A DNA stretch of 64,000 nt from Sphingobacteriaceae bacterium GW460-11-11-14-LB5 (GTDB lineage Bacteria > Bacteroidota > Bacteroidia > Sphingobacteriales > Sphingobacteriaceae), in assembly GCA_002151545.1 (NCBI GenBank), contig CP021237.1, forward strand, positions 1,116,001 to 1,180,000, in the 5' to 3' direction. A program made the translations under genes and the position numbers. Shown here one piece after another: positions 1 to 64,000 of this stretch (positions are counted from its first letter, which is position 1; each line of letters opens with the position of its first letter). Under the pieces are notes generated by a model, which had not been told where the DNA came from, ran no database searches, and worked only from the letters and a program-made list of their open reading frames with translations.

Positions 1-1505
1 TCGCCATTGATTACAGCGCCTGTGTCGATATCGATAATATCACTCATGCGTTTCGCCAGGATCGAATTGGTTGCTACTTTAATGGTGGGGCAAACCGGAT
101 TTCCGGTTGGAGTACCCAAACCGGTGGTGAATAAAATTAAGGTTGCGCCGGCAGCCGCTTTACCTGTAGTTGCTTCCACATCATTCCCTGGTGTACAAAC
201 CAAACTTAAGCCTGGTTTAGTGGCAGGTTCAGTATAATCTAAAACATCGACAATAGGCGCGGAGCCTGCTTTTCGTGCAGCACCTGCCGACTTAATCGCA
301 TCGGTAATTAAACCGTCTTTAATGTTGCCTGGAGAAGGATTCATGTAAAAACCAGAACCCACTTTATGCGCCAGATCATCATATTCCGTCATTAAACGGA
401 TAAACTTTTCGGCGGTCGGCTGATCCACAGATCTATCAATCATTTCTTGTTCTACACCACAAAGTTCAGGAAACTCGGCCAATAAGACCTTGGCGCCTAA
501 GGCCACCAATAAATCGGCACAATATCCAACAGATGGATTGGCTGAAATGCCGCTAAAACCATCGCTACCGCCACATTTTACACCCACACACATTTTGCTT
601 AATGGTGCTGCTGCGCGCGCTTGTTTATTAATGAACATCAATCCTTCAAAAGTACTGCGGATAGAATTTTGGATTAATTCTTCTTCGCTTTGTGCTTTTT
701 GCTGCTCGAAAATTAAAAGGGGTTTATCAAAATCAGGATCAAGTGCAAACAAGTCGCGTTTAAAATCTTCTACCTGCAAATGCTGACAACCTAAACTTAA
801 AACCGTAATACCGGCTACATTGGGGTGATGGGCATAAGCCGCCAATAATTTGCTCAGCGTATCCGAATCCTGACGTGTTCCGCCACAGCCACCATTATGT
901 GTGAGGAATTTAATCCCATCTACATTTTTAAAGGTTCGGCTGGCTTTATCTACTTTAGGCTCGAAACTAATGTTATGGATATCTTCTCCATTCTCGTAGG
1001 CCTGAACCAGTTTGTGGGTGTAAGATTTATATTTATCATCTACTGCATAACCCAGCTCACTATACAGCGATTCTTTAATGATATCGAGATTTCTGTTTTC
1101 GCAAAATACAGTCGGAATAAACAACCAATAGTTTGCGGTACCCACTTCGCCATTTTTACGGTGATAACCATTAAAACTGCGGTTGGCATATTTACTAACA
1201 TCAGGTGCTTCCCATTTATAATTAACATTGCGATAGGCAAATGGCTCTGCTGCATGTTTGGTATTCTCCACATTCATTCGCATACCCGCTTTTACATCAA
1301 ACTGTACCTTTCCAACCAAAACGCCATACATCATTACCTCATCGCCTGCTTTCATATCCTGCATAAAAAATTTATGCTTGGCAGGGATTTCATCAACAGT
1401 AACGTAGGTATTTCCTTCATGCACTATTTCGGTGTTTTTAGGTAAATCTTGTAACGCAACCAAAACGTTATCTGCATGGTTAATCTTGATGACTAATTTT
1501 TTCAT
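1..1505 (-). CDS. uxaA: Altronate dehydratase (UxaA family), 3' end cut by window edge
   Basis: Translating the minus strand from the ATG at 1503-1505 gives about 501 uninterrupted residues that run off the left edge; family members are about 500-550 residues, so only the extreme C-terminus is missing. The N-terminus resembles a SAF domain (residues ~1-95, starting MKKLVIKINHADN). The body has the conserved Cys/Gly-rich stretches of the UxaA/GarD family (FLTHNGGCGGTRQD, LSLGCQ, GVKCGGSDGFSG, ELCGVEQEM). UxaA enzymes dehydrate D-altronate to 2-keto-3-deoxygluconate in cytosolic galacturonate catabolism; galactarate dehydratase is a related alternative. It lies 82 bp downstream of a FucP-type transporter on the same strand, so the two probably form an uptake and catabolism operon. 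Start choice is firm because the upstream sequence is intergenic. Confidence 0.88.
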   Translation of the reverse strand, partial: MKKLVIKINHADNVLVALQDLPKNTEIVHEGNTYVTVDEIPAKHKFFMQDMKAGDEVMMYGVLVGKVQFDVKAGMRMNVENTKHAAEPFAYRNVNYKWEAPDVSKYANRSFNGYHRKNGEVGTANYWLFIPTVFCENRNLDIIKESLYSELGYAVDDKYKSYTHKLVQAYENGEDIHNISFEPKVDKASRTFKNVDGIKFLTHNGGCGGTRQDSDTLSKLLAAYAHHPNVAGITVLSLGCQHLQVEDFKRDLFALDPDFDKPLLIFEQQKAQSEEELIQNSIRSTFEGLMFINKQARAAAPLSKMCVGVKCGGSDGFSGISANPSVGYCADLLVALGAKVLLAEFPELCGVEQEMIDRSVDQPTAEKFIRLMTEYDDLAHKVGSGFYMNPSPGNIKDGLITDAIKSAGAARKAGSAPIVDVLDYTEPATKPGLSLVCTPGNDVEATTGKAAAGATLILFTTGLGTPTGNPVCPTIKVATNSILAKRMSDIIDIDTGAVING

Positions 1506-1587
1506 CTATTTATAATCTGTTTTTATCGGTTATGAAGCCGTGATGATTTTATATTCGTTTTGAAAAATCATGATGGCTCATTGTATA

Positions 1588-2898
1588 TTATACTTCTAAA
1601 CTAATTTCTTTTTCAATGTGATTGGGTTTCCATCCTTTCCAGCCGAAGTAGAAAACCACTAAAAAACATACAAAAGGCACTAAATACCCATATTGTATAT
1701 TGTGTGTTGCATCTGATATTAAACCCAATACCGGCGGTAAAAAAGCACCGCCAACAATTGACATTACAATTAACGACGAACCCAGTTTTGTATCCTTGCC
1801 CAGACCTGCTATACCCAATGAGAATATGGTTGGGAACATGATCGACATAAAGAAAGAGACGCCGATTAAAGCATAAACGGTAATCATGCCGCTTGCAAAA
1901 ATAGATACGAGGGTAAGTACAGCACTGATTAATGCGTAAAGCATTAACAATTTATGGGCAGCTACGTATCTCATGAAGAACGTTCCAGCGAATCTGCCAA
2001 CCATAAAAGCCAGGCCTGCTGCACCGGCATACCATTTTGCTGCATCCTGACTGATACCAGCCGATGAGGTGACGAAACTGATAAATAAACTCAATACACA
2101 AACCTGTGCGCCTACATAAAAGAATTGCCCAATAATGGCCCAGCGTAAATGGCTATGGCCTAATACATGACTAAAACTGCTTTTTTCCTGGGCATTTTCT
2201 TCTTCCTTAATATCAGGCAGCTTGGTGAAAATAAACAGGATGGCTACCACAATAATCAGAATGCCTAAAATTAAATAAGGTGCTTTTACCGTCGAGGCCT
2301 CTTCAAGCATATAAGCCTGTTTTTCTAAAGGCAACATTTTCGCCAACTGGGCATCGGTATATTTTACTTCTGTAAAAATAAATTTACCACCGAGTACGGG
2401 GGCTAAGAATGCCGCTAATCCATTAAATGACTGAGAGAAGTTTAATCGTTGGGTAGCGGTTTCCGGTGGCCCTAACACGGTAACATAAGGATTTGCCGCG
2501 GTTTCTAAAAAGGTTAAACCACAGGCGATAATAAAAAGTGCGCCTAAGAAAAATATATACTGTGCGGTATTTGCTGCGGGTATAAATAATAAACAGCCGA
2601 TGGCGAACAAAACAAGGCCCAGTATAATACCGCTTTTATAGCCGTACTTGCGCATAATATAGCCTGCAGGCAGTGCCAGTAAAAAATAAGCGATAAAAAC
2701 AGATGAATCGACCAGGGTAGATTCGAAAACGTTTAACTGGAAAGCTTTGCGCAAATGCGGAATTAATACCGGATCGAGGTTATGGACAAAGCCCCAGAAG
2801 AAAAACAGGCTGGTGACCAAAATTAATGGGAATAAGTATCCCTTGCCGTTTTTTGGCGTATCGGATACCTGAAAGTTTGTTGATGGTGTGTGGCTCAT
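1588..2898 (-). CDS. MFS sugar transporter, FucP / glucose-galactose permease family
   Basis: This 436-residue protein has about 12 hydrophobic segments. Its N-terminal signature is typical of FucP-like permeases: LFFFWGFVHNLDPVLIPHL, then a loop RKYGYKSG, and FLETAANPYVTVLGP at about residues 130-145. It should be a proton-coupled sugar importer in the inner membrane. Fucose, galactose, glucose or a hexuronate are all possible; the next gene downstream (altronate dehydratase) favours a hexuronate-type sugar, but that is inference. The AraC-type gene on the opposite strand at 3226 is a plausible regulator. Start is the ATG at 2896-2898. Confidence 0.85.
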   Translation of the reverse strand: MSHTPSTNFQVSDTPKNGKGYLFPLILVTSLFFFWGFVHNLDPVLIPHLRKAFQLNVFESTLVDSSVFIAYFLLALPAGYIMRKYGYKSGIILGLVLFAIGCLLFIPAANTAQYIFFLGALFIIACGLTFLETAANPYVTVLGPPETATQRLNFSQSFNGLAAFLAPVLGGKFIFTEVKYTDAQLAKMLPLEKQAYMLEEASTVKAPYLILGILIIVVAILFIFTKLPDIKEEENAQEKSSFSHVLGHSHLRWAIIGQFFYVGAQVCVLSLFISFVTSSAGISQDAAKWYAGAAGLAFMVGRFAGTFFMRYVAAHKLLMLYALISAVLTLVSIFASGMITVYALIGVSFFMSIMFPTIFSLGIAGLGKDTKLGSSLIVMSIVGGAFLPPVLGLISDATHNIQYGYLVPFVCFLVVFYFGWKGWKPNHIEKEISLEV

Positions 2899-2977
2899 AT
2901 GATGTTTGGTTATAAATGGTTAAGCAGGTTCTGCCAAGATAAAAATAGTTAAACTTCTGGCTCCGTGGGCACAATGA

Positions 2978-3076
2978 TCAATTTAAACCAGGTTTTTCCA
3001 GCAATGCTAAGCTTGCAAAGGCAACTTTAGGATACAACTGGTCTATATTATAAGGAATAAATAATCCAACTTTCAT
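2978..3076 (-). pseudogene. Truncated lldE-like fragment (lactate utilisation Fe-S protein, N-terminus only)
   Basis: An ATG at 3074-3076 opens a frame starting MKVGLFIPYNIDQLYP and running to LALLEKPGLN before a stop, 32 residues in all. The fragment closely resembles the N-terminus of LldE/LutA-type Fe-S oxidoreductases (usual start MKV-LFIPC-DQ-YP followed by LLEK-G). The Cys normally after IP is replaced, and the rest of the ~240-residue protein is absent. It lies in the divergent gap between the MFS transporter and the AraC regulator. It is best read as a deletion remnant; a real 32-residue peptide is less likely. The match is from memory of the family, not from a search. Confidence 0.55.
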
Positions 3077-3164
3077 AAAATGTTTTTAGTGAGTTGTTGC
3101 TTTACAAATTAAGCCGTTAAGCGTTAATAAAAATTTAACTTTATTACCTAATTATTAAATGATA

Positions 3165-3198
3165 TTGGCTCAATTTTTTACATTGCAAAATAATTTTG
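3165..3198 (+). promoter_or_regulatory. Bacteroidetes-type promoter for the AraC gene
   Basis: TAATTTTG at 3191-3198 matches the -7 consensus TAnnTTTG. A TTG lies at 3165-3167, giving a spacer of 23 bases, at the upper end of the accepted range. It is 27 bases upstream of the ATG at 3226. Confidence 0.45.
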
Positions 3199-3225
3199 CA
3201 TATTAGATTGATTTTTTAAGATTTT

Positions 3226-4095
3226 ATGAAACCGCATTTACTTAATGTATCTACTAATTCGGTAGATTCTTTTAGCGCTCGAAGAGATGTTATGCCCGAT
3301 ATAAACAACCGCTGGCATTACCACTCTGCTTTAGAATTGATTTACGTTAAAAAAGGCAGAGGAACGCAGTTTATTGGCGATAGCATTAAAAATTTTAAGG
3401 ATGGTGATGTTGTTTTATTGGGGAGCAATTTGCCCCATTATTGGCGCTTTGACTCCGAATTTTTTGACGAAAAAGCGGGTGAACCGGTAGATGTTTATGC
3501 GATTCATTTTAAAGAGGATTTTTTAGGCAAGGATTTTCTCGAGCTTCCAGAAAATCAGGAAATCAAAAAAGTTTTGCTGCAATCGCGACAAGGCATTCAG
3601 CTGCAAGGAATTTCGAAAGAGCGGATTGCCAGTTTAATGCCGCAGATTATTGAGGCTACAGGTACGATGAGGATTATAAAAATACTCGAAGTATTAACTG
3701 AAATAGCCAATTGCGAAGAAAAAAATATATTGGTTTCATTAGGATTTAAACCAAACTTTTTGGAGAACGAAAAAGACAGGATCCAGTCTATTTATAACTA
3801 TACCATCAGCAATTACAAAAATAAAATAGAACTAAAGGAAATTGCTGCGGTAGCTAAAATTAGCCCCAATTCGTTCTGTAAATTCTTTAAAACTAAAAGC
3901 AGAAAAACGTATACGCAGTTTCTGAACGAGATCAGGGTAGGGCAGGCCTGTAAATTATTGATCGAAAATGATCTTACGGTAAAAGAAATCTGCTACGACT
4001 GTGGGTTTTATAATTTTACCAGTTTTCATAAATATTTTAGAGAAATAACTGGCAAAACGCCATTAAAATACCAGCAGGCTTTTTCTAAGCAATAG
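3226..4095 (+). CDS. AraC family transcriptional regulator with cupin-type sensor domain
   Basis: This 289-residue protein has an N-terminal cupin-like sugar-sensing domain (residues ~15-130, with RWHYHSALELIYVKKG and a later NLPHYW). The C-terminal double helix-turn-helix of AraC/XylS regulators spans ~185-285 (LKEIAAVAKISPNSFCKFFK, then the second-helix signature VKEICYDCGFYNFTSFHKYF). Such proteins are usually sugar-responsive activators. It is transcribed away from the transporter and altronate dehydratase genes, which are its most likely targets. A matching Bacteroidetes promoter lies just upstream. Confidence 0.85.
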   Translation: MKPHLLNVSTNSVDSFSARRDVMPDINNRWHYHSALELIYVKKGRGTQFIGDSIKNFKDGDVVLLGSNLPHYWRFDSEFFDEKAGEPVDVYAIHFKEDFLGKDFLELPENQEIKKVLLQSRQGIQLQGISKERIASLMPQIIEATGTMRIIKILEVLTEIANCEEKNILVSLGFKPNFLENEKDRIQSIYNYTISNYKNKIELKEIAAVAKISPNSFCKFFKTKSRKTYTQFLNEIRVGQACKLLIENDLTVKEICYDCGFYNFTSFHKYFREITGKTPLKYQQAFSKQ

Positions 4096-4213
4096 TGTTT
4101 TTTGATGTTTGGTACAGATTAAAGCATTTATAGCCCCGATTGCATCCATCGTGTGGACACAACTTTGTTAGCCTGTATTGTTTGCACATAGTCCAAAGGC
4201 GTTTGTTATACTG

Positions 4214-4229
4214 TCCCGAAGCTTCGGGA
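4214..4229. repeat. Perfect 16-bp palindrome (TCCCGAAGCTTCGGGA)
   Basis: A self-complementary sequence in the 750-bp gap between two AraC-type genes. It follows the AraC gene by about 120 bp and has no U-tract, so it is more likely an interspersed hairpin than a terminator. Confidence 0.5.
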
Positions 4230-4287
4230 TCAGCATTTTTCCTTGCTATTAAGCCCCCTTGTTCTTAAATAAACTATCTTGTTGGTT

Positions 4288-4700
4288 TTTTTTCCGCTCT
4301 CTGCCGCGGGGGCATGGTAGTTTTTCGCAGATTATGTTGTTTTTATTTGTGCTCAAGAATGCTGGCGCATTTTGGAGCGCCAAAGTACCCAAAGCGCTTT
4401 GTCAATCCGGCAATGTGGCTTTTCACTACCCCATGCTCATCAAAAAAACAGCGGCACTTCGTTTAATCAGGAATTGTTTTTCTTTTCTTTGGTCTGATTG
4501 AGCCCTTCGGGGTTTGTGTTCATACCTTTTAAAAACTGGGAATCATGATTATTGAACACAAAACCACTGCGTTTAAGGTTTGGTAGTGCTATTTGTTCTA
4601 TTCTGCAACTGTTTTTTTGATTTTTCTGCCACTTGGGATTGACGACGTTCTTCGGCAAACTTGAAGTTTATTAACGTTGGTTGGCAAAATGCATAAAAAA
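4288..4700. repeat. Dispersed repeat, copy A
   Basis: This non-coding stretch shares several long similar blocks, in the same order, with 24776-25110. They include the leading CCGCTCTCTGCCGCGG-type block, the GCGCCAAAGTACCCAAAGCG block, a GGCACTTCGTTT block, the ACACAAAACCACTGCGTTTA block, and a TTGGGATTGACG..GTTCTTCGG block near the end. Copy A has roughly 50 extra bases after the first block that are absent from copy B. Short open frames inside it differ between the copies, so it is unlikely to code. It holds no recognisable gene. Confidence 0.75.
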
Positions 4701-4848
4701 TCCAAATCAAAAGATGTGTTCATACAATAGGATAAGCGGGACAGCCATTTACCAAGAACCACAAGCTTTGCGCTTCAAAAAAATAAACAGCCAGTCTGAA
4801 ATATGGTATCTAATTAAACAACGGGCTGGAAAGTCTCAATTCTTAAAT

Positions 4849-5808
4849 CTACCTGGCCTGAAATTTATCTCTATACTGCGTTGGCGTCATGCCGACTGAT
4901 TTTCTGAACACTTTTCTAAATGCTTTTGGATCGTTATAGCCGGAATTGTAAATCACCTCTGTCATTTGCTGCGCCGTTTGCTCTAATAACTTTTTAGCGG
5001 CTTCGATACGGGTTTGCTGAAGATACTCGATAGGGGTAATGCCGATGACCTGTTTAAAGCGACGCACAATATTTCTTCTACTGGAAGGAATATCTTTAAT
5101 CATCTCTTCAATAGTGGCCACATCCTGGTAATTATTTTCAATTTTTTCTTGCGCAGAGGCAACGATATCGTCATTGTGGTGACGGATAGGCTGGAAGGTG
5201 CTAAAATAAGATTGGTTTACGCGGTCCATATCGATCGCAAAAATCTTGGCCACTTTAACGGCCATGTCTTTTCCGCAATGAAGCTGTAAAAGATGCAGTA
5301 ATAAATGAAAAGTAGAGGTGGCGCCACCACTAGTAAATAATTTGCCATCTTGTGTTACCGTTTTATCAGCCTTTAAATGAACCAAAGGGAATGCAAGAGA
5401 AAAAGCAGAGCAGGCATCAACATGTGTGGTGGCCGCTTTGCCATCCAACAGTCCCGATGCGGCAAGTAAAAATGCCCCGGTACAAAAGGTCGCAATTTCG
5501 GCCCCTGCTGCATGTTGTTTATTTAACCATGGGATATAACCCCTGTTGGCCCCAATGCAGTCTTTAATATCATTGGTTGCAAATGATGGCACTAAAATCA
5601 ATTCAAACTGCCCGGTTTTTTGCAAAGGCACGCAAGGATGTGTACTAAAATTATAATTTTTATCGTCGAGGGTAATTAAACTAATGTTAAATGGCGTTTC
5701 AAGGGCATCTTTTCTGTAAAAACCATTAACTGTATCAAATACGTCTAAAATAGCCGCTATGCTTAATAATCTGAAATTTTGGGGCAGTAAAACACCTACT
5801 TGTATCAT
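4849..5808 (-). CDS. GlxA-type AraC regulator (DJ-1/PfpI amidotransferase-like domain + HTH)
   Basis: The 319-residue product from the ATG at 5806-5808 starts MIQVGVLLPQNFRLLSI. It has a class I glutamine amidotransferase-like (DJ-1/PfpI) domain over ~1-185, with a nucleophile-elbow-like ATFCTGAFLLAASGLLDG. The C-terminal AraC double HTH spans ~220-315 (SSRRNIVRRFKQVIGITPIEYLQQTRIEAAKKLL, then YNDPKAFRKVFRKSVGMTPTQYRDKF). An ATG 28 codons upstream is possible, but the added residues do not fit the family. It is divergent from the DinB-like genes, which it may control. The ligand is unknown. Confidence 0.82.
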   Translation of the reverse strand: MIQVGVLLPQNFRLLSIAAILDVFDTVNGFYRKDALETPFNISLITLDDKNYNFSTHPCVPLQKTGQFELILVPSFATNDIKDCIGANRGYIPWLNKQHAAGAEIATFCTGAFLLAASGLLDGKAATTHVDACSAFSLAFPLVHLKADKTVTQDGKLFTSGGATSTFHLLLHLLQLHCGKDMAVKVAKIFAIDMDRVNQSYFSTFQPIRHHNDDIVASAQEKIENNYQDVATIEEMIKDIPSSRRNIVRRFKQVIGITPIEYLQQTRIEAAKKLLEQTAQQMTEVIYNSGYNDPKAFRKVFRKSVGMTPTQYRDKFQAR

Positions 5809-5942
5809 TTGGTTAAAAATTAAGGTATCGTAAATATATAAAAATTGTCTGAAATGCCCCTTAAGATTGACTTTTACGGCAAGGGTGTTCATCTGAATTA
5901 AGCCCTAACTTTATTCAAGTTAATTACCTAACCAATAACGAT

Positions 5943-6437
5943 ATGAAAACCACACCAACGAGTAGCAGAATGTACGGCTTTATTGTGCTTTACGAAATGC
6001 AGACAGATTTTTTATTGAGGGCTTTGGATGGCATAGACCAAAAGGATGCCCAAAAAAGATTAGATACTAAAGCAAACCATATTGCATGGATTACAGGGAG
6101 TGTGGTACATGGGCGCTATTTTTTAGCTAAATCATTTGGAATCGATCTCCCCTCTATAACCGACGAACTTTTTGAAAACAATAAAGGCATTATTGATGAT
6201 GCCACTTATCCATCGTTAGCAGATTTGATAAAAGACTGGACAGCAATTTCGCCAAAGCTGCAGGAAGCTTTAACCCAGGCTACCGATGAGAAACTGGAAG
6301 AGAAACTCAGTATCCCCGGAATGGAAATAACATTGTTTGAAATGATCAGTTTTAGCAGCTACCGCGAAGCGAACTGTATCGGACAGATTGCCTTATGGCG
6401 GAGGTTATTGGGATACCCTGGAATGAATTACATGTAA
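5943..6437 (+). CDS. DinB-like four-helix protein
   Basis: A 164-residue soluble protein whose pattern fits the DinB/DUF664 fold: helix with LYEMQTDFLLRALDG, then NHIAWITGSVVHGRYFLAKSFG, and a C-terminal ISFSSYREANCIGQIALWRRLLGYPG. The DinB superfamily includes bacillithiol- or mycothiol-dependent transferases and damage-inducible proteins of unknown role. Only part of the usual metal-binding His triad is obvious. It is first of five closely spaced genes on + and is divergent from the GlxA-type regulator. Specific function unknown. Confidence 0.7.
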   Translation: MKTTPTSSRMYGFIVLYEMQTDFLLRALDGIDQKDAQKRLDTKANHIAWITGSVVHGRYFLAKSFGIDLPSITDELFENNKGIIDDATYPSLADLIKDWTAISPKLQEALTQATDEKLEEKLSIPGMEITLFEMISFSSYREANCIGQIALWRRLLGYPGMNYM

Positions 6438-6440
6438 GTT

Positions 6441-6947
6441 ATGGAAAAGATAATAAAAGAAGCTAACGAAACTTTGTCGGCATTAGAAAATACGTTATCA
6501 AAATTTGATACCGCGCAAATTAATGTGGTACCTTTTGAAGGAAGCTGGACGGCAGGCCAATTGGCCGAACATATGATTTTGTCGAATTCGGGTTTTCTGG
6601 AAGTGATAAATGGTCCGGTAACCGAAACAGATAAGCCAGCCGATTTGATGGTAGCGCAGATTAGAAATGATTTTTTGAATTTCAATGTTAAGTTCAATTC
6701 ACCTGAAGAGATTTATCCTGAAGATAAAACCTATCATCAGTATGCATTATTAGAAAGTTTGAAACAGATCAGGGATGGGATTTCAACTGCTATAGCAGGA
6801 CTGGATTTAACTAAAACCTGCAGCGCCTTTGAGTTGCCCGGTTATGGTTTTCTAACCCGTTTAGAGGCGGTTTATTTTGTAATTTATCATACACAACGAC
6901 ACGTACACCAATTAAAAAATATTTACAACGAGCTGGATAGCAATTGA
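6441..6947 (+). CDS. DinB family protein (DinB_2-like)
   Basis: This 168-residue protein begins 3 bp after the previous stop, so the two are probably translationally linked. It contains the DinB_2 hallmarks: GSWTAGQLAEHMILSNSGFL (first metal-binding His region), TRLEAVYFVIYHTQRHVHQLKNI at the C-terminus (HxxRHxxQ-type His pair). The complete His set suggests a metal-dependent transferase-like fold. Substrate unknown. Adjacent DinB paralogues may reflect an old duplication, though their sequences have diverged strongly. Confidence 0.8.
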   Translation: MEKIIKEANETLSALENTLSKFDTAQINVVPFEGSWTAGQLAEHMILSNSGFLEVINGPVTETDKPADLMVAQIRNDFLNFNVKFNSPEEIYPEDKTYHQYALLESLKQIRDGISTAIAGLDLTKTCSAFELPGYGFLTRLEAVYFVIYHTQRHVHQLKNIYNELDSN

Positions 6948-6962
6948 TTTTTAACTAAATTT

Positions 6963-7382
6963 ATGAGAAACAACAGGCTTAATCTGCTAAATCCCTATAT
7001 CGGTAAATGGAAAACAGAAGGTTTAACAAAATCGGGTGATGTCATTACCGGAACAGATACCTATGAGTGGGTTGACGGCGGTTTTTTCTTAACACACCAG
7101 GTAGATGTGATGTTCGGTGATAAAAAGATCCGCTCATTAGAAATTACACATTATGATGATATGGAAGATGTTTTTAGGTCGCAATCGTTCGATAGTGAAG
7201 GTAATATTGCCATATCAACCCTTAAAATTTACGATGATATCATTTTAATATTTGCCGATACGGAAAGATTTAAAGGAAATTTCAAAGCCAATACCATTGA
7301 AGGAACATGGGAACAGTTTGATGGTAAAAACTGGGTGCCATGGATGGACATTAAATTAACGAAACTTGCACATGAGGAGTAA
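6963..7382 (+). CDS. DUF1579-like / lipocalin-type small protein
   Basis: A 139-residue cytosolic protein without signal peptide. The pattern (NPYIGKWKTEGLT, then TDTYEWVDGGFFLTHQVDVMFG, and TIEGTWEQFDGKNWVPWMDIKLTK) resembles DUF1579-type beta-barrels of unknown function. It is part of the compact + strand run with DinB-like, DUF1801 and VOC genes. It could share a regulator with them, but nothing in the sequence gives a reaction. Confidence 0.65.
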   Translation: MRNNRLNLLNPYIGKWKTEGLTKSGDVITGTDTYEWVDGGFFLTHQVDVMFGDKKIRSLEITHYDDMEDVFRSQSFDSEGNIAISTLKIYDDIILIFADTERFKGNFKANTIEGTWEQFDGKNWVPWMDIKLTKLAHEE

Positions 7383-7389
7383 GGAGCAG

Positions 7390-7761
7390 ATGCCGAAAGC
7401 AGATCAGGTTAATGATTACATGGAAAAACTTGAGCATCCTTTTAAGCAGGAAATCGAGCGGTTACGGCATATCATCCTGAATGCAAATCCTAAACTGCAG
7501 GAAAGGATTAAATGGAATTCACCAAGCTTTTATTATATAAAAGATCTGGCTGCTTTTAACCTTCGGGCAAATGGATATGTACAGATCATTTTTATTTTTT
7601 ACGATGGAAAAATGATCGAAGATTCATCGCTATTGCAGGGCAATTGGAAAGATAGGCGAGAGGCAAGGTTTTACAGCATGATTGATATTGAAGAGAAACA
7701 GGTTGCGCTGGAGCAGTTTGTAAATAACTGGATTAAACTAATCGAAACAAATAATAATTAA
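7390..7761 (+). CDS. DUF1801 domain protein
   Basis: The protein is about 123 residues from the ATG at 7390 (MPKADQVNDYMEKLEHPF); another in-frame ATG at 7366 would overlap the previous gene by 17 bp. It carries the DUF1801 (YdhG-like) pattern: LRHIILNANPKLQERIKWNSPSFYY, a Phe/Tyr-rich core, and a C-terminal LEQFVNNWIKL helix. Members are small cytosolic proteins of unknown biochemistry. The tight packing implies co-transcription. Confidence 0.75.
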   Translation: MPKADQVNDYMEKLEHPFKQEIERLRHIILNANPKLQERIKWNSPSFYYIKDLAAFNLRANGYVQIIFIFYDGKMIEDSSLLQGNWKDRREARFYSMIDIEEKQVALEQFVNNWIKLIETNNN

Positions 7762-7787
7762 CCATCCCGGGAAAAAACAACAAAACA

Positions 7788-8207
7788 ATGGCTACACTTA
7801 ACACCTATTTAAATTTTAACGGTAACACCGAAGAAGCATTTAACTTTTATAAATCTGTTTTCGGAGGCGATTTTCTTGTACTGCAACGCTTTAAAGATTC
7901 GCCGGGATGCGAAGGCATGGAGGTAGGCGATCAGAACAAAATTATGCATGTCGCTTTGCCGATTGGCGGCAACATACTGATGGGGACCGATATTACCGAC
8001 CCAATGCCTGCATCTACTTTCGGTACCGGAATCTCACTATCAGTTGATGCGGGAAGCGAAGAAGAGGCACACACCCTTTTTAACAGCCTATCAGCAGGTG
8101 GAACAGTAACAATGGCTTTAGAAAAAATGTTCTGGGGCGCGCTTTTTGGTATGGCTACCGATAAATTTGGTATTCAATGGATGGTGAATTACGATTATAA
8201 TAAATAG
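7788..8207 (+). CDS. VOC family protein (PhnB/glyoxalase-like)
   Basis: This 139-residue protein starts with the PhnB-like signature LNTYLNFNGNTEEAFNFYKSVFGGDF, followed by IMHVALPIGGNILMGTD and a C-terminal FGMATDKFGIQWMVNYD. These are the beta-alpha-beta-beta-beta repeats of the vicinal oxygen chelate fold. PhnB-like members are often annotated as 3-demethylubiquinone methyltransferase-like, but the function is not established. It ends the five-gene run; a direct-repeat region follows. Confidence 0.85.
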   Translation: MATLNTYLNFNGNTEEAFNFYKSVFGGDFLVLQRFKDSPGCEGMEVGDQNKIMHVALPIGGNILMGTDITDPMPASTFGTGISLSVDAGSEEEAHTLFNSLSAGGTVTMALEKMFWGALFGMATDKFGIQWMVNYDYNK

Positions 8208-8230
8208 TCGGAAGTGAGGGAACGGGGGGG

Positions 8231-8418
8231 GAGTCCTGAGTCCGGAGTCATGAGTCCTGAGTCATGAGTCTGTAGTTTTGGATTGGTGGCTAATGGTTAA
8301 TGGCTCATGGTTGATAAACTTTGGCTATTGACCAATGAACTAATGACCAATGAACTAATAACCAATGAACTATTGACTAATGAACTAATAACCAATGCCC
8401 AATGACTATTGAACTATA
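8231..8418. repeat. Degenerate short tandem repeats (GAGTCnTGAGTC, then AATGAACTAATGACC)
   Basis: Bases 8231-8272 repeat a GAGTC/ATGAGTCCT unit, then about 8285-8418 repeat variants of a 12-15 base unit such as ACCAATGAACTAATG. No open frame is conserved. A very similar block occurs at 30750-30897, so this is a recurring sequence type in the genome. It is the only content of the 259-bp gap before the DoxX gene. Confidence 0.75.
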
Positions 8419-8466
8419 AGTAACTTTTATTATTTTTAAATATAGAAACCCAAAATTAAAACCACT

Positions 8467-8844
8467 ATGAAAATTGCAGTTATTATTGTACGCGTGCTTT
8501 TAGCCGCCATGTATCTTTTTGCTTCTGTGAGCTATTTTCTTAATATAATGCCGAAAGCTCCGGAAATGACCGCGGCACAAACGAGTTTTATGACTGGCTT
8601 GATGGCCTCCGTGTATCTTTTTCCATTGATTAAAATAACCGAACTGGTGGGAGGTATACTATTGCTTATTGGCCGTACAGCACCTTTAGCTGCGCTGGTA
8701 ATTTTCCCGGTTACCTTAAATATTTTTCTTTACCATGCATTTTTAGGTCCGAAAGATTTGCCGATGGTTGCAGTGATGCTCCTGTTTAATTTATTCTTGT
8801 TTTATGCTTACCGGGCTAAGTATTTACCAATCGTTTCGAAGTAA
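8467..8844 (+). CDS. DoxX family membrane protein
   Basis: This 125-residue protein has four hydrophobic segments (about 4-26, 42-66, 70-92, 97-117). The DoxX-like start is IIVRVLLAAMYLFASVSYF, with TELVGGILLLIGRTAPLAALVIFPVTLNIFLYHAF in the middle. Members are small four-helix inner-membrane proteins with loosely defined redox or stress roles. It stands alone between a repeat block and the next gene. Confidence 0.8.
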   Translation: MKIAVIIVRVLLAAMYLFASVSYFLNIMPKAPEMTAAQTSFMTGLMASVYLFPLIKITELVGGILLLIGRTAPLAALVIFPVTLNIFLYHAFLGPKDLPMVAVMLLFNLFLFYAYRAKYLPIVSK

Positions 8845-8943
8845 ATTTTATAGTTTTTAACATTCTCATACTTTTTCTCTTTATTTAGTGTTTTGATATA
8901 AGGTGTAATTATTATCTTTAAAAACTAACTAGAAATAAAAAAT

Positions 8944-9375
8944 ATGAGGAAGTTACCATTTTTAATGTTGCTTTTTGTTGCGGTATCGTTTTCTGCATTT
9001 GCGCAGAACAAAGATGCTATTGTGGGCAAATGGCTTAATCCTTCAGGAGAAGGGCAAATAGAAATCTATAAAAAAGGCGATAAGTATTATGGAAAATTAG
9101 CCTGGATGAAGGAGCCGAATTTAAATGGTAAACCTAAATTAGATGCGAAAAACCCTGACGAAAAGTTACAGAAGCGCGCTTTATTGAATCTGGAAATACT
9201 GAAAGATTTTGTTTACGATGATGGTAAGTGGACGGATGGAACGATTTACGATCCGAAAAGCGGTAAAACCTACAGCTGTAACCTGTCTTTAAAAAGTAAC
9301 GATGTGTTAAACGTTCGTGGTTATGTTGGTATTTCTCTTTTAGGCCGGTCAGAGACTTTTAGACGAGTAAAATAA
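8944..9375 (+). CDS. Secreted DUF2147 domain protein
   Basis: A 143-residue protein with a signal peptide (residues 1-20, FLMLLFVAVSFSAFAQ). The DUF2147 signature follows: IVGKWLNPSGEGQIEIYKKGDKYYGKLAWMKEPN, LLNLEILKDFVYDDGKWTDGTIYDPKSGKTYSC and NVRGYVGISLLGRSETFRRV. The family is a small periplasmic or surface beta-rich domain of unknown function, common in Bacteroidota. It ends 7 bp before the Ycf48-like gene, so they are likely co-transcribed. Confidence 0.85.
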   Translation: MRKLPFLMLLFVAVSFSAFAQNKDAIVGKWLNPSGEGQIEIYKKGDKYYGKLAWMKEPNLNGKPKLDAKNPDEKLQKRALLNLEILKDFVYDDGKWTDGTIYDPKSGKTYSCNLSLKSNDVLNVRGYVGISLLGRSETFRRVK

Positions 9376-9382
9376 TTTATAA

Positions 9383-10402
9383 ATGAAGAGAATTTTATGG
9401 TGCCTTTTAGTGGCACCTTTTTTTTGCGCTGCGCAATCGTATTCCATTAAACCATTGAATGAAAATACCAAAACCAGTTTACGTGGGTTAAGTGTGGTAT
9501 CAGACCAGGTTACCTGGGTAAGTGGTAGTAATGGATCGGTAGGAAAAACTACTGATGGTGGTATAACCTGGAAATGGTTAAAACCAAAAGGGTACGAGAA
9601 AATCGATTTCAGGGATATCGAAGCTTTCGACGATAAGCAGGCCATTATTGTGGGTATTGCCTCTCCTGCATATGTTTTGAAAACCACAGATGGTGGCGAA
9701 ACCTGGACAGAAAGCTATAAAAATGTAGATTCGGCCATATTTTTGGATGGGCTAAGTTTCTGGGATAAAAATAAAGGACTCATTTTTGGCGATCCCATAA
9801 ATGATAAAATGCAGTTGCTTAAAACTGTAGATGCCGGTAAAAGCTGGCAGGATATTTCTGCAAACCTCAAAACTAACTTAAGCAAAGGCGAAGCCAGTTT
9901 TGCGGCCAGTGGTACAACCATTAAAACATTACCTGGTGGCAAAACCTGGATTGCATCAGGCGGAACCGTATCTAACATTTACTTTTCGCCCGATTATGGC
10001 CAAACCTGGCAAGTATTTAAATGCCCGATTTTACAGGGCGAGGGGAGTACCGGTCCTTTTTCAATAGATTTTTTTAATGAAAAAACAGGTGTAACAGTTG
10101 GGGGTAACTACGTAAAAGATAAAGAAAATTCGAATAATATTCTTTTAACAAGCGATGGGGGGAAAACATGGCAAAAGCCAGCTACGCCGGTTTTAGGCTT
10201 CCGATCAGGCGTAACCTATATTAATGCTAAAACTTTAATCGCTACGGGTACCTCAGGAACAGATATTTCTACAGATGGTGGTCAGAACTGGAAACACATT
10301 TCCGATAAAAGCTTTAATGCGATTCAAAAAGCGAAGAAAGGAAAACAGATTGTGCTGGCTGGAGAAAAAGGTAATATTTACCAACTGGAGATCAGCAAAT
10401 AA
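9383..10402 (+). CDS. Secreted Ycf48-like BNR/beta-propeller protein
   Basis: This 339-residue protein has an N-terminal signal peptide (to about FFCAAQ18). At least six Asp-box/BNR-like motifs are spaced along it: TTDGGITWKW, TTDGGETWTE, TVDAGKSWQD, SPDYGQTWQV, TSDGGKTWQK and STDGGQNWKH. It is therefore a beta-propeller of the Ycf48/'oxidoreductase' type. Catalytic residues of sialidases (the FRIP motif) are missing, so it is not a glycosidase. The role is unknown, probably periplasmic or surface binding. Confidence 0.8.
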   Translation: MKRILWCLLVAPFFCAAQSYSIKPLNENTKTSLRGLSVVSDQVTWVSGSNGSVGKTTDGGITWKWLKPKGYEKIDFRDIEAFDDKQAIIVGIASPAYVLKTTDGGETWTESYKNVDSAIFLDGLSFWDKNKGLIFGDPINDKMQLLKTVDAGKSWQDISANLKTNLSKGEASFAASGTTIKTLPGGKTWIASGGTVSNIYFSPDYGQTWQVFKCPILQGEGSTGPFSIDFFNEKTGVTVGGNYVKDKENSNNILLTSDGGKTWQKPATPVLGFRSGVTYINAKTLIATGTSGTDISTDGGQNWKHISDKSFNAIQKAKKGKQIVLAGEKGNIYQLEISK

Positions 10403-10551
10403 AATTTCAGACCTGTAAGGTAAAGGTTTTATTGATAAAGTAGCTAATCTGAAAGACGATTTAACTAATAAAAAAGATTGAAGCATTTTGGACTGATAAA
10501 TTTTGTTTCTTTGCTGCCCAACTAATACTTTAATTAACACACACGCCGTCA

Positions 10552-11367
10552 ATGGATTTTTTGCACACGATTTTAGGTGATGATATACAGGCCGGATTAC
10601 TCATTATTTTAAATTTAATTGTGATCGAAAGTTTGCTTTCGGTTGATAATGCTGCTGTTTTGGCTACTATGGTAATGGATTTGCCAAAATCGCAAAGAGA
10701 AAAAGCTTTAAAATATGGTATTATTGGCGCATATGTTTTTAGAGGGATCTGTTTGTTCCTGGCTGCATGGCTAGTTAAAATCTGGTGGTTGAAACCACTT
10801 GGCGGTTTATACCTGTTGTACCTGGCTTTCGATTATTGTAGAAAAAAGAACAATAAAGGCAAGGAAGAAGAAGAGGAAGTAGACAAAAGCAAAAGCTGGA
10901 TTTATAAATCTACTGTTGGCTTAATGGGGAATTTTTGGGCAACTGTTGCTTTAGTAGAGGTAATGGATCTGGCTTTTTCTATCGATAATGTTTTTGCTGC
11001 TGTGGCTTTTACCGATCATATCTGGTTAATCTATATTGGTGTTTTTATCGGGATTTTGGCTATGCGTTTTGTAGCACAGGCATTTGTTAAACTGATGGAG
11101 AAATTTACCTTTTTAGAAACGATAGCATTCATCGTAATTGCTGTTTTAGGAATTAAACTTACTTCATCCTTAGTAACACATTTCTATAAAGATTCGCCTG
11201 TTGCCCGTGTTATTGAAAGTGAAAGAACCGATCTTTTTGTGTCTGTTTTTACAGTGGCAATTTTCATTATACCCGTATTAACATCCTTATTGTTTAACTA
11301 TCCTAAAAAACATAAAAGCGATATCATCATTTCGGGCGATGCTGAAAAAGTATTGGATAAATTTTAA
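10552..11367 (+). CDS. TerC family integral membrane protein
   Basis: This 271-residue protein has about seven transmembrane segments. The TerC signatures are LIVIESLLSVDNAAVLATMV near the N-terminus and VEVMDLAFSIDNVFAAVAF in the middle, each with the acidic/Asn residues in the membrane. An acidic-basic loop (KKNNKGKEEEEEVDKSK) separates the halves. TerC-family proteins are linked to tellurite resistance and metal (Mn) export. No ter operon partners are nearby, so metal homeostasis is the more likely role. Confidence 0.88.
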   Translation: MDFLHTILGDDIQAGLLIILNLIVIESLLSVDNAAVLATMVMDLPKSQREKALKYGIIGAYVFRGICLFLAAWLVKIWWLKPLGGLYLLYLAFDYCRKKNNKGKEEEEEVDKSKSWIYKSTVGLMGNFWATVALVEVMDLAFSIDNVFAAVAFTDHIWLIYIGVFIGILAMRFVAQAFVKLMEKFTFLETIAFIVIAVLGIKLTSSLVTHFYKDSPVARVIESERTDLFVSVFTVAIFIIPVLTSLLFNYPKKHKSDIIISGDAEKVLDKF

Positions 11368-11449
11368 TCGGATATGTTGAAGGGGGATTTATTTTGGCAC
11401 TTTTTTACCACCTGAGACACCTAAGGGCAGCTAAGAAATATCATGCCGA

Positions 11450-12500
11450 AATAGAGCAATTGTTATTGCATATCGGACGATGACTTGCCTCGGCTTTTCC
11501 AGGAAGCAATTTTGTAGCGCAAGGTTAGTTGTTTTTTTTTTGGAAAGCAGTTACAGCACTTTTCGGTGTTGGCAGTCCCGCTTTTTATTTCAAGTCCTCG
11601 CTCGTGCCTCGCTGTGGGCTTTACATTGCAATCGGGTTTAAAGGGCCGCGTTAGTGGTACGATTAGGGTATTATTCTACCTGCCACTGTTAAATAAACCC
11701 GACAGAGCGGATAGCCCGCAACGCAGTGAGGACTATAAGCGATGGCGGGGCTACAGCACCTATGAAACACCGAACGTACGTTTCCAAAATAGAGCAATTG
11801 TTATTGCATATCGGACGATGACTTGCCTCGGCTTTTTGGAAGCAATCTTATTAAGTCTTTATGCAAGGTTAGTTTTTTTGGTGAAAGCAGTTACAGCACT
11901 TTTCGGTGTTGGCAGTCCCGCTTTTTATTCCAAGTCCTCGCTCGTGCCTCGCTGTGGGCTTTACATTGCAATCGGGTTTAAGGGGCGGCATTAGTGGTAC
12001 GATTAGGGTATTATTCTACCTGCCTCTGTTAATAAACCCGACAGAGCGGAATAGCCCGCAACGCAGTGAGGACTATAAGCGATGGCGGGGCTACAGCATC
12101 TATGAAACACTGAACGTACGTTTCCAAAATAGAGCAATTGTTATTGCATATCGGACGATGACTTGCCTCGGCTTTTTGGAAGCAATCTTATTAAGTCTTT
12201 ATGCAAGGTTAGTTTTTTTGGTGAAAGCAGTTACAGCACTTTTCGGTGTTGGCAGTCCCGCTTTTTATTCCAAGTCCTCGCTCGTGCCTCGCTGTGGGCT
12301 TTACATTGCAATCGGGTTTAAGGGGCGGCATTAGTGGTACGATTAGGGTATTATTCTACCTGCCTCTGTTAATAAACCCGACAGAGCGGAATAGCCCGCA
12401 ACGCAGTGAGGACTATAAGCGATGGCGGGGCTACAGCATCTATGAAACACTGAACGTACGTTTCCAAAATAGAGCAATTGTTATTGCATAGCGGAAGATG
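11450..12500. repeat. Tandem array of a ~340-bp hairpin-forming unit (three full copies plus a partial)
   Basis: The landmark AGAGCAATTGTTATTGCATA starts at 11453, 11791, 12131 and 12471, giving periods of 338, 340 and 340. Copies 2 and 3 are almost identical; copy 1 differs by a few substitutions and indels. Within a unit, bases about 11563-11773 form an extended imperfect inverted repeat. Its matched arms include TCGGTGTT/AACACCGA, AGTCCTC/GAGGACT and, at the tip, TCGGGTTTA/TAAACCCGA. Similar open frames in each unit come from the repetition and have no recognisable domain. The array fills the 1.25-kb gap after terC, lying between two convergent genes. Confidence 0.9.
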
Positions 12501-12620
12501 ACTTGCCTCCACGCTTTTTGGCGAAGCCTTTTAAATTTGGTTTAATTGCATCTTTAACAGATTTCTCCATTCCGCTGCACTCCACTCGAAATGACGGACG
12601 GACATGGCGAATTTAATTTA

Positions 12621-13484
12621 TTACCTCGTTAACACGGCCAGTTTTTGTTTAAACAGATCAATTGTTCTGCTCCAGGCCAGTTTTGCAGCTGCTTCATTGT
12701 ATCTGGTGGGTGAGGTATTGTTGTTAAAAGCATGGTTTACCCCATCGTAGATGTAAACTTTATAATCAATTTTATTCTCTTTTAAAGCCTGCTCATAAGC
12801 TGGAATTCCGGCATTGATGCGTTCATCCAAACCTCCGTAATGTAACATTAAACTGGCTTTAATCTTCGGAACATCTGCTACATTGGCCTGTGCGCCATAA
12901 TAAGCAACAGCGGCCTGCAGTTTAGGGTCGTTAACCGCTAATTTATTGGCCATTCCACCGCCCCAGCAAAAGCCAACACAGCCAACTTTACCGTTTCCGT
13001 CTTTTCTTTTGCGTAAATAATCCAGGCCTTTTAAATAATTCTGTAAGTTCTTTTCAGGATCTAATTTCCCGATCAGTTCGCGCCCCTTATCTTCGTCTGC
13101 AGGGGTTCCGCCAAGCGGCGAGAGCGCATCAACACCAAGGGCTAGGAAACCTTCGGCGGCTACACGTTTAGTAACATCAATAATATGTGGATTCAGACCT
13201 CTGTTTTCATGAATAACCAGTACGCAACCCAAATTCTTTTTGCCTTTTGGTTTAGCCAGTACAGCTTTCATTTCACCATCAACACCTGTATAGGTAATGT
13301 TTTCAACTTCGATATCATCGCTGGTAAAATCTGCCGCGGCCGCATAATTATTCTCCAGCATCGGCAAAATAGTCATGGCCAGTGCAGTGCTGCCCGCCAG
13401 GATAGCCAGCTTTCTCATAAAATCTTTTCTGCTTACCTGACTGTGGGTATACTCATCATACAGGTTAATTATTTTCTGATCCAT
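12621..13484 (-). CDS. Dienelactone hydrolase family protein, exported
   Basis: This 287-residue alpha/beta hydrolase starts MDQKIINLYDEYTHSQVSRKD. A hydrophobic stretch (ILAGSTALAMTILPML, ~28-44) after SRKDFMRK resembles a Tat-type export signal, although the twin Arg is not canonical. The catalytic elbow is GFCWGGGMA (Cys nucleophile, dienelactone hydrolase type). A later Asp region (LHYGGLDERI) and NHAFNN His complete the triad. The enzyme class hydrolyses dienelactones or other esters; the substrate is uncertain. It is the first gene left of a hairpin-repeat array. Confidence 0.82.
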   Translation of the reverse strand: MDQKIINLYDEYTHSQVSRKDFMRKLAILAGSTALAMTILPMLENNYAAAADFTSDDIEVENITYTGVDGEMKAVLAKPKGKKNLGCVLVIHENRGLNPHIIDVTKRVAAEGFLALGVDALSPLGGTPADEDKGRELIGKLDPEKNLQNYLKGLDYLRKRKDGNGKVGCVGFCWGGGMANKLAVNDPKLQAAVAYYGAQANVADVPKIKASLMLHYGGLDERINAGIPAYEQALKENKIDYKVYIYDGVNHAFNNNTSPTRYNEAAAKLAWSRTIDLFKQKLAVLTR

Positions 13485-13546
13485 CTTATTGATTTTGAAT
13501 TACCATACAAGATAAACAAGGATGTCGAGATTTAAGGTAGCATTGC

Positions 13547-14548
13547 CTAAAAGTTACAATACATTTCTTCCCATTTTTTAATCAGCGTTACACGGTGTTT
13601 TGTATATCGGGGGCTTAAAAAAGCATTCGACCAATCATCGTAATTATCATAAAAGAATTTCAAAAAGAAAATATGAAAGGTAATGCCCAGGTAAGGGATG
13701 GCTTTTAATTCATCATCAGTTAAGGGGCGCACCTGTTGGTAAGCATTTAAAAAGGTATTAAAATCCTTTTCTGCCTGTTCTTTTGTAATCAGGTTATTGA
13801 GCTGATGAAAGAAATAGTGGTTAAGGAACGACATTAAATCGTTAATCAGATAACCTTCGCCTGCAAAATCGAAGTCGAAGAAGGTAATTTTTCCCTGCTC
13901 ATCAAAATGGAAATTTTTAGGAAAGAAATCATAGTGACAATAACCATAACTGAATTTTGAAGTATCGAATGCTTCGAACTTTTTAACTACTTTTTCTGAA
14001 ATGTTGCGCAAATATTCATATTCTTCCTTCATTTCTGAAAGATGAGGTTCGAGATCTTTTAAGGGTTCAAATAAAGTGGTTTCGAAACTGAATACAGGTC
14101 GTGGGTTCCCGAGTTTTAACGAAGCAGTAGTTTGATGCAGTTTGGCCATGTCTTGCCCCAATTGGATGAGCTGTGTATCTTCCAGGTCTAAAATCACTTT
14201 TCCTTCAGCAAAAGAAAACAACACGCCGTTTCTAACACCCTCTATGGCATTAAGCTGTTGGATCTGTTTTCCTTCCACATCTGTAACTGGCCAGGAAACC
14301 GAATTTCCATTTGCTTTTAAAATGTTGAGCAATTCTACTTCAGCTTCGATTTCGTTGCGTTTCCGGTGTGCATCGCGGTAAATTTTGAAGATATATTTCT
14401 GTTGCGGATTTTCCAGAATATAAGTATCACTTACATTTCGGATGAGTAACCGGCATGTTGTAGACGGATTTAACTGATATGCTGTAATTAAATAATCCTT
14501 TAAAGCCGCGGCTGATAAAGTGGAATATTGGGCTGGGAAAATGTTCAT
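13547..14548 (-). CDS. APH/homoserine-kinase-II-like phosphotransferase
   Basis: A 333-residue kinase-fold protein. Motifs include KYIFKIYRD (ATP-binding Lys), FSYGYCHYDFFPKNFHF (HxDxxxxN catalytic loop with Asp) and ITFFDFDFAGEGYLINDL (metal-binding DFD). This places it in the APH phosphotransferase superfamily (homoserine kinase type II or aminoglycoside phosphotransferase-like). Its start overlaps the stop of the TlpA-like gene by one base (TAATG), indicating translational coupling. The true substrate is unknown; resistance is only one possibility. Confidence 0.8.
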   Translation of the reverse strand: MNIFPAQYSTLSAAALKDYLITAYQLNPSTTCRLLIRNVSDTYILENPQQKYIFKIYRDAHRKRNEIEAEVELLNILKANGNSVSWPVTDVEGKQIQQLNAIEGVRNGVLFSFAEGKVILDLEDTQLIQLGQDMAKLHQTTASLKLGNPRPVFSFETTLFEPLKDLEPHLSEMKEEYEYLRNISEKVVKKFEAFDTSKFSYGYCHYDFFPKNFHFDEQGKITFFDFDFAGEGYLINDLMSFLNHYFFHQLNNLITKEQAEKDFNTFLNAYQQVRPLTDDELKAIPYLGITFHIFFLKFFYDNYDDWSNAFLSPRYTKHRVTLIKKWEEMYCNF

Positions 14549-15300
14549 TATTGTTGTAAAACAGCTTTTATAGCATTTTTTAATCCGGGAATGGTAATTT
14601 GAGAACTACCGGCAATGGCATACCTTATAACATGGTTTTTATCGGTGACAATATACGATGGATAACTTTTTATTTGATAGGCATCGGCAATGGCGCGCCC
14701 CGAACTAATTAATTCTGCATATAACAAAGGTTTTTCTTTTAGTTTAGCTGCAGCAATTTTCTGCTCATCAGTGGTAATTGCCAGCACTAATAAATCCTTT
14801 GTGTTATCTACTTGCTTCATAAAGGTACCAATATCTGCAAAGTCTTCTGTACATGGAGGGCAGTTTGCGTACCAGAATACCAAAACAATGGCTTTATTTT
14901 CGAGCCTTTCTTTTTCATAAAATGCAGTTAAGGGAGAAACATCCAGTGTTTTGCCCTCAGCGATAGCAGAATTATTGATTTTCATGAATTCTTTTATCAT
15001 TTCATACCTTTTGAATTGTTCTTCCTGAGAGATTTTCTTTAAAAAGGCTTTAGTGGTTGGCAGAGATGGATTTCCGTCATAGTTAATCGAATATTCTCCC
15101 GTATTCATCACCTTGCTATATTGATAATAGCGGAGTGCTTTCCCCGTTTCATCGTATACAACTCTGTTGGTATCGAGTTTGCTATGTGCTATTGAGGTAG
15201 ATACTTTAATTACTTTTTTTTGAACGGATTTTGACGTGTCCTGGGCAAAAATCAAGGCACAGGAACAAATTGATAGTAAGAGCGTAAATAGATATTTCAT
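14548..15300 (-). CDS. TlpA-like thioredoxin-fold protein, exported
   Basis: This ORF gives 250 residues from the ATG at 15298-15300 (MKYLFTLLLSICSCALIFAQ is a signal peptide); an ATG ten codons upstream would spoil the signal. The thioredoxin domain occupies roughly 110-250, with VLVFWYANCPPCTEDF (CPPC active site) and the cis-Pro region IKSYPSYIVTD. TlpA/ResA-type proteins act as periplasmic thiol-disulphide reductases. The first ~100 residues have no recognisable domain. It is followed directly by the phosphotransferase gene, probably in one transcript. Confidence 0.85.
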   Translation of the reverse strand: MKYLFTLLLSICSCALIFAQDTSKSVQKKVIKVSTSIAHSKLDTNRVVYDETGKALRYYQYSKVMNTGEYSINYDGNPSLPTTKAFLKKISQEEQFKRYEMIKEFMKINNSAIAEGKTLDVSPLTAFYEKERLENKAIVLVFWYANCPPCTEDFADIGTFMKQVDNTKDLLVLAITTDEQKIAAAKLKEKPLLYAELISSGRAIADAYQIKSYPSYIVTDKNHVIRYAIAGSSQITIPGLKNAIKAVLQQ

Positions 15301-15406
15301 AAGATTTGACTTTTGTAGGCAATTTAACAATTAGTTTTAAGATTAGCCATTAATTAAGACTACCTTACCGCCCTTAGGCGAGCTGTTTTAAGATTAATTT
15401 AATCTG

Positions 15407-16000
15407 TTGGAGAAAATATTTGATTGCCTTATTGATAGTTTTATCGAGGATAAAGTAGGGATAGCCGAGAACTTTTTAAGTGTTTCACTGGCGGCACACC
15501 TTAAAGATAACCTGATCGGGTTATTCGAAAACAAAAAACTTTTAAATGCTGGTGTGGGTAACGATGTGGTAGTGAATCAGGATAAGTTAATCAGGAGCGA
15601 TGTGATTTACTGGCTGGATCGAAAACACGAAAACCAGTACGAAAATGATTTCTTCGACCTGATGGACGAATTTGTTGCCTACTTAAACCGAACCTGTTAT
15701 ACGGGAATTACCGGCTATGAGTTTCATTACACACTTTACGAATCGGGTACATTTTATAAAAAACATATCGATCAGTTTCAGCACAACGGAAGCCGGCAAT
15801 ATTCGATGATTATGTATTTAAATGCCGGTTGGAAAATGGAAGATGGGGGAGAATTGCGCATTTATCATGTTGATGAGGAACAGGATATACCACCCAATAA
15901 CGGCAAAAGTGTTTTCTTTAAAAGTTCTGATTTGGCACACGAAGTGTTGCTTACCCATAAACAACGAATGAGTATTACAGGCTGGTTAAAGATTGGATAA
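15407..16000 (+). CDS. 2OG-Fe(II) oxygenase (prolyl 4-hydroxylase-like)
   Basis: A 197-residue enzyme with the jelly-roll Fe(II)/2-oxoglutarate motif: FYKKHIDQF (HxD), then a distal His in SDLAHEVLLTHKQRMSITGW with the Arg that binds 2-oxoglutarate. Members hydroxylate protein or small-molecule substrates; the target is unknown. No ATG fits: the frame is closed by TAA at 15395-15397, and the first plausible start is TTG at 15407 (or CTG at 15404), so a non-ATG start is implied. Confidence 0.82.
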   Translation: MEKIFDCLIDSFIEDKVGIAENFLSVSLAAHLKDNLIGLFENKKLLNAGVGNDVVVNQDKLIRSDVIYWLDRKHENQYENDFFDLMDEFVAYLNRTCYTGITGYEFHYTLYESGTFYKKHIDQFQHNGSRQYSMIMYLNAGWKMEDGGELRIYHVDEEQDIPPNNGKSVFFKSSDLAHEVLLTHKQRMSITGWLKIG

Positions 16001-16099
16001 ATCTCTGTTGGATAGGTATTGAATGCTGATAAAAGCGATCATGTTGCGGTGGTAGATTAAAAAGGAATTGCAAATACAAGGGATTCTTATTCAAAGGTG

Positions 16100-16182
16100 C
16101 GTCCTGCTGAACTTGTTTCAGCATCTATTTCTGAAAATCATTAGTGATAAGACCCTGAAACAAGTTCAGGGTGACGACCCTC
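16100..16182. repeat. REP-like inverted repeat
   Basis: GCTGAACTTGTTTCAG at about 16109 and CTGAAACAAGTTCAGGGT at about 16153 are inverted copies of a common interspersed hairpin. No gene is present in the 337-bp gap from 16001 to 16337. Confidence 0.65.
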
Positions 16183-16268
16183 TCCATAGATTTCAGGTTT
16201 CATTACACTCCCCTCGAAATGACGAAACGATCGGAGATGATGGGCCATTTAGCTATCTGACAATAAAA

Positions 16269-16301
16269 AAGCGCCATTTCCTCGGTTCAGGATTGGCGCT
16301 T
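16269..16301. terminator. Rho-independent-type hairpin (AAGCGCCA / TGGCGCTT)
   Basis: Eight-base perfect arms with a 17-base loop lie between the ends of the convergent oxygenase and AraC genes. The run of A on the left suits termination of the minus-strand efflux operon transcript. Confidence 0.6.
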
Positions 16302-16337
16302 CGACTATTTAAACGACTAGGTTTAATAAGATTATCA

Positions 16338-17279
16338 TCAATTTGCACGAAAACCCTTTGGGGTACAATGCATCTGACGTTTAAAAAATATGTTGAAATT
16401 TGCCGGATATTCGAAACCCAGGCAATAAGCGATCTGTGCGATATTCCATTCGGTATGTTTCAGTAGGGCCACCGCTTCGGTTGCTATTCTTCTAGAAATA
16501 TGCTCAGATGTGGTTTTGCCGGTTACTTCTTTTACGGCATGGTTTAAATGATTTACATGCACCAACAAGCGGAAGGCAAAATCGTGCGCCGTTTTTAACT
16601 CTAAAATATGCTCGGTAGAACCAATAGGGAACTGCCTTTCCAATAATTCGATAAACAATGCAGTTAAGCGTGCCGATGCATTATTCTGTTTAAAAACAAC
16701 ATCCTGAGGTTTAACCTTTAGTGCTTCGTGAACGATCAACTGCACATAATTTCTCAGCAGATCATATTTATGGATGTAATCCCCATCCATCTCTTTCATC
16801 ATCTTGATGAAGATATCCCTTAAGGTTACTTCCTGCTCTTCGCTAATGTGGATTACCGGATTATCGTTAATTCGCCACAATAAAGAATCGCGAAGGGTTT
16901 CGTTCCGGTTATGGATAAAATTTTCGGTAAATAAACAGAAGAAACCAGCAGGTTTTGGCGAAGTACTTTCCCAGGAATATGGAATGTTTGGGTTGGTAAA
17001 CAGTAATGCCCGTCCTTTAATTTCAATCTGTGCATCAGGATAATGCAAAATGCCATTGCCAATGATCAAGGAAATTTTATAAAAATCTCTGCGGCTAAAA
17101 ACAGATGGTACATTGCTGCACACGGTAGTTCTGTTAAAAACATTAAAGTGCCCGATATCATTAATCATCCCCAGGCTAGGCGTAGGGATTTCTGGCCGCG
17201 TGATTTTTAATTTATTATAAAAATCCTCTAATGTTTCCTTTTTTTGAAGGGTAGAAAGCTCTTGATTTTTTGATAACAT
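16338..17279 (-). CDS. AraC family transcriptional regulator
   Basis: This 313-residue protein has an N-terminal AraC_binding-like cupin (residues ~30-140, with GRALLFTNPNIPYSWE). The C-terminal HTH region spans ~205-310 (DFAFRLLVHVNHLNHAVKEVTGKTTSEHISRRIATEAVALLKHTEWNIAQIAYCLGFEYPANFNIFFKRQ). It starts 26 bp after the stop of the efflux adaptor gene, so it is probably the last gene of that operon and its regulator. The inducer is unknown. Confidence 0.83.
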   Translation of the reverse strand: MLSKNQELSTLQKKETLEDFYNKLKITRPEIPTPSLGMINDIGHFNVFNRTTVCSNVPSVFSRRDFYKISLIIGNGILHYPDAQIEIKGRALLFTNPNIPYSWESTSPKPAGFFCLFTENFIHNRNETLRDSLLWRINDNPVIHISEEQEVTLRDIFIKMMKEMDGDYIHKYDLLRNYVQLIVHEALKVKPQDVVFKQNNASARLTALFIELLERQFPIGSTEHILELKTAHDFAFRLLVHVNHLNHAVKEVTGKTTSEHISRRIATEAVALLKHTEWNIAQIAYCLGFEYPANFNIFFKRQMHCTPKGFRAN

Positions 17280-17305
17280 ATTTTAAGTGCTTAATACAAG
17301 TAAAG

Positions 17306-18406
17306 TTAGGGTTTAATCGTCATTCCTTCGTGCATTTCTTCGGTTGGTTCTGCCACTAATTTGTCACCTTCTGTTAAATCGCCAAAAATTTCGACCTGGT
17401 CATCGGTTTCCCTACCTTTTTTTACCCCTACTTTAACCGCTTTGTTGTCGGCTACTTTTAACACGAATAATCCTTCGCTGGTATCCAGTAAAGCTTTTTT
17501 AGATATGATAAAAGTGCTGGCATTGGCCGGAAGCGGGATGTTCACTTCCGCAACCATACCCGGTAACAAAATCTTGTCAACATTCGGCACATCCATTTCA
17601 ATGCGTTCGGAGCGTAAGCGAAGATCTAAAGCACCCGATAAACGTTTCACTTTTGCTTTAAAAGTTTGGCTTGGTAATGATTTAACCGTGAAACTAATTT
17701 CATCGCCAGCTTTCAAATAACCGGTATAAACCTCAGGAATGGAAACCGCCAAACGCAAATTTTTCTGATCCTGTAAAGTAAACAAAGGCAAATCAGATCC
17801 TTTACCAGTTGGACCTACATAAGCGCCTAAATTCACATTTCTGGCCGAGATAATTCCGCTAAATGGCGCCCTGATGGTTAAATAATCCTGAACGGAACCC
17901 ACTTCTTTGTAAGCCGCTTTCGCCGCTTCGAGCTGTGCCAGGTCTGCGTTTTTTTTGGCCATTGCCTGATCCAGATCATTGGTAGAAATGGTTCCAGGAG
18001 TTTTACTGGTCTCGTACAAACGGTTATAATTGGCTTTGCTGGCCGTATAAATGGCTTCCTGTGCTTTTATCCTCGATTGTGTGGCCGCCAGCTGCGAAGT
18101 CATTTCTGGTGCTTCCAAAGTCATTAACAACTGGCCTTTGCTTACTTCAGAGCCGATGTCGACTTTTAAGGTTTTTACGAAGCTGCTTACTTTGGCGTAG
18201 AGATCTACTTGTTGCAAAGCAATTAATTCGCCCGGTAAACTTAGTTTGGTAGATAGCTTTTCTTTTTTGAGGTCGAAGGTAGCTATCGCTGCTTCTTTTT
18301 CTTTCCTGGGCGTTACTTTCGATTCAGAGTGCCCACAGCCATATATGGCCGTTAGCACTAAAAACCCTGTACTTAATAATCCTGTTGAAAATATCTTCGT
18401 ATTCAT
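17306..18406 (-). CDS. RND efflux periplasmic adaptor (membrane fusion protein)
   Basis: The product is 366 residues from the ATG at 18404-18406 (MNTKIFSTGLLSTGFLVLTA); upstream in-frame sequence overlaps the pump gene and is not coding. The lipobox-like LTAIYGCGHSE gives Cys near residue 24, so it is a lipoprotein adaptor. The order lipoyl (VDLYAKVSSFVKTLKVDIGSEVSKGQLLMTLEAPE), alpha-hairpin, lipoyl return (LTIRAPFSGIISARNVNLGAYV), beta-barrel and C-terminal domain is the usual HlyD/MFP layout. It bridges the pump and the TolC-like channel. Stop-start distance to the pump gene is 13 bp. Confidence 0.9.
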   Translation of the reverse strand: MNTKIFSTGLLSTGFLVLTAIYGCGHSESKVTPRKEKEAAIATFDLKKEKLSTKLSLPGELIALQQVDLYAKVSSFVKTLKVDIGSEVSKGQLLMTLEAPEMTSQLAATQSRIKAQEAIYTASKANYNRLYETSKTPGTISTNDLDQAMAKKNADLAQLEAAKAAYKEVGSVQDYLTIRAPFSGIISARNVNLGAYVGPTGKGSDLPLFTLQDQKNLRLAVSIPEVYTGYLKAGDEISFTVKSLPSQTFKAKVKRLSGALDLRLRSERIEMDVPNVDKILLPGMVAEVNIPLPANASTFIISKKALLDTSEGLFVLKVADNKAVKVGVKKGRETDDQVEIFGDLTEGDKLVAEPTEEMHEGMTIKP

Positions 18407-18419
18407 TTGTGATGATGAT

Positions 18420-21400
18420 TTATTCGTTTTCTTGTAAACCTTTAATGTAATGGATGCTTTCTTCGTCTTCCGGATCAAGCGATATCGAATCGGTAGTCTG
18501 TTTTCCCTGCACCCATGCAAATACCAGTGGCAATATAATGAGTACGGCAAATGTTGAGGCCAATAAACCACCAATAACGGCTCTACCCAGTGGTGAAACG
18601 GCCCCACCACCCTCGCCATGACCAATGGCCATGGGTAACATACCCGCAATCATCGCGATACTGGTCATGATGATTGGGCGTAAACGTAATGCAGCGGCTT
18701 CACGTGCCGATTCGAGCGCATTGCCGTTGTGTTTTCTTAATTGCTCTGCATTGGTGATGAGCAATACCGCATTGGCGATAGACACCCCAACCGACATGAT
18801 AATGCCCATATACGATTGCAGGTTTAAGGTTGATCCGGTAATCGTTAATAACAACAGCGAGCCTAAAATAACCGCGGGTACAGTGGCTAAAATAACCAAT
18901 GGTACTTTAAAAGACTGGAAATTGGCTGCCAGCATTAAGAAAATGACCACAATGGCTACAAATAAACCTGATTGTAAACTATCTAAAGTATCAGTCAGCA
19001 CTTTGCTTAAGCCTATAGCGGTAACATTTAATCCACGTGGCAGTTCGCCAACGTCCTTAATGGCTTTTTCTACATCTTTTGATGCTGAGCCCAGATCGGT
19101 ATGGTAAAGATTGGCCGTTACCGACAGGAAAGGCATAGCACCAATGTTATCATTTTCACCTGCAGTGGTATCAGGCGTGATTTTTGCCACATCGCTCAAA
19201 ACCGGTCGTGCCGAATTTTTTAATAAAGGAATTTCTCCGATATCATCTTTACTCGTCATTTGATTAAGTGGTACCTGAACCTGAACACTGTAAGGCAAAG
19301 CGGCTTTTTCATCCAGCCAGATATTTTTATCTGTATAACGGGATGACGAAGTTGAGGCAATTAATGATCTCGAAATATCAGCCATATCTACCCCGATCTG
19401 TGCCGCACGTGTTCTGTCGATATCGATATTTAACGATGGATATTTAATGGGCTGCGCGAGCTGAACATCCCTCATGTATGGGATTTCCTTCAATTCCGCC
19501 AGGATTTTATTGGCATACTTTTCATTCAGTTTTTTGTTTTTCCCTGCAATACGCACTTCAACAGGTGTAGGAGAGCCCTGGCTCAATACCTTATCGGTTA
19601 GCTCAATCGGCTCGAAGGAAAGTTTAACATCAGGCAGTACTTTTTTGATTTTTTCCCTGAACTGATCCTTAAAATCGTCCATATCTTCTTCAAAGTCTTT
19701 TAAACTTACCTGGAAAACGGCCTCATGCGGACCCGCCATAAACTGATAGATTGGATTTACTGAAAACTGGGCAGGGTGCTGACCAACATACACGGATGAT
19801 ATACCCATATGCTCTTCGCCAACCATTTTTTTCAATTCAGCTAAAACCACATTCGCTTTTTCTTCGGTACGTTCTAAACGTGTTCCATCGGGTGCACGTA
19901 AGCGCAACTGAAACTGACTCGAATTTACTCTTGGCAAAACATCGCGACCTATATTAACCAATAGTAACGCTGCCAAACCGATAATAACCACCAAATAAAC
20001 CAAAACAACAGATTTTCGGTAAGGTAATATCCGGTCGAGGAAACGCATAAAACGGTTCCTGAACTTATCGAAGAAACCAATTTTGCCATTGCCACTAAAA
20101 TCTTCACGCTCGACTAAAACCCTTTTCTGGTTCAAAGTATCTTTTTCCGACTCCAATGTAATTCCGGTTGCAGCAAAATCAGCCTCATCCTGTGTAATAC
20201 CCGGGTGATGTTCACTGCCTTTTTTCGGGTGTGCCACCATCAGCCAGTTGGCCATAATGGGTACAAAAGTTTGCGATAAGAGAAATGAAACCACCATCGA
20301 AAAACCGATTGCCAATGCCAGCGGTAAGAATAGTGCTCCTGGTATCCCTGTCATGGTAAAGGCAGGTGCAAATACAGCGAGGATACAGAACAGGATCAAT
20401 AGTTTCGGGAAAGCGATTTCCTTACAGGCATCCCAAATGGCCAGTGCCTTCGGTTTGCCCATATCAAAATGCTGGTGGATGTTTTCTATAGTTACGGTCG
20501 ATTCATCTACCAGAATACCAATGGCTAAAGCCAATCCGCTCAGGGTCATAATATTGATCGTTTGTCCGAATAATTTCAGGAACAAAACACCAGCAATAAT
20601 AGAGGTAGGAATGGTGAGGATAACGATCAATGCTGCACGTTTATCACCCAGGAAAAGTAAAACCATTAGTCCGGTTAATATGGCACCAATTGCCCCCTCA
20701 CTAATCAGACTCTTTACCGCGTTGATTACATAAACAGATTGGTCGAACTCGTAAGAAAGTTTAACATCTTCGGGTAGGGTATTTTGGATGTTCGGTAGGT
20801 TTTTCTTTAAGTTTTTAACTACATCCCAGGTAGAGGCATCTCCAGATTTAGCGATACTTAAATACACGGAGCGTTTACCATTAATTAGGGCATAACCCGC
20901 TACTAAATCGGCACCATCTTTTATAGTAGCCACATCGCGGAGTTGTAAGTTTTGCACGCTGCCTTTAAATAAGGGAATATTTTCAAAATCTTTAACCTTT
21001 TTAATGGTATAATTGGTGGGGGTGATGTAGTTTTTATCGCCAATCCGCACATTTCCTGAAGGCGCAGTCTGGTTATTCAGTCTGATGGCCTCAACCACCT
21101 GGTCTACCGTTAGGTTATGCGAACGCAAAAGTGAAGGATTCACATTAATTTCGATTGTTCTTGGGCTACCACCAAAAGGGGCGGGAGAAAGCAAACCCGG
21201 TATAGCGGAAAAACTAGGACGTACATAGGTGTTGGCCAGATCCTGCAATTCGTTGTTGGTGCGGATAGGGCTGCTTAATACCAATTGCCCAACCGGAAGC
21301 GACGAAGCATCAAAACGGATCACGAAGGGCGGTTGCGAACCTGGCGGGAAAATGGCTTGCGCCCTGGTAGAAAGCGCACTTAGCTCTGCCGCGGCCTGCG

Positions 21401-21704
21401 CCATGTTGGTGCCTTCGTAATAAGTTAGTTTCATTAACATTAAACCCTGCGTATTTTTGGTTTCGATACTTTTAATACCGTTTGCAAAAAGCAGGATGTT
21501 AACATATTGTTTACCAAAATAAGCCTCCATTTGATCAGGGGTATATCCGCCAAAAGGGTGGGCAATATAAATTACCGGAAGGTTCATCTGCGGAAGGATA
21601 TCAACCTTGATCTGATTGATGGCCCCAATACCGAAAAAGAACAATCCAGCCACTAAAACTAAGATGGATATGGGTTTGCGGAGTGCGAAACGTATTAAAT
21701 TCAT
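18420..21704 (-). CDS. RND family efflux pump, inner-membrane permease
   Basis: This 1094-residue permease, read from the ATG at 21702-21704 (MNLIRFALRKPISILVLVAG), has the AcrB/MexF-like layout: one TM, a large periplasmic porter loop, a TM bundle with LALAIGILVDESTVTIENIHQHF, a second large loop and a C-terminal TM bundle ending RPIIMTSIAMIAGMLPMAIG. The acidic ILVDES fits the TM4 proton-relay region. It probably exports hydrophobic or cationic compounds, or metals. The substrate cannot be told from sequence. It is the second gene of the tolC-RND-adaptor-AraC operon. Confidence 0.92.
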   Translation of the reverse strand: MNLIRFALRKPISILVLVAGLFFFGIGAINQIKVDILPQMNLPVIYIAHPFGGYTPDQMEAYFGKQYVNILLFANGIKSIETKNTQGLMLMKLTYYEGTNMAQAAAELSALSTRAQAIFPPGSQPPFVIRFDASSLPVGQLVLSSPIRTNNELQDLANTYVRPSFSAIPGLLSPAPFGGSPRTIEINVNPSLLRSHNLTVDQVVEAIRLNNQTAPSGNVRIGDKNYITPTNYTIKKVKDFENIPLFKGSVQNLQLRDVATIKDGADLVAGYALINGKRSVYLSIAKSGDASTWDVVKNLKKNLPNIQNTLPEDVKLSYEFDQSVYVINAVKSLISEGAIGAILTGLMVLLFLGDKRAALIVILTIPTSIIAGVLFLKLFGQTINIMTLSGLALAIGILVDESTVTIENIHQHFDMGKPKALAIWDACKEIAFPKLLILFCILAVFAPAFTMTGIPGALFLPLALAIGFSMVVSFLLSQTFVPIMANWLMVAHPKKGSEHHPGITQDEADFAATGITLESEKDTLNQKRVLVEREDFSGNGKIGFFDKFRNRFMRFLDRILPYRKSVVLVYLVVIIGLAALLLVNIGRDVLPRVNSSQFQLRLRAPDGTRLERTEEKANVVLAELKKMVGEEHMGISSVYVGQHPAQFSVNPIYQFMAGPHEAVFQVSLKDFEEDMDDFKDQFREKIKKVLPDVKLSFEPIELTDKVLSQGSPTPVEVRIAGKNKKLNEKYANKILAELKEIPYMRDVQLAQPIKYPSLNIDIDRTRAAQIGVDMADISRSLIASTSSSRYTDKNIWLDEKAALPYSVQVQVPLNQMTSKDDIGEIPLLKNSARPVLSDVAKITPDTTAGENDNIGAMPFLSVTANLYHTDLGSASKDVEKAIKDVGELPRGLNVTAIGLSKVLTDTLDSLQSGLFVAIVVIFLMLAANFQSFKVPLVILATVPAVILGSLLLLTITGSTLNLQSYMGIIMSVGVSIANAVLLITNAEQLRKHNGNALESAREAAALRLRPIIMTSIAMIAGMLPMAIGHGEGGGAVSPLGRAVIGGLLASTFAVLIILPLVFAWVQGKQTTDSISLDPEDEESIHYIKGLQENE

Positions 21705-21717
21705 TGATATAGCCAGA

Positions 21718-23109
21718 TTAAAATTCGTTGATAAATATGTCGTAATTGCCAAGCGCTGCCGATTTTAGCAGCAAGGCCTGCCAAACATTGGTAAAGGCAA
21801 TATCCCGATCGGTTTCGGCTCGGTTCAAGGTAAAAAGCGCTTGTGTAAGATCAACCAATGTGGTGAGCCCGTTTTTGTAAAGCGTATTTTTTTGCAAATA
21901 GGCATCTGATGCAGCTTTTACCTGAATGGGCGCTTCTCTATAGTTAGCCAAAGCATTGCTTAATTTAGTCTCGGCAAGGGCCAATTGAGCTTTCAACTGT
22001 TGATCGACAAGGTTATATTCTTCCTTTAATCCCTGACTAATGTATTCCTGTGCACGTACCTGCGGGCGGTTTTTGAGTAAGGTTGACAGGTTCCAGGTCA
22101 TTCCTATGCCAATCAAATAGTTTCCGCGGGTAGGATTTATACCATCTGCATAACTGGTAGAATAAGCCGTTTGGTCTAAGGCATAACCCGGACTGAAACC
22201 CGAACCGCGGCCTTGCATTACACCGAATAAAGTAAACGTAGGATAGTATAGTTTTTTGAAGTAATTAACCTGTTGCTGGCTAACCTCTACACGGTTTTGG
22301 TAAAACTTTAAAAGTGGATGTGAACTTTTGATCACTGTATCTTCGAGCAGATTGCCGGGGATGCGCGTAATCGATGCAGTATCCAGCTCGTAGGATATTG
22401 CAGTTAATCCCATTAAAACGCCCAGTCGGTTGGCCTGTTCCTGTTCCAGGTCTTTCGCTTTTGTTAAAGCAATTTTAGCGTTAGAAACTTCGGCTTTTGC
22501 GAAAGAAGAATCTACCCCAGCAATTAATCCATTTTTAGCCCTGATTACGGCAGTGTTTTTAAAGGTGATGGCACGATCGAGATTTTTCTGTTGCGATTTG
22601 CTTAACCTTTGTGCAGCCAGTAAATTTAAATATGCGGCAGAAACACGGATTTCCTGCTGGAATTTTTCCTGCTCCAGGTCATTCTTGTCTCTTTGGTAAG
22701 CGGCATCGGCAATTTTAATACGTTCTCTGATTTTTCCGAAAGTGAAGAAATCCCAGTTTACGTTGGCCAGATAGAGCCCGCCAAATGCGGCATTCCAGTT
22801 TTGTTTGTCTAGAGATGGACCAGAAGAAGCTGTTCCTAAACCACCCAAACCATACTGTGGCCCGTTTTGGCCGTTAATGGTTCCGTAATCTTGCTGGGCA
22901 CTTAGGCTAAAGTTTGGGAGATACTCTCTTTTGGCCTGTTGGATAGATGTTTTTGATGCATTTGCATAATTATCCTTGGCTTTAATCGTACCATAATTGT
23001 TTAATGCGGTATTAACTGCCTGCTTTAAGCTGAGTGTTTGTGCATTTACACCGATGGATAGACTGATAAATAATAATAGCGAAAAATAAAATAAAGATGT
23101 ACGAGACAT
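21718..23109 (-). CDS. TolC family outer-membrane efflux channel
   Basis: The ATG at 23107-23109 gives 463 residues with a signal peptide (LFYFSLLLFISLSIGVNAQ). Two OEP repeats follow; the first includes SLKQAVNTALNNYGTIKAKDNY and the second a later LVDLTQALFTLNRAETD. No lipobox Cys is seen. It is the first gene of the efflux operon, with the pump starting 13 bp after its stop. TolC homologues trimerise in the outer membrane and complete the export channel. Confidence 0.9.
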   Translation of the reverse strand: MSRTSLFYFSLLLFISLSIGVNAQTLSLKQAVNTALNNYGTIKAKDNYANASKTSIQQAKREYLPNFSLSAQQDYGTINGQNGPQYGLGGLGTASSGPSLDKQNWNAAFGGLYLANVNWDFFTFGKIRERIKIADAAYQRDKNDLEQEKFQQEIRVSAAYLNLLAAQRLSKSQQKNLDRAITFKNTAVIRAKNGLIAGVDSSFAKAEVSNAKIALTKAKDLEQEQANRLGVLMGLTAISYELDTASITRIPGNLLEDTVIKSSHPLLKFYQNRVEVSQQQVNYFKKLYYPTFTLFGVMQGRGSGFSPGYALDQTAYSTSYADGINPTRGNYLIGIGMTWNLSTLLKNRPQVRAQEYISQGLKEEYNLVDQQLKAQLALAETKLSNALANYREAPIQVKAASDAYLQKNTLYKNGLTTLVDLTQALFTLNRAETDRDIAFTNVWQALLLKSAALGNYDIFINEF

Positions 23110-23114
23110 AGTGT

Positions 23115-23156
23115 ATAATTTACACGGCAAATGTAAATTATGATCACAATATCAAA
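23115..23156 (-). promoter_or_regulatory. Efflux operon promoter overlapped by a 10+10 bp operator-like inverted repeat
   Basis: On the minus strand, TTTG (23156-23153) and TACATTTG (23135-23128) are spaced by 17 bases and match the Bacteroidetes promoter. The inverted repeat ATAATTTACA (23115-23124) / TGTAAATTAT (23132-23141), spacer 7, overlaps the -7 box and ends about 6 bases from the tolC ATG. Confidence 0.6.
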
Positions 23157-23283
23157 GTATTCGGTTCAAATCAAAAATTATGCGAATCAAATAATAATCG
23201 AATTGTTACTTAAGGCTTAGCATGGGGCCGATTTAATCGAAAACTGAGTTTAGAAAATCAAATCAGTATTGCGGGAAGGCTTT

Positions 23284-23357
23284 TTCAGCCGACGAAGCAA
23301 TCTTACAACTATCGCTAGCAGCGAGCGCTTTAAGATTGCTTCGTACCTCGCAATGAC
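23284..23357. repeat. Interspersed inverted repeat (GAAGCAATCTTA / TAAGATTGCTTC)
   Basis: A 12-base inverted pair separated by about 33 bases, followed by GTACCTCGCAATGACGA, a repeat style common in Pedobacter-like genomes. It lies in the 323-bp gap between tolC and the SRPBCC gene. Confidence 0.6.
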
Positions 23358-23432
23358 GACTTTTTTATTGGAACTATCTGTGATAACCTGTTTATAGACT
23401 TGTTATCTCGCAAGATGTTATTAAAAATGTGT

Positions 23433-23852
23433 TTATGATTCTTCAGTGTAACTTTTAAAATTATCCAGAATGGCCTGCCATCCGCCGCGTTGCATTTCGA
23501 TAGGGTTGGTTGATTCGGCATCGAAAGTTTCGGTTACCCTGGTTTTTTCGCCTAGTGCATCAAAAATAATGCTTACTGTTCTGCCATCTTCCATGGTGTA
23601 TTCAATTTTATTATGTTGATCAACGGTGGTATAGGTTCCTCCGAAATCAAAACTCATGCTGCCATCTTTTGCAGCCATGGTGCTTTTAAATTTGCCACCA
23701 ACTTTTAAATCGTTTTCTGAGTAGGGCGTATGCCAATCGGGCGAAGCAAATGCCCATTTAGTAATGTGATCCGGATTATTCCAAAATTCCCAGACTTTTT
23801 CTACCGGCGCATTTACTGTAGTTTCAACAGTGATTGATGTTTTATTTTCCAT
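23433..23852 (-). CDS. SRPBCC / AHSA1-like domain protein
   Basis: A 139-residue START-like protein opening with ITVETTVNAPVEKVWEFWNNPDHITKW, the usual AHSA1/polyketide-cyclase signature. Later GGKFKSTMAAKDGSMSFDFGGTYT and the C-terminal MQRGGWQAILDNFKSY helix fit the hydrophobic-pocket fold. No signal peptide is present. Such proteins bind hydrophobic ligands; the specific ligand is unknown. It stands alone, upstream of the TolC operon on the same strand but separated by a repeat. Confidence 0.85.
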   Translation of the reverse strand: MENKTSITVETTVNAPVEKVWEFWNNPDHITKWAFASPDWHTPYSENDLKVGGKFKSTMAAKDGSMSFDFGGTYTTVDQHNKIEYTMEDGRTVSIIFDALGEKTRVTETFDAESTNPIEMQRGGWQAILDNFKSYTEES

Positions 23853-24088
23853 GTTTTAAAGTGTTTAATTTTTTAATAAAGTTAGGGGAACTTTAACAAC
23901 TCAGAAAGTGTAAATGCGACAAAATAGGGGGTGGAAATGCCACAATCGGTAGGTTTAAATTAACCACAGCCTGTTTAGGTTCTCGGAAGGTAAAAACGAT
24001 GACTCAGCCATAAAATGGTCAGATCTGTGTTTATCCGTGTAAAGCTGTGGCTAAAAAACTAGATGATATGATGTAGATATGCTTTTTG

Positions 24089-24610
24089 TTAGTGCAATTC
24101 GGTATAAACAAAGGTGATAGTATCTCTGGATACCAGTCCGCTCATATTCCCGCCAGTGTAAACTACTTTATAACTCGATCCTTCTTTCAGGTCATAAGCT
24201 TTTAACAGATCGGCGTTAGCAACCAGGCTATCACCAGGTTTTACAGTAGAATAGCTGGAAGCGGGTGGAGGCATCATCCTTTTGGCCATTGCACCTTTGT
24301 ATTGCGCTTCTTCTCCTTTTTCATTTGTTATGCTTAAATAACTACTCATTAAGGGTTCAAATGGTGTATGCCAGATGCAAAAACTTTTAGTGGTATCAGA
24401 ATTATTGTATACCACAAACCTTAACATTAATGGATCGCCCAGGGCTACATTACCATTTACCTTAATGGAGGCTTCGAGCGAATCAGTTCTGCTGGTCATG
24501 CCTGTTTGTGTTATGCTATCGCTTTTGCTATTAGCTGTATTTCTGGTGGCTTCGCTACAGGCCGAAAATAATAATAATACTGCCGGGATAATTAATTTGA
24601 TGTTTTTCAT
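24089..24610 (-). CDS. Putative lipoprotein with protease-prodomain-like beta sandwich
   Basis: This 173-residue protein has a lipobox (AVLLLFSACSEA; Cys at ~18), so it is membrane-anchored. The rest is a beta-rich domain containing LMLRFVVYNNSDTTKSFCIWHTPFEPL, a YKGAMAKRMMP stretch and VKPGDSLVANADLLKAYDL. It resembles the propeptide-like domain of M35-type metalloendopeptidases, but no protease domain is present. That resemblance is from memory. Function unknown. Confidence 0.6.
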   Translation of the reverse strand: MKNIKLIIPAVLLLFSACSEATRNTANSKSDSITQTGMTSRTDSLEASIKVNGNVALGDPLMLRFVVYNNSDTTKSFCIWHTPFEPLMSSYLSITNEKGEEAQYKGAMAKRMMPPPASSYSTVKPGDSLVANADLLKAYDLKEGSSYKVVYTGGNMSGLVSRDTITFVYTELH

Positions 24611-24775
24611 GAGTTATTTTCTTTATAAGCAATCGTCAATCAATATTGTTTGAATGAATTAAACTAAATCGATTAAGTATAGCAAATATAGAATACTTAT
24701 TTACAGATTAGAAACCTGTTTCGAATGATCACAAAGATTTAACACAAACTAATATTTAGACACAAATTTTGATTT

Positions 24776-25110
24776 TTCCGCTCTCTGCCGCGGTGGCATG
24801 GTACTTTGTCGCGCCAAAGTACCCAAAGCGCTTTGTCAATCCAACAATGGGCCTTTTACACAATCCCACACACATCAAAAAACAGTGGCACTTCGTTTTG
24901 TGTTCAATGTTCCTAAAAACTTTAAATTAGCATTTATGAACACAAAACCACTGCGTTTAAGGTTTGTTAATGCAATGTTTACTATTGAGCACCTGTTTTT
25001 TGATTTTTCAGGCCCTTGGGATTGACGGCGTTCTTCGGTAGAACCTGCGTTTTATTAAAGTTAGTTAGCAAAACGCTCAAAACATCTATCCAAACAATAG
25101 GTTACAAACG
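24776..25110. repeat. Dispersed repeat, copy B
   Basis: About 335 bp showing ordered sequence blocks shared with 4288-4700 (see copy A). It lies between a lipoprotein gene and a GDSL esterase gene and contains no supported gene. Confidence 0.75.
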
Positions 25111-25130
25111 ACCACGATATTGGTCTAATT

Positions 25131-26318
25131 TTAATTTGCCAAAAAGTAAGCAATGCGACAAGCATAACCTGTTGATTTTGAGTTGTGGTGATCGCTGATG
25201 CGTACACTTAATTTATGAGTGCCGTTAGTCAATTGATCGCCGAGTAACAAGTACCAGGGTAAATGTAAGCTAGAACTCCATTGTGTATACAGATCGACCA
25301 TTTTTTCTGCTCCATCATCTATACGGTAATGAAGCGCTCCGGCATCCGGACCCGATAAAATCGCAATTCCCACAGCATTGCCTTTAAAAATCAAATCGAA
25401 GGTACTGTTCCTGGTATCACTTTCAAGCACCGGGATATGAACAAAACCAGGCCTGCCTTCCAATCCGTCGTTTGGTTTCCAGTCTTTATTGATGCTAAAA
25501 GTATTTAAGTTTTCGGCAGCATTAATACTGATGTACTGTCCTTTGGTATAAGCAAATTTATCAATGATTTTAGGAAGACTCGCAGAAGCTTTTTTGCCGG
25601 CATTTTTCTGATTTTCTTCCAGATAAGTTTTGATCGTATTAAAATAAAGTTGCTGTCCGAAAGGTGCAGGGTGCAGGTCTTTAAAATCACCTTTCCAGGT
25701 AAATTCGCCATTGGCAATGCGCTTCTCAATTTCTAAAGCGAGGTTAATAAATGGCAAATGGTAATATTCGGCTAAATCGCTGTGCACCTTTACTTCAGTT
25801 GGGATTTTACCTTTATCAAAATCATCATTTTTATCTTCATCGGCAAAAGCCATCATGACGATATCGGTTTTCGGATTTTTACTTAAGGTGTGTCTGATGA
25901 TGCCCTCTAAAGCCCTTCGCTGTGTTTGTTCTGCTGTTTTGTTGACATGGTCATTAACCGCAGACTCTATAAATAAGAGGTCTGTTTTTCCACTATCAAG
26001 TACATCGCGCTGAAGGCGGAAGGCGTGCGGTAAACTGCCCAATGATGGAATACCAGCGTTAATGAACCTAAATTTTGTTTGCGGATACGTTTTGGCTAAA
26101 TAGTTACATACCAATCCACGCCAGCCTTCCATATTGGTAATCGATCCGCCTAAAAAGGCAACGGTTACGGGTTCGCTTTTCCCAAATTTTTCAGCAATGG
26201 TATGGCTATAGCCATTAAAAGTGATGAAGGATGAAGATTGTAACTTGTTTTGGGCAAAAGTTTTAGAAATTAATGCCGTTAGCAGTAGCGTTAAGTAAAG
26301 AAAAGCGGTTGGTTTCAT
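25131..26318 (-). CDS. SGNH/GDSL hydrolase, exported
   Basis: The 395-residue product from the ATG at 26316-26318 has a signal peptide (MKPTAFLYLTLLLTALISKTFAQ). The SGNH block I is VAFLGGSITNMEGW (Ser at GGS), block III is LLFIESAVNDHVNKTAEQ, and block V carries FKDLHPAPFGQ (DxxH). A C-terminal region (~275-395) looks like a beta-sandwich carbohydrate-binding module. Such enzymes remove acyl or acetyl groups from carbohydrates. No PUL partner is adjacent, so the substrate is unknown. Confidence 0.82.
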   Translation of the reverse strand: MKPTAFLYLTLLLTALISKTFAQNKLQSSSFITFNGYSHTIAEKFGKSEPVTVAFLGGSITNMEGWRGLVCNYLAKTYPQTKFRFINAGIPSLGSLPHAFRLQRDVLDSGKTDLLFIESAVNDHVNKTAEQTQRRALEGIIRHTLSKNPKTDIVMMAFADEDKNDDFDKGKIPTEVKVHSDLAEYYHLPFINLALEIEKRIANGEFTWKGDFKDLHPAPFGQQLYFNTIKTYLEENQKNAGKKASASLPKIIDKFAYTKGQYISINAAENLNTFSINKDWKPNDGLEGRPGFVHIPVLESDTRNSTFDLIFKGNAVGIAILSGPDAGALHYRIDDGAEKMVDLYTQWSSSLHLPWYLLLGDQLTNGTHKLSVRISDHHNSKSTGYACRIAYFLAN

Positions 26319-26380
26319 GTTGATTAGAATAAACCAAAAGTAATAAAATTTACAATTGATCGGAAGATCATATGTGATTT

Positions 26381-27345
26381 CCATTCGATTGTCACCCTAA
26401 GCGGAGGCGAAAGATATTTCCCGCTGATCACAGGGATTAACGCAGATAAAATTATAAATCAGCGCTTTCTGCGAAATTTGCGGGAGATGATATGCGCCCT
26501 TTCATGCTGAACATGGCAAAATTAAATATTGGGGGTACAGTTTGGTGCGATTAAAATATCAATGCCTGGAAGTTTATCCATTCGGCTGTCACCTGAGCGG
26601 AGTCGAAAGATATTTCCCGCTGATCACACGGATGAATGCAGATAAAATTATAAATCAGCGCTTTCTGCGAAATTAGCGGGAGATGATATGCGCCCTTTCA
26701 TGCTGAACATGGCAAAATTAAATATTGGGGGTACAGTTTGGTGCGATTAAAATATCAATGCCTGGCAATTTATCCATTCGATTGTCACCCTAAGCGGAGT
26801 CGAAAGATATTTCCCGCTGATCACACGGATGAACGCAGATAAAATTATAAATCAGCGCTTTCTGCGAAATTAGCGGGAGATGATATGCGCCCTTTCATGC
26901 TGAACATGACAAATTAAATATTGGGATTACAGTTTGGTGCGATTAAAATATCAATGCCTGGCAATTTATCCATTCGATTGTCACCCTAAGCGGAGTCGAA
27001 AGATATTTCCCGCTAATCACACGGATGAACGCAGATAAAATTATAAATCAGCGCTTTCTGCGAAATTTGCGGGAGATGATATGCGCCCTTTCATGGTGAA
27101 CATGACAAAATTAAATATTGGGGGTACAGTTTGGTGCGATAAAAATATCAATGCCTGGCAATTTATCCATTCGGCTGTCACCCTAAGCGGAGTCGAAAGA
27201 TATTTCCCGCTGATCACACGGATGAACGCAGATTAAAATTATAAATCAGCGCTTTCTGCGAAATTTGCGGCAAATGATATGTGCCCTTTCATGCTGAACA
27301 TGACCAGGTTGAAAATGAGGTGCGCAATTTGGTGCGACTATTAAG
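26381..27345. repeat. Five tandem copies of a ~197-bp unit
   Basis: The marker CCATTCG begins at 26381, 26578, 26774, 26970 and 27167 (periods 197, 196, 196, 197). Each unit contains an inverted pair CGCTGAT/ATCAGCG, nested in a looser CCCGCT/AGCGGG pair, and ends with CCTTTCATGNTGAACATG. Copies are nearly identical apart from a few substitutions and small indels. No frame is conserved. It fills the 1.07-kb gap between the divergently placed SGNH hydrolase and the AI-2E transporter stop. Confidence 0.92.
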
Positions 27346-27453
27346 GTTTGTTCCCGCTTTCCGTTTTATCCCGATGATTATCGGGATGCCCACTCCAATC
27401 GGGTCTAGGTGGCCAATTATTGAATGCCTGTTTTCAAATAAATAAAAGGAATG

Positions 27454-28548
27454 TTATTTACCAGTAGCCACGGTTTTCTTCCTCCTAAATCTTTTCACTT
27501 GCCCCATGTGTTCAGTCGGGATGTTATCACCCAGCAATTTCCCCCAGGGTTTAAGGCCATCAATCCGGTCAAAGATGATTTTCAGCACCGCAATAAAAGG
27601 AATGGAAAGGAACATACCGGGTATGCCCCAAAGCGCAGCGCCCATCAATACAATTACGATAGAGATCAGCGCATTAATTTGCACCTTACTCGAAACAATG
27701 CGTGGTACTAATATATTGTTATCGATAAACTGGATCAGCGCATAAGCACCTATAATTAAAAGTTGAGTAGTAAAACCATCCATGGTTAAAGTAGCCATTA
27801 ATACGGGTAAGGCAATGGCAATAATCCCTCCGATGTAGGGTAGCAGGTTTAATATTGCCCCGATAACGCCAATCAGAATGGCATTTTGTACACCAAGAAT
27901 AAGCAGGGCGGCCGAGTTCATGACCGCAACAATTGAAGTCTCGATCAGTAAACCGATAATATAACTTTGAATCGCCGCTTTCGTTTCGCCTAAAATCTCG
28001 GCAACTTTTTGTTTGTTTTCTTCTGAAAAAACTTCGTAAATAAAGTTTAAGATCAGTGTTTTGTATAACAGGATTAAAAAAGTATATACAGGTATTAGAA
28101 AAACCACACTTAATACACCCATTAAGCCACTTAAGGTCTGGCCGATTAATGCCTTGCTGCCATTTGCGGCATCGTTAACCATTTGCATTTGTTTTTGTGA
28201 AGAAATGCCAAAGGTAGTTTGTAGCCAGGCTCTGATTTCTTCTAACAATTGTGATAACTTGTGTTTAATGCTGTCCAGGTCATCAAAAAAGTGCGCGACC
28301 TGCGAGGATAGAAAATAAAGGATGGCAACGACCACCACAATACCGATAATCATAGCGAGCATAATGCTTACTATTTTGGGCATTTTCCTTTCGAAACGAT
28401 TGGTAAGCGGATTAAGTAATATCGCAATTAAAGCTGCGAAAGCAAGTGGCACAAGAATATCTCTCAGCACACTCATCATAAATACTGTAATTACGATTCC
28501 TAAAAGAATTACAGGAGCTTTGATGTAAAATGGGTAGGTTTTAAGCAT
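27454..28548 (-). CDS. AI-2E family transporter
   Basis: This 364-residue membrane protein has about eight TM segments. It begins IKAPVILLGIVITVFMMSVLRDILVPLAFAALIAILLNPL. A cytoplasmic-like helical middle follows (FDDLDSIKHKLSQLLEEIRAWLQTTFG), and the C-terminal signature is LPYIGGIIAIALPVLMA and IDNNILVPRIV, then GIPGMFLSIPFIAVLKIIFDRI. The family (PF01594 type) includes autoinducer-2 exporters and other secondary transporters. The substrate here is unknown. No lux/lsr genes are near. Confidence 0.87.
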   Translation of the reverse strand: MLKTYPFYIKAPVILLGIVITVFMMSVLRDILVPLAFAALIAILLNPLTNRFERKMPKIVSIMLAMIIGIVVVVAILYFLSSQVAHFFDDLDSIKHKLSQLLEEIRAWLQTTFGISSQKQMQMVNDAANGSKALIGQTLSGLMGVLSVVFLIPVYTFLILLYKTLILNFIYEVFSEENKQKVAEILGETKAAIQSYIIGLLIETSIVAVMNSAALLILGVQNAILIGVIGAILNLLPYIGGIIAIALPVLMATLTMDGFTTQLLIIGAYALIQFIDNNILVPRIVSSKVQINALISIVIVLMGAALWGIPGMFLSIPFIAVLKIIFDRIDGLKPWGKLLGDNIPTEHMGQVKRFRRKKTVATGK

Positions 28549-28730
28549 TTTTAGATGGGTTCACCGTTCAACAACCATAAGGTAACAAAATTGTTTTAAA
28601 GTTTTTTAGCTGTTTAAGGAATAGATGCCCCAAACCCAATTATTTTTTGATTTTCATGAGTAGAAAAGGCAAACAATAGCTGGTTTTTTATAAATTTAGC
28701 ACCGTATCGTATTAATAGTTAAAATTACCC

Positions 28731-29549
28731 ATGAGAAATAGCTTTTTAATAGCCATCTGTTTGTTTTTGTTTAGCCATATCTTAAATGCTGCTGAAGTAG
28801 ACACTGCTTTGACCTATAGCCAATCAATGAAAAAAAATATTAAGGCGGTGGTTATTAAGCCCGATAGTTATAAAACCGGAAAAACTTTCCCAGTGGTTTA
28901 CCTGCTCCACGGTGCTGGTGGCAGCTATGCCGAATGGGCCAAAAAAGTACCGGGCATTAAAAACCTGGCCGATCAATATCAGTTTATTATTGTTTGCCCG
29001 GATGGTAATGTAACCAGCTGGTATTTCGATAGTCCGGTAGATGCTGAATGGAAATATGAGACTTACGTGGCTAAAGAGCTGGTAAGCTATATCGATGAAC
29101 ATTATAAAACCATTGCCGAAAAAAGGGGCAGGGCCATTACGGGTTTAAGTATGGGCGGACATGGTGCATTATACCTGGCGATTAAACATCAGGATGTTTA
29201 TGGTGCGGTGGGCAGCATGAGTGGGGGCGTAGACATTAAACCTTTTCCAAATGGGTGGAATATTTCGAAAAGGTTAGGTACGCAGGATGAATTTCCGGAA
29301 CGGTGGAAACAGAACAGTGTGATTGACATGATTTATCGCATTAAACCTGGTGCACTTGCCATTGCCATCGATTGTGGTACCGAAGATTTTTTCTATAAAA
29401 TGAATGTACGTTTGCATGACGAGCTTTTGTATAACAATATTCCGCACGATTTTACCACCCGACCTGGTGTACACAACTGGGACTATTGGGCCAATGCCAT
29501 TAAGTTTCAGAGCGTTTTTATGAGTAATTATTTTAACGCAAAACCTTAA
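28731..29549 (+). CDS. Exported esterase (esterase D / acyltransferase-like alpha/beta hydrolase)
   Basis: A 272-residue protein with a signal peptide (FLIAICLFLFSHILNA). The oxyanion region VVYLLHGAGGSYAEW is followed by the nucleophile elbow TGLSMGGHGALYLA (Ser), DCGTEDFFYK (Asp) and PGVHNWDYW (His). This is the 'putative esterase' family that includes feruloyl and S-formylglutathione esterases. Substrate unknown. It converges on a response regulator gene 7 bp away. Confidence 0.85.
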   Translation: MRNSFLIAICLFLFSHILNAAEVDTALTYSQSMKKNIKAVVIKPDSYKTGKTFPVVYLLHGAGGSYAEWAKKVPGIKNLADQYQFIIVCPDGNVTSWYFDSPVDAEWKYETYVAKELVSYIDEHYKTIAEKRGRAITGLSMGGHGALYLAIKHQDVYGAVGSMSGGVDIKPFPNGWNISKRLGTQDEFPERWKQNSVIDMIYRIKPGALAIAIDCGTEDFFYKMNVRLHDELLYNNIPHDFTTRPGVHNWDYWANAIKFQSVFMSNYFNAKP

Positions 29550-29556
29550 ATATCTT

Positions 29557-29919
29557 TTAGGCTGCTAGCTGTGCGCTTACTTTATTAATCAGGTTGCTGA
29601 TGTCGAATGGTTTGGCAATGAAATCGTTAGGGTGACAAATACTGCCTTTCATATCGCTTAAGTTATGACTGGCAGAAATCATAATCACCGGAATATGTAA
29701 GGTTAACTGGTCTGCTTTGAGCAGATTACAAAGATCACGCCCATCCAGGGCACCTAACATCACATCCAGCAAAATTAAATCAGGTTTAAAATCGGTAATC
29801 CGCTGGTTAAAATGACTTGCATCCATTAATCCACTTACCTGATAACCTTCCAGATTTAAAATTAATTCTATAAGCTCCAGTATTTCCTGATTATCGTCAA
29901 CCACTAATATTCTTTTCAT
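29557..29919 (-). CDS. Single-domain response regulator (CheY-like receiver)
   Basis: This 120-residue protein is a receiver domain alone: DDNQ acidic pocket at the N-terminus, phospho-acceptor Asp in LILLDVMLG (about residue 52), Ser/Thr switch in VIMISAS and Lys in FIAKPFD. There is no output domain, so it acts by protein contact or in a phosphorelay. No histidine kinase is adjacent. The 318 bp beyond its start (29920-30237) hold no gene I can support. Confidence 0.88.
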   Translation of the reverse strand: MKRILVVDDNQEILELIELILNLEGYQVSGLMDASHFNQRITDFKPDLILLDVMLGALDGRDLCNLLKADQLTLHIPVIMISASHNLSDMKGSICHPNDFIAKPFDISNLINKVSAQLAA

Positions 29920-30176
29920 TTTTCTCGTTCTCCATCAGGTTATTGTGACTGATTAACCTATTGTAAATAAATTACTTGTGTTTGCTTAACAATGGCCAGG
30001 CTAAAAGGTTTCAATCTGTTTTTATGGAAAGCACAACGATTGGTTTTGAATAGGAGAACCTTAGTTACACTCCAATGGTTTTATGTAGCTATTGTAATGC
30101 ATGCTGCATAAAAGTTAATACATCATTTTAAGTAAAAAATTAACTTTTAGATTACATACAAAATAAAGACTTACCA

Positions 30177-30184
30177 TATTTTTG
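30177..30184 (+). promoter_or_regulatory. Possible -7 promoter element (TATTTTTG)
   Basis: Matches TAnnTTTG 53 bases upstream of the small ORF at 30238. No clear -33 TTTG is seen at the right distance, so support is modest. Confidence 0.35.
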
Positions 30185-30237
30185 ACCGTTCTCGAAATCT
30201 TATTTATAAAACAGGAAACGAAGATTTAAAACCAAAA

Positions 30238-30492
30238 ATGAAATACTTAGTCAAAGAAATCAGTGAAGGAAACTGCGATATTACTTTATTGCCAGAAAAC
30301 CTGAATGACAGAAATCTTTTAGCCGAAACAACGAAAAACCTTCAGCACGATTATCAAGAAACTATCCAATCGCATTATGAACATGCATTGAAAAATGAAG
30401 TTCATGATAATGCTGCGTTTGTTTCCTTAAATAATGAGGAAAGCAATTATCCGAAAAGAGTAAATGTAAATTACCAGATTATCCTAAGTTAG
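30238..30492 (+). CDS. Small hypothetical protein (84 aa)
   Basis: This 84-residue hydrophilic protein (MKYLVKEISEGNCDITLLPENL) has no recognisable domain, signal or TM segment. It lies between a candidate -7 element and a strong terminator 18 bp after its stop, which supports it being expressed. Function unknown; a short regulatory or DNA-interacting protein is only a guess. Confidence 0.55.
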   Translation: MKYLVKEISEGNCDITLLPENLNDRNLLAETTKNLQHDYQETIQSHYEHALKNEVHDNAAFVSLNNEESNYPKRVNVNYQIILS

Positions 30493-30509
30493 ACGGATCA
30501 TTTCCGGGC

Positions 30510-30545
30510 AAAGGCTTTCTTTATCATAAAGAAAGCCTTTTTTTG
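30510..30545 (+). terminator. Strong terminator after the 84-aa gene
   Basis: AAAGGCTTTCTTTAT (30510-30524) and ATAAAGAAAGCCTTT (30526-30540) are perfect 15-base arms, followed by a T run. The A-rich left flank would allow function in both directions. Confidence 0.85.
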
Positions 30546-30749
30546 TTTTAGGATTCTTTTACGCATAGCTCAAGCGATGTAGATCAAATCAGGCCATTGT
30601 TGAGGGAATGAATGTTAACAAATCTTAAAACATTAAGAGGTTAAGAACATTAAGGGGTTGCGCTGTAGATAGGATTACTGGTGAAAATCGGCTTACAACG
30701 AGGATGGAGCTTAAATTCGATCGTTAGTTAAAGAATTACCATCATAATG

Positions 30750-30897
30750 AACTAACTACCATTGAACGAATGAATCAATTAACCAATTATCCATACTAAT
30801 TAGCTAATGACCATTGAACGAATGAACTAATGACTAGTGAACTAATGACCAGTGAACTAATGACTAGTGAACCAATGAACTAATGACCAATGAACTA
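30750..30897. repeat. Tandem AATGAACTAATGACN-type repeat block
   Basis: Variants of a 12-18 base unit (AATGAACTAATGACTAGTG) are repeated about seven times, closely like 8285-8418. The block reaches the stop codon of the GntR gene at 30895, so the repeat contributes the last bases of the gene. The 350-bp gap from 30546 to 30894 holds no other recognisable feature. Confidence 0.75.
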
Positions 30898-31599
30898 CTC
30901 TTCAGCAAATAAGCGGTTAAAATGATTTTCGAGATGATTTCTCATCGCGTTGCGGAAAAGTTCAGGCGATCCGTTTTCTAAAATGTCGACTAAACCCTTA
31001 TGTGATACAAACTTATGCAGTTGCCCTTGCTTTTTTAGTAAGCCGCTATTGTGTACAAAATCGAATATTGGTAATAACATGCTCTGAAATTTTCTCAGGG
31101 TTTCGTTTCCGGTGATATCATAAAGCTTTCCGTGGAAAGCAATCTCGTGCTCGATATTAAATAAATGATCTTGCGAAGCCTCGGGCTCATTATCCACAAT
31201 GGTTCTCAGTTCTTTCAGGTCTTCGGCGGTAATGCGCTGAAAAAGAAAATCAGCCATTCCAATTTCGAGCACCAGCCTGATTTCGAATATTTGTTTTAGC
31301 GTTCCCTGATCCAAAATATGTGGATTCATACTTTTGGAAAGGATGCCAAATAAATCCGGACTGGTGATCACCGCGCCTTTTTTCTTTTTCGATTCAATTA
31401 ATCCCATCATTCGTAATCTCAACATGGCCTCGCGAACTACTGTTCTGCTTACACCCAGCGCGGCACAAAGTTCGAGCTCTGTAGGGATGCTATCTCCAAC
31501 TTTAAGTTTGCGTTCCTGCAATAGTTGAACAAGCTTATCTTCTACACGATCTACCAACGAACTGGTATCCACTTGTTTAAAATTACTGATGCTCTCCAT
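30895..31599 (-). CDS. GntR (FadR subfamily) transcriptional regulator of the sialic acid locus
   Basis: This 234-residue protein has an N-terminal winged HTH (residues ~12-80, with VGDSIPTELELCAALGVSRTVVREAMLRLRMMGLIESKKKKGAVI). The C-terminal FCD ligand-binding domain spans ~90-230, with His/Asp positions in HEIAFHGKLYDITGN and in FVSHKGLVDIL. FadR-type GntR proteins bind short inverted repeats and release them on ligand binding. The gene is divergent from susC. An identical 14-mer lies over its own start codon and upstream of susC, implying autoregulation and repression of the PUL. Confidence 0.9.
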   Translation of the reverse strand: MESISNFKQVDTSSLVDRVEDKLVQLLQERKLKVGDSIPTELELCAALGVSRTVVREAMLRLRMMGLIESKKKKGAVITSPDLFGILSKSMNPHILDQGTLKQIFEIRLVLEIGMADFLFQRITAEDLKELRTIVDNEPEASQDHLFNIEHEIAFHGKLYDITGNETLRKFQSMLLPIFDFVHNSGLLKKQGQLHKFVSHKGLVDILENGSPELFRNAMRNHLENHFNRLFAEE

Positions 31600-31611
31600 T
31601 ATTATGTATAA
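31598..31611. promoter_or_regulatory. Putative GntR operator overlapping the regulator start codon
   Basis: ATTATTATGTATAA is repeated without mismatch at 31736-31749. Here it overlaps the ATG of the GntR gene (31597-31599 on the complement), a position suited to autorepression. Confidence 0.6.
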
Positions 31612-31735
31612 TTTATTTTCTTTTAAAATCGGTCTTTAAATAGCTTTCTGGGCAAATATAAAGTTAAGCAACTAAATATTCGCTCAAAGTTTATCGAAAC
31701 TATTTGCAAATATCTAAAATAAGTCGGTACTTAGT

Positions 31736-31756
31736 ATTATTATGTATAACATAATA
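31736..31756. promoter_or_regulatory. Putative GntR operator upstream of susC
   Basis: The same 14-mer ATTATTATGTATAA sits here within a larger inverted repeat, TATTATGT-ATA-ACATAATA (31738-31756), centred about 30 bases upstream of the susC ATG. FadR-type regulators favour such TATA-centred palindromes. Confidence 0.65.
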
Positions 31757-31776
31757 CAAAATAAGATAACCAAATT

Positions 31777-34700
31777 ATGAAAGAAATTTACCAAACATTT
31801 GCTAGGCAGTTTCTGCTTAGTTTGGCTGTTTGCTTAACTGCGCTAACAGCCGTGGCACAAACCGGTACGGTATCGGGTAGAATTACTGACGTATCTGGAA
31901 TGGGGATTCCAAGTGCAACCGTTCTTGTTAAAGGCACGAAAACAGGCACAGCCTCCGATAATGACGGTCGTTACCGCATTGCCGCTAAACAGGGAGATAT
32001 TCTGGTATTTTCCTTTACAGGCTACACCGCCAAAGAAATTACAGTTGGTAATAACACCAGTATCAATGTAGCGCTGGCAGAGGATAACAAGAATTTAGAT
32101 GAAGTTGTTGTTTTGGGCTATGGTACTATCCAAAAATCGAAACTTACAGGTTCGGTATCAAAACTGGATGCTAAAGTTTTGGAAACGGGTATACGTTCTA
32201 ACCCGGCATCTGCTTTGGCTGGTACAATCCCTGGTTTAAGGGTTCAGCAAACTTCTGGCCGTCCGGGTTCGGTACCTAATATTGTTTTACGTGGTGGTAC
32301 CAGTTACACAGGGGGCGGCTCGCCATTGGTAATGGTGGATGGTTTGCTGAGATCGGGTTTTAGCGACATTAACCAGGATGATATTGAATCGATTGAGGTG
32401 TTAAAAGATGCTTCTGCTACGGCCATTTATGGCGCCAGGGCCAGTAATGGTGTGGTATTGATCACCACTAAAAAAGGTAAAGAGGGCGCTTCCAATATCT
32501 CTATAAAATCTAAAGTAGGTATTAATAAATTAAACATCCCGTTCGAATTTTTAAATGCAGAGCAATACATTTATTGGTCGAGAAAAGCAATTGAAACTTC
32601 AGGAATGTACGAACCTAGCCGTTTAACGCAATTAAATACAACAGGTCCGTTTGGTACAGGTAACTTATATAAAGATGCTGCGGGGAATATTCTGGATGGA
32701 AACCTGAATGCTTCGGCAGTGTGGAGTCCAATGTTTAGAAGTGCTGCCAATGAAGAATTACTGGCAAAAGGATGGCAGGTGATGACTGACCCTTTAAAAA
32801 CCAATGCTGCGGGAGCCTATGATCCGAATGGGATAAACAGAGAGATCATCTATAAGGATTTTAACTACTCAGACTATGCACTTAGAGATTATAGTTTGAC
32901 ACAGGATTATAATGTATCGATGACAGGTGGGAATGAGAAAGGTAAATATTATGCAGGCTTGGGCAGTTATGATGAAAAAGGAATGCCCATTAATACCTTT
33001 TATAAACGATTAACCTTCGTATTAAATGGCGATTATAAGATAAAACCCTGGTTAACTTCTATTTCCAGTTTAAATTTTGCCAATGCCAAATGGCGAGATG
33101 CGATTAACTCGGAAGGAAATTATCTTACCCGTGCTTTAGGTGCGCCACCAACCATGAGGGGAATGAATGAGAATGGTGATTTATTGGTCGGCAGAGATTA
33201 TCTTGATGGCAACCCGGCGGTAAACGACGATAAGTTTATCCGGAATAACAATACAGATAAATTTACATTAAGCCAGGCTTTAAAAGTAGATTTCTTGAAG
33301 AACCTGTCATTAAGGGTGAGTGGAAACTACTTCTTTAACAACGGGAATTATGAATCTTTCAACAGGGATTTTTTATCTAGCCCCGGAAATTATAACAGAA
33401 CCCGTACTTCGTCGGCATCTTTTGATAAAACGCTAAGCCAAACCTATAATGGCGTAATCAATTATAACACCACGATAGCAACCAAACATCATATCGATGC
33501 CATGGTGGGTACTGAATATTATGATACGTATGCCCAGGGTTTATCTGCTTCAGGAAGCGGCGCACCTACTGACGACTTTTCTGATCTGGCACTTACCAAT
33601 TCAGAAAAAGATAGACGTGCTACAGATACCTATCATACCCGTCAGCGCATTTTATCATTCTTTGGTCGTATGAATTACGATTATGATGGAAAATACCTGC
33701 TAACCGCAACCTTACGCCGCGATGGATATTCCAGGTTATTAAACAATCGCTGGGGTAATTTTCCAGGCGTTTCGGTAGGTTGGAACTTACATAAAGAAGA
33801 TTTCTTTAAATCACTTACCGGCGTGGTGAATACTTTAAAATTAAGGGCCAGTTATGGTGCAAACGGTAATGTGAGTGACGATTTTATTGGCGCTTATACT
33901 TTACAGGGATCGTATGGCTCTAATAAATACAACAGCAGCATTGGTTATTTGCTGGGCAATATTCCAAATCCCAATTTGCGCTGGGAAAGTTTAATTACAA
34001 AAGAGGTTGGTTTAGAAACCCGTTTGTTAAACAAGATTGATCTTTCTGTGGCTTACTATCACCGAACCACCAGTGATAAAATTGCATCCTTAACATTTCC
34101 GCTCAGTGCAGGGATAACCTCCATTACGACCAATAACGGCGATATGCAAAACCAGGGGGTAGAGGTTGATTTGAATTACAGCGTATGGAGAAGCAAAGAC
34201 TGGACGGTAAACTTTAATTTCAATATGGCTTATAATGCTAATAAAATTTTAAAACTTCCTGCCAACGGGTTAGAAAACAACAGGCAAGGGGGTACGCAGG
34301 TTTACGATCCCAATACCAAAGAGTTGATCTGGGTTGGAGGCTTGCAGGAAGGTCAGGATCCAAACGTGGCTTATGCCTATCAGGCTAAAGGCATCATCAG
34401 GACCCAGGCCGATTTAGATGCTTATGCTTCATCATCTTTTGTTGATTTAATTGGAGCGAGAAGACTTGTGCACCCTAATGTGTATAATGCAATGAGCGCT
34501 GCTGATAAAAACCTGCACTTTCCGATTGCTTTAGGAGATGTAATGTGGACCGATGTAAACGGAGATAATGTGATTAATAGCTTCGATCGTGTTTACATGG
34601 GACGTACCGTTCCGCGTTTTACCGGAGGTTTTGGTGCAAACGCAAGCTGGAAAGGTTTCACCCTAAGTACCCGTTTTGATTATGCTTTAGGTTTTATGGC

Positions 34701-35112
34701 TTATGATGGACCACGATCGTGGTTTGCAAGTAATGCACAGGGCACATTTAACACCATTACGGATGTTTTGGACACCTGGTCGCCAAGTAATCCGGATGCA
34801 AAATTCCCAACTTATTACTGGGCAGATCAACTTTATAAAAACAATACTTTCCGCGAATCAAGCATGTATTATCATAAAGGAGATTATCTGGCACTGAGAG
34901 AAGTTAACTTAACCTATAAGTTACCAGCTAAATTGGCCAGTAAGTTAAAAAGTGAAGGAATTAACCTGTCGGTAAGTGGACAGAACCTGGCTTATTTTAG
35001 CGAGTCGACCCTCTATTCTCCAGAAAGCAGCAGCATAGGAATTGGTGGTGCCGGAAGTGGTGGTTACCCTTTACCTAGAACGATAATTTTTGGTCTTCAA
35101 TTTACTTTCTAA
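31777..35112 (+). CDS. nanO: SusC/RagA TonB-dependent outer-membrane transporter, sialic acid locus
   Basis: This 1111-residue protein has a signal peptide (to about AVAQ28), a carboxypeptidase-regulatory-like N-terminal domain (SGRITDVSGMGIPSATVLVKGT, ~33-110), the SusC/RagA junction VVVLGYGTIQKSKLTGSVS and a plug domain (~115-235, DGLLRSGF..IESIEVLKDASATAIYGARASNGV). A long beta-barrel ends in GLQFTF. SusC proteins import glycans through the outer membrane with a SusD lid. The downstream genes point to sialic acid or sialylated glycans; the symbol follows the nanO/nanU naming used in other Bacteroidota and is tentative. It is the first gene of the nine-gene locus. Confidence 0.93.
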   Translation: MKEIYQTFARQFLLSLAVCLTALTAVAQTGTVSGRITDVSGMGIPSATVLVKGTKTGTASDNDGRYRIAAKQGDILVFSFTGYTAKEITVGNNTSINVALAEDNKNLDEVVVLGYGTIQKSKLTGSVSKLDAKVLETGIRSNPASALAGTIPGLRVQQTSGRPGSVPNIVLRGGTSYTGGGSPLVMVDGLLRSGFSDINQDDIESIEVLKDASATAIYGARASNGVVLITTKKGKEGASNISIKSKVGINKLNIPFEFLNAEQYIYWSRKAIETSGMYEPSRLTQLNTTGPFGTGNLYKDAAGNILDGNLNASAVWSPMFRSAANEELLAKGWQVMTDPLKTNAAGAYDPNGINREIIYKDFNYSDYALRDYSLTQDYNVSMTGGNEKGKYYAGLGSYDEKGMPINTFYKRLTFVLNGDYKIKPWLTSISSLNFANAKWRDAINSEGNYLTRALGAPPTMRGMNENGDLLVGRDYLDGNPAVNDDKFIRNNNTDKFTLSQALKVDFLKNLSLRVSGNYFFNNGNYESFNRDFLSSPGNYNRTRTSSASFDKTLSQTYNGVINYNTTIATKHHIDAMVGTEYYDTYAQGLSASGSGAPTDDFSDLALTNSEKDRRATDTYHTRQRILSFFGRMNYDYDGKYLLTATLRRDGYSRLLNNRWGNFPGVSVGWNLHKEDFFKSLTGVVNTLKLRASYGANGNVSDDFIGAYTLQGSYGSNKYNSSIGYLLGNIPNPNLRWESLITKEVGLETRLLNKIDLSVAYYHRTTSDKIASLTFPLSAGITSITTNNGDMQNQGVEVDLNYSVWRSKDWTVNFNFNMAYNANKILKLPANGLENNRQGGTQVYDPNTKELIWVGGLQEGQDPNVAYAYQAKGIIRTQADLDAYASSSFVDLIGARRLVHPNVYNAMSAADKNLHFPIALGDVMWTDVNGDNVINSFDRVYMGRTVPRFTGGFGANASWKGFTLSTRFDYALGFMAYDGPRSWFASNAQGTFNTITDVLDTWSPSNPDAKFPTYYWADQLYKNNTFRESSMYYHKGDYLALREVNLTYKLPAKLASKLKSEGINLSVSGQNLAYFSESTLYSPESSSIGIGGAGSGGYPLPRTIIFGLQFTF

Positions 35113-35122
35113 TTAAACTGCA

Positions 35123-36694
35123 ATGAAAAAGATACTAATAGGCTTTGCCTTAATCATATTAAGCACCGCTTTCAGTGCGTGTAAAAAATTACAACTCACC
35201 CCTGAGGATTATTTTGCCAGCGAAAGTTTCTGGAAAAGTCCGGCCCAGGTAGAGGGGGGGATGGTTGGTCTTCATAGTCAATTGAGAGGTTTTCAATTTA
35301 CCATATTCACACTGGGCGAAATGCGTGGCGGAACTTTAAGAACCGGAACCAGTTTTACAGGTACAGCATCGCTGAATTCTGCAAATGTAATCAATCAGGA
35401 TATCCGCGAATCGAGCACTGGCATAACCGGCTGGTCGGGCTTTTACCGTCCAATTTTTGATGTGAATAATTTCATTTATCAGGTAGAACAGGCGAATTAC
35501 CTTTCCTCTGCTGATAAGGCTTATTATTTAGGTCAGGCTTACGGAATAAGGGCATTTTATTATTTTCATTTGTTCCGTACTTTTGGCCGGGTACCTTTAG
35601 CCATGGAGCCAACCTTATTGATTAAAAATCCAAAATCGGCTCAGGAAATGTACTTGCCGAGGGCAAAAACAGAAAAAGAAACGCTTGATTTTATTAAAGC
35701 TGATATCGATAAATCGGCATCGAGCTTTGGAACCAATTACACTACAAAATTTCAAAAAGCACAATGGTCGCTTGGCGCCACACAGATGTTGAAAGCGGAG
35801 GTGTACCTATGGTCGGCCAAGGTTAAAATTGATAATGCGGTGCCTGCAACAACTGTAGCAGATTTAGCTACGGCCAGAACAGCTTTGGAAGATGTAATTT
35901 CGAAATATAGTTTATTGCCCGATTTTGGTAACGTTTTTAAATCGGCAAGTATTGCTGCGAGTAAAGGTAATAACGAAATGATATTTGCCATGAGAAATCA
36001 GTTTGGTGAAGCAACTAATAGTTATTCCCAGTTCATTTACGCCATCACCGATCCTTTAAGCGGTTATGTAGATGATAAGGGTGTGGCTATTCCTGCCGAC
36101 CCGTTACAGGTAAATGGCGGTGGAACAATTATTCGGTACGAATACAAAATAGAATTGTACAATTTGTTTGATGTTGACGATAAACGTGCAAATGCTACAT
36201 TTTTGAATTTCAACAAAGGTACCATTCATGCCACTAATTTGCGAAAATTCCCTGGTGTGGTAGTAGAGGGCGCGCGTAACTACTCTGATGATTTTCCGGT
36301 ATATCGCCTGGCAGAAGCCTATTTAATGCTGGCTGAAGTGAAAAACAAACAAGGCCAAAGCCCTGCGGCAGAAATAATGATCGTCCGCAATCGCGCATAT
36401 GCACCAGGCGTTGCGCCAGTATTTGTTAACGGTACCTTTGAGCAAAATGAATTGGCCATATTTACCGAAAGAACCAAAGAATTTGTGGCTGAGGGTAAAC
36501 GTTGGTACGATTTACGCAGAATGCAGGATGCTTCGGGTAATCCACTGGTTTTTCGTAAAGATTTGCCATTGGTTGGGGTTTTAGATAACATTGCCGGGCA
36601 AAACCACAAAATTTTGTGGCCGATTGATTTATCGACTTTGAACCAGGATGAAACTTTAAAAGGCGATCAAAACCCTGGATATAAAGGGACATAA
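35123..36694 (+). CDS. nanU: SusD/RagB glycan-binding lipoprotein, sialic acid locus
   Basis: The 523-residue protein has a lipobox ending FSAC20 and the SusD layout. An N-terminal TPR-like part begins KKLQLTPEDYFASESFWKSPAQVEGGM. Middle motifs include YGIRAFYYFHLFRTFGRVPL and YRLAEAYLMLAEVKNKQG. The C-terminus has FVAEGKRWYDLRRM and ILWPIDLSTLNQDETLKGDQNPGY. It lies 10 bp after susC. A 13-bp-arm hairpin follows it. It captures the glycan at the surface and closes the SusC barrel. Confidence 0.92.
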   Translation: MKKILIGFALIILSTAFSACKKLQLTPEDYFASESFWKSPAQVEGGMVGLHSQLRGFQFTIFTLGEMRGGTLRTGTSFTGTASLNSANVINQDIRESSTGITGWSGFYRPIFDVNNFIYQVEQANYLSSADKAYYLGQAYGIRAFYYFHLFRTFGRVPLAMEPTLLIKNPKSAQEMYLPRAKTEKETLDFIKADIDKSASSFGTNYTTKFQKAQWSLGATQMLKAEVYLWSAKVKIDNAVPATTVADLATARTALEDVISKYSLLPDFGNVFKSASIAASKGNNEMIFAMRNQFGEATNSYSQFIYAITDPLSGYVDDKGVAIPADPLQVNGGGTIIRYEYKIELYNLFDVDDKRANATFLNFNKGTIHATNLRKFPGVVVEGARNYSDDFPVYRLAEAYLMLAEVKNKQGQSPAAEIMIVRNRAYAPGVAPVFVNGTFEQNELAIFTERTKEFVAEGKRWYDLRRMQDASGNPLVFRKDLPLVGVLDNIAGQNHKILWPIDLSTLNQDETLKGDQNPGYKGT

Positions 36695-36701
36695 TAACAC
36701 C

Positions 36702-36739
36702 AGATAACTATCGGGATAAGTGCCTTCCGATAGTTATCT
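36702..36739 (+). promoter_or_regulatory. Intra-operon hairpin between susD and nanA
   Basis: AGATAACTATCGG and CCGATAGTTATCT form perfect 13-base arms around a 12-base loop, with no U-tract. Located in the 83-bp gap, it could stabilise the susCD transcript 3' end or partly attenuate the downstream genes. Confidence 0.65.
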
Positions 36740-36777
36740 GCTATCAAATTACATCATAGCCATTATCAACAATACAA

Positions 36778-37725
36778 ATGAAACACGAACATTTACAAGG
36801 ATTAATCGCTGCGCCATTCACGCCGTTTGATCCATCAGGAAAATTAAATTTATCAATCATACCAGCATATTACCAGTTTCTTAAGTCAAACGGTGTTACA
36901 GGAGCCTTTATCTGTGGTTCAACAGGAGAAGGGGTTTCACTTAGCCGTGAAGAAAAAATGGAAGTTGCCGAAGCCTGGGCAACAGCCACCAAAAATGATC
37001 AGGATTTTAAGGTAATGACTTTGCTTGGTGGTACCTGTCTGGCCGATTGTAAAGTATTGGCAAAACATGCAGCCGAAATCGGTTTATATGGTGTTTCCTT
37101 TACCGCACCTTCTTATTTCAAGCCTTCAAATGTTGGGGTTTTAGCCGAAATGTGTGCCGAAATTGCTGCAGAAGTGCCCGAAATGCCTTTTTATTATTAT
37201 CACATTCCGGTATTAACCGGGGCAAACCTCAATATGATCGATTTATTGGAAGCGGTCGACGGTAAAATTGCAAATTTCGCAGGCGTAAAATATACCCACG
37301 AGGATTTTATGGACTTTCTTTCCTGCATGAGTTTCAAAAATAATAAATACGATATGCTTTGGGGACGTGATGAAAATATGCTTTCTGCGCTGGTTTTAGG
37401 TTCGAAAGGCGCTGTAGGCAGTACATTTAACTATTTGACGCCTTTATACAACCGGTTAATTGAAGCTTTTGAGCAAAATGACCTGAAAACCGCCGTTGCC
37501 TTCCAGCAGAAATCAATTGATTTTATTCGCTTATTGGGTAAATATGGTGGAATTGCAACAGGTAAAGCTTATATGAAAATGATCGGTTTAGACTGCGGCG
37601 AATTCAGGTTGCCGGTTAAAAATATGGATACAGCCGCATTCGAACGCTTTAAAAAGGATGTTGAAAGTTTAGACTTTGAAGGTTTTAAATCAACAGCCGG
37701 GCTAAATAAAATTGAAAAGGTTTAA
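36778..37725 (+). CDS. nanA: N-acetylneuraminate lyase (DapA/NanA superfamily)
   Basis: This 315-residue class I aldolase has GSTGEG at residues 47-52 (carboxylate binding), the Tyr motif FYYYHIP (Tyr ~141) and the Schiff-base Lys in FAGVKYTHEDF (Lys171). The YYHIP block is more typical of the NanA branch than of dihydrodipicolinate synthase. It cleaves N-acetylneuraminate to ManNAc and pyruvate in the cytosol. Its neighbours (sialidase, O-acetylesterase, transporter and 2-epimerase) make the assignment strong. Confidence 0.9.
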   Translation: MKHEHLQGLIAAPFTPFDPSGKLNLSIIPAYYQFLKSNGVTGAFICGSTGEGVSLSREEKMEVAEAWATATKNDQDFKVMTLLGGTCLADCKVLAKHAAEIGLYGVSFTAPSYFKPSNVGVLAEMCAEIAAEVPEMPFYYYHIPVLTGANLNMIDLLEAVDGKIANFAGVKYTHEDFMDFLSCMSFKNNKYDMLWGRDENMLSALVLGSKGAVGSTFNYLTPLYNRLIEAFEQNDLKTAVAFQQKSIDFIRLLGKYGGIATGKAYMKMIGLDCGEFRLPVKNMDTAAFERFKKDVESLDFEGFKSTAGLNKIEKV

Positions 37726-37794
37726 AGCTTAACCGCATTGCGCTCAATTATCATTAAGCAATGGTTATCTTTATTTAATCCCTATTTCGTATTC

Positions 37795-38952
37795 ATGAAA
37801 AAGATCATCTTATACCTTACTTTCTTGCTTACATCTATCATATCACCAGAATTATCGGCTCAGCACCACTATGTTAAAAATATAGGCTGGAATATAGCCG
37901 CCAAAATACCACCTGCTCCTAAACAAACAACCGCTATGGGTTTAGCTGGTGCGATTTCAGGTACCAGTCAAAACATGTTGCTTATTGCAGGAGGAACAAA
38001 TTTTCCTAATGAAATGCCCTGGAACGGTGGCAAAAAGAAATACTACGATGATGTTTTTCTGTATCGAAAAGCCAATAGTAACCTGCGTTTAATGCCCGCT
38101 AAGAAAGACTTAAAATTACCTTTTAACCTGGCATACAGTGCAGTTTGTAGTACTCCACATGGTATTGTTGTTGCCGGCGGTGAAAATGAAAACGGACTGA
38201 GCAAAAAAGTATTGATCCTGAATTGGAAAGCAAATGAATTGCAGATCAGCTTTCTTCCCGATTTACCAAATGGACTAAGCAATGGCGCGCTAACCGCAGT
38301 AGGAGATGTTGTTTACCTCACTGGAGGCGAAGTAGAAAATGGAGCAACAGATCAATTTTTATCCTTGAATTTAACAAAACCACAAGATGGATGGAAAAAA
38401 ATGATCAATCTTCCTCATCCCGTTTCACATACGGTATTGCTGCATCCTGAAACCAGCCGGGAAATTTTCATCATCGGGGGTAGAAAAAGAAACCAGGGCG
38501 ATACCAGTACGCTCTATAAAAATGTATTTACCTATAATATCGACAAGCAAACCTGGACCATAAAAGAATCATTACCTTATGCTTTATCTGCCGCCTCGGG
38601 TGTAGCAAATGCGCAAGATCTTTTCATTTTTAGTGGAGATCAGGGTGAAACCTTTCATCAGGCAGAAAAACTAATTGCCGGAATAGATCGGGAGAAAGAT
38701 CCTGTAAAAAAAGAAAGTTTAAATCAGCAGAAAATTAAACTTCAGTCTAATCACCCTGGTTTTAGTAAGTCGGTGCTAAAATATGATCTAAAACAGAATA
38801 CCTGGCTCAGCCTAAATGGTTTATTGCCTTATGGTACAGTGACCACCAATGCCGTGCTTTTAGGTCAGGAGGTGATTATCCCAGGTGGTGAAATTAAAGC
38901 GGGGGTAAGAACGCCTAATATTTTAATGGGGAAATTAAAACCAAACAAATGA
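37795..38952 (+). CDS. Kelch-repeat cyclically permuted mutarotase (NanM-like)
   Basis: The ATG at 37795 gives 385 residues with a signal peptide (MKKIILYLTFLLTSIISPELSAQ). Kelch-like blades follow (GGTNFPNEMPWNGGKKKYYDDVFLYR, VVAGGENENG, YLTGGEVENGATD, FIIGGRKRNQGD, FIFSGDQGE and VIIPGGEIKAG). The GG-NFP motif is typical of NanM, the sialic acid mutarotase, which converts alpha- to beta-Neu5Ac in the periplasm. The upstream alternative ATG at 37738 would remove the signal from the N-terminus. Its stop overlaps the next start by four bases. Confidence 0.82.
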   Translation: MKKIILYLTFLLTSIISPELSAQHHYVKNIGWNIAAKIPPAPKQTTAMGLAGAISGTSQNMLLIAGGTNFPNEMPWNGGKKKYYDDVFLYRKANSNLRLMPAKKDLKLPFNLAYSAVCSTPHGIVVAGGENENGLSKKVLILNWKANELQISFLPDLPNGLSNGALTAVGDVVYLTGGEVENGATDQFLSLNLTKPQDGWKKMINLPHPVSHTVLLHPETSREIFIIGGRKRNQGDTSTLYKNVFTYNIDKQTWTIKESLPYALSAASGVANAQDLFIFSGDQGETFHQAEKLIAGIDREKDPVKKESLNQQKIKLQSNHPGFSKSVLKYDLKQNTWLSLNGLLPYGTVTTNAVLLGQEVIIPGGEIKAGVRTPNILMGKLKPNK

Positions 38953-40178
38953 GAGAGAAAAGATACGCATGGGTAGTAGTGGGATTGCTTTGGTTTGTAG
39001 CCTTGTTGAATTACATGGACCGCCAAATGCTTTCGACCATGAAACCTGCCATGCAGATGGATATTGCTGAGCTAAAATCGGCCACTAATTTCGGCTATCT
39101 GATGGCTATTTTTTTGTGGATATATGGTCTAATGAGCCCTGTTTCAGGAATCATTGCCGATAAATTGAATCGTAAGTGGTTAATTGTTGGTAGTTTAATG
39201 GTTTGGTCGCTGGTTACTTTTTTAATGGGCTACGCCACTACTTTTAATCAGATTTATTGGTTAAGGGCATTAATGGGCGTTAGTGAAGCACTTTATATTC
39301 CTGCGGGATTATCGCTCATTGCCGATTACCACAGTTCTAAAACACGATCTGTCGCCATTGGTATACACATGACAGGACTTTACATGGGGCAGGCTTTAGG
39401 TGGTTTTGGTGCAACTATAGCTTCAAAATTCTCTTGGCAGGCTACCTTTCATTCTTTCGGCTTCGTAGGTATTGTATATGCATTAATCCTGATGTTCTTT
39501 TTAAGAGAGAAAAAACATACTGAAATACAGGGTACCGAAACGATCCGGATTAAACAACCGCTTTTTAAAGGACTGGCGCTTTTATTCAGCAATATTTCTT
39601 TTTGGGTAATTCTCATCTATTTTGCCATTCCCAGTTTGCCTGGTTGGGCCACTAAAAACTGGCTCCCTACTTTATTTGCCAATAATTTAGGCATCGATAT
39701 GGCACAGGCCGGACCCATTTCGACCATTACGATTGCGGCATCCTCATTTTTAGGGGTAATTTTCGGAGGTATTTTATCCGATAGGTGGGTGCAAAAAAAT
39801 ATCAAAGGGCGTATTTACACCAGTGCCATTGGCTTGGGTTTAACCATTCCATCACTATTGCTTATTGGTTTTGGCCACTCTTTGTTCAATATCATTGGAG
39901 CTGCTTTTTGTTTTGGTTTCGGTTATGGCATGTTTGATGCCAACAATATGCCAATTCTTTGTCAGTTTGTTTCCTCAAAATCTAGGGCTACAGCATATGG
40001 GGTGATGAATATGACCGGTGTTTTTGCCGGGGCTTTCATTACCGATTTATTGGGCAAATCGACCGATTCAGGTAGTCTGGGGAAAGATTTTGCCATGCTT
40101 TCTATCATTGTTTTTATTGCCTTAATGATTCAACTTTATTTCCTGCGTCCAAAATTTAACGATTTTGAAGATGCTTAA
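38949..40178 (+). CDS. nanT: MFS transporter, probable inner-membrane sialic acid importer
   Basis: This 409-residue protein has 12 predicted TM segments. The N-terminal YAWVVVGLLWFVALLNYMDRQMLSTM with DRQ in TM1, and the loop DKLNRKWLIVGSLMVWSLVTF, fit the anion:cation symporter branch of MFS that includes hexuronate (ExuT) and sialic acid (NanT) carriers. Its place inside the sialic acid locus favours Neu5Ac. It overlaps the mutarotase stop (ATGA) and is followed by the sialidase gene, indicating translational coupling. Confidence 0.8.
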   Translation: MREKRYAWVVVGLLWFVALLNYMDRQMLSTMKPAMQMDIAELKSATNFGYLMAIFLWIYGLMSPVSGIIADKLNRKWLIVGSLMVWSLVTFLMGYATTFNQIYWLRALMGVSEALYIPAGLSLIADYHSSKTRSVAIGIHMTGLYMGQALGGFGATIASKFSWQATFHSFGFVGIVYALILMFFLREKKHTEIQGTETIRIKQPLFKGLALLFSNISFWVILIYFAIPSLPGWATKNWLPTLFANNLGIDMAQAGPISTITIAASSFLGVIFGGILSDRWVQKNIKGRIYTSAIGLGLTIPSLLLIGFGHSLFNIIGAAFCFGFGYGMFDANNMPILCQFVSSKSRATAYGVMNMTGVFAGAFITDLLGKSTDSGSLGKDFAMLSIIVFIALMIQLYFLRPKFNDFEDA

Positions 40179-40194
40179 ATCAACAGAAAAAAAT

Positions 40195-41748
40195 ATGAAA
40201 CTTATTAAAATAGGGGCAGTCTTGAATTTGCTGCTCATGCTTACCACATTCACCTTACAGGCTTCCCCATTAAAAGGGTTAAGCATTACCGCTTCTTCAC
40301 CCGTAGTTCCTGTTTTAAAAGGGATGGATTCAAACCCACTTTTGCGGGTATTGATTTATATCCCGGAAGGTGATAAAGAAATTACGTTTAAAAAAATAGC
40401 GGCCAAGCTCAATCCCGCTGGACTGCAGTCGGTTGAAAAGATTGATGTTTATTTTACCGATCAGGAACCACTTTTTTCAGCAAAAAATAAACTAACTACC
40501 ATTAATCCAATAGCTGTAAATATGGGCATTGAGGTGAACATTAAGCTCAAGCCGGGTATGTATTACATTTGGTTTAGTGCAAAATTAAAAGATCAGGCCG
40601 ATATCGATTCGAAAATTGAATTTCATGTGAATCAGATGGAAGACACCAATGCTAAAAAATATACCGTTAAGGAAGAGGGGCAAGGTTTTGTTAAAAGATT
40701 GGGGATAGCAGTAAAAAAGGCTGGCGAAAACGGCATTAATACCTTTCGGATCCCTGGAATTGCTACAACAGACAAAGGTTCGTTGATTACTGTATACGAT
40801 ATCCGCTATAAAAACTCAGGGGATTTACCCGGAAATATCGACGTGGGCATGAGCAGAAGTACCGATGGCGGTAAAAGCTGGGAACCCATGAAAGTAATTA
40901 TGGATATGGGCGAACCGAACGAAAATAATGGGGTAGGCGATCCCGCGGTTCTTTTTGATCCCGTTACCAAAAAAATATGGGTAGCCGCATTGTGGAGTAA
41001 AGGAAACAGATCAATAGCCGGATCAAAACCAGGCTTGTCAGAAGATGTTACCGGACAGTTGGTATTGGTGAGTAGTGATGATGATGGATTAACCTGGTCG
41101 GCACCGAAAAGCATCACCAAAAATGTTAAAGATCCGGCCTGGAATCTGTTTTTTAACGGTCCGGGTAGTGGTATCGCTATGGCCGATGGTAAACTGGTTT
41201 TTGCTGCGCAGTATTGGGATGAAAATGCCATGCCACATTCTACACTGTTATATAGTGCAGATCATGGCTTAAGCTGGAAAACAGAAGACGGCCCTAAGCC
41301 AAACACCACCGAAAGCCAGATTATAGAAACCACACCAGGTATTTTAATGCTGAATATGCGCGATAACCGCGGCAGCTTTAGAAGTGTAGCCACAACGGCT
41401 GATATGGGTAAAACCTGGGTAGAACACCATACTTCGTACAATGCATTGCCTGATCCGGTTTGCATGGCCAGTTTCATTAAAGCCATGGTGATGGTAAAAG
41501 GTAAGGAAAAAGAAGTGGTATTTTTTGGGAACGATAATACGCAAGCCAACCGTTACAATTTAACCATAAAAGCAAGTTTAGATTTGGGGGAAAGCTGGAA
41601 TAAGAAAAATGAACTCTTGGTAGATGATCGAAAGTTTTATGGTTATTCCTCATTAACGAAGATTGATGACCAGACCATTGGCTTTTTCTACGAAGGCTTA
41701 AAAGATTTATACTTTGTGCGTATTCCGGTGAGTGAAATCGTAAAATAG
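40195..41748 (+). CDS. nanH: Exo-alpha-sialidase (GH33)
   Basis: The ATG at 40195 gives 517 residues with a signal peptide (MKLIKIGAVLNLLLMLTTFTLQA); an ATG at 40165 lies inside nanT. An N-terminal beta-sandwich/CBM-like domain (~30-170) precedes the catalytic six-blade propeller. The FRIP motif (INTFRIPGIAT, about residue 184-187) and DIRY are present, as are five Asp boxes: STDGGKSW, SSDDDGLTW, SADHGLSW, TADMGKTW and SLDLGESW. The YGYSSL Tyr is a candidate nucleophile region. It hydrolyses terminal sialic acids from glycans, probably in the periplasm or at the surface. Confidence 0.93.
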   Translation: MKLIKIGAVLNLLLMLTTFTLQASPLKGLSITASSPVVPVLKGMDSNPLLRVLIYIPEGDKEITFKKIAAKLNPAGLQSVEKIDVYFTDQEPLFSAKNKLTTINPIAVNMGIEVNIKLKPGMYYIWFSAKLKDQADIDSKIEFHVNQMEDTNAKKYTVKEEGQGFVKRLGIAVKKAGENGINTFRIPGIATTDKGSLITVYDIRYKNSGDLPGNIDVGMSRSTDGGKSWEPMKVIMDMGEPNENNGVGDPAVLFDPVTKKIWVAALWSKGNRSIAGSKPGLSEDVTGQLVLVSSDDDGLTWSAPKSITKNVKDPAWNLFFNGPGSGIAMADGKLVFAAQYWDENAMPHSTLLYSADHGLSWKTEDGPKPNTTESQIIETTPGILMLNMRDNRGSFRSVATTADMGKTWVEHHTSYNALPDPVCMASFIKAMVMVKGKEKEVVFFGNDNTQANRYNLTIKASLDLGESWNKKNELLVDDRKFYGYSSLTKIDDQTIGFFYEGLKDLYFVRIPVSEIVK

Positions 41749-41753
41749 ACCTT

Positions 41754-43826
41754 ATGAAAGCTTTTTTCGGGTTAATAACAGGACTGATCTTTTTGATCAG
41801 CGGCAATATTTATGCGCAAAAAGTAAAGGTTGCCTGTGTCGGGAATTCCGTAACGGCGGGTTATTTATTGCCTAATCCAAAACAAGAATCTTATCCGGCG
41901 CAATTGCAGCAGCTTTTGGGCGATCAATATCTGGTCGGTAATTTCGGCCATAGCGGAGCTACCTTGTTGAAAAAAGGCCATAATCCTTATTTTAAAACCA
42001 AAGAATTTAATGATGCACTAAACTTTCAGGCGGATATTGTCATTATTCATCTCGGTTTAAATGATACCGATCCCCGTAACTGGCCAAATTATAAAGGCGA
42101 TTTTCAAGCTGATTACCAATGGCTGATCGATAGCTTGAAAAAAGGAAACCCAAAGCTTAAAATTTATTGCTGCAAACTAAGCCCGATTTTTAGCGGTCAT
42201 CCAAGATTTAAGTCGGGAACACGCGATTGGTATGGGCAGGCTCAGGATAAAATTGAAGGGGTTGCAAAGGCAAATCAATTTGAACTGATCGACCTCAATA
42301 ATGCTTTAAATAACCGCCCGGAGCTTTTTGCCGATAATCTCCATCCTGATATTAATGGCGCTGGTATTATTGCAAAAACGGTATATGCACATATTACCGG
42401 AAATTTTGGAGGCTTTAAATTAAATACACTATTTGCTGACCATATGGTTTTGCAGCGCGACCGGCCGATCCCGGTTTATGGAACAGCCAATGCTGGTGAT
42501 TGGATTGAAGTCCAGTTTAACCACATTACCCGGCGAACAATAACCGATCGAAATGGCCAATGGAAAGTGTTTTTTAAACCGATGAAATTTGGTGGGCCAT
42601 ACCTGCTTAAAGTTAAGTCAAATCAACATGCTGTTTGGTTAAAAGATGTGATGATTGGCGATGTATGGTTGTGTTCGGGGCAATCGAATATGGCCTTTCC
42701 GTTAAAATCATCGGCTACCGCTCAGGCTACCTTAAGCCGGCTAAACAAAAATCTCCCGGTTAGATTATTGAAGTATAATCTACTGGCCGAAACAGATAAC
42801 ATTGCCTGGGATGAAAAAACATTAAAGCAGGTAAATGAACTCAATTATTTCGCTGGAACCTGGGCTAAACCCGATGAAAATAATGTCGGTAGTTTTTCAG
42901 CCGTTGCTTATTATTTTGGAGAAAAAGTTGTCTCAAATACGCAAATCCCAATTGGGCTCATTCAAATGGCCGTTGGCGGTTCAACGCTCGAATCGTGGAT
43001 GGATCGAAAAACATTAGAACATGATAATTTGCTGGTTGATTTGTTGGCTAACTGGCGGAAATCGGATTTTATCCAGGATTGGGTAAGGGGCAGGGCAAAT
43101 GTAAACCTCAAAAATGCATTGATCCCGAAACAACGGCACCCTTACGAACCAGCCTATAATTATGAAGCCGGGATTTCTAATTTAATCGGCTTTCCAATAA
43201 AAGGTGTGATTTGGTACCAGGGAGAGAGCAATGCACATAATATTGAGCTTTATAATCACGAATTTCCATTATTGGTTAAAAGCTGGCGTGAAAAATGGAA
43301 TGGTAACTTTCCTTTTTATAGTGTTCAGCTGTCTTCTATCGATCGTCCTTCCTGGCCCTTTTTTAGGGATGCACAACGAAAACTGCAGGCTGTTATTCCC
43401 AATTCAGGTATGGCCGTGAGCTCTGATCTGGGCGATTCGCTTAATGTTCATCCTACACATAAAAAAGAGATAGGCGAACGCCTGGCTTTACTCGCCTTAA
43501 AAAATACTTACCATCAAAATATTTCAGCTATTGGCCCTGTTGCAGTGAAAGCTGTACGTAAGGGAAATACCATCATGATCAACTTTAGCCATGCCAAAAG
43601 GCTGATGTTGGGCAATGGGCCGGTTTTAAAAGGTTTTGAAGTAGCGGATGAAAAGGGAAATCACCTTCCCATCAGAGCGACTATCATTAATAACCAGGTA
43701 CATTTAATTGTTCCTGCTCAACTGAAAATCAAGCAGGTTTTATATGCCTGGCAACCTTTTACCAGGGCTAATTTAATTAACGAAGCCAAACTACCAGCTT
43801 CCACATTTTCCATTTCCATCAATTAA
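41754..43826 (+). CDS. nanS: Two-domain sialate O-acetylesterase (SGNH + NanS-like fusion)
   Basis: This 690-residue protein with signal peptide (to about YAQ23) carries two hydrolase domains. Domain 1 (~24-220) is an SGNH esterase: VACVGNSVTAGYLLPN, IIHLGLNDTDPRNW and NLHPDINGAGII (DxxH). Domain 2 (~225-690) is the sialate O-acetylesterase family: DVWLCSGQSNMAFPL, GLIQMAVGGSTLESWM, GVIWYQGESNAH and DLGDSLNVHPTHKKEIGERL. It removes O-acetyl groups that block the lyase or sialidase. It starts 5 bp after nanH. The double-esterase architecture echoes those seen in Tannerella-like bacteria. Confidence 0.9.
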   Translation: MKAFFGLITGLIFLISGNIYAQKVKVACVGNSVTAGYLLPNPKQESYPAQLQQLLGDQYLVGNFGHSGATLLKKGHNPYFKTKEFNDALNFQADIVIIHLGLNDTDPRNWPNYKGDFQADYQWLIDSLKKGNPKLKIYCCKLSPIFSGHPRFKSGTRDWYGQAQDKIEGVAKANQFELIDLNNALNNRPELFADNLHPDINGAGIIAKTVYAHITGNFGGFKLNTLFADHMVLQRDRPIPVYGTANAGDWIEVQFNHITRRTITDRNGQWKVFFKPMKFGGPYLLKVKSNQHAVWLKDVMIGDVWLCSGQSNMAFPLKSSATAQATLSRLNKNLPVRLLKYNLLAETDNIAWDEKTLKQVNELNYFAGTWAKPDENNVGSFSAVAYYFGEKVVSNTQIPIGLIQMAVGGSTLESWMDRKTLEHDNLLVDLLANWRKSDFIQDWVRGRANVNLKNALIPKQRHPYEPAYNYEAGISNLIGFPIKGVIWYQGESNAHNIELYNHEFPLLVKSWREKWNGNFPFYSVQLSSIDRPSWPFFRDAQRKLQAVIPNSGMAVSSDLGDSLNVHPTHKKEIGERLALLALKNTYHQNISAIGPVAVKAVRKGNTIMINFSHAKRLMLGNGPVLKGFEVADEKGNHLPIRATIINNQVHLIVPAQLKIKQVLYAWQPFTRANLINEAKLPASTFSISIN

Positions 43827-43832
43827 ATCTAC

Positions 43833-45014
43833 ATGAGTTATACGACCCAAGCACTGCAAAAACTTGCTGCATTTTATAAAAACCAGTTGTTAAATAATAC
43901 CGTTCCTTTTTGGTTTCCAAGATCGTTTGATCAGGAACACGGCGGTTATCTGTTTATGCGCGATCGTGACGGAAGTTTAATCGATGATGATAAAGCGGTA
44001 TGGATTCAGGGGCGCGCCGCATGGTTGTTATCTACCCTTTGTAATACCATTGAACCTAAACAAGCGTGGCTTGATGGCGCAAAATCCGGAATAGATTTTT
44101 TAAATAACCATTGTTTTGATAGCGACGGACAGATGTTTTTTCATGTAACCCGTGAGGGGCAGCCGATTCGCAAAAGACGCTATTATTTCTCTGAAACTTT
44201 TGCGGTGATTGCCAATGCAGCCTATGCAAAAGCCAGCGGTGATGAAGCTGCAGCTGAAAAAGCAAGATATCTGTTTGGGAAATGTATCGAATACGCCACA
44301 ACACCAGGATTATTGCCTGCAAAATTTACAGGAACGCGTCCGGTAAAAGGGATAGGTGTACCCATGATTATGATGAATACCGCCCAGCAGTTGAGGGAAA
44401 CCGTTGGCGATCCGCGTTGTGATGAATGGATTTCAACCTGGATTGAAGAAATCAAAAACGATTTTGTGAAAGATGATATCCAGTGTGTGATGGAACAGGT
44501 CGCACCAGATGGCTCCATAATCGATCATATCGATGGAAGAACATTAAATCCTGGTCATGCCATAGAAGGCGCCTGGTTTATCTTACACGAAGCAAAATAC
44601 CGCAATAACGATCCCGAATTAATTAAATTAGGCTGTAAAATGCTCGATTATATGTGGGCGCGTGGCTGGGACAAAGAATATGGTGGGATTTTATACTTTA
44701 AAGATGTGTACAACAAACCTGTTCAGGAGTATTGGCAGGATATGAAATTCTGGTGGCCACAAAACGAAACGATTATTGCCACATTATTGGCTTATACCTT
44801 AACCGGTGATGAAAAATATGCGCGCTGGCATAAAATGGTTCATGATTACGCTTACGATAAATTTCATGATCAGGAACATGGAGAATGGTTTGGTTACCTG
44901 CATCGCGATGGTACGGTAGCGCAGACAGCGAAAGGCAACCTGTTTAAAGGGCCATTTCATTTGCCAAGACAGGAATGGTATTGTGCACAGTTATTGCAGG
45001 GAATGGGTTACTAA
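43833..45014 (+). CDS. nanE: N-acylglucosamine 2-epimerase (AGE/RnBP family)
   Basis: This 393-residue (alpha/alpha)6-barrel protein has AGE hallmarks: FWFPRSFDQEHGGYLFMRDRDGS, WIQGRAAWLLSTL, RKRRYYFSETFAVIANAAYAKAS, NPGHAIEGAWFI and KFWWPQNETIIATLLAYTL, plus WFGYLHRDG. It interconverts ManNAc and GlcNAc, the step after the lyase. Classical NanE of Gammaproteobacteria is a different fold, so the symbol follows the usage in Bacteroides. It is last in the locus, followed by a terminator. No NanK or ROK kinase is within the window, so GlcNAc must be phosphorylated elsewhere. Confidence 0.88.
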   Translation: MSYTTQALQKLAAFYKNQLLNNTVPFWFPRSFDQEHGGYLFMRDRDGSLIDDDKAVWIQGRAAWLLSTLCNTIEPKQAWLDGAKSGIDFLNNHCFDSDGQMFFHVTREGQPIRKRRYYFSETFAVIANAAYAKASGDEAAAEKARYLFGKCIEYATTPGLLPAKFTGTRPVKGIGVPMIMMNTAQQLRETVGDPRCDEWISTWIEEIKNDFVKDDIQCVMEQVAPDGSIIDHIDGRTLNPGHAIEGAWFILHEAKYRNNDPELIKLGCKMLDYMWARGWDKEYGGILYFKDVYNKPVQEYWQDMKFWWPQNETIIATLLAYTLTGDEKYARWHKMVHDYAYDKFHDQEHGEWFGYLHRDGTVAQTAKGNLFKGPFHLPRQEWYCAQLLQGMGY

Positions 45015-45018
45015 ATAA

Positions 45019-45054
45019 AACACAAAAGCCATCATTGCTGACGGCTTTTGTGTT
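45019..45054 (+). terminator. Bidirectional terminator after the sialic acid operon
   Basis: AACACAAAAGCC and GGCTTTTGTGTT form 12-base arms around a 12-base loop. It lies between the convergent nanE and DUF1348 genes and ends the locus. Confidence 0.75.
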
Positions 45055-45071
45055 GATTCAAACTTCAATTT

Positions 45072-45482
45072 TTACAAGTGTCGATCCTGTTCAGCAATTT
45101 GCATATCATTTATACTGGCATAACGTTTCTGCATTAAGCCATTTTCGTCAAACTCCCATAACTCATTGCCATAGCTGCGGTACCACTGGCCAGCCTCGTT
45201 ATGCCATTCGTATTCAAATCTTACTGCTATGCGGTTTTCGGTGAACGACCATAATTCTTTTCTGAGCTTATAATCCAGTTCCTTTTCCCATTTGCCCGAT
45301 AAAAAGGCTTTTACCTCTTCACGACCATTAATAAATTCGCTTCGGTTGCGCCATTCTGTATTGATGGTGTAGGCCATACATACCCGCCCGGGATCGCGTG
45401 AGTTCCAGGCATCTTCGGCCATTTGTACTTTCTGTACTGCAGTTTCATGGGTAAATGGTGGTAGCGGTGGTTTTTGTTCCAT
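45072..45482 (-). CDS. DUF1348 / NTF2-like protein
   Basis: This 136-residue protein begins [27 protein letters not shown], the DUF1348 start, with [26 protein letters not shown] and the [10 protein letters not shown] end. The NTF2-like cone fold provides a pocket; enzymatic or binding role unknown. It is adjacent to an alpha/beta hydrolase gene on the same strand and the pair may share a promoter. Confidence 0.88.
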
Positions 45483-45543
45483 TGTTCTAAAATTTTTTGA
45501 TAGATAACACTTAAATCCAATTTATTTATGTTTGCTTTTCTGC

Positions 45544-46509
45544 TTATTTAGGTAAAGTTGCCAGAAATTTAAGGATTTCATCTCCAATTTCAACAACATG
45601 CGATTCTAAAGCGAAATGGCCGGTATTGTAAAATTTCACCTTTGCATCGGGTTGGTCTTTTTTATAGGCTTCTGCACCAGCAGGTAAAAAGAAAGGATCT
45701 TTATTGCCCCAAACAGCTAGTATTTTTGGCTTGTATGTTCTAAAATATTCCTGAAATTTAGGATATAAGGCCACATTATTTTTATAATCCTTAAAAAGAT
45801 CAAGCTGAATTTCGGCCACACCCGGACGATCGAGAAAATACTGATCTAATGTGTAAGATTCCGGTGCAATAACCGAAGGATCATTCACCCCTGTCAAATA
45901 TTGTGATTGAGTTGCTTCAAGGGTTAGAAAGTCTCTTAATGCCGCTCTGTTTGCTTGAGTGTCGTTTTCCCAGTAACGTCGGATCGGGTTCCAGCCTTCA
46001 CTAAGCCCTTCTACATAGGCATTGCCGTTTTGTGAAATGATGCCCGTAATTTTTTCGGGATTTGCCAGTGCGAGACGATATCCGGTCGGTGCACCATAAT
46101 CAAAAACATATATGGCGAATCGTTTAAGTTTTAATTCATCTACAAACGTCTGCATGGTTTTAGCCAGATTATCGAAAGTGTAATCAAATGTAGTGCGCTC
46201 AGGTAGATCGCTATAACCAAAACCTGGCAGATCGGGTGCAATAACATGATACTTTTTGCTCAGGATGGGGATGAGATTACGAAACATATGCGATGAGCTG
46301 GGGAAACCGTGAAGTAATAACACCGTTGGGGCGCCCAGCGGACCTGCTTCCCGATAAAATACATTCAAACCATTTATACTTACGCGGCGATAATGAACAT
46401 TTGCTGTTTCTGAAGCAGATTTGCTTGTTGTTGAAATAGATTGTGCCATGAGGTTTGATTTTCCAAATACAACAGCCATTATTAATGCTGACCAAATTAA
46501 TTTTTTCAT
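45544..46509 (-). CDS. Exported alpha/beta hydrolase, epoxide-hydrolase/haloalkane-dehalogenase-like
   Basis: The 321-residue protein has a signal peptide (MKKLIWSALIMAVVFGKSNLMAQ). The oxyanion motif is LLLHGFPSSSHMFRNL. The nucleophile position is Asp in YVFDYGAPTGYRLA, as in haloalkane dehalogenases and epoxide hydrolases, rather than Ser. AVWGNKDPFF and NTGHFALESH supply the acid and His. The substrate is unknown. It is divergent from a LysR gene that probably controls it. Confidence 0.83.
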   Translation of the reverse strand: MKKLIWSALIMAVVFGKSNLMAQSISTTSKSASETANVHYRRVSINGLNVFYREAGPLGAPTVLLLHGFPSSSHMFRNLIPILSKKYHVIAPDLPGFGYSDLPERTTFDYTFDNLAKTMQTFVDELKLKRFAIYVFDYGAPTGYRLALANPEKITGIISQNGNAYVEGLSEGWNPIRRYWENDTQANRAALRDFLTLEATQSQYLTGVNDPSVIAPESYTLDQYFLDRPGVAEIQLDLFKDYKNNVALYPKFQEYFRTYKPKILAVWGNKDPFFLPAGAEAYKKDQPDAKVKFYNTGHFALESHVVEIGDEILKFLATLPK

Positions 46510-46575
46510 TTTTTGTTTCTTTTCAAAAAAACTATCAACGATATTTGATTATTAAAAATGATTTATTAAGATGTT

Positions 46576-46588
46576 AATTATCATAATT
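46576..46588. promoter_or_regulatory. Candidate LysR operator (AATTAT-C-ATAATT)
   Basis: A perfect 6+6 base inverted repeat eight bases upstream of the LysR start codon, in the divergent region with the hydrolase. LysR proteins usually bind such T-N11-A-type palindromes. A second weaker pair, ATCAA/TTGAT, lies at 46534-46549. Confidence 0.4.
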
Positions 46589-46596
46589 TGTGATTT

Positions 46597-47469
46597 ATGA
46601 ATACCAATGATTTAAATTTGTTCGAAGCAGTTGCCCATCATGGTAGTTTTACCAGGGCTGCTGAAGCCATGTTTACAGTACAGTCGAACGTTACTGCCCG
46701 TATCAAAAATCTGGAAGAAGAATTCGGCACGCCATTGTTTACCAGAACATCGAGAAAGGTAGCGCTAACAGCTGCAGGTGAAACATTGATGCAGTACAGC
46801 AAGCAGCTTAACCACATCATTAGCGAAGCAAAGAGGGCTATTGGTAAAAGTGATTTGGTTAGAGGGCAGATCAAAATTGGCTTTTTGGAGACGATGATGA
46901 CGATTAAGGGACCGGAGCTGGTTAACGAACTTGCGGCTAAATTTCCTTTTGTTGAGCTAGAATTTAAATCGGCCATGCGCCCGACCCTTTTAAATGATGT
47001 AATAAATTATAGGCTCGATGCGGCATTTGTGCCAGCTCCAATAGATGTTCAGGAATTGCATCAGATCAAAATCAAAGAAGAAGAAATTGTTGTGGTTGCG
47101 CCGGGCGACTGCAAAACGCTTGACGATTTATTGAATAAGAAACCGGTAAAAACGATAGTGTTCGATCAGGGCTGTGTATTTAGGGCCAGGCTCGAATCGT
47201 GGCTGGTAAGCAAGGGGATTGATCAATATCATAAAACGGTTATGAATTCGATAGAAGGTGTAGTTAATTTTATTGAATCAGGTATTGGCTTTAGTTTTTT
47301 GCCTAAAGAAATTATCTCCAGCTTTTATCGTGGTAAAAATATCAAAACTTTTGCCCTTCCGCGCGAACTTGGATTAATGACTACCCTTTTTGTTTATCGT
47401 AAAGATTTACCACTTACACCCGCTTTGCAAGGATTTATTAGCCTTTTTGAGGAAGGTAACAAGAATTGA
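46597..47469 (+). CDS. LysR family transcriptional regulator
   Basis: This 290-residue protein has the N-terminal LTTR HTH (residues 2-60: LNLFEAVAHHGSFTRAAEAMFTVQSNVTARIKNLEEEFGTPLFTRTSRKVALTAAG region). The effector-binding domain (~90-285) follows, with GQIKIGFLETMMTIKGPELV and VVNFIESGIGFSFLPKEI. It is divergent from the exported hydrolase, the usual arrangement for an LTTR and its target. Ligand unknown. A terminator follows immediately. Confidence 0.9.
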   Translation: MNTNDLNLFEAVAHHGSFTRAAEAMFTVQSNVTARIKNLEEEFGTPLFTRTSRKVALTAAGETLMQYSKQLNHIISEAKRAIGKSDLVRGQIKIGFLETMMTIKGPELVNELAAKFPFVELEFKSAMRPTLLNDVINYRLDAAFVPAPIDVQELHQIKIKEEEIVVVAPGDCKTLDDLLNKKPVKTIVFDQGCVFRARLESWLVSKGIDQYHKTVMNSIEGVVNFIESGIGFSFLPKEIISSFYRGKNIKTFALPRELGLMTTLFVYRKDLPLTPALQGFISLFEEGNKN

Positions 47470-47481
47470 ATTAGTTGTTAA

Positions 47482-47516
47482 ACAAAAAAAGCCATCATTG
47501 CTGATGGCTTTTTTTG
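47482..47516 (+). terminator. Terminator after the LysR gene
   Basis: AAAAAAAGCCATCA and TGATGGCTTTTTTT form 14-base arms with a short loop and a T run. The hairpin is followed directly by the tRNA-Leu 3'-end-like sequence. Confidence 0.85.
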
Positions 47517-47553
47517 TTCGATTTTTTTTGTGTACTCGGGGCGGGAATCGAAC
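47513..47553 (-). repeat. tRNA-Leu 3'-end fragment with downstream T-tract (possible attachment-site remnant)
   Basis: About 41 bases, TTGTTCGATTTTTTTTGTG plus TACTCGGGGCGGGAATCGAAC, are identical to the segment that follows and includes the 3' end of a tRNA-Leu-like copy at 48770-48809. They nearly match 60322-60358 (one base differs). Only the acceptor and T-arm half (47533-47553) is present; the rest of the tRNA is missing. Such a partial copy is the usual trace of integration at a tRNA 3' end. Confidence 0.65.
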
Positions 47554-48022
47554 TGTGGTCTTAACCCCTTGATATACAGATATGTTTTATTCTGAAAGGC
47601 TAGAACGCACGAATGACGCGCTCGGGCCAATAGACAGGATCTTAAATTACTTACTATTCAAAGCCTGCATTACTTAAAAAATGATCTCAAAGTACTACAA
47701 TCCTTATCAACCCAAAGATACAAATTCCTATTCCAATTTCATGCGGCAAATAAGAATTCGTCTGATAATAAAACTCCGGAAATCGAGCACCATATAGTCC
47801 TGTTCCATTTTTACGACTTTGCATAAAAGCTCTTAATTCAAGTTCGCGCTTGACCAGATAGAGGTTCAATTTTAGGTAAAATTGTTTTACGGGATTCAGG
47901 TAAATAAAGCGCTAAATAGTGTAAACATTTTTATCAATCATGTCCTTCAGAAATCCTTCCATTTTTTCCAACAACGAGATTGATTCCTCTATTTCCTTTG
48001 TTGTAAAGGTAGCCATACCGGC
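47554..48022. other. Decayed stretch without a supported gene; one C-terminal fragment on -
   Basis: On the minus strand a short frame ends at TAG 47912-47914 and reads, back to the IS-like end at 48022, ATFTTKEIEESISLLEKMEG then FLKDMIDKNVYTI. It looks like the 3' end of a gene truncated by the IS-like element. A 60-residue open frame at 47687-47869 (-) has no recognisable domain. No RNA gene is seen. The stretch is best regarded as gene debris. Confidence 0.4.
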
Positions 48023-48496
48023 TACTGCGTATTTCGGCAAAAGTGTACACGCGTTTCGCATTTATGCTGACACTCTATTTCGCTGCAAACTGACGAGCTG
48101 TTTCGGACCAAACTGACGGTGCTGATCTTTGGATCAGAATTTCTTCTCTTGGCAATTCCATTTAATTTTATAAGTTCAGGCTAAATAAAAGGCTCAGGCG
48201 TTAATTACTACTAGATGCAATCTTCGATCTGTCTGGTGGGGTTTGGATGCTGTGGCGCGTCTTTTAGGTGTAATTCCTCTATGGTTTTCAATTAAAGAGC
48301 CGTTGTTGACCTTAGGGGATAGGTTGGATGTGAACCTGAATTAGATGAATCTGGTTGCTCCAGGAAGAAGGAAATTTGAGGTCGAGGCCTGTTTTTGTTC
48401 AGAGGGAAAGGGACATTTTAGACAGCCGCCCGGCAATCAAATTCGCGTACAGTTTGGCCCGAAATGGATTGACCAGTTTCATTGAAATATGCAGTA
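48023..48496. mobile_element. 474-bp IS-like remnant or MITE with multi-repeat ends
   Basis: The ends are inverted: TACTGCGTATTTC at 48023-48035 and GAAATATGCAGTA at 48484-48496 match in 12 of 13 positions. Just inside each end are repeats of a CAGTTTGnnCCGAAA-type motif of ~22-24 bases: four in a row on the minus strand (about 48036-48120), two on the plus strand (about 48449-48490). Such multiple subterminal repeats are characteristic of IS21-family ends. No istA or istB frame remains, so this is a deleted copy or a non-autonomous element. A target duplication is not visible. Family assignment is from memory. Confidence 0.5.
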
Positions 48497-48570
48497 TTGT
48501 GAAGGGAAGTTTAGAACATACGCTATTGATTCAATATTTTTAAGTAACACATTGGGTATAAATGAAAATG

Positions 48571-48592
48571 GGCTTCTCAAATTTGAGAAGCC
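48571..48592. terminator. 22-bp perfect palindrome (half-site GGCTTCTCAAA)
   Basis: A self-complementary hairpin followed by a short GGGAC..GTCCC hairpin at 48603-48616, immediately before a tRNA-Leu pseudogene on the complement. Both could end a transcript from that side, but no gene is adjacent. Confidence 0.45.
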
Positions 48593-48622
48593 TACTAACC
48601 TTGGGACGTTAGTCCCGTCCAG

Positions 48623-48707
48623 TACTCGGGACGGGAATCGAATCCGCACGCCTTTGAAAGCATCCCGACTTAGGTCGGGACGCGTCCATCAGTTCCACTA
48701 TCAACCA
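48623..48707 (-). pseudogene. tRNA-Leu pseudogene 1 (anticodon arm replaced)
   Basis: Read on the minus strand, the T-arm and 3' acceptor match tRNA-Leu (with GGATTCGATTCCCGTCCCGAGTA ending). The anticodon arm is a TCCCGAC..GTCGGGA hairpin with a CTAA centre instead of a normal 7-base loop. The 5' acceptor strand (about TGGTTGA) cannot pair with CCCGAGT. It is not expected to make a functional tRNA. It shares the same odd arm with copy 2. Confidence 0.7.
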
Positions 48708-48740
48708 TTAGCCTTTCGGTCTATAAGAAATGACTATAAA

Positions 48741-48771
48741 CAAAAAAACCTTTCATTTCTGAAAGGTTTTT
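48741..48771. terminator. Terminator hairpin downstream of tRNA-Leu pseudogene 2
   Basis: AAAAACCTTTC / GAAAGGTTTTT arms around ATTTCT-type loop, then T run. The same hairpin follows the intact tRNA-Leu genes at about 48911-48936 and 60295-60318, so the downstream sequence was duplicated with each tRNA copy. Confidence 0.75.
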
Positions 48772-48788
48772 GTTCGATTTTTTTTGTG

Positions 48789-48873
48789 TACTCGGGGCGG
48801 GAATCGAACCCGCAGGCCTTTGAAAGCATCCCGACTTAGGTCGGGACGCGTCCACCAGTTCCACTATCAACCA
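48789..48873 (-). pseudogene. tRNA-Leu pseudogene 2 (anticodon arm replaced)
   Basis: Same organisation as pseudogene 1 but closer to the intact gene: the T-arm is CGGGTTCGATTCCCG with the normal CCCGAGTA end. The anticodon arm is again a perfect hairpin with CTAA at its centre, and the 5' acceptor is unpaired. The variable arm GCTTTCAAAGGC is retained. The two pseudogenes lie 166 bases apart in tandem, so they arose from one aberrant copy. Confidence 0.72.
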
Positions 48874-48953
48874 TTAGCCTTTCGGTCTATAAGAAATGAC
48901 TGTAAACAAAAAAACCTTTCATTTCTGAAAGGTTTTCGTTCGATTTTTTTGTG

Positions 48954-49037
48954 TACTCGGGGCGGGAATCGAACCCGCACGCCTTTGAAAGCACAGGATT
49001 TTAAGTCCTGCGTGTCTACCAGTTCCACCACCCGAGC
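48954..49037 (-). tRNA. tRNA-Leu (anticodon TAA), copy 1
   Basis: The 84-base gene reads GCTCGGGTGGTGGAACTGGT at its 5' end, with a CAGGA-CTTAAAA-TCCTG anticodon arm (anticodon TAA), a long class II variable arm (GCTTTCAAAGGC), a T-arm and CCCGAGT acceptor with discriminator A. CCA is not encoded. It follows tRNA-Gly on the same strand in one transcript, from the promoter at 49213-49243. A near-identical pair sits at 60337-60565. Confidence 0.95.
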
Positions 49038-49107
49038 ATTAGCCTGTTCCGAAATCCTTCGGTAGGTTAACTTTAAAATAAATGCCTTCTGTGAGGAAGG
49101 CATTTAG

Positions 49108-49180
<73 letters not shown>

Positions 49181-49212
49181 AAATGAATACTTGTTGTATT
49201 CCTTTGGGGTTG

Positions 49213-49243
49213 CAAATATAGAAATTAAACTTTCCAAATCAAA
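49213..49243 (-). promoter_or_regulatory. tRNA promoter (TTTG - 19 - TATATTTG)
   Basis: On the minus strand TTTG (49243-49240) and TATATTTG (49220-49213) with a 19-base spacer fit the Bacteroidetes promoter, about 33 bases before tRNA-Gly. The second tRNA pair has the same arrangement. Confidence 0.7.
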
Positions 49244-49383
49244 AAAATAAAATAAATTTTTTGAATAAAATGCTTAGTGCTTCAAAATCAAAGGGATAAA
49301 AATAAGGTTTGCTATGAAATGATTTTCTTATTGGTGGATTCTAAATAATAGCACGGTTATTCTATATTGTATAATCTAATACC

Positions 49384-49720
49384 ATGAAAACAGATCAAAT
49401 TCTTGTTTATCACACTAAAGATGGTGAAACAAAAATAGTCGTAAGGCTTGAAAATGAAACAATTTGGCTTACCTAGATCCAGATTGTTGGACTTTTTCAG
49501 CGTAGCGAGGCAAACTTAGCGAACATATTAAACATATTTTTCAATCCTAGGAACTGGATAAAGAATCAACTGTTCGGAATTTCCGAACAGTTAGAGAAGA
49601 AGGAGAAAGAAAGGTAAATAGGGATTTAATGTATTCTAGTCTTGATTTAATCATATCGGTAGGATATTGTGTCAATTCTATAAGGGGTATATAATTTCAT
49701 ATCTGGACAAATAAAGTGTT
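49384..49720 (+). pseudogene. Decayed rhuM-like (virulence RhuM family) gene
   Basis: The ATG at 49384 opens MKTDQILVYHTKDGETKIVV, RLENETIWLT, then a TAG stop. Beyond it, in shifted frames, are KESTVRNFRTVREEGE and LDLIISVGYCVNS, then FHIWTNKVL. This order matches what I recall of RhuM proteins (start with a phage-antirepressor-like domain containing WLTQNQMAELF, then KESTV..F.TVQ.EG, then ISVGYRVNS..G..FRIWA). At least one nonsense change and frameshifts interrupt it. RhuM genes commonly ride on mobile islands and restriction loci. No intact copy is present. Confidence 0.6.
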
Positions 49721-49931
49721 AATGATTGCAGAGAGTGAGATCAGGATTGAAAGATCATTTAGCGTTTTTAGAATGGTAATCGTCTATTTCTTTGTGGTTT
49801 ATAAATAAAATCGCTATTTTAGTGTATCTAAATTCTGGGGCTCGAGATCGGATGGTGGTTACCATGGTTATGCCTCTTCATAACAGGGACTGCCGATTTA
49901 GCTATGTCTTTAGGTGCTAGCTTCAAAAACT

Positions 49932-51032
49932 ATGGCAATTAGATTTAAAGATATCAAGCCCGGCCCCCAGACTCATGTAATGATTATCGGGGTTGGCCAT
50001 TATCCATACCTTACAGGGGGTGACGAGGAAAAGGTACAGACCTTTGCCTTGGCCAAGGGACTTGGACAGTTGGATTCTACCGTGATTTCGGCACATGCCT
50101 TTTATGATGAGGTAATGGCGCTTCAAACAAGCAGTTCGTGGATCTCACCCCTTGGTAGTGTTGAGCTTTTGACCGATGGGGTAGAAGAGGCAACCAGGGC
50201 GAATGTGGAAAGAGCATATTGGGAATGGAAAGAGCGCTGCAGTTCCCATGAGGATAATGTAGCGGTATTCTACTATGCCGGACATGGCTTTGGGATGCCG
50301 CAGGAGCAATACCTTGTCCTGTCAGATTTTGGAAGGTTTCCTGCAAATCCCTGGAATTCATGTATTCCCTTTAGTGCTACCCGAATGGCCTTTCATGCCT
50401 GTAGGGCAAAGACCCAGCTTTTTTTCGTGGATGCCTGCCGGTCCGTAACTGCCGATGTGATGAGAAATACGATCGTAGTGCCCAATGTGGATGTGATTGA
50501 TAATCTTCAGTCTGAGTGCATCCATAACCTGACTGTCCTCGGATCTGCTGCAAATGAGCAGGCATTCGGGATCAAGGGCGGAACAAGTTATTTTCTCGAA
50601 GCTATCTTAAGTGGATTGAGAGGCTTTGGCGCGGAAAACGGTGCGGAATGTATCATCTCAACGGCAGATTTTCCGCCGAATATCAACAATTGGCTCTCCC
50701 TTGCGCAGCGAAAGGATTCATCAGCCCAGCGTTGTACCGCAACGATCAATAAGCCAGGGAATTTCATTAAGCTGCCCAAGCATCCCGATGCCGAACTTGA
50801 ACTGGACTGTATTCCGGCCGATGCAGTGCCGTTGGCAAGTTTCACTTATATGGGGGCAGCTGGAAGCCAGAGTCGGGCCCCGGAAGTTGCGCCCTGGAAG
50901 GTAAAGATTCCAGCAGGGATCTATCAGATGTCCGTCAATTTTACCGTTCCACATTACCAGAACAAAACGGATTTCAAAAAGGTGGTCGCACCCGGAATCA
51001 GGCAGATTTTTAACGTTAAAGTCGAACTGTAA
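49932..51032 (+). CDS. Caspase-like cysteine protease (C14 family)
   Basis: The ATG at 49932 gives 366 residues (MAIRFKDIKPGPQTHVMIIG); a GTG 18 bases upstream is less likely. The p20-like fold (~12-230) has the catalytic His in FYYAGHGFG (His118) and the catalytic Cys in FFVDACRS (Cys169), both preceded by the expected hydrophobic strands. The C-terminal part (~280-366) is beta-rich and Ig-like, containing LASFTYMGAAG and VKIPAGIYQMSVNFTVPHY. No signal peptide is seen, so it is probably cytosolic. It overlaps the next gene (TAATG) and begins the + operon of the island module. Its G+C content is visibly higher than that of the flanking chromosome. Confidence 0.9.
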   Translation: MAIRFKDIKPGPQTHVMIIGVGHYPYLTGGDEEKVQTFALAKGLGQLDSTVISAHAFYDEVMALQTSSSWISPLGSVELLTDGVEEATRANVERAYWEWKERCSSHEDNVAVFYYAGHGFGMPQEQYLVLSDFGRFPANPWNSCIPFSATRMAFHACRAKTQLFFVDACRSVTADVMRNTIVVPNVDVIDNLQSECIHNLTVLGSAANEQAFGIKGGTSYFLEAILSGLRGFGAENGAECIISTADFPPNINNWLSLAQRKDSSAQRCTATINKPGNFIKLPKHPDAELELDCIPADAVPLASFTYMGAAGSQSRAPEVAPWKVKIPAGIYQMSVNFTVPHYQNKTDFKKVVAPGIRQIFNVKVEL

Positions 51033-52297
51033 TGGCAGGAAATAATAAGATCAGGATTTTTGGAGATGTATCCTCTAAAAATGATTTTGCACTTAAAACG
51101 GCAAAACAGGTTGAGCTCCTGGATGAAAATCTTAACCGGGTGCAGTCCAAATGGATTACCGGAAACAGTTTTAACTATCTCGATGTTGATCCCGCGCTTT
51201 ACGTGGTAAAACTTTCTTTTTCAACCGGTGAGCAGTATAGTAAGGTTGTAGATGTTCGTGAGGGAGGCGATAAATCAGTAGACTTTGATCTTGAGGACCT
51301 CGTGGAAAAAGACAAAGCTTTCTCCGGTCCCCAGGAGATGGATTTTATACTTTCCGAAGAAAGCAATCTGGAAATGCATGCACCTTCAGGAACTTCGGGA
51401 GGAATTGATCTGGATAATGATAAATCTGGAAGCATCTTCAAGTATGAAATAGACCGAAGTGTTCAGTTCCAGCTCAAGCGTCTTTACCTTCATGCGGGTA
51501 ATTTTCTTCCCGAGACCATCATCACCTTCAGCGATTCTGAGCTAAGGGATGGACCTTTGAATCATGATTTTTTTAGCGGTAAAACCACTTTGTTGCTCCT
51601 CGAGTCCAACCGCTATGAACCGATCCTGCTTTGCTGTCCGTTCAATCAGCATATGTCCGTACAGATCAGGCTTAATCCGATTGAAGAGAAGTCAATTCCC
51701 ATCGAGATTAAACTGATGTCCGAAAACTCTATTGCAGAATCACTCTTGAATCTGATGAGCAATGGCAGTATGATCCAGGCAGAGTCATTTTTTGATGGGG
51801 CAGTGGCAGCAGAGATGTTGTTTCAGGAGAAGCGTCGCGATGCAGCGGCAGCGGCGATCGGCGGTTACTTTTTACTCAAGATCAGGGACTATGAGCGGAT
51901 GCATAATTGGGCCAATAATCTGGCCAATTGGTTTGGATGGATGCCTGATGGATGCATTATCCACGCATGGCAGATGATCAATGATGGTGTGAATGAACCT
52001 GGTGATGAATTAAGGGTGAGGGAGAGGCTGCTTGAAGCGCAGCAACGGGGAATTCCTTTATACACAGAAGGCGTCCGCCTATTATTCGATGGCTTAAAAC
52101 AGCTCCATACCCTTGCCAAGGGACGGGATCGAGAAATTGCAGCTGCGCTGGAGATGGTGGATACTTACGTCGGAAAGATCGACTGGAGCCAAAAGAATAC
52201 CACTGTAATTAACCCCGGGCGTAAGATTAATGGAGAAGAAATCCCATTGACTGACCGAAATGACCGTGGATTTTTGGATAGATTATTTGATCAATAA
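51032..52297 (+). CDS. Unknown protein of the caspase operon (beta-sandwich + helical domain)
   Basis: This 421-residue protein is translationally coupled to the caspase gene by one overlapping base. The N-terminal ~90 residues look like an Ig/CarboxypepD-type beta-sandwich (VELLDENLNRVQSKWITGNS, VDPALYVVKLSFSTGEQYSK). A middle beta-rich part follows, then a helical region (~250-385) rich in Ala, Trp and Leu (AEMLFQEKRRDAAAAAIGGY, NWANNLANWFGWMPDG, AQQRGIPLYTEGVRLLFDGL). This region could be TPR-like. No catalytic motif is seen. It may be an adaptor or substrate of the caspase; I do not recognise the family. Confidence 0.8.
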   Translation: MAGNNKIRIFGDVSSKNDFALKTAKQVELLDENLNRVQSKWITGNSFNYLDVDPALYVVKLSFSTGEQYSKVVDVREGGDKSVDFDLEDLVEKDKAFSGPQEMDFILSEESNLEMHAPSGTSGGIDLDNDKSGSIFKYEIDRSVQFQLKRLYLHAGNFLPETIITFSDSELRDGPLNHDFFSGKTTLLLLESNRYEPILLCCPFNQHMSVQIRLNPIEEKSIPIEIKLMSENSIAESLLNLMSNGSMIQAESFFDGAVAAEMLFQEKRRDAAAAAIGGYFLLKIRDYERMHNWANNLANWFGWMPDGCIIHAWQMINDGVNEPGDELRVRERLLEAQQRGIPLYTEGVRLLFDGLKQLHTLAKGRDREIAAALEMVDTYVGKIDWSQKNTTVINPGRKINGEEIPLTDRNDRGFLDRLFDQ

Positions 52298-52308
52298 CAA
52301 ATACTGAA

Positions 52309-53373
52309 ATGAGTTTAACCATTAGATTTTTTCCGGCCAGATATGGTGATTCGATCCTGATAGGTTATGGTGATGCCGGAAACCTCAAATATATTCTGAT
52401 CGACGGGGGTACAGGAGGGACGCGATCAGAAATCCTTTCCTTTCTTAATGGATTGCCAGATGGGCATAACCGACTAGAGATAATGGCTGTTACCCATATT
52501 GATAAGGACCACATTGAAGGGGTTCAGCGAATCCTGGAAGCAGATGCGCTCGGTTTTGAAGTTGGGGATTTTTGGTTCAACGGCTATCACCACCTTTCTC
52601 CGGAAAGACCGGGTGAAGAAGCTTATGGTTCCAGACAGGGCGAGCTGATGACCGGAGATCTACTTCGGCACAATCTGAAATGGAACGATATTGTTGGCGG
52701 AGCTGCGCTTTTTGTACCCGAGGAGGGACCTCTTCCAGCTTTTGAACTGCGTGGTGGGCTCAAAATTACCCTGCTTTCCCCTTCTCTTCAGCACCTTTTT
52801 GATCTCAAACCGTTATGGGAGGCTGAACTGTTGAAGCTGAAACTTGAGTCGGGATTTGGTTCTGAAAAGGCGGAACCGAAGAGGGGTGATGAGCAAGCTT
52901 ATGGAGCCATCAATGTAGATGCGCTCAATGCAATGAAGTTTGAAGAGGACCGTGCTGAGGCCAATGCCAGCAGCCTCGCTTTTCTGCTTGAGTTTGAAGG
53001 CAGAAAAATCCTATTACTGGGCGATGCGCAGCCAGGCCAGATTTATCAGAGCCTGAAAAGGCTTCAGCCCGAAGGCAGATTTGCGGTGGATCTCTGCAAA
53101 ATCTCCCACCATGCGAGTCGCGGAAATACCAGTCCGGAGCTTCTTGAACTTTTAGACTGCAACCATTTTGTGATCTCCACCAATGGTTCTATCTATGGCC
53201 ATCCCCATCAGGAGACCATTGCCAGGATCATCAAGCGTTCTTCAGCCGATGTAAAACTTTATTTTAATTACCGCACCAAACATAATTCGATCTGGGAGGA
53301 TGCTGACCTTTGCTTTATGCACGGTTACTCCACCACTTATGGAAAGAAAGGAATGTTGGAGATCTCGCTCTGA
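52309..53373 (+). CDS. MBL-fold metallohydrolase, ComEC-C-terminal-like
   Basis: A 354-residue metallo-beta-lactamase-fold protein. It has AVTHIDKDHIEG (HxDxDH, His63 to His68), Asp in ILLLGDAQPG (Asp239), KISHHASRGN (His267/268) and a late IYGHPHQET His pair (~298-300). This is the ComEC/Rec2 C-terminal type, in which the substrate may be nucleic acid or a phosphoester. There is no ComEC membrane part. It begins 11 bp after gene two and ends the + operon. Its stop is 22 bp from the convergent patatin gene stop. Confidence 0.85.
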   Translation: MSLTIRFFPARYGDSILIGYGDAGNLKYILIDGGTGGTRSEILSFLNGLPDGHNRLEIMAVTHIDKDHIEGVQRILEADALGFEVGDFWFNGYHHLSPERPGEEAYGSRQGELMTGDLLRHNLKWNDIVGGAALFVPEEGPLPAFELRGGLKITLLSPSLQHLFDLKPLWEAELLKLKLESGFGSEKAEPKRGDEQAYGAINVDALNAMKFEEDRAEANASSLAFLLEFEGRKILLLGDAQPGQIYQSLKRLQPEGRFAVDLCKISHHASRGNTSPELLELLDCNHFVISTNGSIYGHPHQETIARIIKRSSADVKLYFNYRTKHNSIWEDADLCFMHGYSTTYGKKGMLEISL

Positions 53374-53395
53374 TCGGCAAGTCCCCAACATTTCT

Positions 53396-55087
53396 TTAGC
53401 GCTTTGCGACGGCCGGCTTTGCGGCCATCTCATCATACATAAAGTAGGGATCTTTCCTGAAACGATCAAAATCTGCTATGCACTGCGCATAGACTTCATC
53501 GATGAGTGTCTTATTGGTGGTATCCATTTCGGCATAGCCACTGCAACTATCCGTCATAATCTTTTCCAGGTAGATCTTCATGTTGAAGCACATGGTGAAC
53601 TCACCCGATGCAATGAGCTTTCTCAAGGTCTGGTCAAGTACCTGCGTATCGGTGAACCAGAGGGATGTCCCGCATGTGGCAGCCTCCTCTGCTACTTTTT
53701 TAATGTTCTTGCCGATCAGGGTATCGTAATCTCCCTTTTGGCGTTTCTTGAAATCCGCTTCGGTCAGTTCTTTGATGCGGTTGTCTATCCGCTTAAACTT
53801 ATAGCGCTCGTCCTCATAAAGGGTATTGTAGTTCAGCCTACGCACAATTTTGAGAAATACCTCGATCAGTAGGGTGATCAGGGAGTTTGCCCTGTCCATG
53901 ATCAGTGGCTCGAGCCGGTGGAGCGAAAGCTGGTCAATATCGAGTGCCGAAAGCTTTTCCTGATAGAATTTTGGGATCAGGGCCAGAAGTTTTGCAGCTA
54001 ACCATGATCTTCCCTTTTGGAACTGCCTTAAAAGATAGTTTTTGGAAATCATCAGCGTCATAGTAACTCCGCTCAGTCCTAAAAAAATGCCAGTGGCAAT
54101 GTTGTGCTCATAGTGCCAGAAAAGCGGCAGGGACGGGAAGAGCAGTAGGCAGAGTGATAAGATAGTATTGATCCGCTGATCGATCCGCTGCGCCGTGGTC
54201 TTGAGTTGGCTATAGGTATATGCCTTGATGCCCTCCTTTGGCCCTGGAATAAATGGTTTGAATGCCTGCATGTCGGGAGAGGCAACATCTGAGATGATAA
54301 TCAGGTCAAAATATGGATCTTTACTGTAAGAAAGGATGCTGTCGATTCCCTGGTTGTCAAAAATGCCACCATCCATTACCCCCATTGGTGGCTGCTGTTT
54401 TACAAGGTTGCTCGCTTTTAATGCGCTCAGGTTCGGGCTTTGGTCGTGGATAAAATCGTCTGGCCAGAGCATAGGCTCGAATCCGCCCGGGAAACAGGAC
54501 GAAGCCGCGATGATGTCGGCCATGCTGACTTCATCCAGCTCCGGTCCGTAGATCCGGTTGTAAAAGTTTCCAGCATAAGAAGTTAGACTTAGGCTAATGT
54601 TCTTGAAGCGAAAGTTGATGGCATTGCTGAACTCGGTCGAGTTGAAAACGACCTGTTCGAGTTTGTCGGGAAGGATTTGAAGCTCCGCCATTACTGCATT
54701 CCCGGTAAAATGTTTCTTATACTGCTCGGCGAAGGCATTGATCAGGTTCTTCGTCTTTCCGGGGTTTTTCCAGACCGCGTCCGGATTGAGTTGTGTAATC
54801 CCGGTCCGCACCAGATCAAGGCTTTCCAGTTGTTGCAGCAGTAGCTCATAGATCTTTTCAAAACTTACTTTCTGTTTCCGCATGAGTACATATACTACCC
54901 CGGTTATCGTTCCTCCCGAAACCGTAGAGATCATCCGAAGATTCTGTAGAAGAGGATTTTTATCATAAATAAGCCGGTTAAGATAGGCCATTGTTCCCAG
55001 ATGGAACGAAGCAGCACGGTAGCCTCCGCCCGAGAGGCTAAGGGCAATCTTGTCAAGTGGGTTGATTAGTTTTTGGTTGCTTTCCAT
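53396..55087 (-). CDS. Patatin-like phospholipase with transmembrane segments
   Basis: This 563-residue protein opens with the patatin oxyanion motif SGGGYR (Gly20-Arg24) and a nucleophile elbow STVSGGT (Ser57, in a TVSGG context rather than the canonical GxSxG). The catalytic Asp is in VMDGGIFDNQG (Asp239). Between, ASSCFPGGFEPM is family-typical. Two hydrophobic segments (about 308-324 and 331-348) suggest membrane anchoring, followed by a helical C-terminal region. It should cleave membrane phospholipids. It is the last gene of the - operon, starting 2 bp after the stop of the 796-aa gene. Confidence 0.87.
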   Translation of the reverse strand: MESNQKLINPLDKIALSLSGGGYRAASFHLGTMAYLNRLIYDKNPLLQNLRMISTVSGGTITGVVYVLMRKQKVSFEKIYELLLQQLESLDLVRTGITQLNPDAVWKNPGKTKNLINAFAEQYKKHFTGNAVMAELQILPDKLEQVVFNSTEFSNAINFRFKNISLSLTSYAGNFYNRIYGPELDEVSMADIIAASSCFPGGFEPMLWPDDFIHDQSPNLSALKASNLVKQQPPMGVMDGGIFDNQGIDSILSYSKDPYFDLIIISDVASPDMQAFKPFIPGPKEGIKAYTYSQLKTTAQRIDQRINTILSLCLLLFPSLPLFWHYEHNIATGIFLGLSGVTMTLMISKNYLLRQFQKGRSWLAAKLLALIPKFYQEKLSALDIDQLSLHRLEPLIMDRANSLITLLIEVFLKIVRRLNYNTLYEDERYKFKRIDNRIKELTEADFKKRQKGDYDTLIGKNIKKVAEEAATCGTSLWFTDTQVLDQTLRKLIASGEFTMCFNMKIYLEKIMTDSCSGYAEMDTTNKTLIDEVYAQCIADFDRFRKDPYFMYDEMAAKPAVAKR

Positions 55088-55089
55088 GC

Positions 55090-57480
55090 TTATCTGCTTT
55101 TAAGAAAATTTAATAATGGGATGTCCAACACAAATGCGGCACTGATCCTGGAATAACGGGTATCTGCTTTTTCGGCAACTGTATCCGAGAGCTTGCGCAG
55201 GAGCGGTCCGGTCTGGTAACCGATATTGAATGAAATGGGAACCTTTGGAATCCCCAGTGAAATAAAAGCTCCAGGAGAAATGATATCGCCTAGCTTGATA
55301 GTTGGGATCTGCTCGGTCTCATCATCCTTAAACCTAAAGGCGACCGGCGCCCCAATATCAACGATGGATAAAAATAAGCTTGCCGACCAACCAGCCTTTT
55401 TATTAAAACCAAAGGACTTATTGATGGCAATTCCGATCGGAGCGGTCAATCCAGCAGTATTTAGTTTGTAGCTGTTGTCAAGACCATGGATTTTTTCTGA
55501 CCCCACGTAAGGACCTACATACGCATTTAAGGAAATACTGAAACTGTTCTGTCTTTTCATCGAAGCACTGCCTACAGGGAGGGCGACTGCCTTGATCGCA
55601 GCGGAAATGTCTGACGAGCTGGAAGCGTTCACCACATTAGCCATGAAATTCCCGTATTTTTTGATAAAAGTTGCTGTTTTTGAAGATTCTTCATTGGCTT
55701 TTTCGCTGGCCTTTTCGGCTGCCTCTTTGGTTTTTTGGTCATCCAGGTTTGCTGTTTGGGGTTTGGTCACATAGATTTCACCATTCGGAGTCTGGAGCTC
55801 ATTTGAGGATTTGTCCCGTTGACCAGTATACTGGGAATAAAGGTTGAAGATATCAACCACTGCAGAACCATAATTGTTGCGATTGAGGTTAAGCGCCAGG
55901 TTTGCTGCATTCTTGGTATAGGCCAGGTATTCGGGAATCTTTACAGCTAGGGGATTGGTGATGCCAAGTGCCGCCAGTTTCTCATTGTTTGAGAGTATTT
56001 CGATGATCTCGGTCGAGGAGAGGAAGATCCGGTGGTAAAGCTCGATCCGGGGCTGTTCGTTCTTTTTTTCCTTGAGCTCAGCCAGAGCACTTTCAATGGA
56101 ACTGCACTTTTCACCGATCTGTTTGATGAGCGCGATCGCTTCTTGAACCTTTTCGGCCTGTGGTGCAAGTTTGTTCAATGCAGCGGTTAGCTTCTCCCCA
56201 CCAAAGGAGATTTCGCTAACCTGTTCATAAAGTAGTCCAAGGTAAAGTCTGGCGACAAGAAAGTTGTTTTCGGAGCTAGCTAGCAGCTTTAATTTCTCTT
56301 TTGTCTCCCAATATTTTCCTTCATCGGGAGATCTTAGGGACTCGGAGATAATCTGGACAAGTTTGATGCTGGACTTAAGGTCGGTGTTGTTGATCTTATC
56401 GATGTAATCAGTGGGAAGATCACGGATGATGTCGGCCGGATGATTTCCTTCGGTGAGCTCCATGGCGATAAACAGGCCGATCAGCGCAGAATATTTGAGG
56501 TCGGGATGGTCAGTGAAATAAACACTGAACCTGCCTTCTTTAATAACCTTTGGCATCCTGTCAAGCAGCAATGAGAGATCCTCCTTAAAGCTTTCCCTCA
56601 AGGTCGAGATGTAGTTCTCGAACATATAGATGTCCCGATCGATCACATTTAAAGTTTCCATGGTGCGCGGAAAAAGGATCTGTGCATCCCGGTATTCGGG
56701 TTTGTTGATAAGTTCCTTAAACCGTCTGAAGAAGGCGATACTGAGTTCCTGCTTGCTCCGCTCGACCAGGAATTTGGCCATGCCGTCTGTTGCACTAGTA
56801 ACGTCCCAGCCAAGAGCCTTGGCGCCGAATTGGGCGATGCCACCTGAGTTAATTCCTGCAGCAGTTTCTTTCATGCTCTTGGCATTAAGCTCTTCGAAGA
56901 ATTTCTTCATAAAAGCATTGTCCCCATATAATTTCGCCAGCTCCTTGGGGTCTTTCTCATCGGTATGCTTAAGCTTGGCCAATAAAATATAAATCCCATT
57001 ATCGCCCTTTTTGAATAGGTCAGATAATGTTAACGCATCCTGGAGTGCCGAGTTATAAACATTGGTATTTTTGTTCTGGGGCGGTTCTTCCCTATTGTCA
57101 TTGTTTTTGATTCTGATAAATTTGCGCATATAATATATGCCGATGCCCTGACTCCCGCTCAGGCTGAGTTTTTGGTCATCTGCTAACATCGTTTCCAGCA
57201 TCCGGGTGGTGTTGCTATAGCTGATTTTGAGAATATAGTCGGTGCCGCTTTTTTCGATCACGGGTTTTTGCTCAACACCCTGATCGCTTAAAATGGTGAT
57301 GGGCGGTGCTTTGGAAGCCTTTTCACCCTGAAAGATGATTTTGATGCCCTGGGCGAACTTGGCTGCTACAGACTGGGTATCCTGGAGCTTGGTAACATTA
57401 ATGTTCAGATCCTGTGCGCTGGACAGGTGGCTGCAGAGTAGGAGAAAAAGGAAAGCGAGGTAAAAATATTTTTTTTTCAT
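55090..57480 (-). CDS. Large exported protein of unknown function in the island
   Basis: The 796-residue protein has a clear signal peptide (FYLAFLFLLLCSHLSSAQ). Most of it (~120-640) is helical with no recognisable enzyme motif; an Ala/Glu-rich coil lies near ~600 (KEAAEKASEKANEESSKT). The last ~145 residues (FSISLNAYVGPYVGSEKIHG onward, with GWSASLFLSIVDIGAPVAF and FNIGYQTGPLL) look like amphipathic beta-strands. It may be a periplasmic or outer-membrane component that couples the lipase and protease genes to the envelope. It lies between the patatin and trypsin-like genes with gaps of 2 and 10 bp. Confidence 0.8.
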   Translation of the reverse strand: MKKKYFYLAFLFLLLCSHLSSAQDLNINVTKLQDTQSVAAKFAQGIKIIFQGEKASKAPPITILSDQGVEQKPVIEKSGTDYILKISYSNTTRMLETMLADDQKLSLSGSQGIGIYYMRKFIRIKNNDNREEPPQNKNTNVYNSALQDALTLSDLFKKGDNGIYILLAKLKHTDEKDPKELAKLYGDNAFMKKFFEELNAKSMKETAAGINSGGIAQFGAKALGWDVTSATDGMAKFLVERSKQELSIAFFRRFKELINKPEYRDAQILFPRTMETLNVIDRDIYMFENYISTLRESFKEDLSLLLDRMPKVIKEGRFSVYFTDHPDLKYSALIGLFIAMELTEGNHPADIIRDLPTDYIDKINNTDLKSSIKLVQIISESLRSPDEGKYWETKEKLKLLASSENNFLVARLYLGLLYEQVSEISFGGEKLTAALNKLAPQAEKVQEAIALIKQIGEKCSSIESALAELKEKKNEQPRIELYHRIFLSSTEIIEILSNNEKLAALGITNPLAVKIPEYLAYTKNAANLALNLNRNNYGSAVVDIFNLYSQYTGQRDKSSNELQTPNGEIYVTKPQTANLDDQKTKEAAEKASEKANEESSKTATFIKKYGNFMANVVNASSSSDISAAIKAVALPVGSASMKRQNSFSISLNAYVGPYVGSEKIHGLDNSYKLNTAGLTAPIGIAINKSFGFNKKAGWSASLFLSIVDIGAPVAFRFKDDETEQIPTIKLGDIISPGAFISLGIPKVPISFNIGYQTGPLLRKLSDTVAEKADTRYSRISAAFVLDIPLLNFLKSR

Positions 57481-57490
57481 GTTGTTTGGG

Positions 57491-58918
57491 TTATAATTGG
57501 ATGACCGAATCTGCTTCTTTCAGGATTTCAACAAGAGGGAGGGCGTAGGTAAAATTGCTGTCTGCAGCGATTACCATCCCTATAGGGTGATCGTGTTCAT
57601 CGTATACGCATGCACCGGAGTCGCCGGGAAAGCTTAGCGAGCTATAACTGGTGACCCCGTTTTTGGTACTTATGTCCGAGAGCAGCATGAGGTTGATTAC
57701 CCCAAAATTCCCATCACTATATTTGATTTCAATGGGCATGGGTACATTTGCATTAATGATCGTTCCATTCTTGGGGATCCTTCCCTTTTGACGGATGACC
57801 CTGACCTTGGTGACCTTGATGTCTGCGCTGCTAACCGGTCTGGCATTTTTGGTGGGGTGGATGTAGGAAAAATTGTCGTTTGGAATGTTGATCAGCGCCG
57901 CATCCAGTTTACTGTTGCAGATCGCCCAAAAGAATTTTCCATTTTTGGTTTTATCTACAACACCGCTAATGGAGGGACTGATGTTGCCAAAATGATTCGT
58001 TGAGTTGCCCCCTTCCAGCACATGGCTACAGGTAAGCAGACCCAGTTTATCGTCCGAATTCCTTTTTACCTGGCAGCAGATGGTTCCATCAAGAGTTGAA
58101 TTGCTTCCTAGGCCTACCGGGTCACCCTGTTGGCTCTGCACCGTAGGCGGATTTCCCTGAACAGGGACCAGGTTGACAGGAACCAAAATCACCTGCCCCT
58201 TTTCCAGCTTCACTTCTACTTTTGAGGGAAGGATCGGGCTGGTTCGGGTAATTACCCTAATATCGATACAGTCCACCAGCTTTCCTTTTTCCATCATCTT
58301 GCCGTGCATCGGAGGGGCCATGGTTCCTTTCGGGCTGAGCGCGGAAAGATTCTGGCTGATGGCATCCTGAATAATGGATCCATACCGCTTGGAGACATAC
58401 TCATCAAACTGTTCGATGTCTTCCGCATTGAAGGTGTTCTCATCTGCAAGTTTCCGCTTGATGTTCTTCACCTGATAAAGCATATCCAAAAGATCGTGGA
58501 AGAACTTGGATCCAAAGGTGAGAAAGAATCCGGTCAAGCCAATGGAGGCCAACAGGCGGAAGTCGAGCAGAGTGCTGAAGGTCGGAAGTGGGTCCCAGAA
58601 TATGACCATCCTTGGATCCGGTTGCTTAAGCATTTCGAACAGGTCGATATGAAAAATCCCTGCAATCAGGATTCCGATGATCAGGCTTAATGAAGTGACC
58701 TCGCGTTCGATCTTTTTTTTCTGTTCGGGGCCCCGGTCATTTGATTTCCTGTTGACGTTCCGCCAGATCCGAGTAGCAAAAGTTTTGTATAGCAAGTTTC
58801 CCGGCCTGATGAAAGGCGAGTATTTGCGTATGAGCTGGGTGACCTTTTCCACGATCACGCTCAGGAGGAAGAGAATGATCGCAATCGAGATCAGGCAGTC
58901 CAGAATATTATTTTCCAT
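57491..58918 (-). CDS. Membrane-anchored trypsin-like serine protease
   Basis: This 475-residue protein has three N-terminal hydrophobic segments (about 5-27, 74-92 and 121-140), then a linker. The trypsin-like domain occupies ~270-475. The triad is complete: His299 in LLTCSHVLEGG, Asp339 in NSKLDAALINI and Ser434 in SFPGDSGACVYD. Topology predicts the protease on one face of the inner membrane. It starts the three closely packed genes trypsin - 796-aa - patatin. The pairing of a trypsin-like and a caspase-like protease in one island is unusual. Confidence 0.88.
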   Translation of the reverse strand: MENNILDCLISIAIILFLLSVIVEKVTQLIRKYSPFIRPGNLLYKTFATRIWRNVNRKSNDRGPEQKKKIEREVTSLSLIIGILIAGIFHIDLFEMLKQPDPRMVIFWDPLPTFSTLLDFRLLASIGLTGFFLTFGSKFFHDLLDMLYQVKNIKRKLADENTFNAEDIEQFDEYVSKRYGSIIQDAISQNLSALSPKGTMAPPMHGKMMEKGKLVDCIDIRVITRTSPILPSKVEVKLEKGQVILVPVNLVPVQGNPPTVQSQQGDPVGLGSNSTLDGTICCQVKRNSDDKLGLLTCSHVLEGGNSTNHFGNISPSISGVVDKTKNGKFFWAICNSKLDAALINIPNDNFSYIHPTKNARPVSSADIKVTKVRVIRQKGRIPKNGTIINANVPMPIEIKYSDGNFGVINLMLLSDISTKNGVTSYSSLSFPGDSGACVYDEHDHPIGMVIAADSNFTYALPLVEILKEADSVIQL

Positions 58919-58962
58919 TTTGTTTAGGTTTGGTTAAAGAAAATTTAACTGCTTTTTTTTTG

Positions 58963-59778
58963 CTAATCCAATAAGGAATATCCTCCGCGGGGCTTAGATC
59001 CGTTGATAAGCGTTCCCCAAAAGCTTGCATGTCTTTTCCTCAGCTGATCGATTTCCAATGCGGTGGGGAAACGGTTTCCGGATTCATCATAATATCCCTT
59101 ACTATAGTATACCGCGTGGGCAGTATTCCATATCAATAGGTTAGCATGAGTGCTTAAAGTTTGGTAAGAAGGGTTTTCATCCAAAGGAAGGACTTTTAAG
59201 CCCAGAAGTTTATAGATTTCTTCGGTCCTATAGCCGCCATTGATATCTGCTAAAGCCTCACTATAGCTGCCAGTGGCTGGCTCCGTCAGTCCCTGATAAC
59301 GCTTCACGAGTACTGCGAAGCAGAGCTGGGCATAGTTGAAGATTTCCTTGAGTTCCTTTTGTGCCGTGTCACCGGGAAGGAACGCGCTGGCAGCGCTGGC
59401 CATTTCCAGTTCAGCTAGCGTTAGGCTTAGCAGGGTGCCGTCCCTGAGGATGACCGCTATCCCGTTCTCCCTCAGATGCTGCTGAAAAACTTTTCCGGTA
59501 CCATAGGTGCCGATGGCAGCTTTGATAATTGCTACCGAGGCGCAATTTCCAGCTTTTTTTTCCTGGGTTTTTACAATGCCCTGCTTGAATGCGGAGAATA
59601 GGGGGCTTGATGATTGTGCAATGGCACCGCTGTTTATCAACAGCAGGATAATCAGAACATAGGTTGTTCTTTTTTTATTTCGGGTCCCTGCGTTTTGCTG
59701 CGCACAGGAGTTCCAAAAGATCGTTTCCCTCCAACTGCATGGAAAGAAAACGCGCTCTTTTTTGAGTGCATTGTTCAT
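58963..59778 (-). CDS. Exported protein, putative cysteine peptidase-like
   Basis: A 271-residue product from the ATG at 59776-59778; the hydrophobic stretch YVLIILLLINSGAIAQ (~40-55) looks like a signal peptide displaced by ~35 residues, so the true start may be a later non-ATG codon. The mature part has a conserved-looking KKAGNCASVAIIKAA (Cys79) and WNTAHAVYYSKGYYDESGN (His221, with Asp/Asn following), an order compatible with a papain- or C39-like Cys-His pair. It lies 44 bp upstream of the trypsin-like gene. The catalytic assignment is tentative. Confidence 0.6.
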   Translation of the reverse strand: MNNALKKERVFFPCSWRETIFWNSCAQQNAGTRNKKRTTYVLIILLLINSGAIAQSSSPLFSAFKQGIVKTQEKKAGNCASVAIIKAAIGTYGTGKVFQQHLRENGIAVILRDGTLLSLTLAELEMASAASAFLPGDTAQKELKEIFNYAQLCFAVLVKRYQGLTEPATGSYSEALADINGGYRTEEIYKLLGLKVLPLDENPSYQTLSTHANLLIWNTAHAVYYSKGYYDESGNRFPTALEIDQLRKRHASFWGTLINGSKPRGGYSLLD

Positions 59779-60290
59779 AATGGTGGATGAATAGTTTAGT
59801 TTTTCGAAATGTTCCGAATGTTGGTTTGGTTAACTAAATCTATAGAAATTTAGCAGACATACCAATACTTACTATTGGGTATTTTGATGTTATATCGCTG
59901 ATTCTTAGTAGGATGTTCAGTTGATTCGGGTTTGTGTATTCGCCTTTTGGTCCGGTTTGTATTTGCCTGCTGACATTTTCGTTGGTTTTTGTTTGGGTAT
60001 TGTTCCGGGCACAGATTGGAATTGAAACAACAGGGCTGATGAAGGGCTTTCAAACGGCAGATAAATCCAATTTCAGCGCCCTATAAAATCAGGATTGCCT
60101 GCAGGACGGAATCACCCGGTTACAATACTTATTTATCGGTATAATCAAGCTGGACTTGGATGGAACTTTTGTTCAAGGATAGGAAAATCCTGAATGGCAA
60201 CTTCGGCAATAAATGGATCAAGGCCAAAAGCTATTTGTTTTTACCTTCCTCCACAACTTCTGGTATTGATCCTAAATAATCCTATAAACA
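59779..60290. other. Intergenic stretch at island end, no gene supported
   Basis: A few short open frames occur (for example 59850-60053 on -), but none has a domain. On + a short frame near 60157-60279 reads LLFKDRKILNGNFGNKWIKA then ends at TAA; it may be gene debris. The sequence at 60283 passes into the terminator and T-run shared by all the tRNA-Leu copies. Confidence 0.5.
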
Positions 60291-60336
60291 AAAAAACCTT
60301 TCATTTCTAAAAGGTTTTCGTTCGATTTTTTTTGTG

Positions 60337-60420
60337 TACTCGGGGCGGGAATCGAACCCGCACGCCTTTGAAAGCACAGGATTTTAAGTCCTGCGTGTCT
60401 ACCAGTTCCACCACCCGAGC
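60337..60420 (-). tRNA. tRNA-Leu (anticodon TAA), copy 2
   Basis: The 84-base gene is identical to 48954-49037 wherever I compared it: the same acceptor, anticodon loop CTTAAAA, variable arm and discriminator. The AAAACCTT/AAGGTTTT hairpin and T-run that follow are also shared. It marks the right side of the island. Confidence 0.95.
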
Positions 60421-60492
60421 ATTAGCCGCTACCGATCTCCATCGGCTTGGTTAACTTTAAAATAAATGCCTTCTGGTAGGAAGGCATTTTGG

Positions 60493-60565
<73 letters not shown>

Positions 60566-60603
60566 ATGAACAAAACTGATGTTGTTGTTTCGTTTTGGTG
60601 ATG

Positions 60604-60633
60604 CAAATATAGGCAGATTTATATTTCTGTCAA
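60604..60633 (-). promoter_or_regulatory. tRNA promoter (TTG - 19 - TATATTTG)
   Basis: On the minus strand TTG (60633-60631) and TATATTTG (60611-60604) have a 19-base spacer, as at 49213-49243, and lie about 39 bases before tRNA-Gly. Confidence 0.7.
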
Positions 60634-60659
60634 GAGATTTCTTGTTAAAAATTTAATAT

Positions 60660-61148
60660 TTAATTTAAATTGCTGGCTTTCAGTACAAGTAAAATTAAAT
60701 CAGTTTCAAAACCTTTTGCCTGAAGGTAGCTCATCAGCTTGTTTTTTCTTTTAAACGGATCATTTTCATTCAAACTTGCTGCTTTTTTTGAAGCTAATTT
60801 TTCGATGGTCTGTAAATAATCATCATCATCGATGCTGTAAATTGCCTTTTGCAAAATTTTATCGGGCACACCCTTTAATTTCAAACCCTGTTTAATTTTT
60901 ACACGCCCCCAATGTTTGATGTTAAATTTGCCCGAAGCATAACTTTTAGCAAACCTTTCTTCATTCAAAAAATTATTCAAAATCAGTTCGCTTAAAATCT
61001 CTTCCAATTCATCTCCACGCATTCCCCATTCTACCAGTTTATACCGTACTTCCTTTTGCGAACGCTCCTGGTAAACACAAAAATGCTCCGCTTTTACCAG
61101 CGCTTGTTTTTTATCTAATAATACTGCCTCTTGTTTACCGCTTTTCAT
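60660..61148 (-). CDS. recX: Regulatory protein RecX
   Basis: This 162-residue protein matches RecX: ALVKAEHFCVYQERSQKEVRYKLVEWG, LNNFLNEERFAKSYASGKFNIKHWGRVKI and the C-terminal LMSYLQAKGFETDLILLVL, forming three helical repeats. RecX binds the RecA filament and limits its activity. No recA is adjacent. It is a core gene and marks the return to normal chromosome after the island. Confidence 0.9.
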   Translation of the reverse strand: MKSGKQEAVLLDKKQALVKAEHFCVYQERSQKEVRYKLVEWGMRGDELEEILSELILNNFLNEERFAKSYASGKFNIKHWGRVKIKQGLKLKGVPDKILQKAIYSIDDDDYLQTIEKLASKKAASLNENDPFKRKNKLMSYLQAKGFETDLILLVLKASNLN

Positions 61149-61209
61149 AATTATTTACTGAAATTCGTAAAAATAATAGCGATTACCGTATTTTTCTGAA
61201 ATATAAAGC

Positions 61210-63669
61210 ATGCAAAATCCAATATACACCATTGCCAAAATAGCCGAAATTTTAAATGCCGATGCCAAATTAGTTGATGAACAGGTGATTATTCAATATC
61301 TGGTGATCGATAGCCGTTCGGTTTTGGTGTCTGAAAATTCTGTGTTTTTTGCCCTTTCTCAGCACCGTGACGGACATGAATTTATTAAAGATGCCTACAC
61401 AAAGGAAATCAGAAATTTTGTCATTACCGAAGCGAAATACATTAACGAATATCCCGACTGCAATTTTTTACTGGTAGACGATGCTTTGGCGGCGCTTCAA
61501 AAGCTTGCAATTGAACACCGGAATCAATTTGACCTAAAAACAATTGGTATCACGGGGAGTAATGGAAAAACGATTGTTAAAGAATGGTTATATCAACTTT
61601 TAGCAACCGACTTTAATATCGTTAAAAGTCCGAAAAGTTATAATTCACAGATAGGCGTTCCGCTTTCAGTATGGCAGATCGAGTCCGATCATACCCTAGG
61701 CATTTTTGAAGCTGGTATTTCTGCGGTTAACGAAATGCAACGTTTAGCTGAAATTATCCACCCTGAAATCGGAATACTAACCAATATTGGTGAAGCACAT
61801 GCCGAAGGATTCAGCTCCAAAAAGGAAAAACTAACCGAGAAGCTGAAACTTTTTGCAGCATCTGAACTGTTTATTTATTCGCCCGAATATGTAACCGAAA
61901 TCAGTGCAAAAGAACTTCCTGGTAAAAAACAATTCAGCTGGAGCAGTAAACAAGCGGCAGATCTTCAGATTATTGCGGTTGAACCCATTGAAGGAAACTG
62001 TTATTTACGGGCCATTTATCAAGACAGAGAAATTGAATGCATTTTGCCTTTTAAAGATAAAGCTTCGATAGAAAATGGAATGATCTGCTGGGCAACCTTA
62101 CTGGCATTGGATTATACGCCGGAGCAAGCCGATTTACGTTTGGAAAAACTGAGCCATGTGAGCATGCGTTTGGAACTGAAAAATGGTATCAATCAATGTT
62201 CTATTATTGACGATTCTTACAGCGCCGATATTTCTTCCTTAGCCATTGCCCTCGATTTTTTAAATCAGCAGAATCAGCATGCAAAGAAAACCGTTATCCT
62301 TTCCGAACTATTTGAAACGGGGAGAGATGACCTGGATTTATATACAGAAATAGCCGAATTGCTTTTGCAGAAGAAAGTAAACCGACTGATTGGAATTGGG
62401 ACTCATATTTCGAAGTATGCTGATCTTTTTAAATTTGAGACGCAGTTTTTCGACGATACGAATGCTTTTATTGATGCTTTCCCTGGTTTACAGTTTAACC
62501 ACGAAACCATATTGGTAAAAGGGGCCAGGCGCTACGAGTTTGGCCGGATCAGTAAACTCCTTACCCAGAAAATACACGATACGGTTTTAGAAATCGATCT
62601 GAATGCCATGGTGAGTAATCTGCAATTTTACCGTTCTAAAATCAAACCAGGCGTTAAAATGATGGCCATGGTTAAGGCCTTTTCGTATGGTAGCGGAAGT
62701 TTCGAAATTGCCAATTTATTGCAGTTTCATAAGGTAGATTATCTGGCAGTAGCTTATGCCGATGAAGGTATTGCCTTGCGTAAAGCGGGCATTACGTTGC
62801 CCATTATGGTGATGAGTCCTGAGGAATCTGCTTTCGAAGCCATCATTAAACATAAACTCGAGCCCGAAATTTATAGTATCGAAATCCTGAATAGTTTTTT
62901 AAATGCACTGTCTGATTATGATTTCGATTATCCGATCCACATTAAAATAGATAGTGGAATGCATCGTTTGGGCTTTGATCAGCCTGAAATTGATACCTTG
63001 TCTAATCTGCTTAAAGATTCAGCGAAGGTCAAAGTTCAAAGTGTTTTTTCTCACCTGGTGGCAAGTGATGCTGCAGAACATGATGGATTTACACAACAAC
63101 AGATTGAAAGGTTTAAAATCATCGCGGATCAGCTGCTTGAAGCTTTAAGTTATAAACCGCTGCTTCATATCTCCAATACTTCAGGCATTTCGCGTTGGCC
63201 CGAAGGGCAAATGGATATGGTACGCCTGGGGATAGGTTTGTATGGTTTTGATTCTGCTTTGGCTAATAACCGGGGTTTACAGACCGTAATGACACTTAAG
63301 ACTACGGTTACCCAGGTGAAGACGCTGGCTCCGGGCGAAACTGTGGGTTATAGCAGGAAGGGTGTAATGCCAAATGGAGGGAAAATAGCGACGGTAAAAA
63401 TAGGCTATGCAGACGGATACACCCGATATTTTGGCAACGGAGTGGGTAAAATGCTTATCAATGGCCATCTGGTGCCCACCATTGGCTCGATCTGCATGGA
63501 TATGACCATGTTGGATATTACAGGTATTGATGTTAAACCTGGTGATGAAGCTATTGTTTTCAATAAAGCGCACACCATTATGCAGCTGGCGAGAGATATC
63601 GGTACCATTCCATATGAAATTTTAACCAATATCTCGCAAAGGGTTAAAAGGGTTTATTTCTATGAGTAA
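61210..63669 (+). CDS. Bifunctional MurF-like ligase / alanine racemase
   Basis: This 819-residue fusion has a MurF domain (~1-455), with a P-loop in TIGITGSNGKTIVKEW and GIFEAGISAVNEM, followed by an alanine racemase (~460-819). PLP Lys is in AMVKAFSYGSG (about residue 485); the second catalytic Tyr lies in SICMDMTMLDI-neighbouring strands and TVGYSRKGVMPNGG is family-typical. MurF adds D-Ala-D-Ala to UDP-MurNAc-tripeptide and Alr supplies D-Ala. The fusion is widespread in Bacteroidota. It is divergent from recX. Confidence 0.93.
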   Translation: MQNPIYTIAKIAEILNADAKLVDEQVIIQYLVIDSRSVLVSENSVFFALSQHRDGHEFIKDAYTKEIRNFVITEAKYINEYPDCNFLLVDDALAALQKLAIEHRNQFDLKTIGITGSNGKTIVKEWLYQLLATDFNIVKSPKSYNSQIGVPLSVWQIESDHTLGIFEAGISAVNEMQRLAEIIHPEIGILTNIGEAHAEGFSSKKEKLTEKLKLFAASELFIYSPEYVTEISAKELPGKKQFSWSSKQAADLQIIAVEPIEGNCYLRAIYQDREIECILPFKDKASIENGMICWATLLALDYTPEQADLRLEKLSHVSMRLELKNGINQCSIIDDSYSADISSLAIALDFLNQQNQHAKKTVILSELFETGRDDLDLYTEIAELLLQKKVNRLIGIGTHISKYADLFKFETQFFDDTNAFIDAFPGLQFNHETILVKGARRYEFGRISKLLTQKIHDTVLEIDLNAMVSNLQFYRSKIKPGVKMMAMVKAFSYGSGSFEIANLLQFHKVDYLAVAYADEGIALRKAGITLPIMVMSPEESAFEAIIKHKLEPEIYSIEILNSFLNALSDYDFDYPIHIKIDSGMHRLGFDQPEIDTLSNLLKDSAKVKVQSVFSHLVASDAAEHDGFTQQQIERFKIIADQLLEALSYKPLLHISNTSGISRWPEGQMDMVRLGIGLYGFDSALANNRGLQTVMTLKTTVTQVKTLAPGETVGYSRKGVMPNGGKIATVKIGYADGYTRYFGNGVGKMLINGHLVPTIGSICMDMTMLDITGIDVKPGDEAIVFNKAHTIMQLARDIGTIPYEILTNISQRVKRVYFYE

Positions 63670-63781
63670 GAAAAGTGCTAAATTGTTTAATTGATATATT
63701 GTTGGGCTCAAAGCTAAAAGATTGGTAATAATCTAGCCATTAAACAATATAACAATCCTAACCATTTAGCCATATTTTTCC

Positions 63782-63789
63782 TAAGTTTG
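63782..63789 (+). promoter_or_regulatory. Possible -7 element (TAAGTTTG)
   Basis: Matches TAnnTTTG but ends only four bases before the ATG at 63794, which would imply a leaderless or nearly leaderless transcript; no clear -33 element is seen. Confidence 0.3.
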
Positions 63790-63793
63790 CACC

Positions 63794-64000
63794 ATGAATA
63801 AAGTCGGGAAAGCTATTTTAAACTATTTGATTAAAGGTTTATTAATTGTTGTACCCATTGCCGTGAGTATTTTTATTGTGGTTTGGGCGGTTACAACTGT
63901 TGATAGCTGGTTAAATGTAAACAATATTTTAGGCGTAAATCCAAATACAGGCGAAAGCCGGAATATCCCTGGTTTAGGTTTATTGACGGTTTTAACGATC
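63794..64000 (+). CDS. DUF502 family membrane protein, truncated by window edge
   Basis: The 69 visible residues start MNKVGKAILNYLIKGLLIVV and include a long TM stretch (LLIVVPIAVSIFIVVWAVTTVD) then PGLGLLTVLTI, the start of a second TM. This N-terminal pattern is typical of DUF502 proteins, small inner-membrane proteins of unknown function. The gene runs off the right edge. Confidence 0.75.
   Translation, partial: MNKVGKAILNYLIKGLLIVVPIAVSIFIVVWAVTTVDSWLNVNNILGVNPNTGESRNIPGLGLLTVLTI

What the first reader, a model, noticed from the sequence alone, without database searches (positions are those of the whole stretch)
49932..59778. Convergent caspase / MBL / patatin / trypsin module in a tRNA-bounded island: candidate undescribed conflict system
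Seven compact genes lie together: on + a caspase-like protease, an unknown adaptor-like protein and an MBL-fold hydrolase; on - a putative cysteine peptidase, a membrane trypsin-like protease, a large exported protein and a patatin-like lipase. The operons meet tail to tail with 22 bp between stops. Catalytic residues are visible for caspase (His118, Cys169), trypsin (His299, Asp339, Ser434), MBL (HxDxDH) and patatin (Ser57, Asp239). Caspase-like proteases (with gasdermins), patatin lipases (CBASS CapV) and trypsin- or caspase-type effectors are known from conflict systems, but I know of none with this gene set. No NTPase sensor, nucleotide cyclase, gasdermin or reverse transcriptase is present, so the trigger is unknown. 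Lipase plus proteases suggests regulated membrane damage.
Basis: partly seen in the sequence, partly recalled or inferred. Interest (0 to 1): 0.9.

Follow-up and report, generated by a model that had tools for sequence, protein, structure and literature searches.

The report
Caspase-switched nuclease defence operon beside lipase
A bacterium carries a three-gene operon in which a caspase-like protease is predicted to switch on a DNA-cutting enzyme, likely to stop virus infection, with a lipase gene beside it that may be an accessory; in related operons an unrelated hydrolase takes the nuclease's place, and many members of that hydrolase family carry a short sequence like the one the protease likely cuts.

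Summary
The three + strand genes (caspase, adaptor, MBL enzyme) have the gene order, MALT1-like caspase and two glycine-bearing insertions of canu caspase-nuclease anti-phage systems, described in 2025. The trio recurs in 17 other loci compared (Bacteroidota, Polyangiaceae, Alphaproteobacteria, Streptomyces). The - strand trypsin and exported-protein genes are a separate pair: absent from 18 of 18 adaptor-found loci, while the trio is absent from 20 of 20 exported-protein loci. A patatin adjoins 6 of 18 trios, but none of 14 relatives of this patatin elsewhere lies near such a caspase. The tRNA-bounded island is a variable cargo site. New here: both insertions of 18 of 18 aligned caspase-linked nucleases carry [EDQ]-x-[FYL]-G, and each of 18 adaptor-found loci has exactly one of two enzymes, this nuclease or an unrelated alpha/beta-hydrolase. 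113 of 131 aligned hydrolases carry a like tetrapeptide in two loops, though only 4 of 15 with a caspase seen beside them carry both. This suggests one caspase-adaptor switch with an exchangeable gated effector. No step is tested in this organism.

The parts
49932..51032 (+). caspase-like protease (CanA-like), 366 aa: caspase domain with His118/Cys169 and a C-terminal beta-rich domain (about 277-361)
51032..52297 (+). adaptor (CanB position), 421 aa: N-terminal CnaB/transthyretin-like domain and C-terminal TPR-like helical domain; precomputed Pfam PF27295 on its 30 listed homologues
52309..53373 (+). MBL-fold pro-nuclease (CanC-like), 354 aa, ComEC-like with two insertions; predicted cut sites EAYG (residues 104-107) and QAYG (196-199)
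   Evidence: PADLOC LmuA 6e-75; family profile matches ComEC (9ic4) only at 3-76 and 215-304; motif counts
53396..55087 (-). patatin-like phospholipase, 563 aa, two hydrophobic segments 306-325 and 330-349; candidate accessory enzyme of the + operon
   Evidence: Patatin 5e-16; Ser57/Asp239 in 6 of 6; a patatin is next to the trio also in L017, L025, L027, L028 and L087
55090..57480 (-). exported protein of unknown fold, 796 aa (signal-peptide-like start and beta-rich C-terminal part, both judged by eye); part of a separate protease module
   Evidence: 58 homologues; 25 of 395 genomes of the class, two of them weak and several over the C-terminal part only; 0 of 20 places hold genes 1-4
57491..58918 (-). 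trypsin-like protease with N-terminal membrane segments (1-32, 73-99); partner of the exported protein
   Evidence: Trypsin_2 0.0019, below cut-off; a trypsin- or subtilisin-type protease gene is beside the exported protein in 11 of 20 places
58963..59778 (-). protein of unknown family, 271 aa; same strand as the protease pair
   Evidence: no Pfam/NCBIfam/PADLOC hit
48953..49180 (-). left tRNA-Leu(taa)/tRNA-Gly(gcc) pair, island boundary
60336..60565 (-). right tRNA-Leu/tRNA-Gly pair next to recX, island boundary

Best explanation
Genes 49932-53373 are a caspase-adaptor-MBL operon with the gene order and the two glycine-bearing insertions of canu anti-phage systems, and the caspase is predicted to cut the MBL pro-nuclease at two [EDQ]-x-[FYL]-G sites and so free a DNase that would destroy DNA in an infected cell. 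Steps: (1) infection is likely sensed by the caspase-adaptor complex (inferred from KaeCanAB; trigger unknown here). (2) The caspase becomes active (catalytic residues and predicted MALT1-like fold shown; activity untested). (3) It cuts the nuclease at Gly107 and Gly199 in the two insertions between the ComEC-like core halves (sites conserved; cleavage inferred). (4) The opened nuclease degrades DNA (inferred from HamM, Avs1a and CanC). (5) The tail-to-tail patatin is likely an accessory hydrolase that may add membrane damage; it carries no copy of the motif, so activation by the caspase is not supported. The trypsin/exported-protein pair is a separate module sharing a cargo site.
Against: No activity, phage or expression data for this locus. 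The C-terminal domain of the caspase was not tested as Ig-like: the structural list covers 9-282 only. NCBIfam Avs1a (224 of 420 bits) and caspase_w_EACC1 (37 of 140) stay below cut-off. One of the 18 trios (L032) has the MBL gene upstream of the caspase, not downstream. A second MBL gene in L028 has neither motif site, and the MBL gene of L091 (no caspase found) has E-P-F-S at site 1 but E-V-F-G at site 2. A scan for short conserved islands did not return either site in the nuclease alignment at three settings. The patatin lacks the motif, and none of 14 of its relatives elsewhere lies near such a caspase. Several Bacteroidota loci are close relatives (four Aquimarina), so counts are not independent.
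Confidence: 0.8

Rival explanations
1. All seven genes form one conflict system in which proteases and the lipase act together.
For: They lie together at about 46% G+C in one island. Close homologues of the adaptor (P0001, 85%) and the exported protein (P0031, 92%) both list a longest contig of 143,715 bases, which suggests that one other sequence holds both halves. In one exported-protein place (L064) the next gene is a caspase-FGE-sulfatase protein of another kind.
Against: 0 of 18 adaptor-found loci hold genes 5-7 and 0 of 20 exported-protein places hold genes 1-4. The caspase profile of the trio does not hit any frame of those 20 places even at E 10. The island is a variable cargo site in the genus.
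Confidence: 0.08
2. The patatin is the true effector: the caspase activates the lipase, and the MBL protein is a regulator.
For: A patatin lies beside 6 of 18 trio loci, in several arrangements (tail to tail in the window and L017; upstream on the same strand in L025 and L027; downstream in L028; upstream and divergent in L087). In adaptor loci without the MBL gene a hydrolase stands beside the caspase.
Against: The patatin has no [ED]-x-[FYL]-G, no patatin was found beside 12 of 18 trios, and in 14 other genomes its relatives stand without such a caspase. The MBL enzyme keeps its H-x-D-x-D-H metal motif and both candidate cut sites.
Confidence: 0.1
3. The trio is not a defence system but a stress- or development-linked caspase switch.
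For: No phage or defence test exists for this locus. In 395 genomes of the class the adaptor was found full length only in the window's own genome. Adaptors elsewhere are fused to HSP70 or glyoxalase domains.
Against: Nearest characterised relatives of the MBL enzyme are defence nucleases, KaeCanABC protects against T4, and 15 of 23 plasmid records with a relative of the caspase are typed conjugative.
Confidence: 0.12

Closest known systems
canu (caspase-nuclease) systems, KaeCanABC; PMC12799240
   Same: Caspase - middle protein - MBL nuclease in this order; MALT1-like caspase; two insertions with conserved glycines in the nuclease.
   Different: Adaptor relation to CanB untested; patatin next door; the paper's main text has no 'patatin' or 'lipase' (its figures and supplement not seen).
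Gated MBL nucleases of Hachiman (HamM), AVAST (Avs1a), Lamassu (LmuA) and DRT (RTasMBL)
   Same: Homologous MBL enzyme (PADLOC LmuA 6e-75, Avs1a 4e-46, RTasMBL 6e-40) with insertions.
   [quoted passage not shown]); here a separate caspase and glycine sites, and no STAND, SMC, helicase or RT domain was found among the seven proteins.
Caspase with alpha/beta-hydrolase pairs in VMAP ternary systems; PMC7159879
   Same: There a caspase always has an alpha/beta-hydrolase gene next to it (passages), like the MBL-less relatives here.
   Different: The window has an MBL enzyme and a patatin instead, and none of the seven proteins hits a vWA, MoxR or VMAP-type model in Pfam. No cut site was named in the passages seen.
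EACC1-caspase two-gene systems; PMC7159879
   Same: Related caspase domain (NCBIfam caspase_w_EACC1 1.9e-9).
   Different: Score 37 against cut-off 140; no EACC1 hit among the seven proteins.

Membership tests
canu (CanABC) | caspase gene upstream of an MBL nuclease gene in a short operon with a middle gene | tested here: met
   window; same order in 16 of the 17 other trios compared, L032 has the MBL gene first
canu (CanABC) | MALT1-like caspase domain with catalytic His/Cys | tested here: met
canu (CanABC) | C-terminal Ig-like fold on the caspase | tested here: inconclusive
   model shows a beta-rich domain at 277-361, but the structural list does not cover it
canu (CanABC) | MBL nuclease with two insertions carrying conserved glycines | tested here: met
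   that the insertions block the active site was not tested
canu (CanABC) | middle protein homologous to CanB and bound to CanA | tested here: inconclusive
   position met; KaeCanB sequence not available; model shows CnaB-like and TPR-like parts
canu (CanABC) | caspase- and nuclease-dependent phage protection | not testable with these tools
   needs experiment
[quoted passage not shown]
   neighbours of the MBL gene are the adaptor and the patatin; apart from the MBL models themselves, none of the seven proteins hits a STAND, SMC, Hachiman or RT model
EACC1-caspase system | caspase above the NCBIfam caspase_w_EACC1 cut-off, with EACC1 gene | tested here: not met
   37.4 against 140 bits; no EACC1 hit among the seven
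CBASS with CapV patatin | nucleotide cyclase next to a CapV-type patatin | tested here: not met
   no PADLOC hit at E 1 or better for the patatin, and no CBASS model hit by any of the seven proteins

The most novel reading that the evidence does not exclude
A caspase-adaptor pair is a general bacterial 'initiator caspase' cassette with one exchangeable effector slot: it activates either an MBL pro-nuclease (as in the window) or an unrelated alpha/beta-hydrolase pro-enzyme, and both effectors have independently acquired two copies of the same kind of cut site, E-x-[F/Y/L]-G, in variable loops, so that one protease specificity would release DNA-destroying or membrane/ester-destroying killing. 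For: 18 of 18 adaptor-found loci carry exactly one of the two enzymes (14 MBL, 4 hydrolase); both motif copies in 113 of 131 hydrolases, as islands in variable flanks. Against: of 15 hydrolases that I saw beside a caspase only 4 have both sites (L029, L030, L096, L146) and 6 have neither; the neighbours of most of the 113 were not seen; L095 keeps both sites beside only a caspase fragment; the taxa of the two sets differ in the 18 loci; docking rather than cutting is not excluded. A hint of co-variation: the 4 hydrolases beside a fused caspase-adaptor (L031, L033, L100, L148) share LLGMG at site 1 instead. The odds were lowered from 0.45 after this recount.
Probability: 0.4. Interest if true: 0.82.

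Novelty: new variant of a known kind. Interest (0 to 1): 0.62.

Why it matters
The operon extends canu, of which one enterobacterial example is tested in the paper read, to an adaptor family found here in Bacteroidota, Actinomycetota, Alphaproteobacteria and Polyangiaceae. It names two residues per nuclease as likely cut sites. The shared tetrapeptide in a nuclease and in many members of an unrelated hydrolase family gives a directly testable rule for which proteins a bacterial caspase activates. It could also explain why caspases and alpha/beta-hydrolases were seen as neighbours in an earlier genome survey (PMC7159879). It warns that the tRNA-bounded island mixes unrelated modules.

Tried and rejected
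Seven-gene unit: rejected by neighbourhood tests. Trypsin gene as the protease partner of the MBL enzyme (Avs1/Lamassu style): rejected, because trypsin- or subtilisin-type genes travel with the exported protein instead (11 of 20 places: L059-L063 and L065-L070). Patatin activated at the same motif: no site in the window patatin, and no position shared among 6 patatins. Amidohydrolase partners: no motif conserved in at least 70% of 6 rows. A scan for short conserved islands found the sites in the hydrolase family but not in the 20-row nuclease alignment at any of three settings. Carriage in viral contigs: 13 stretches matched a pattern in IMG/VR, none encoded a relative of the adaptor. Solved relatives by sequence: none for the caspase profile at E 0.01, none credible for the adaptor at E 1. 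Ig-like matches for the caspase tail are absent from the list, which barely tests residues beyond 282. CATRA systems were considered from passages only and not tested. Literature searches with 'patatin' and 'caspase' returned mostly fungal or off-topic papers.
Full report
OBSERVATION. The label 'cysteine peptidase' for gene 7 has no support. The region lies between two copies of a tRNA-Leu/tRNA-Gly pair and has higher G+C than its flanks.

THE PLUS-STRAND TRIO. An alignment of the adaptor (gene 2) with its 30 listed homologues was used to scan one genome for each of 84,980 species and gave 18 loci. The scan did not use the neighbours, so their presence is independent information. A caspase homologue is adjacent to the adaptor (16) or fused to it (L031, L033) in 18 of 18, and an MBL homologue is adjacent in 14 of 18. 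The 14 are 13 Bacteroidota and one Polyangiaceae (L032, where the MBL gene comes first instead of last). From the plasmid searches (66 records with an MBL match; 23 with a caspase match) I read six regions for this purpose. Three are further caspase-adaptor-MBL trios (L087, L089, L090). L088 has an MBL gene without a caspase, L091 has an MBL gene with an adaptor fragment and no caspase found, and L092 has caspase and adaptor without MBL. With the window, 18 trios are compared below.

THE LIKELY CUT SITES. In 18 of 18 aligned caspase-linked nucleases both insertions carry the same kind of tetrapeptide: [ED]-x-[FYL]-G at residues 104-107 in 18 of 18, and [EDQ]-x-[FYL]-G at 196-199 in 18 of 18 (17 of 18 with E or D; the window has Q). 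The outsiders L088 and L002 (no caspase seen in the stretches read; only 4 kb for L002) fit neither site, though L002 has E-E-P-G at site 1. Two further MBL genes left out of that alignment were checked afterwards: a second MBL gene in L028 has neither site, and L091 has E-P-F-S at site 1 and E-V-F-G at site 2. That the caspase cuts at these glycines is inference.

AN EXCHANGEABLE EFFECTOR. The four adaptor-found loci without an MBL gene (L029, L030, L031, L033) each carry an alpha/beta-hydrolase gene of one family; none of the 14 MBL loci does (E 1e-5, about 10 kb each side). So 18 of 18 have exactly one of the two; the two sets differ in taxa, but plasmid trios L087, L089 and L090 show the MBL form in Alphaproteobacteria and Streptomyces too. 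The hydrolase's homologues (310 found, the 120 listed were used) were aligned with L029, L030 and L031 (123 rows) and then with eight plasmid hydrolases (131 rows). Two islands stand out, E77-x-F/L-G80 and E192-x-F/L-G195, with column entropies of 0.87/3.1/1.1/0.3 and 0.86/2.4/1.1/0.13 bits; flanks are 2.2-3.7 bits except after site 2, where most rows have gaps. With the looser pattern [EQ]-x-[FLM]-G, site 1 is present in 116, site 2 in 120 and both in 113 of 131 rows. In a scan for short conserved islands in the hydrolase family (134 rows) the strict setting returned 2 windows, one of them site 1; the relaxed setting returned 4, two of them these sites. The same scan of the 20-row nuclease alignment returned neither site at three settings. 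A count of [ED]-x-[FYL]-G conserved in at least 70% of rows gave two in the nuclease alignment, two in a 35-row hydrolase alignment, one in the caspase (at residue 131, so such a motif can be conserved for other reasons), and none in the adaptor, exported-protein, patatin and amidohydrolase alignments.

CASPASE NEXT TO THE HYDROLASE. Of 20 plasmid records with a hydrolase match I read 12 (H72-H83). A caspase frame follows the hydrolase in 11 of 12; the twelfth (L095) has only a caspase fragment at E 5e-4. No MBL gene was found in any of the 12 within 4-5 kb. With L029, L030, L031 and L033 this makes 15 hydrolases seen beside a caspase. Both sites are present in 4 of 15 (L029, L030, L096, L146), one site in 5 (L093, L094, L099, L145 and the frame-split L147, Q-T-L-G), neither in 6 (L031, L033, L097, L098, L100, L148); L095 has both. 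So the motif is frequent in the family but not general among the caspase-linked members that I could see, and the neighbours of most of the 113 are unknown. The four hydrolases whose caspase is fused to the adaptor (L031, L033, L100, L148) share LLGMG at the site 1 position, which may reflect another specificity. In PMC7159879 (passages only) a caspase always had an alpha/beta-hydrolase gene beside it in VMAP systems; no cut site appears in those passages.

THE PATATIN. A lipid, ester or amide hydrolase gene lies beside 15 of 18 trios: patatin in 6 (window, L017, L025, L027, L028, L087), a membrane amidohydrolase in 7 (L018-L023, L026; Pfam tested in two of them), a general alpha/beta-hydrolase in L089 and a Tle1-like phospholipase in L090. 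None was seen beside L016, L024 and L032. L017 repeats the window's tail-to-tail arrangement. But of 14 other genomes with a relative of this patatin among 395, none has the caspase, adaptor or exported-protein gene in the stretches read, about 8 kb each side. Two have an amidohydrolase relative next door (L187, L188), and one (L189) has two weaker MBL-type hits. The patatin has no copy of the motif. I treat it as an accessory gene, not shown to be regulated by the caspase.

THE MINUS-STRAND PROTEASE PAIR. The exported protein (gene 5) matches in 25 of 395 genomes of the class including the window's own; two matches are weak and several cover only the C-terminal part. I read 20 places in 18 of these genomes. 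In 11 of 20 a trypsin- or subtilisin-type protein is adjacent (L059-L063, L065-L070), and in L059 and L069 a papain-type peptidase is near. Genes 1-4 were found in 0 of 20; in L064 the next gene is a caspase-FGE-sulfatase protein of another kind. A full-length adaptor was found in 1 of 395 genomes, the window's own; seven other matches are weak and partial. Homologues of genes 2 and 5 that both list a longest contig of 143,715 bases suggest one further sequence with both halves; I could not fetch it.

THE ISLAND. recX was found in 26 of 26 genomes of the genus searched; I fetched eight stretches, one too short to use. In the seven scanned, the tRNA pair occurs twice around other cargo in 4 (genes that look like sugar use in two and like heavy-metal handling in one, by eye; a 1.2-kb interval in one) and once in 3. 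The island is a reusable cargo site, so closeness within it is weak evidence of function.

NOVELTY SEARCHES. Papers were searched. None of the listings showed a paper that pairs canu with a lipase or names a caspase site in an alpha/beta-hydrolase. The canu paper's main text has no 'patatin' or 'lipase'; its figures and supplement were not seen, so its Fig. 4B may show such loci.

VERDICT. A new variant of canu with a distinct adaptor family (0.8). The seven-gene system is rejected. The shared tetrapeptide and the exchangeable effector slot are the most valuable result; they are testable, and the evidence for the tetrapeptide in the hydrolase is mixed.

Noticed in passing
window 47476-47553, 48622-48950: Fragments of the tRNA-Leu 3' end with its terminator-like repeat lie in tandem left of the island, as if several earlier insertions had used the same tRNA.
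   Followed up: partly
window 49385-49600: Short remnant that reads like the start of a RhuM-type protein (label from recall) before the island genes; interrupted by stop codons.
   Followed up: no
L030:9365-12589, L029:9995-12421, L098:7300-9132, L092:7240-12606: Relatives or positional counterparts of the adaptor carry extra C-terminal domains: HSP70, glyoxalase, pYEATS, and trypsin plus PLD. These may be sensors or further effectors.
   Followed up: partly
L090, L099, L147: An S8 peptidase gene plus an ATPase/ATP-binding protein gene on the opposite strand lie next to three plasmid caspase loci.
   Followed up: no
L187:8016-10954, L188:7916-10875: The patatin family pairs with a relative of the amidohydrolase that accompanies seven other canu-type loci, without a caspase.
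   Followed up: partly
L059:13555-14544, L069:12804-13646: Papain-type peptidase genes near the exported-protein/protease pair; gene 7 of the window holds a similar place but has no family hit.
   Followed up: partly
L064:10892-12799: A caspase plus FGE-sulfatase protein (Peptidase_C14 3e-19, FGE-sulfatase 3e-50) is the next gene to an exported-protein homologue.
   Followed up: partly
L091:5476-7077: Agrobacterium pAt plasmid with an MBL gene preceded by an adaptor fragment and no caspase found: a possible decayed canu locus.
   Followed up: partly
L031, L033, L100, L148: Hydrolases next to fused caspase-adaptor proteins share LLGMG at the place of the first E-x-F-G site.
   Followed up: partly
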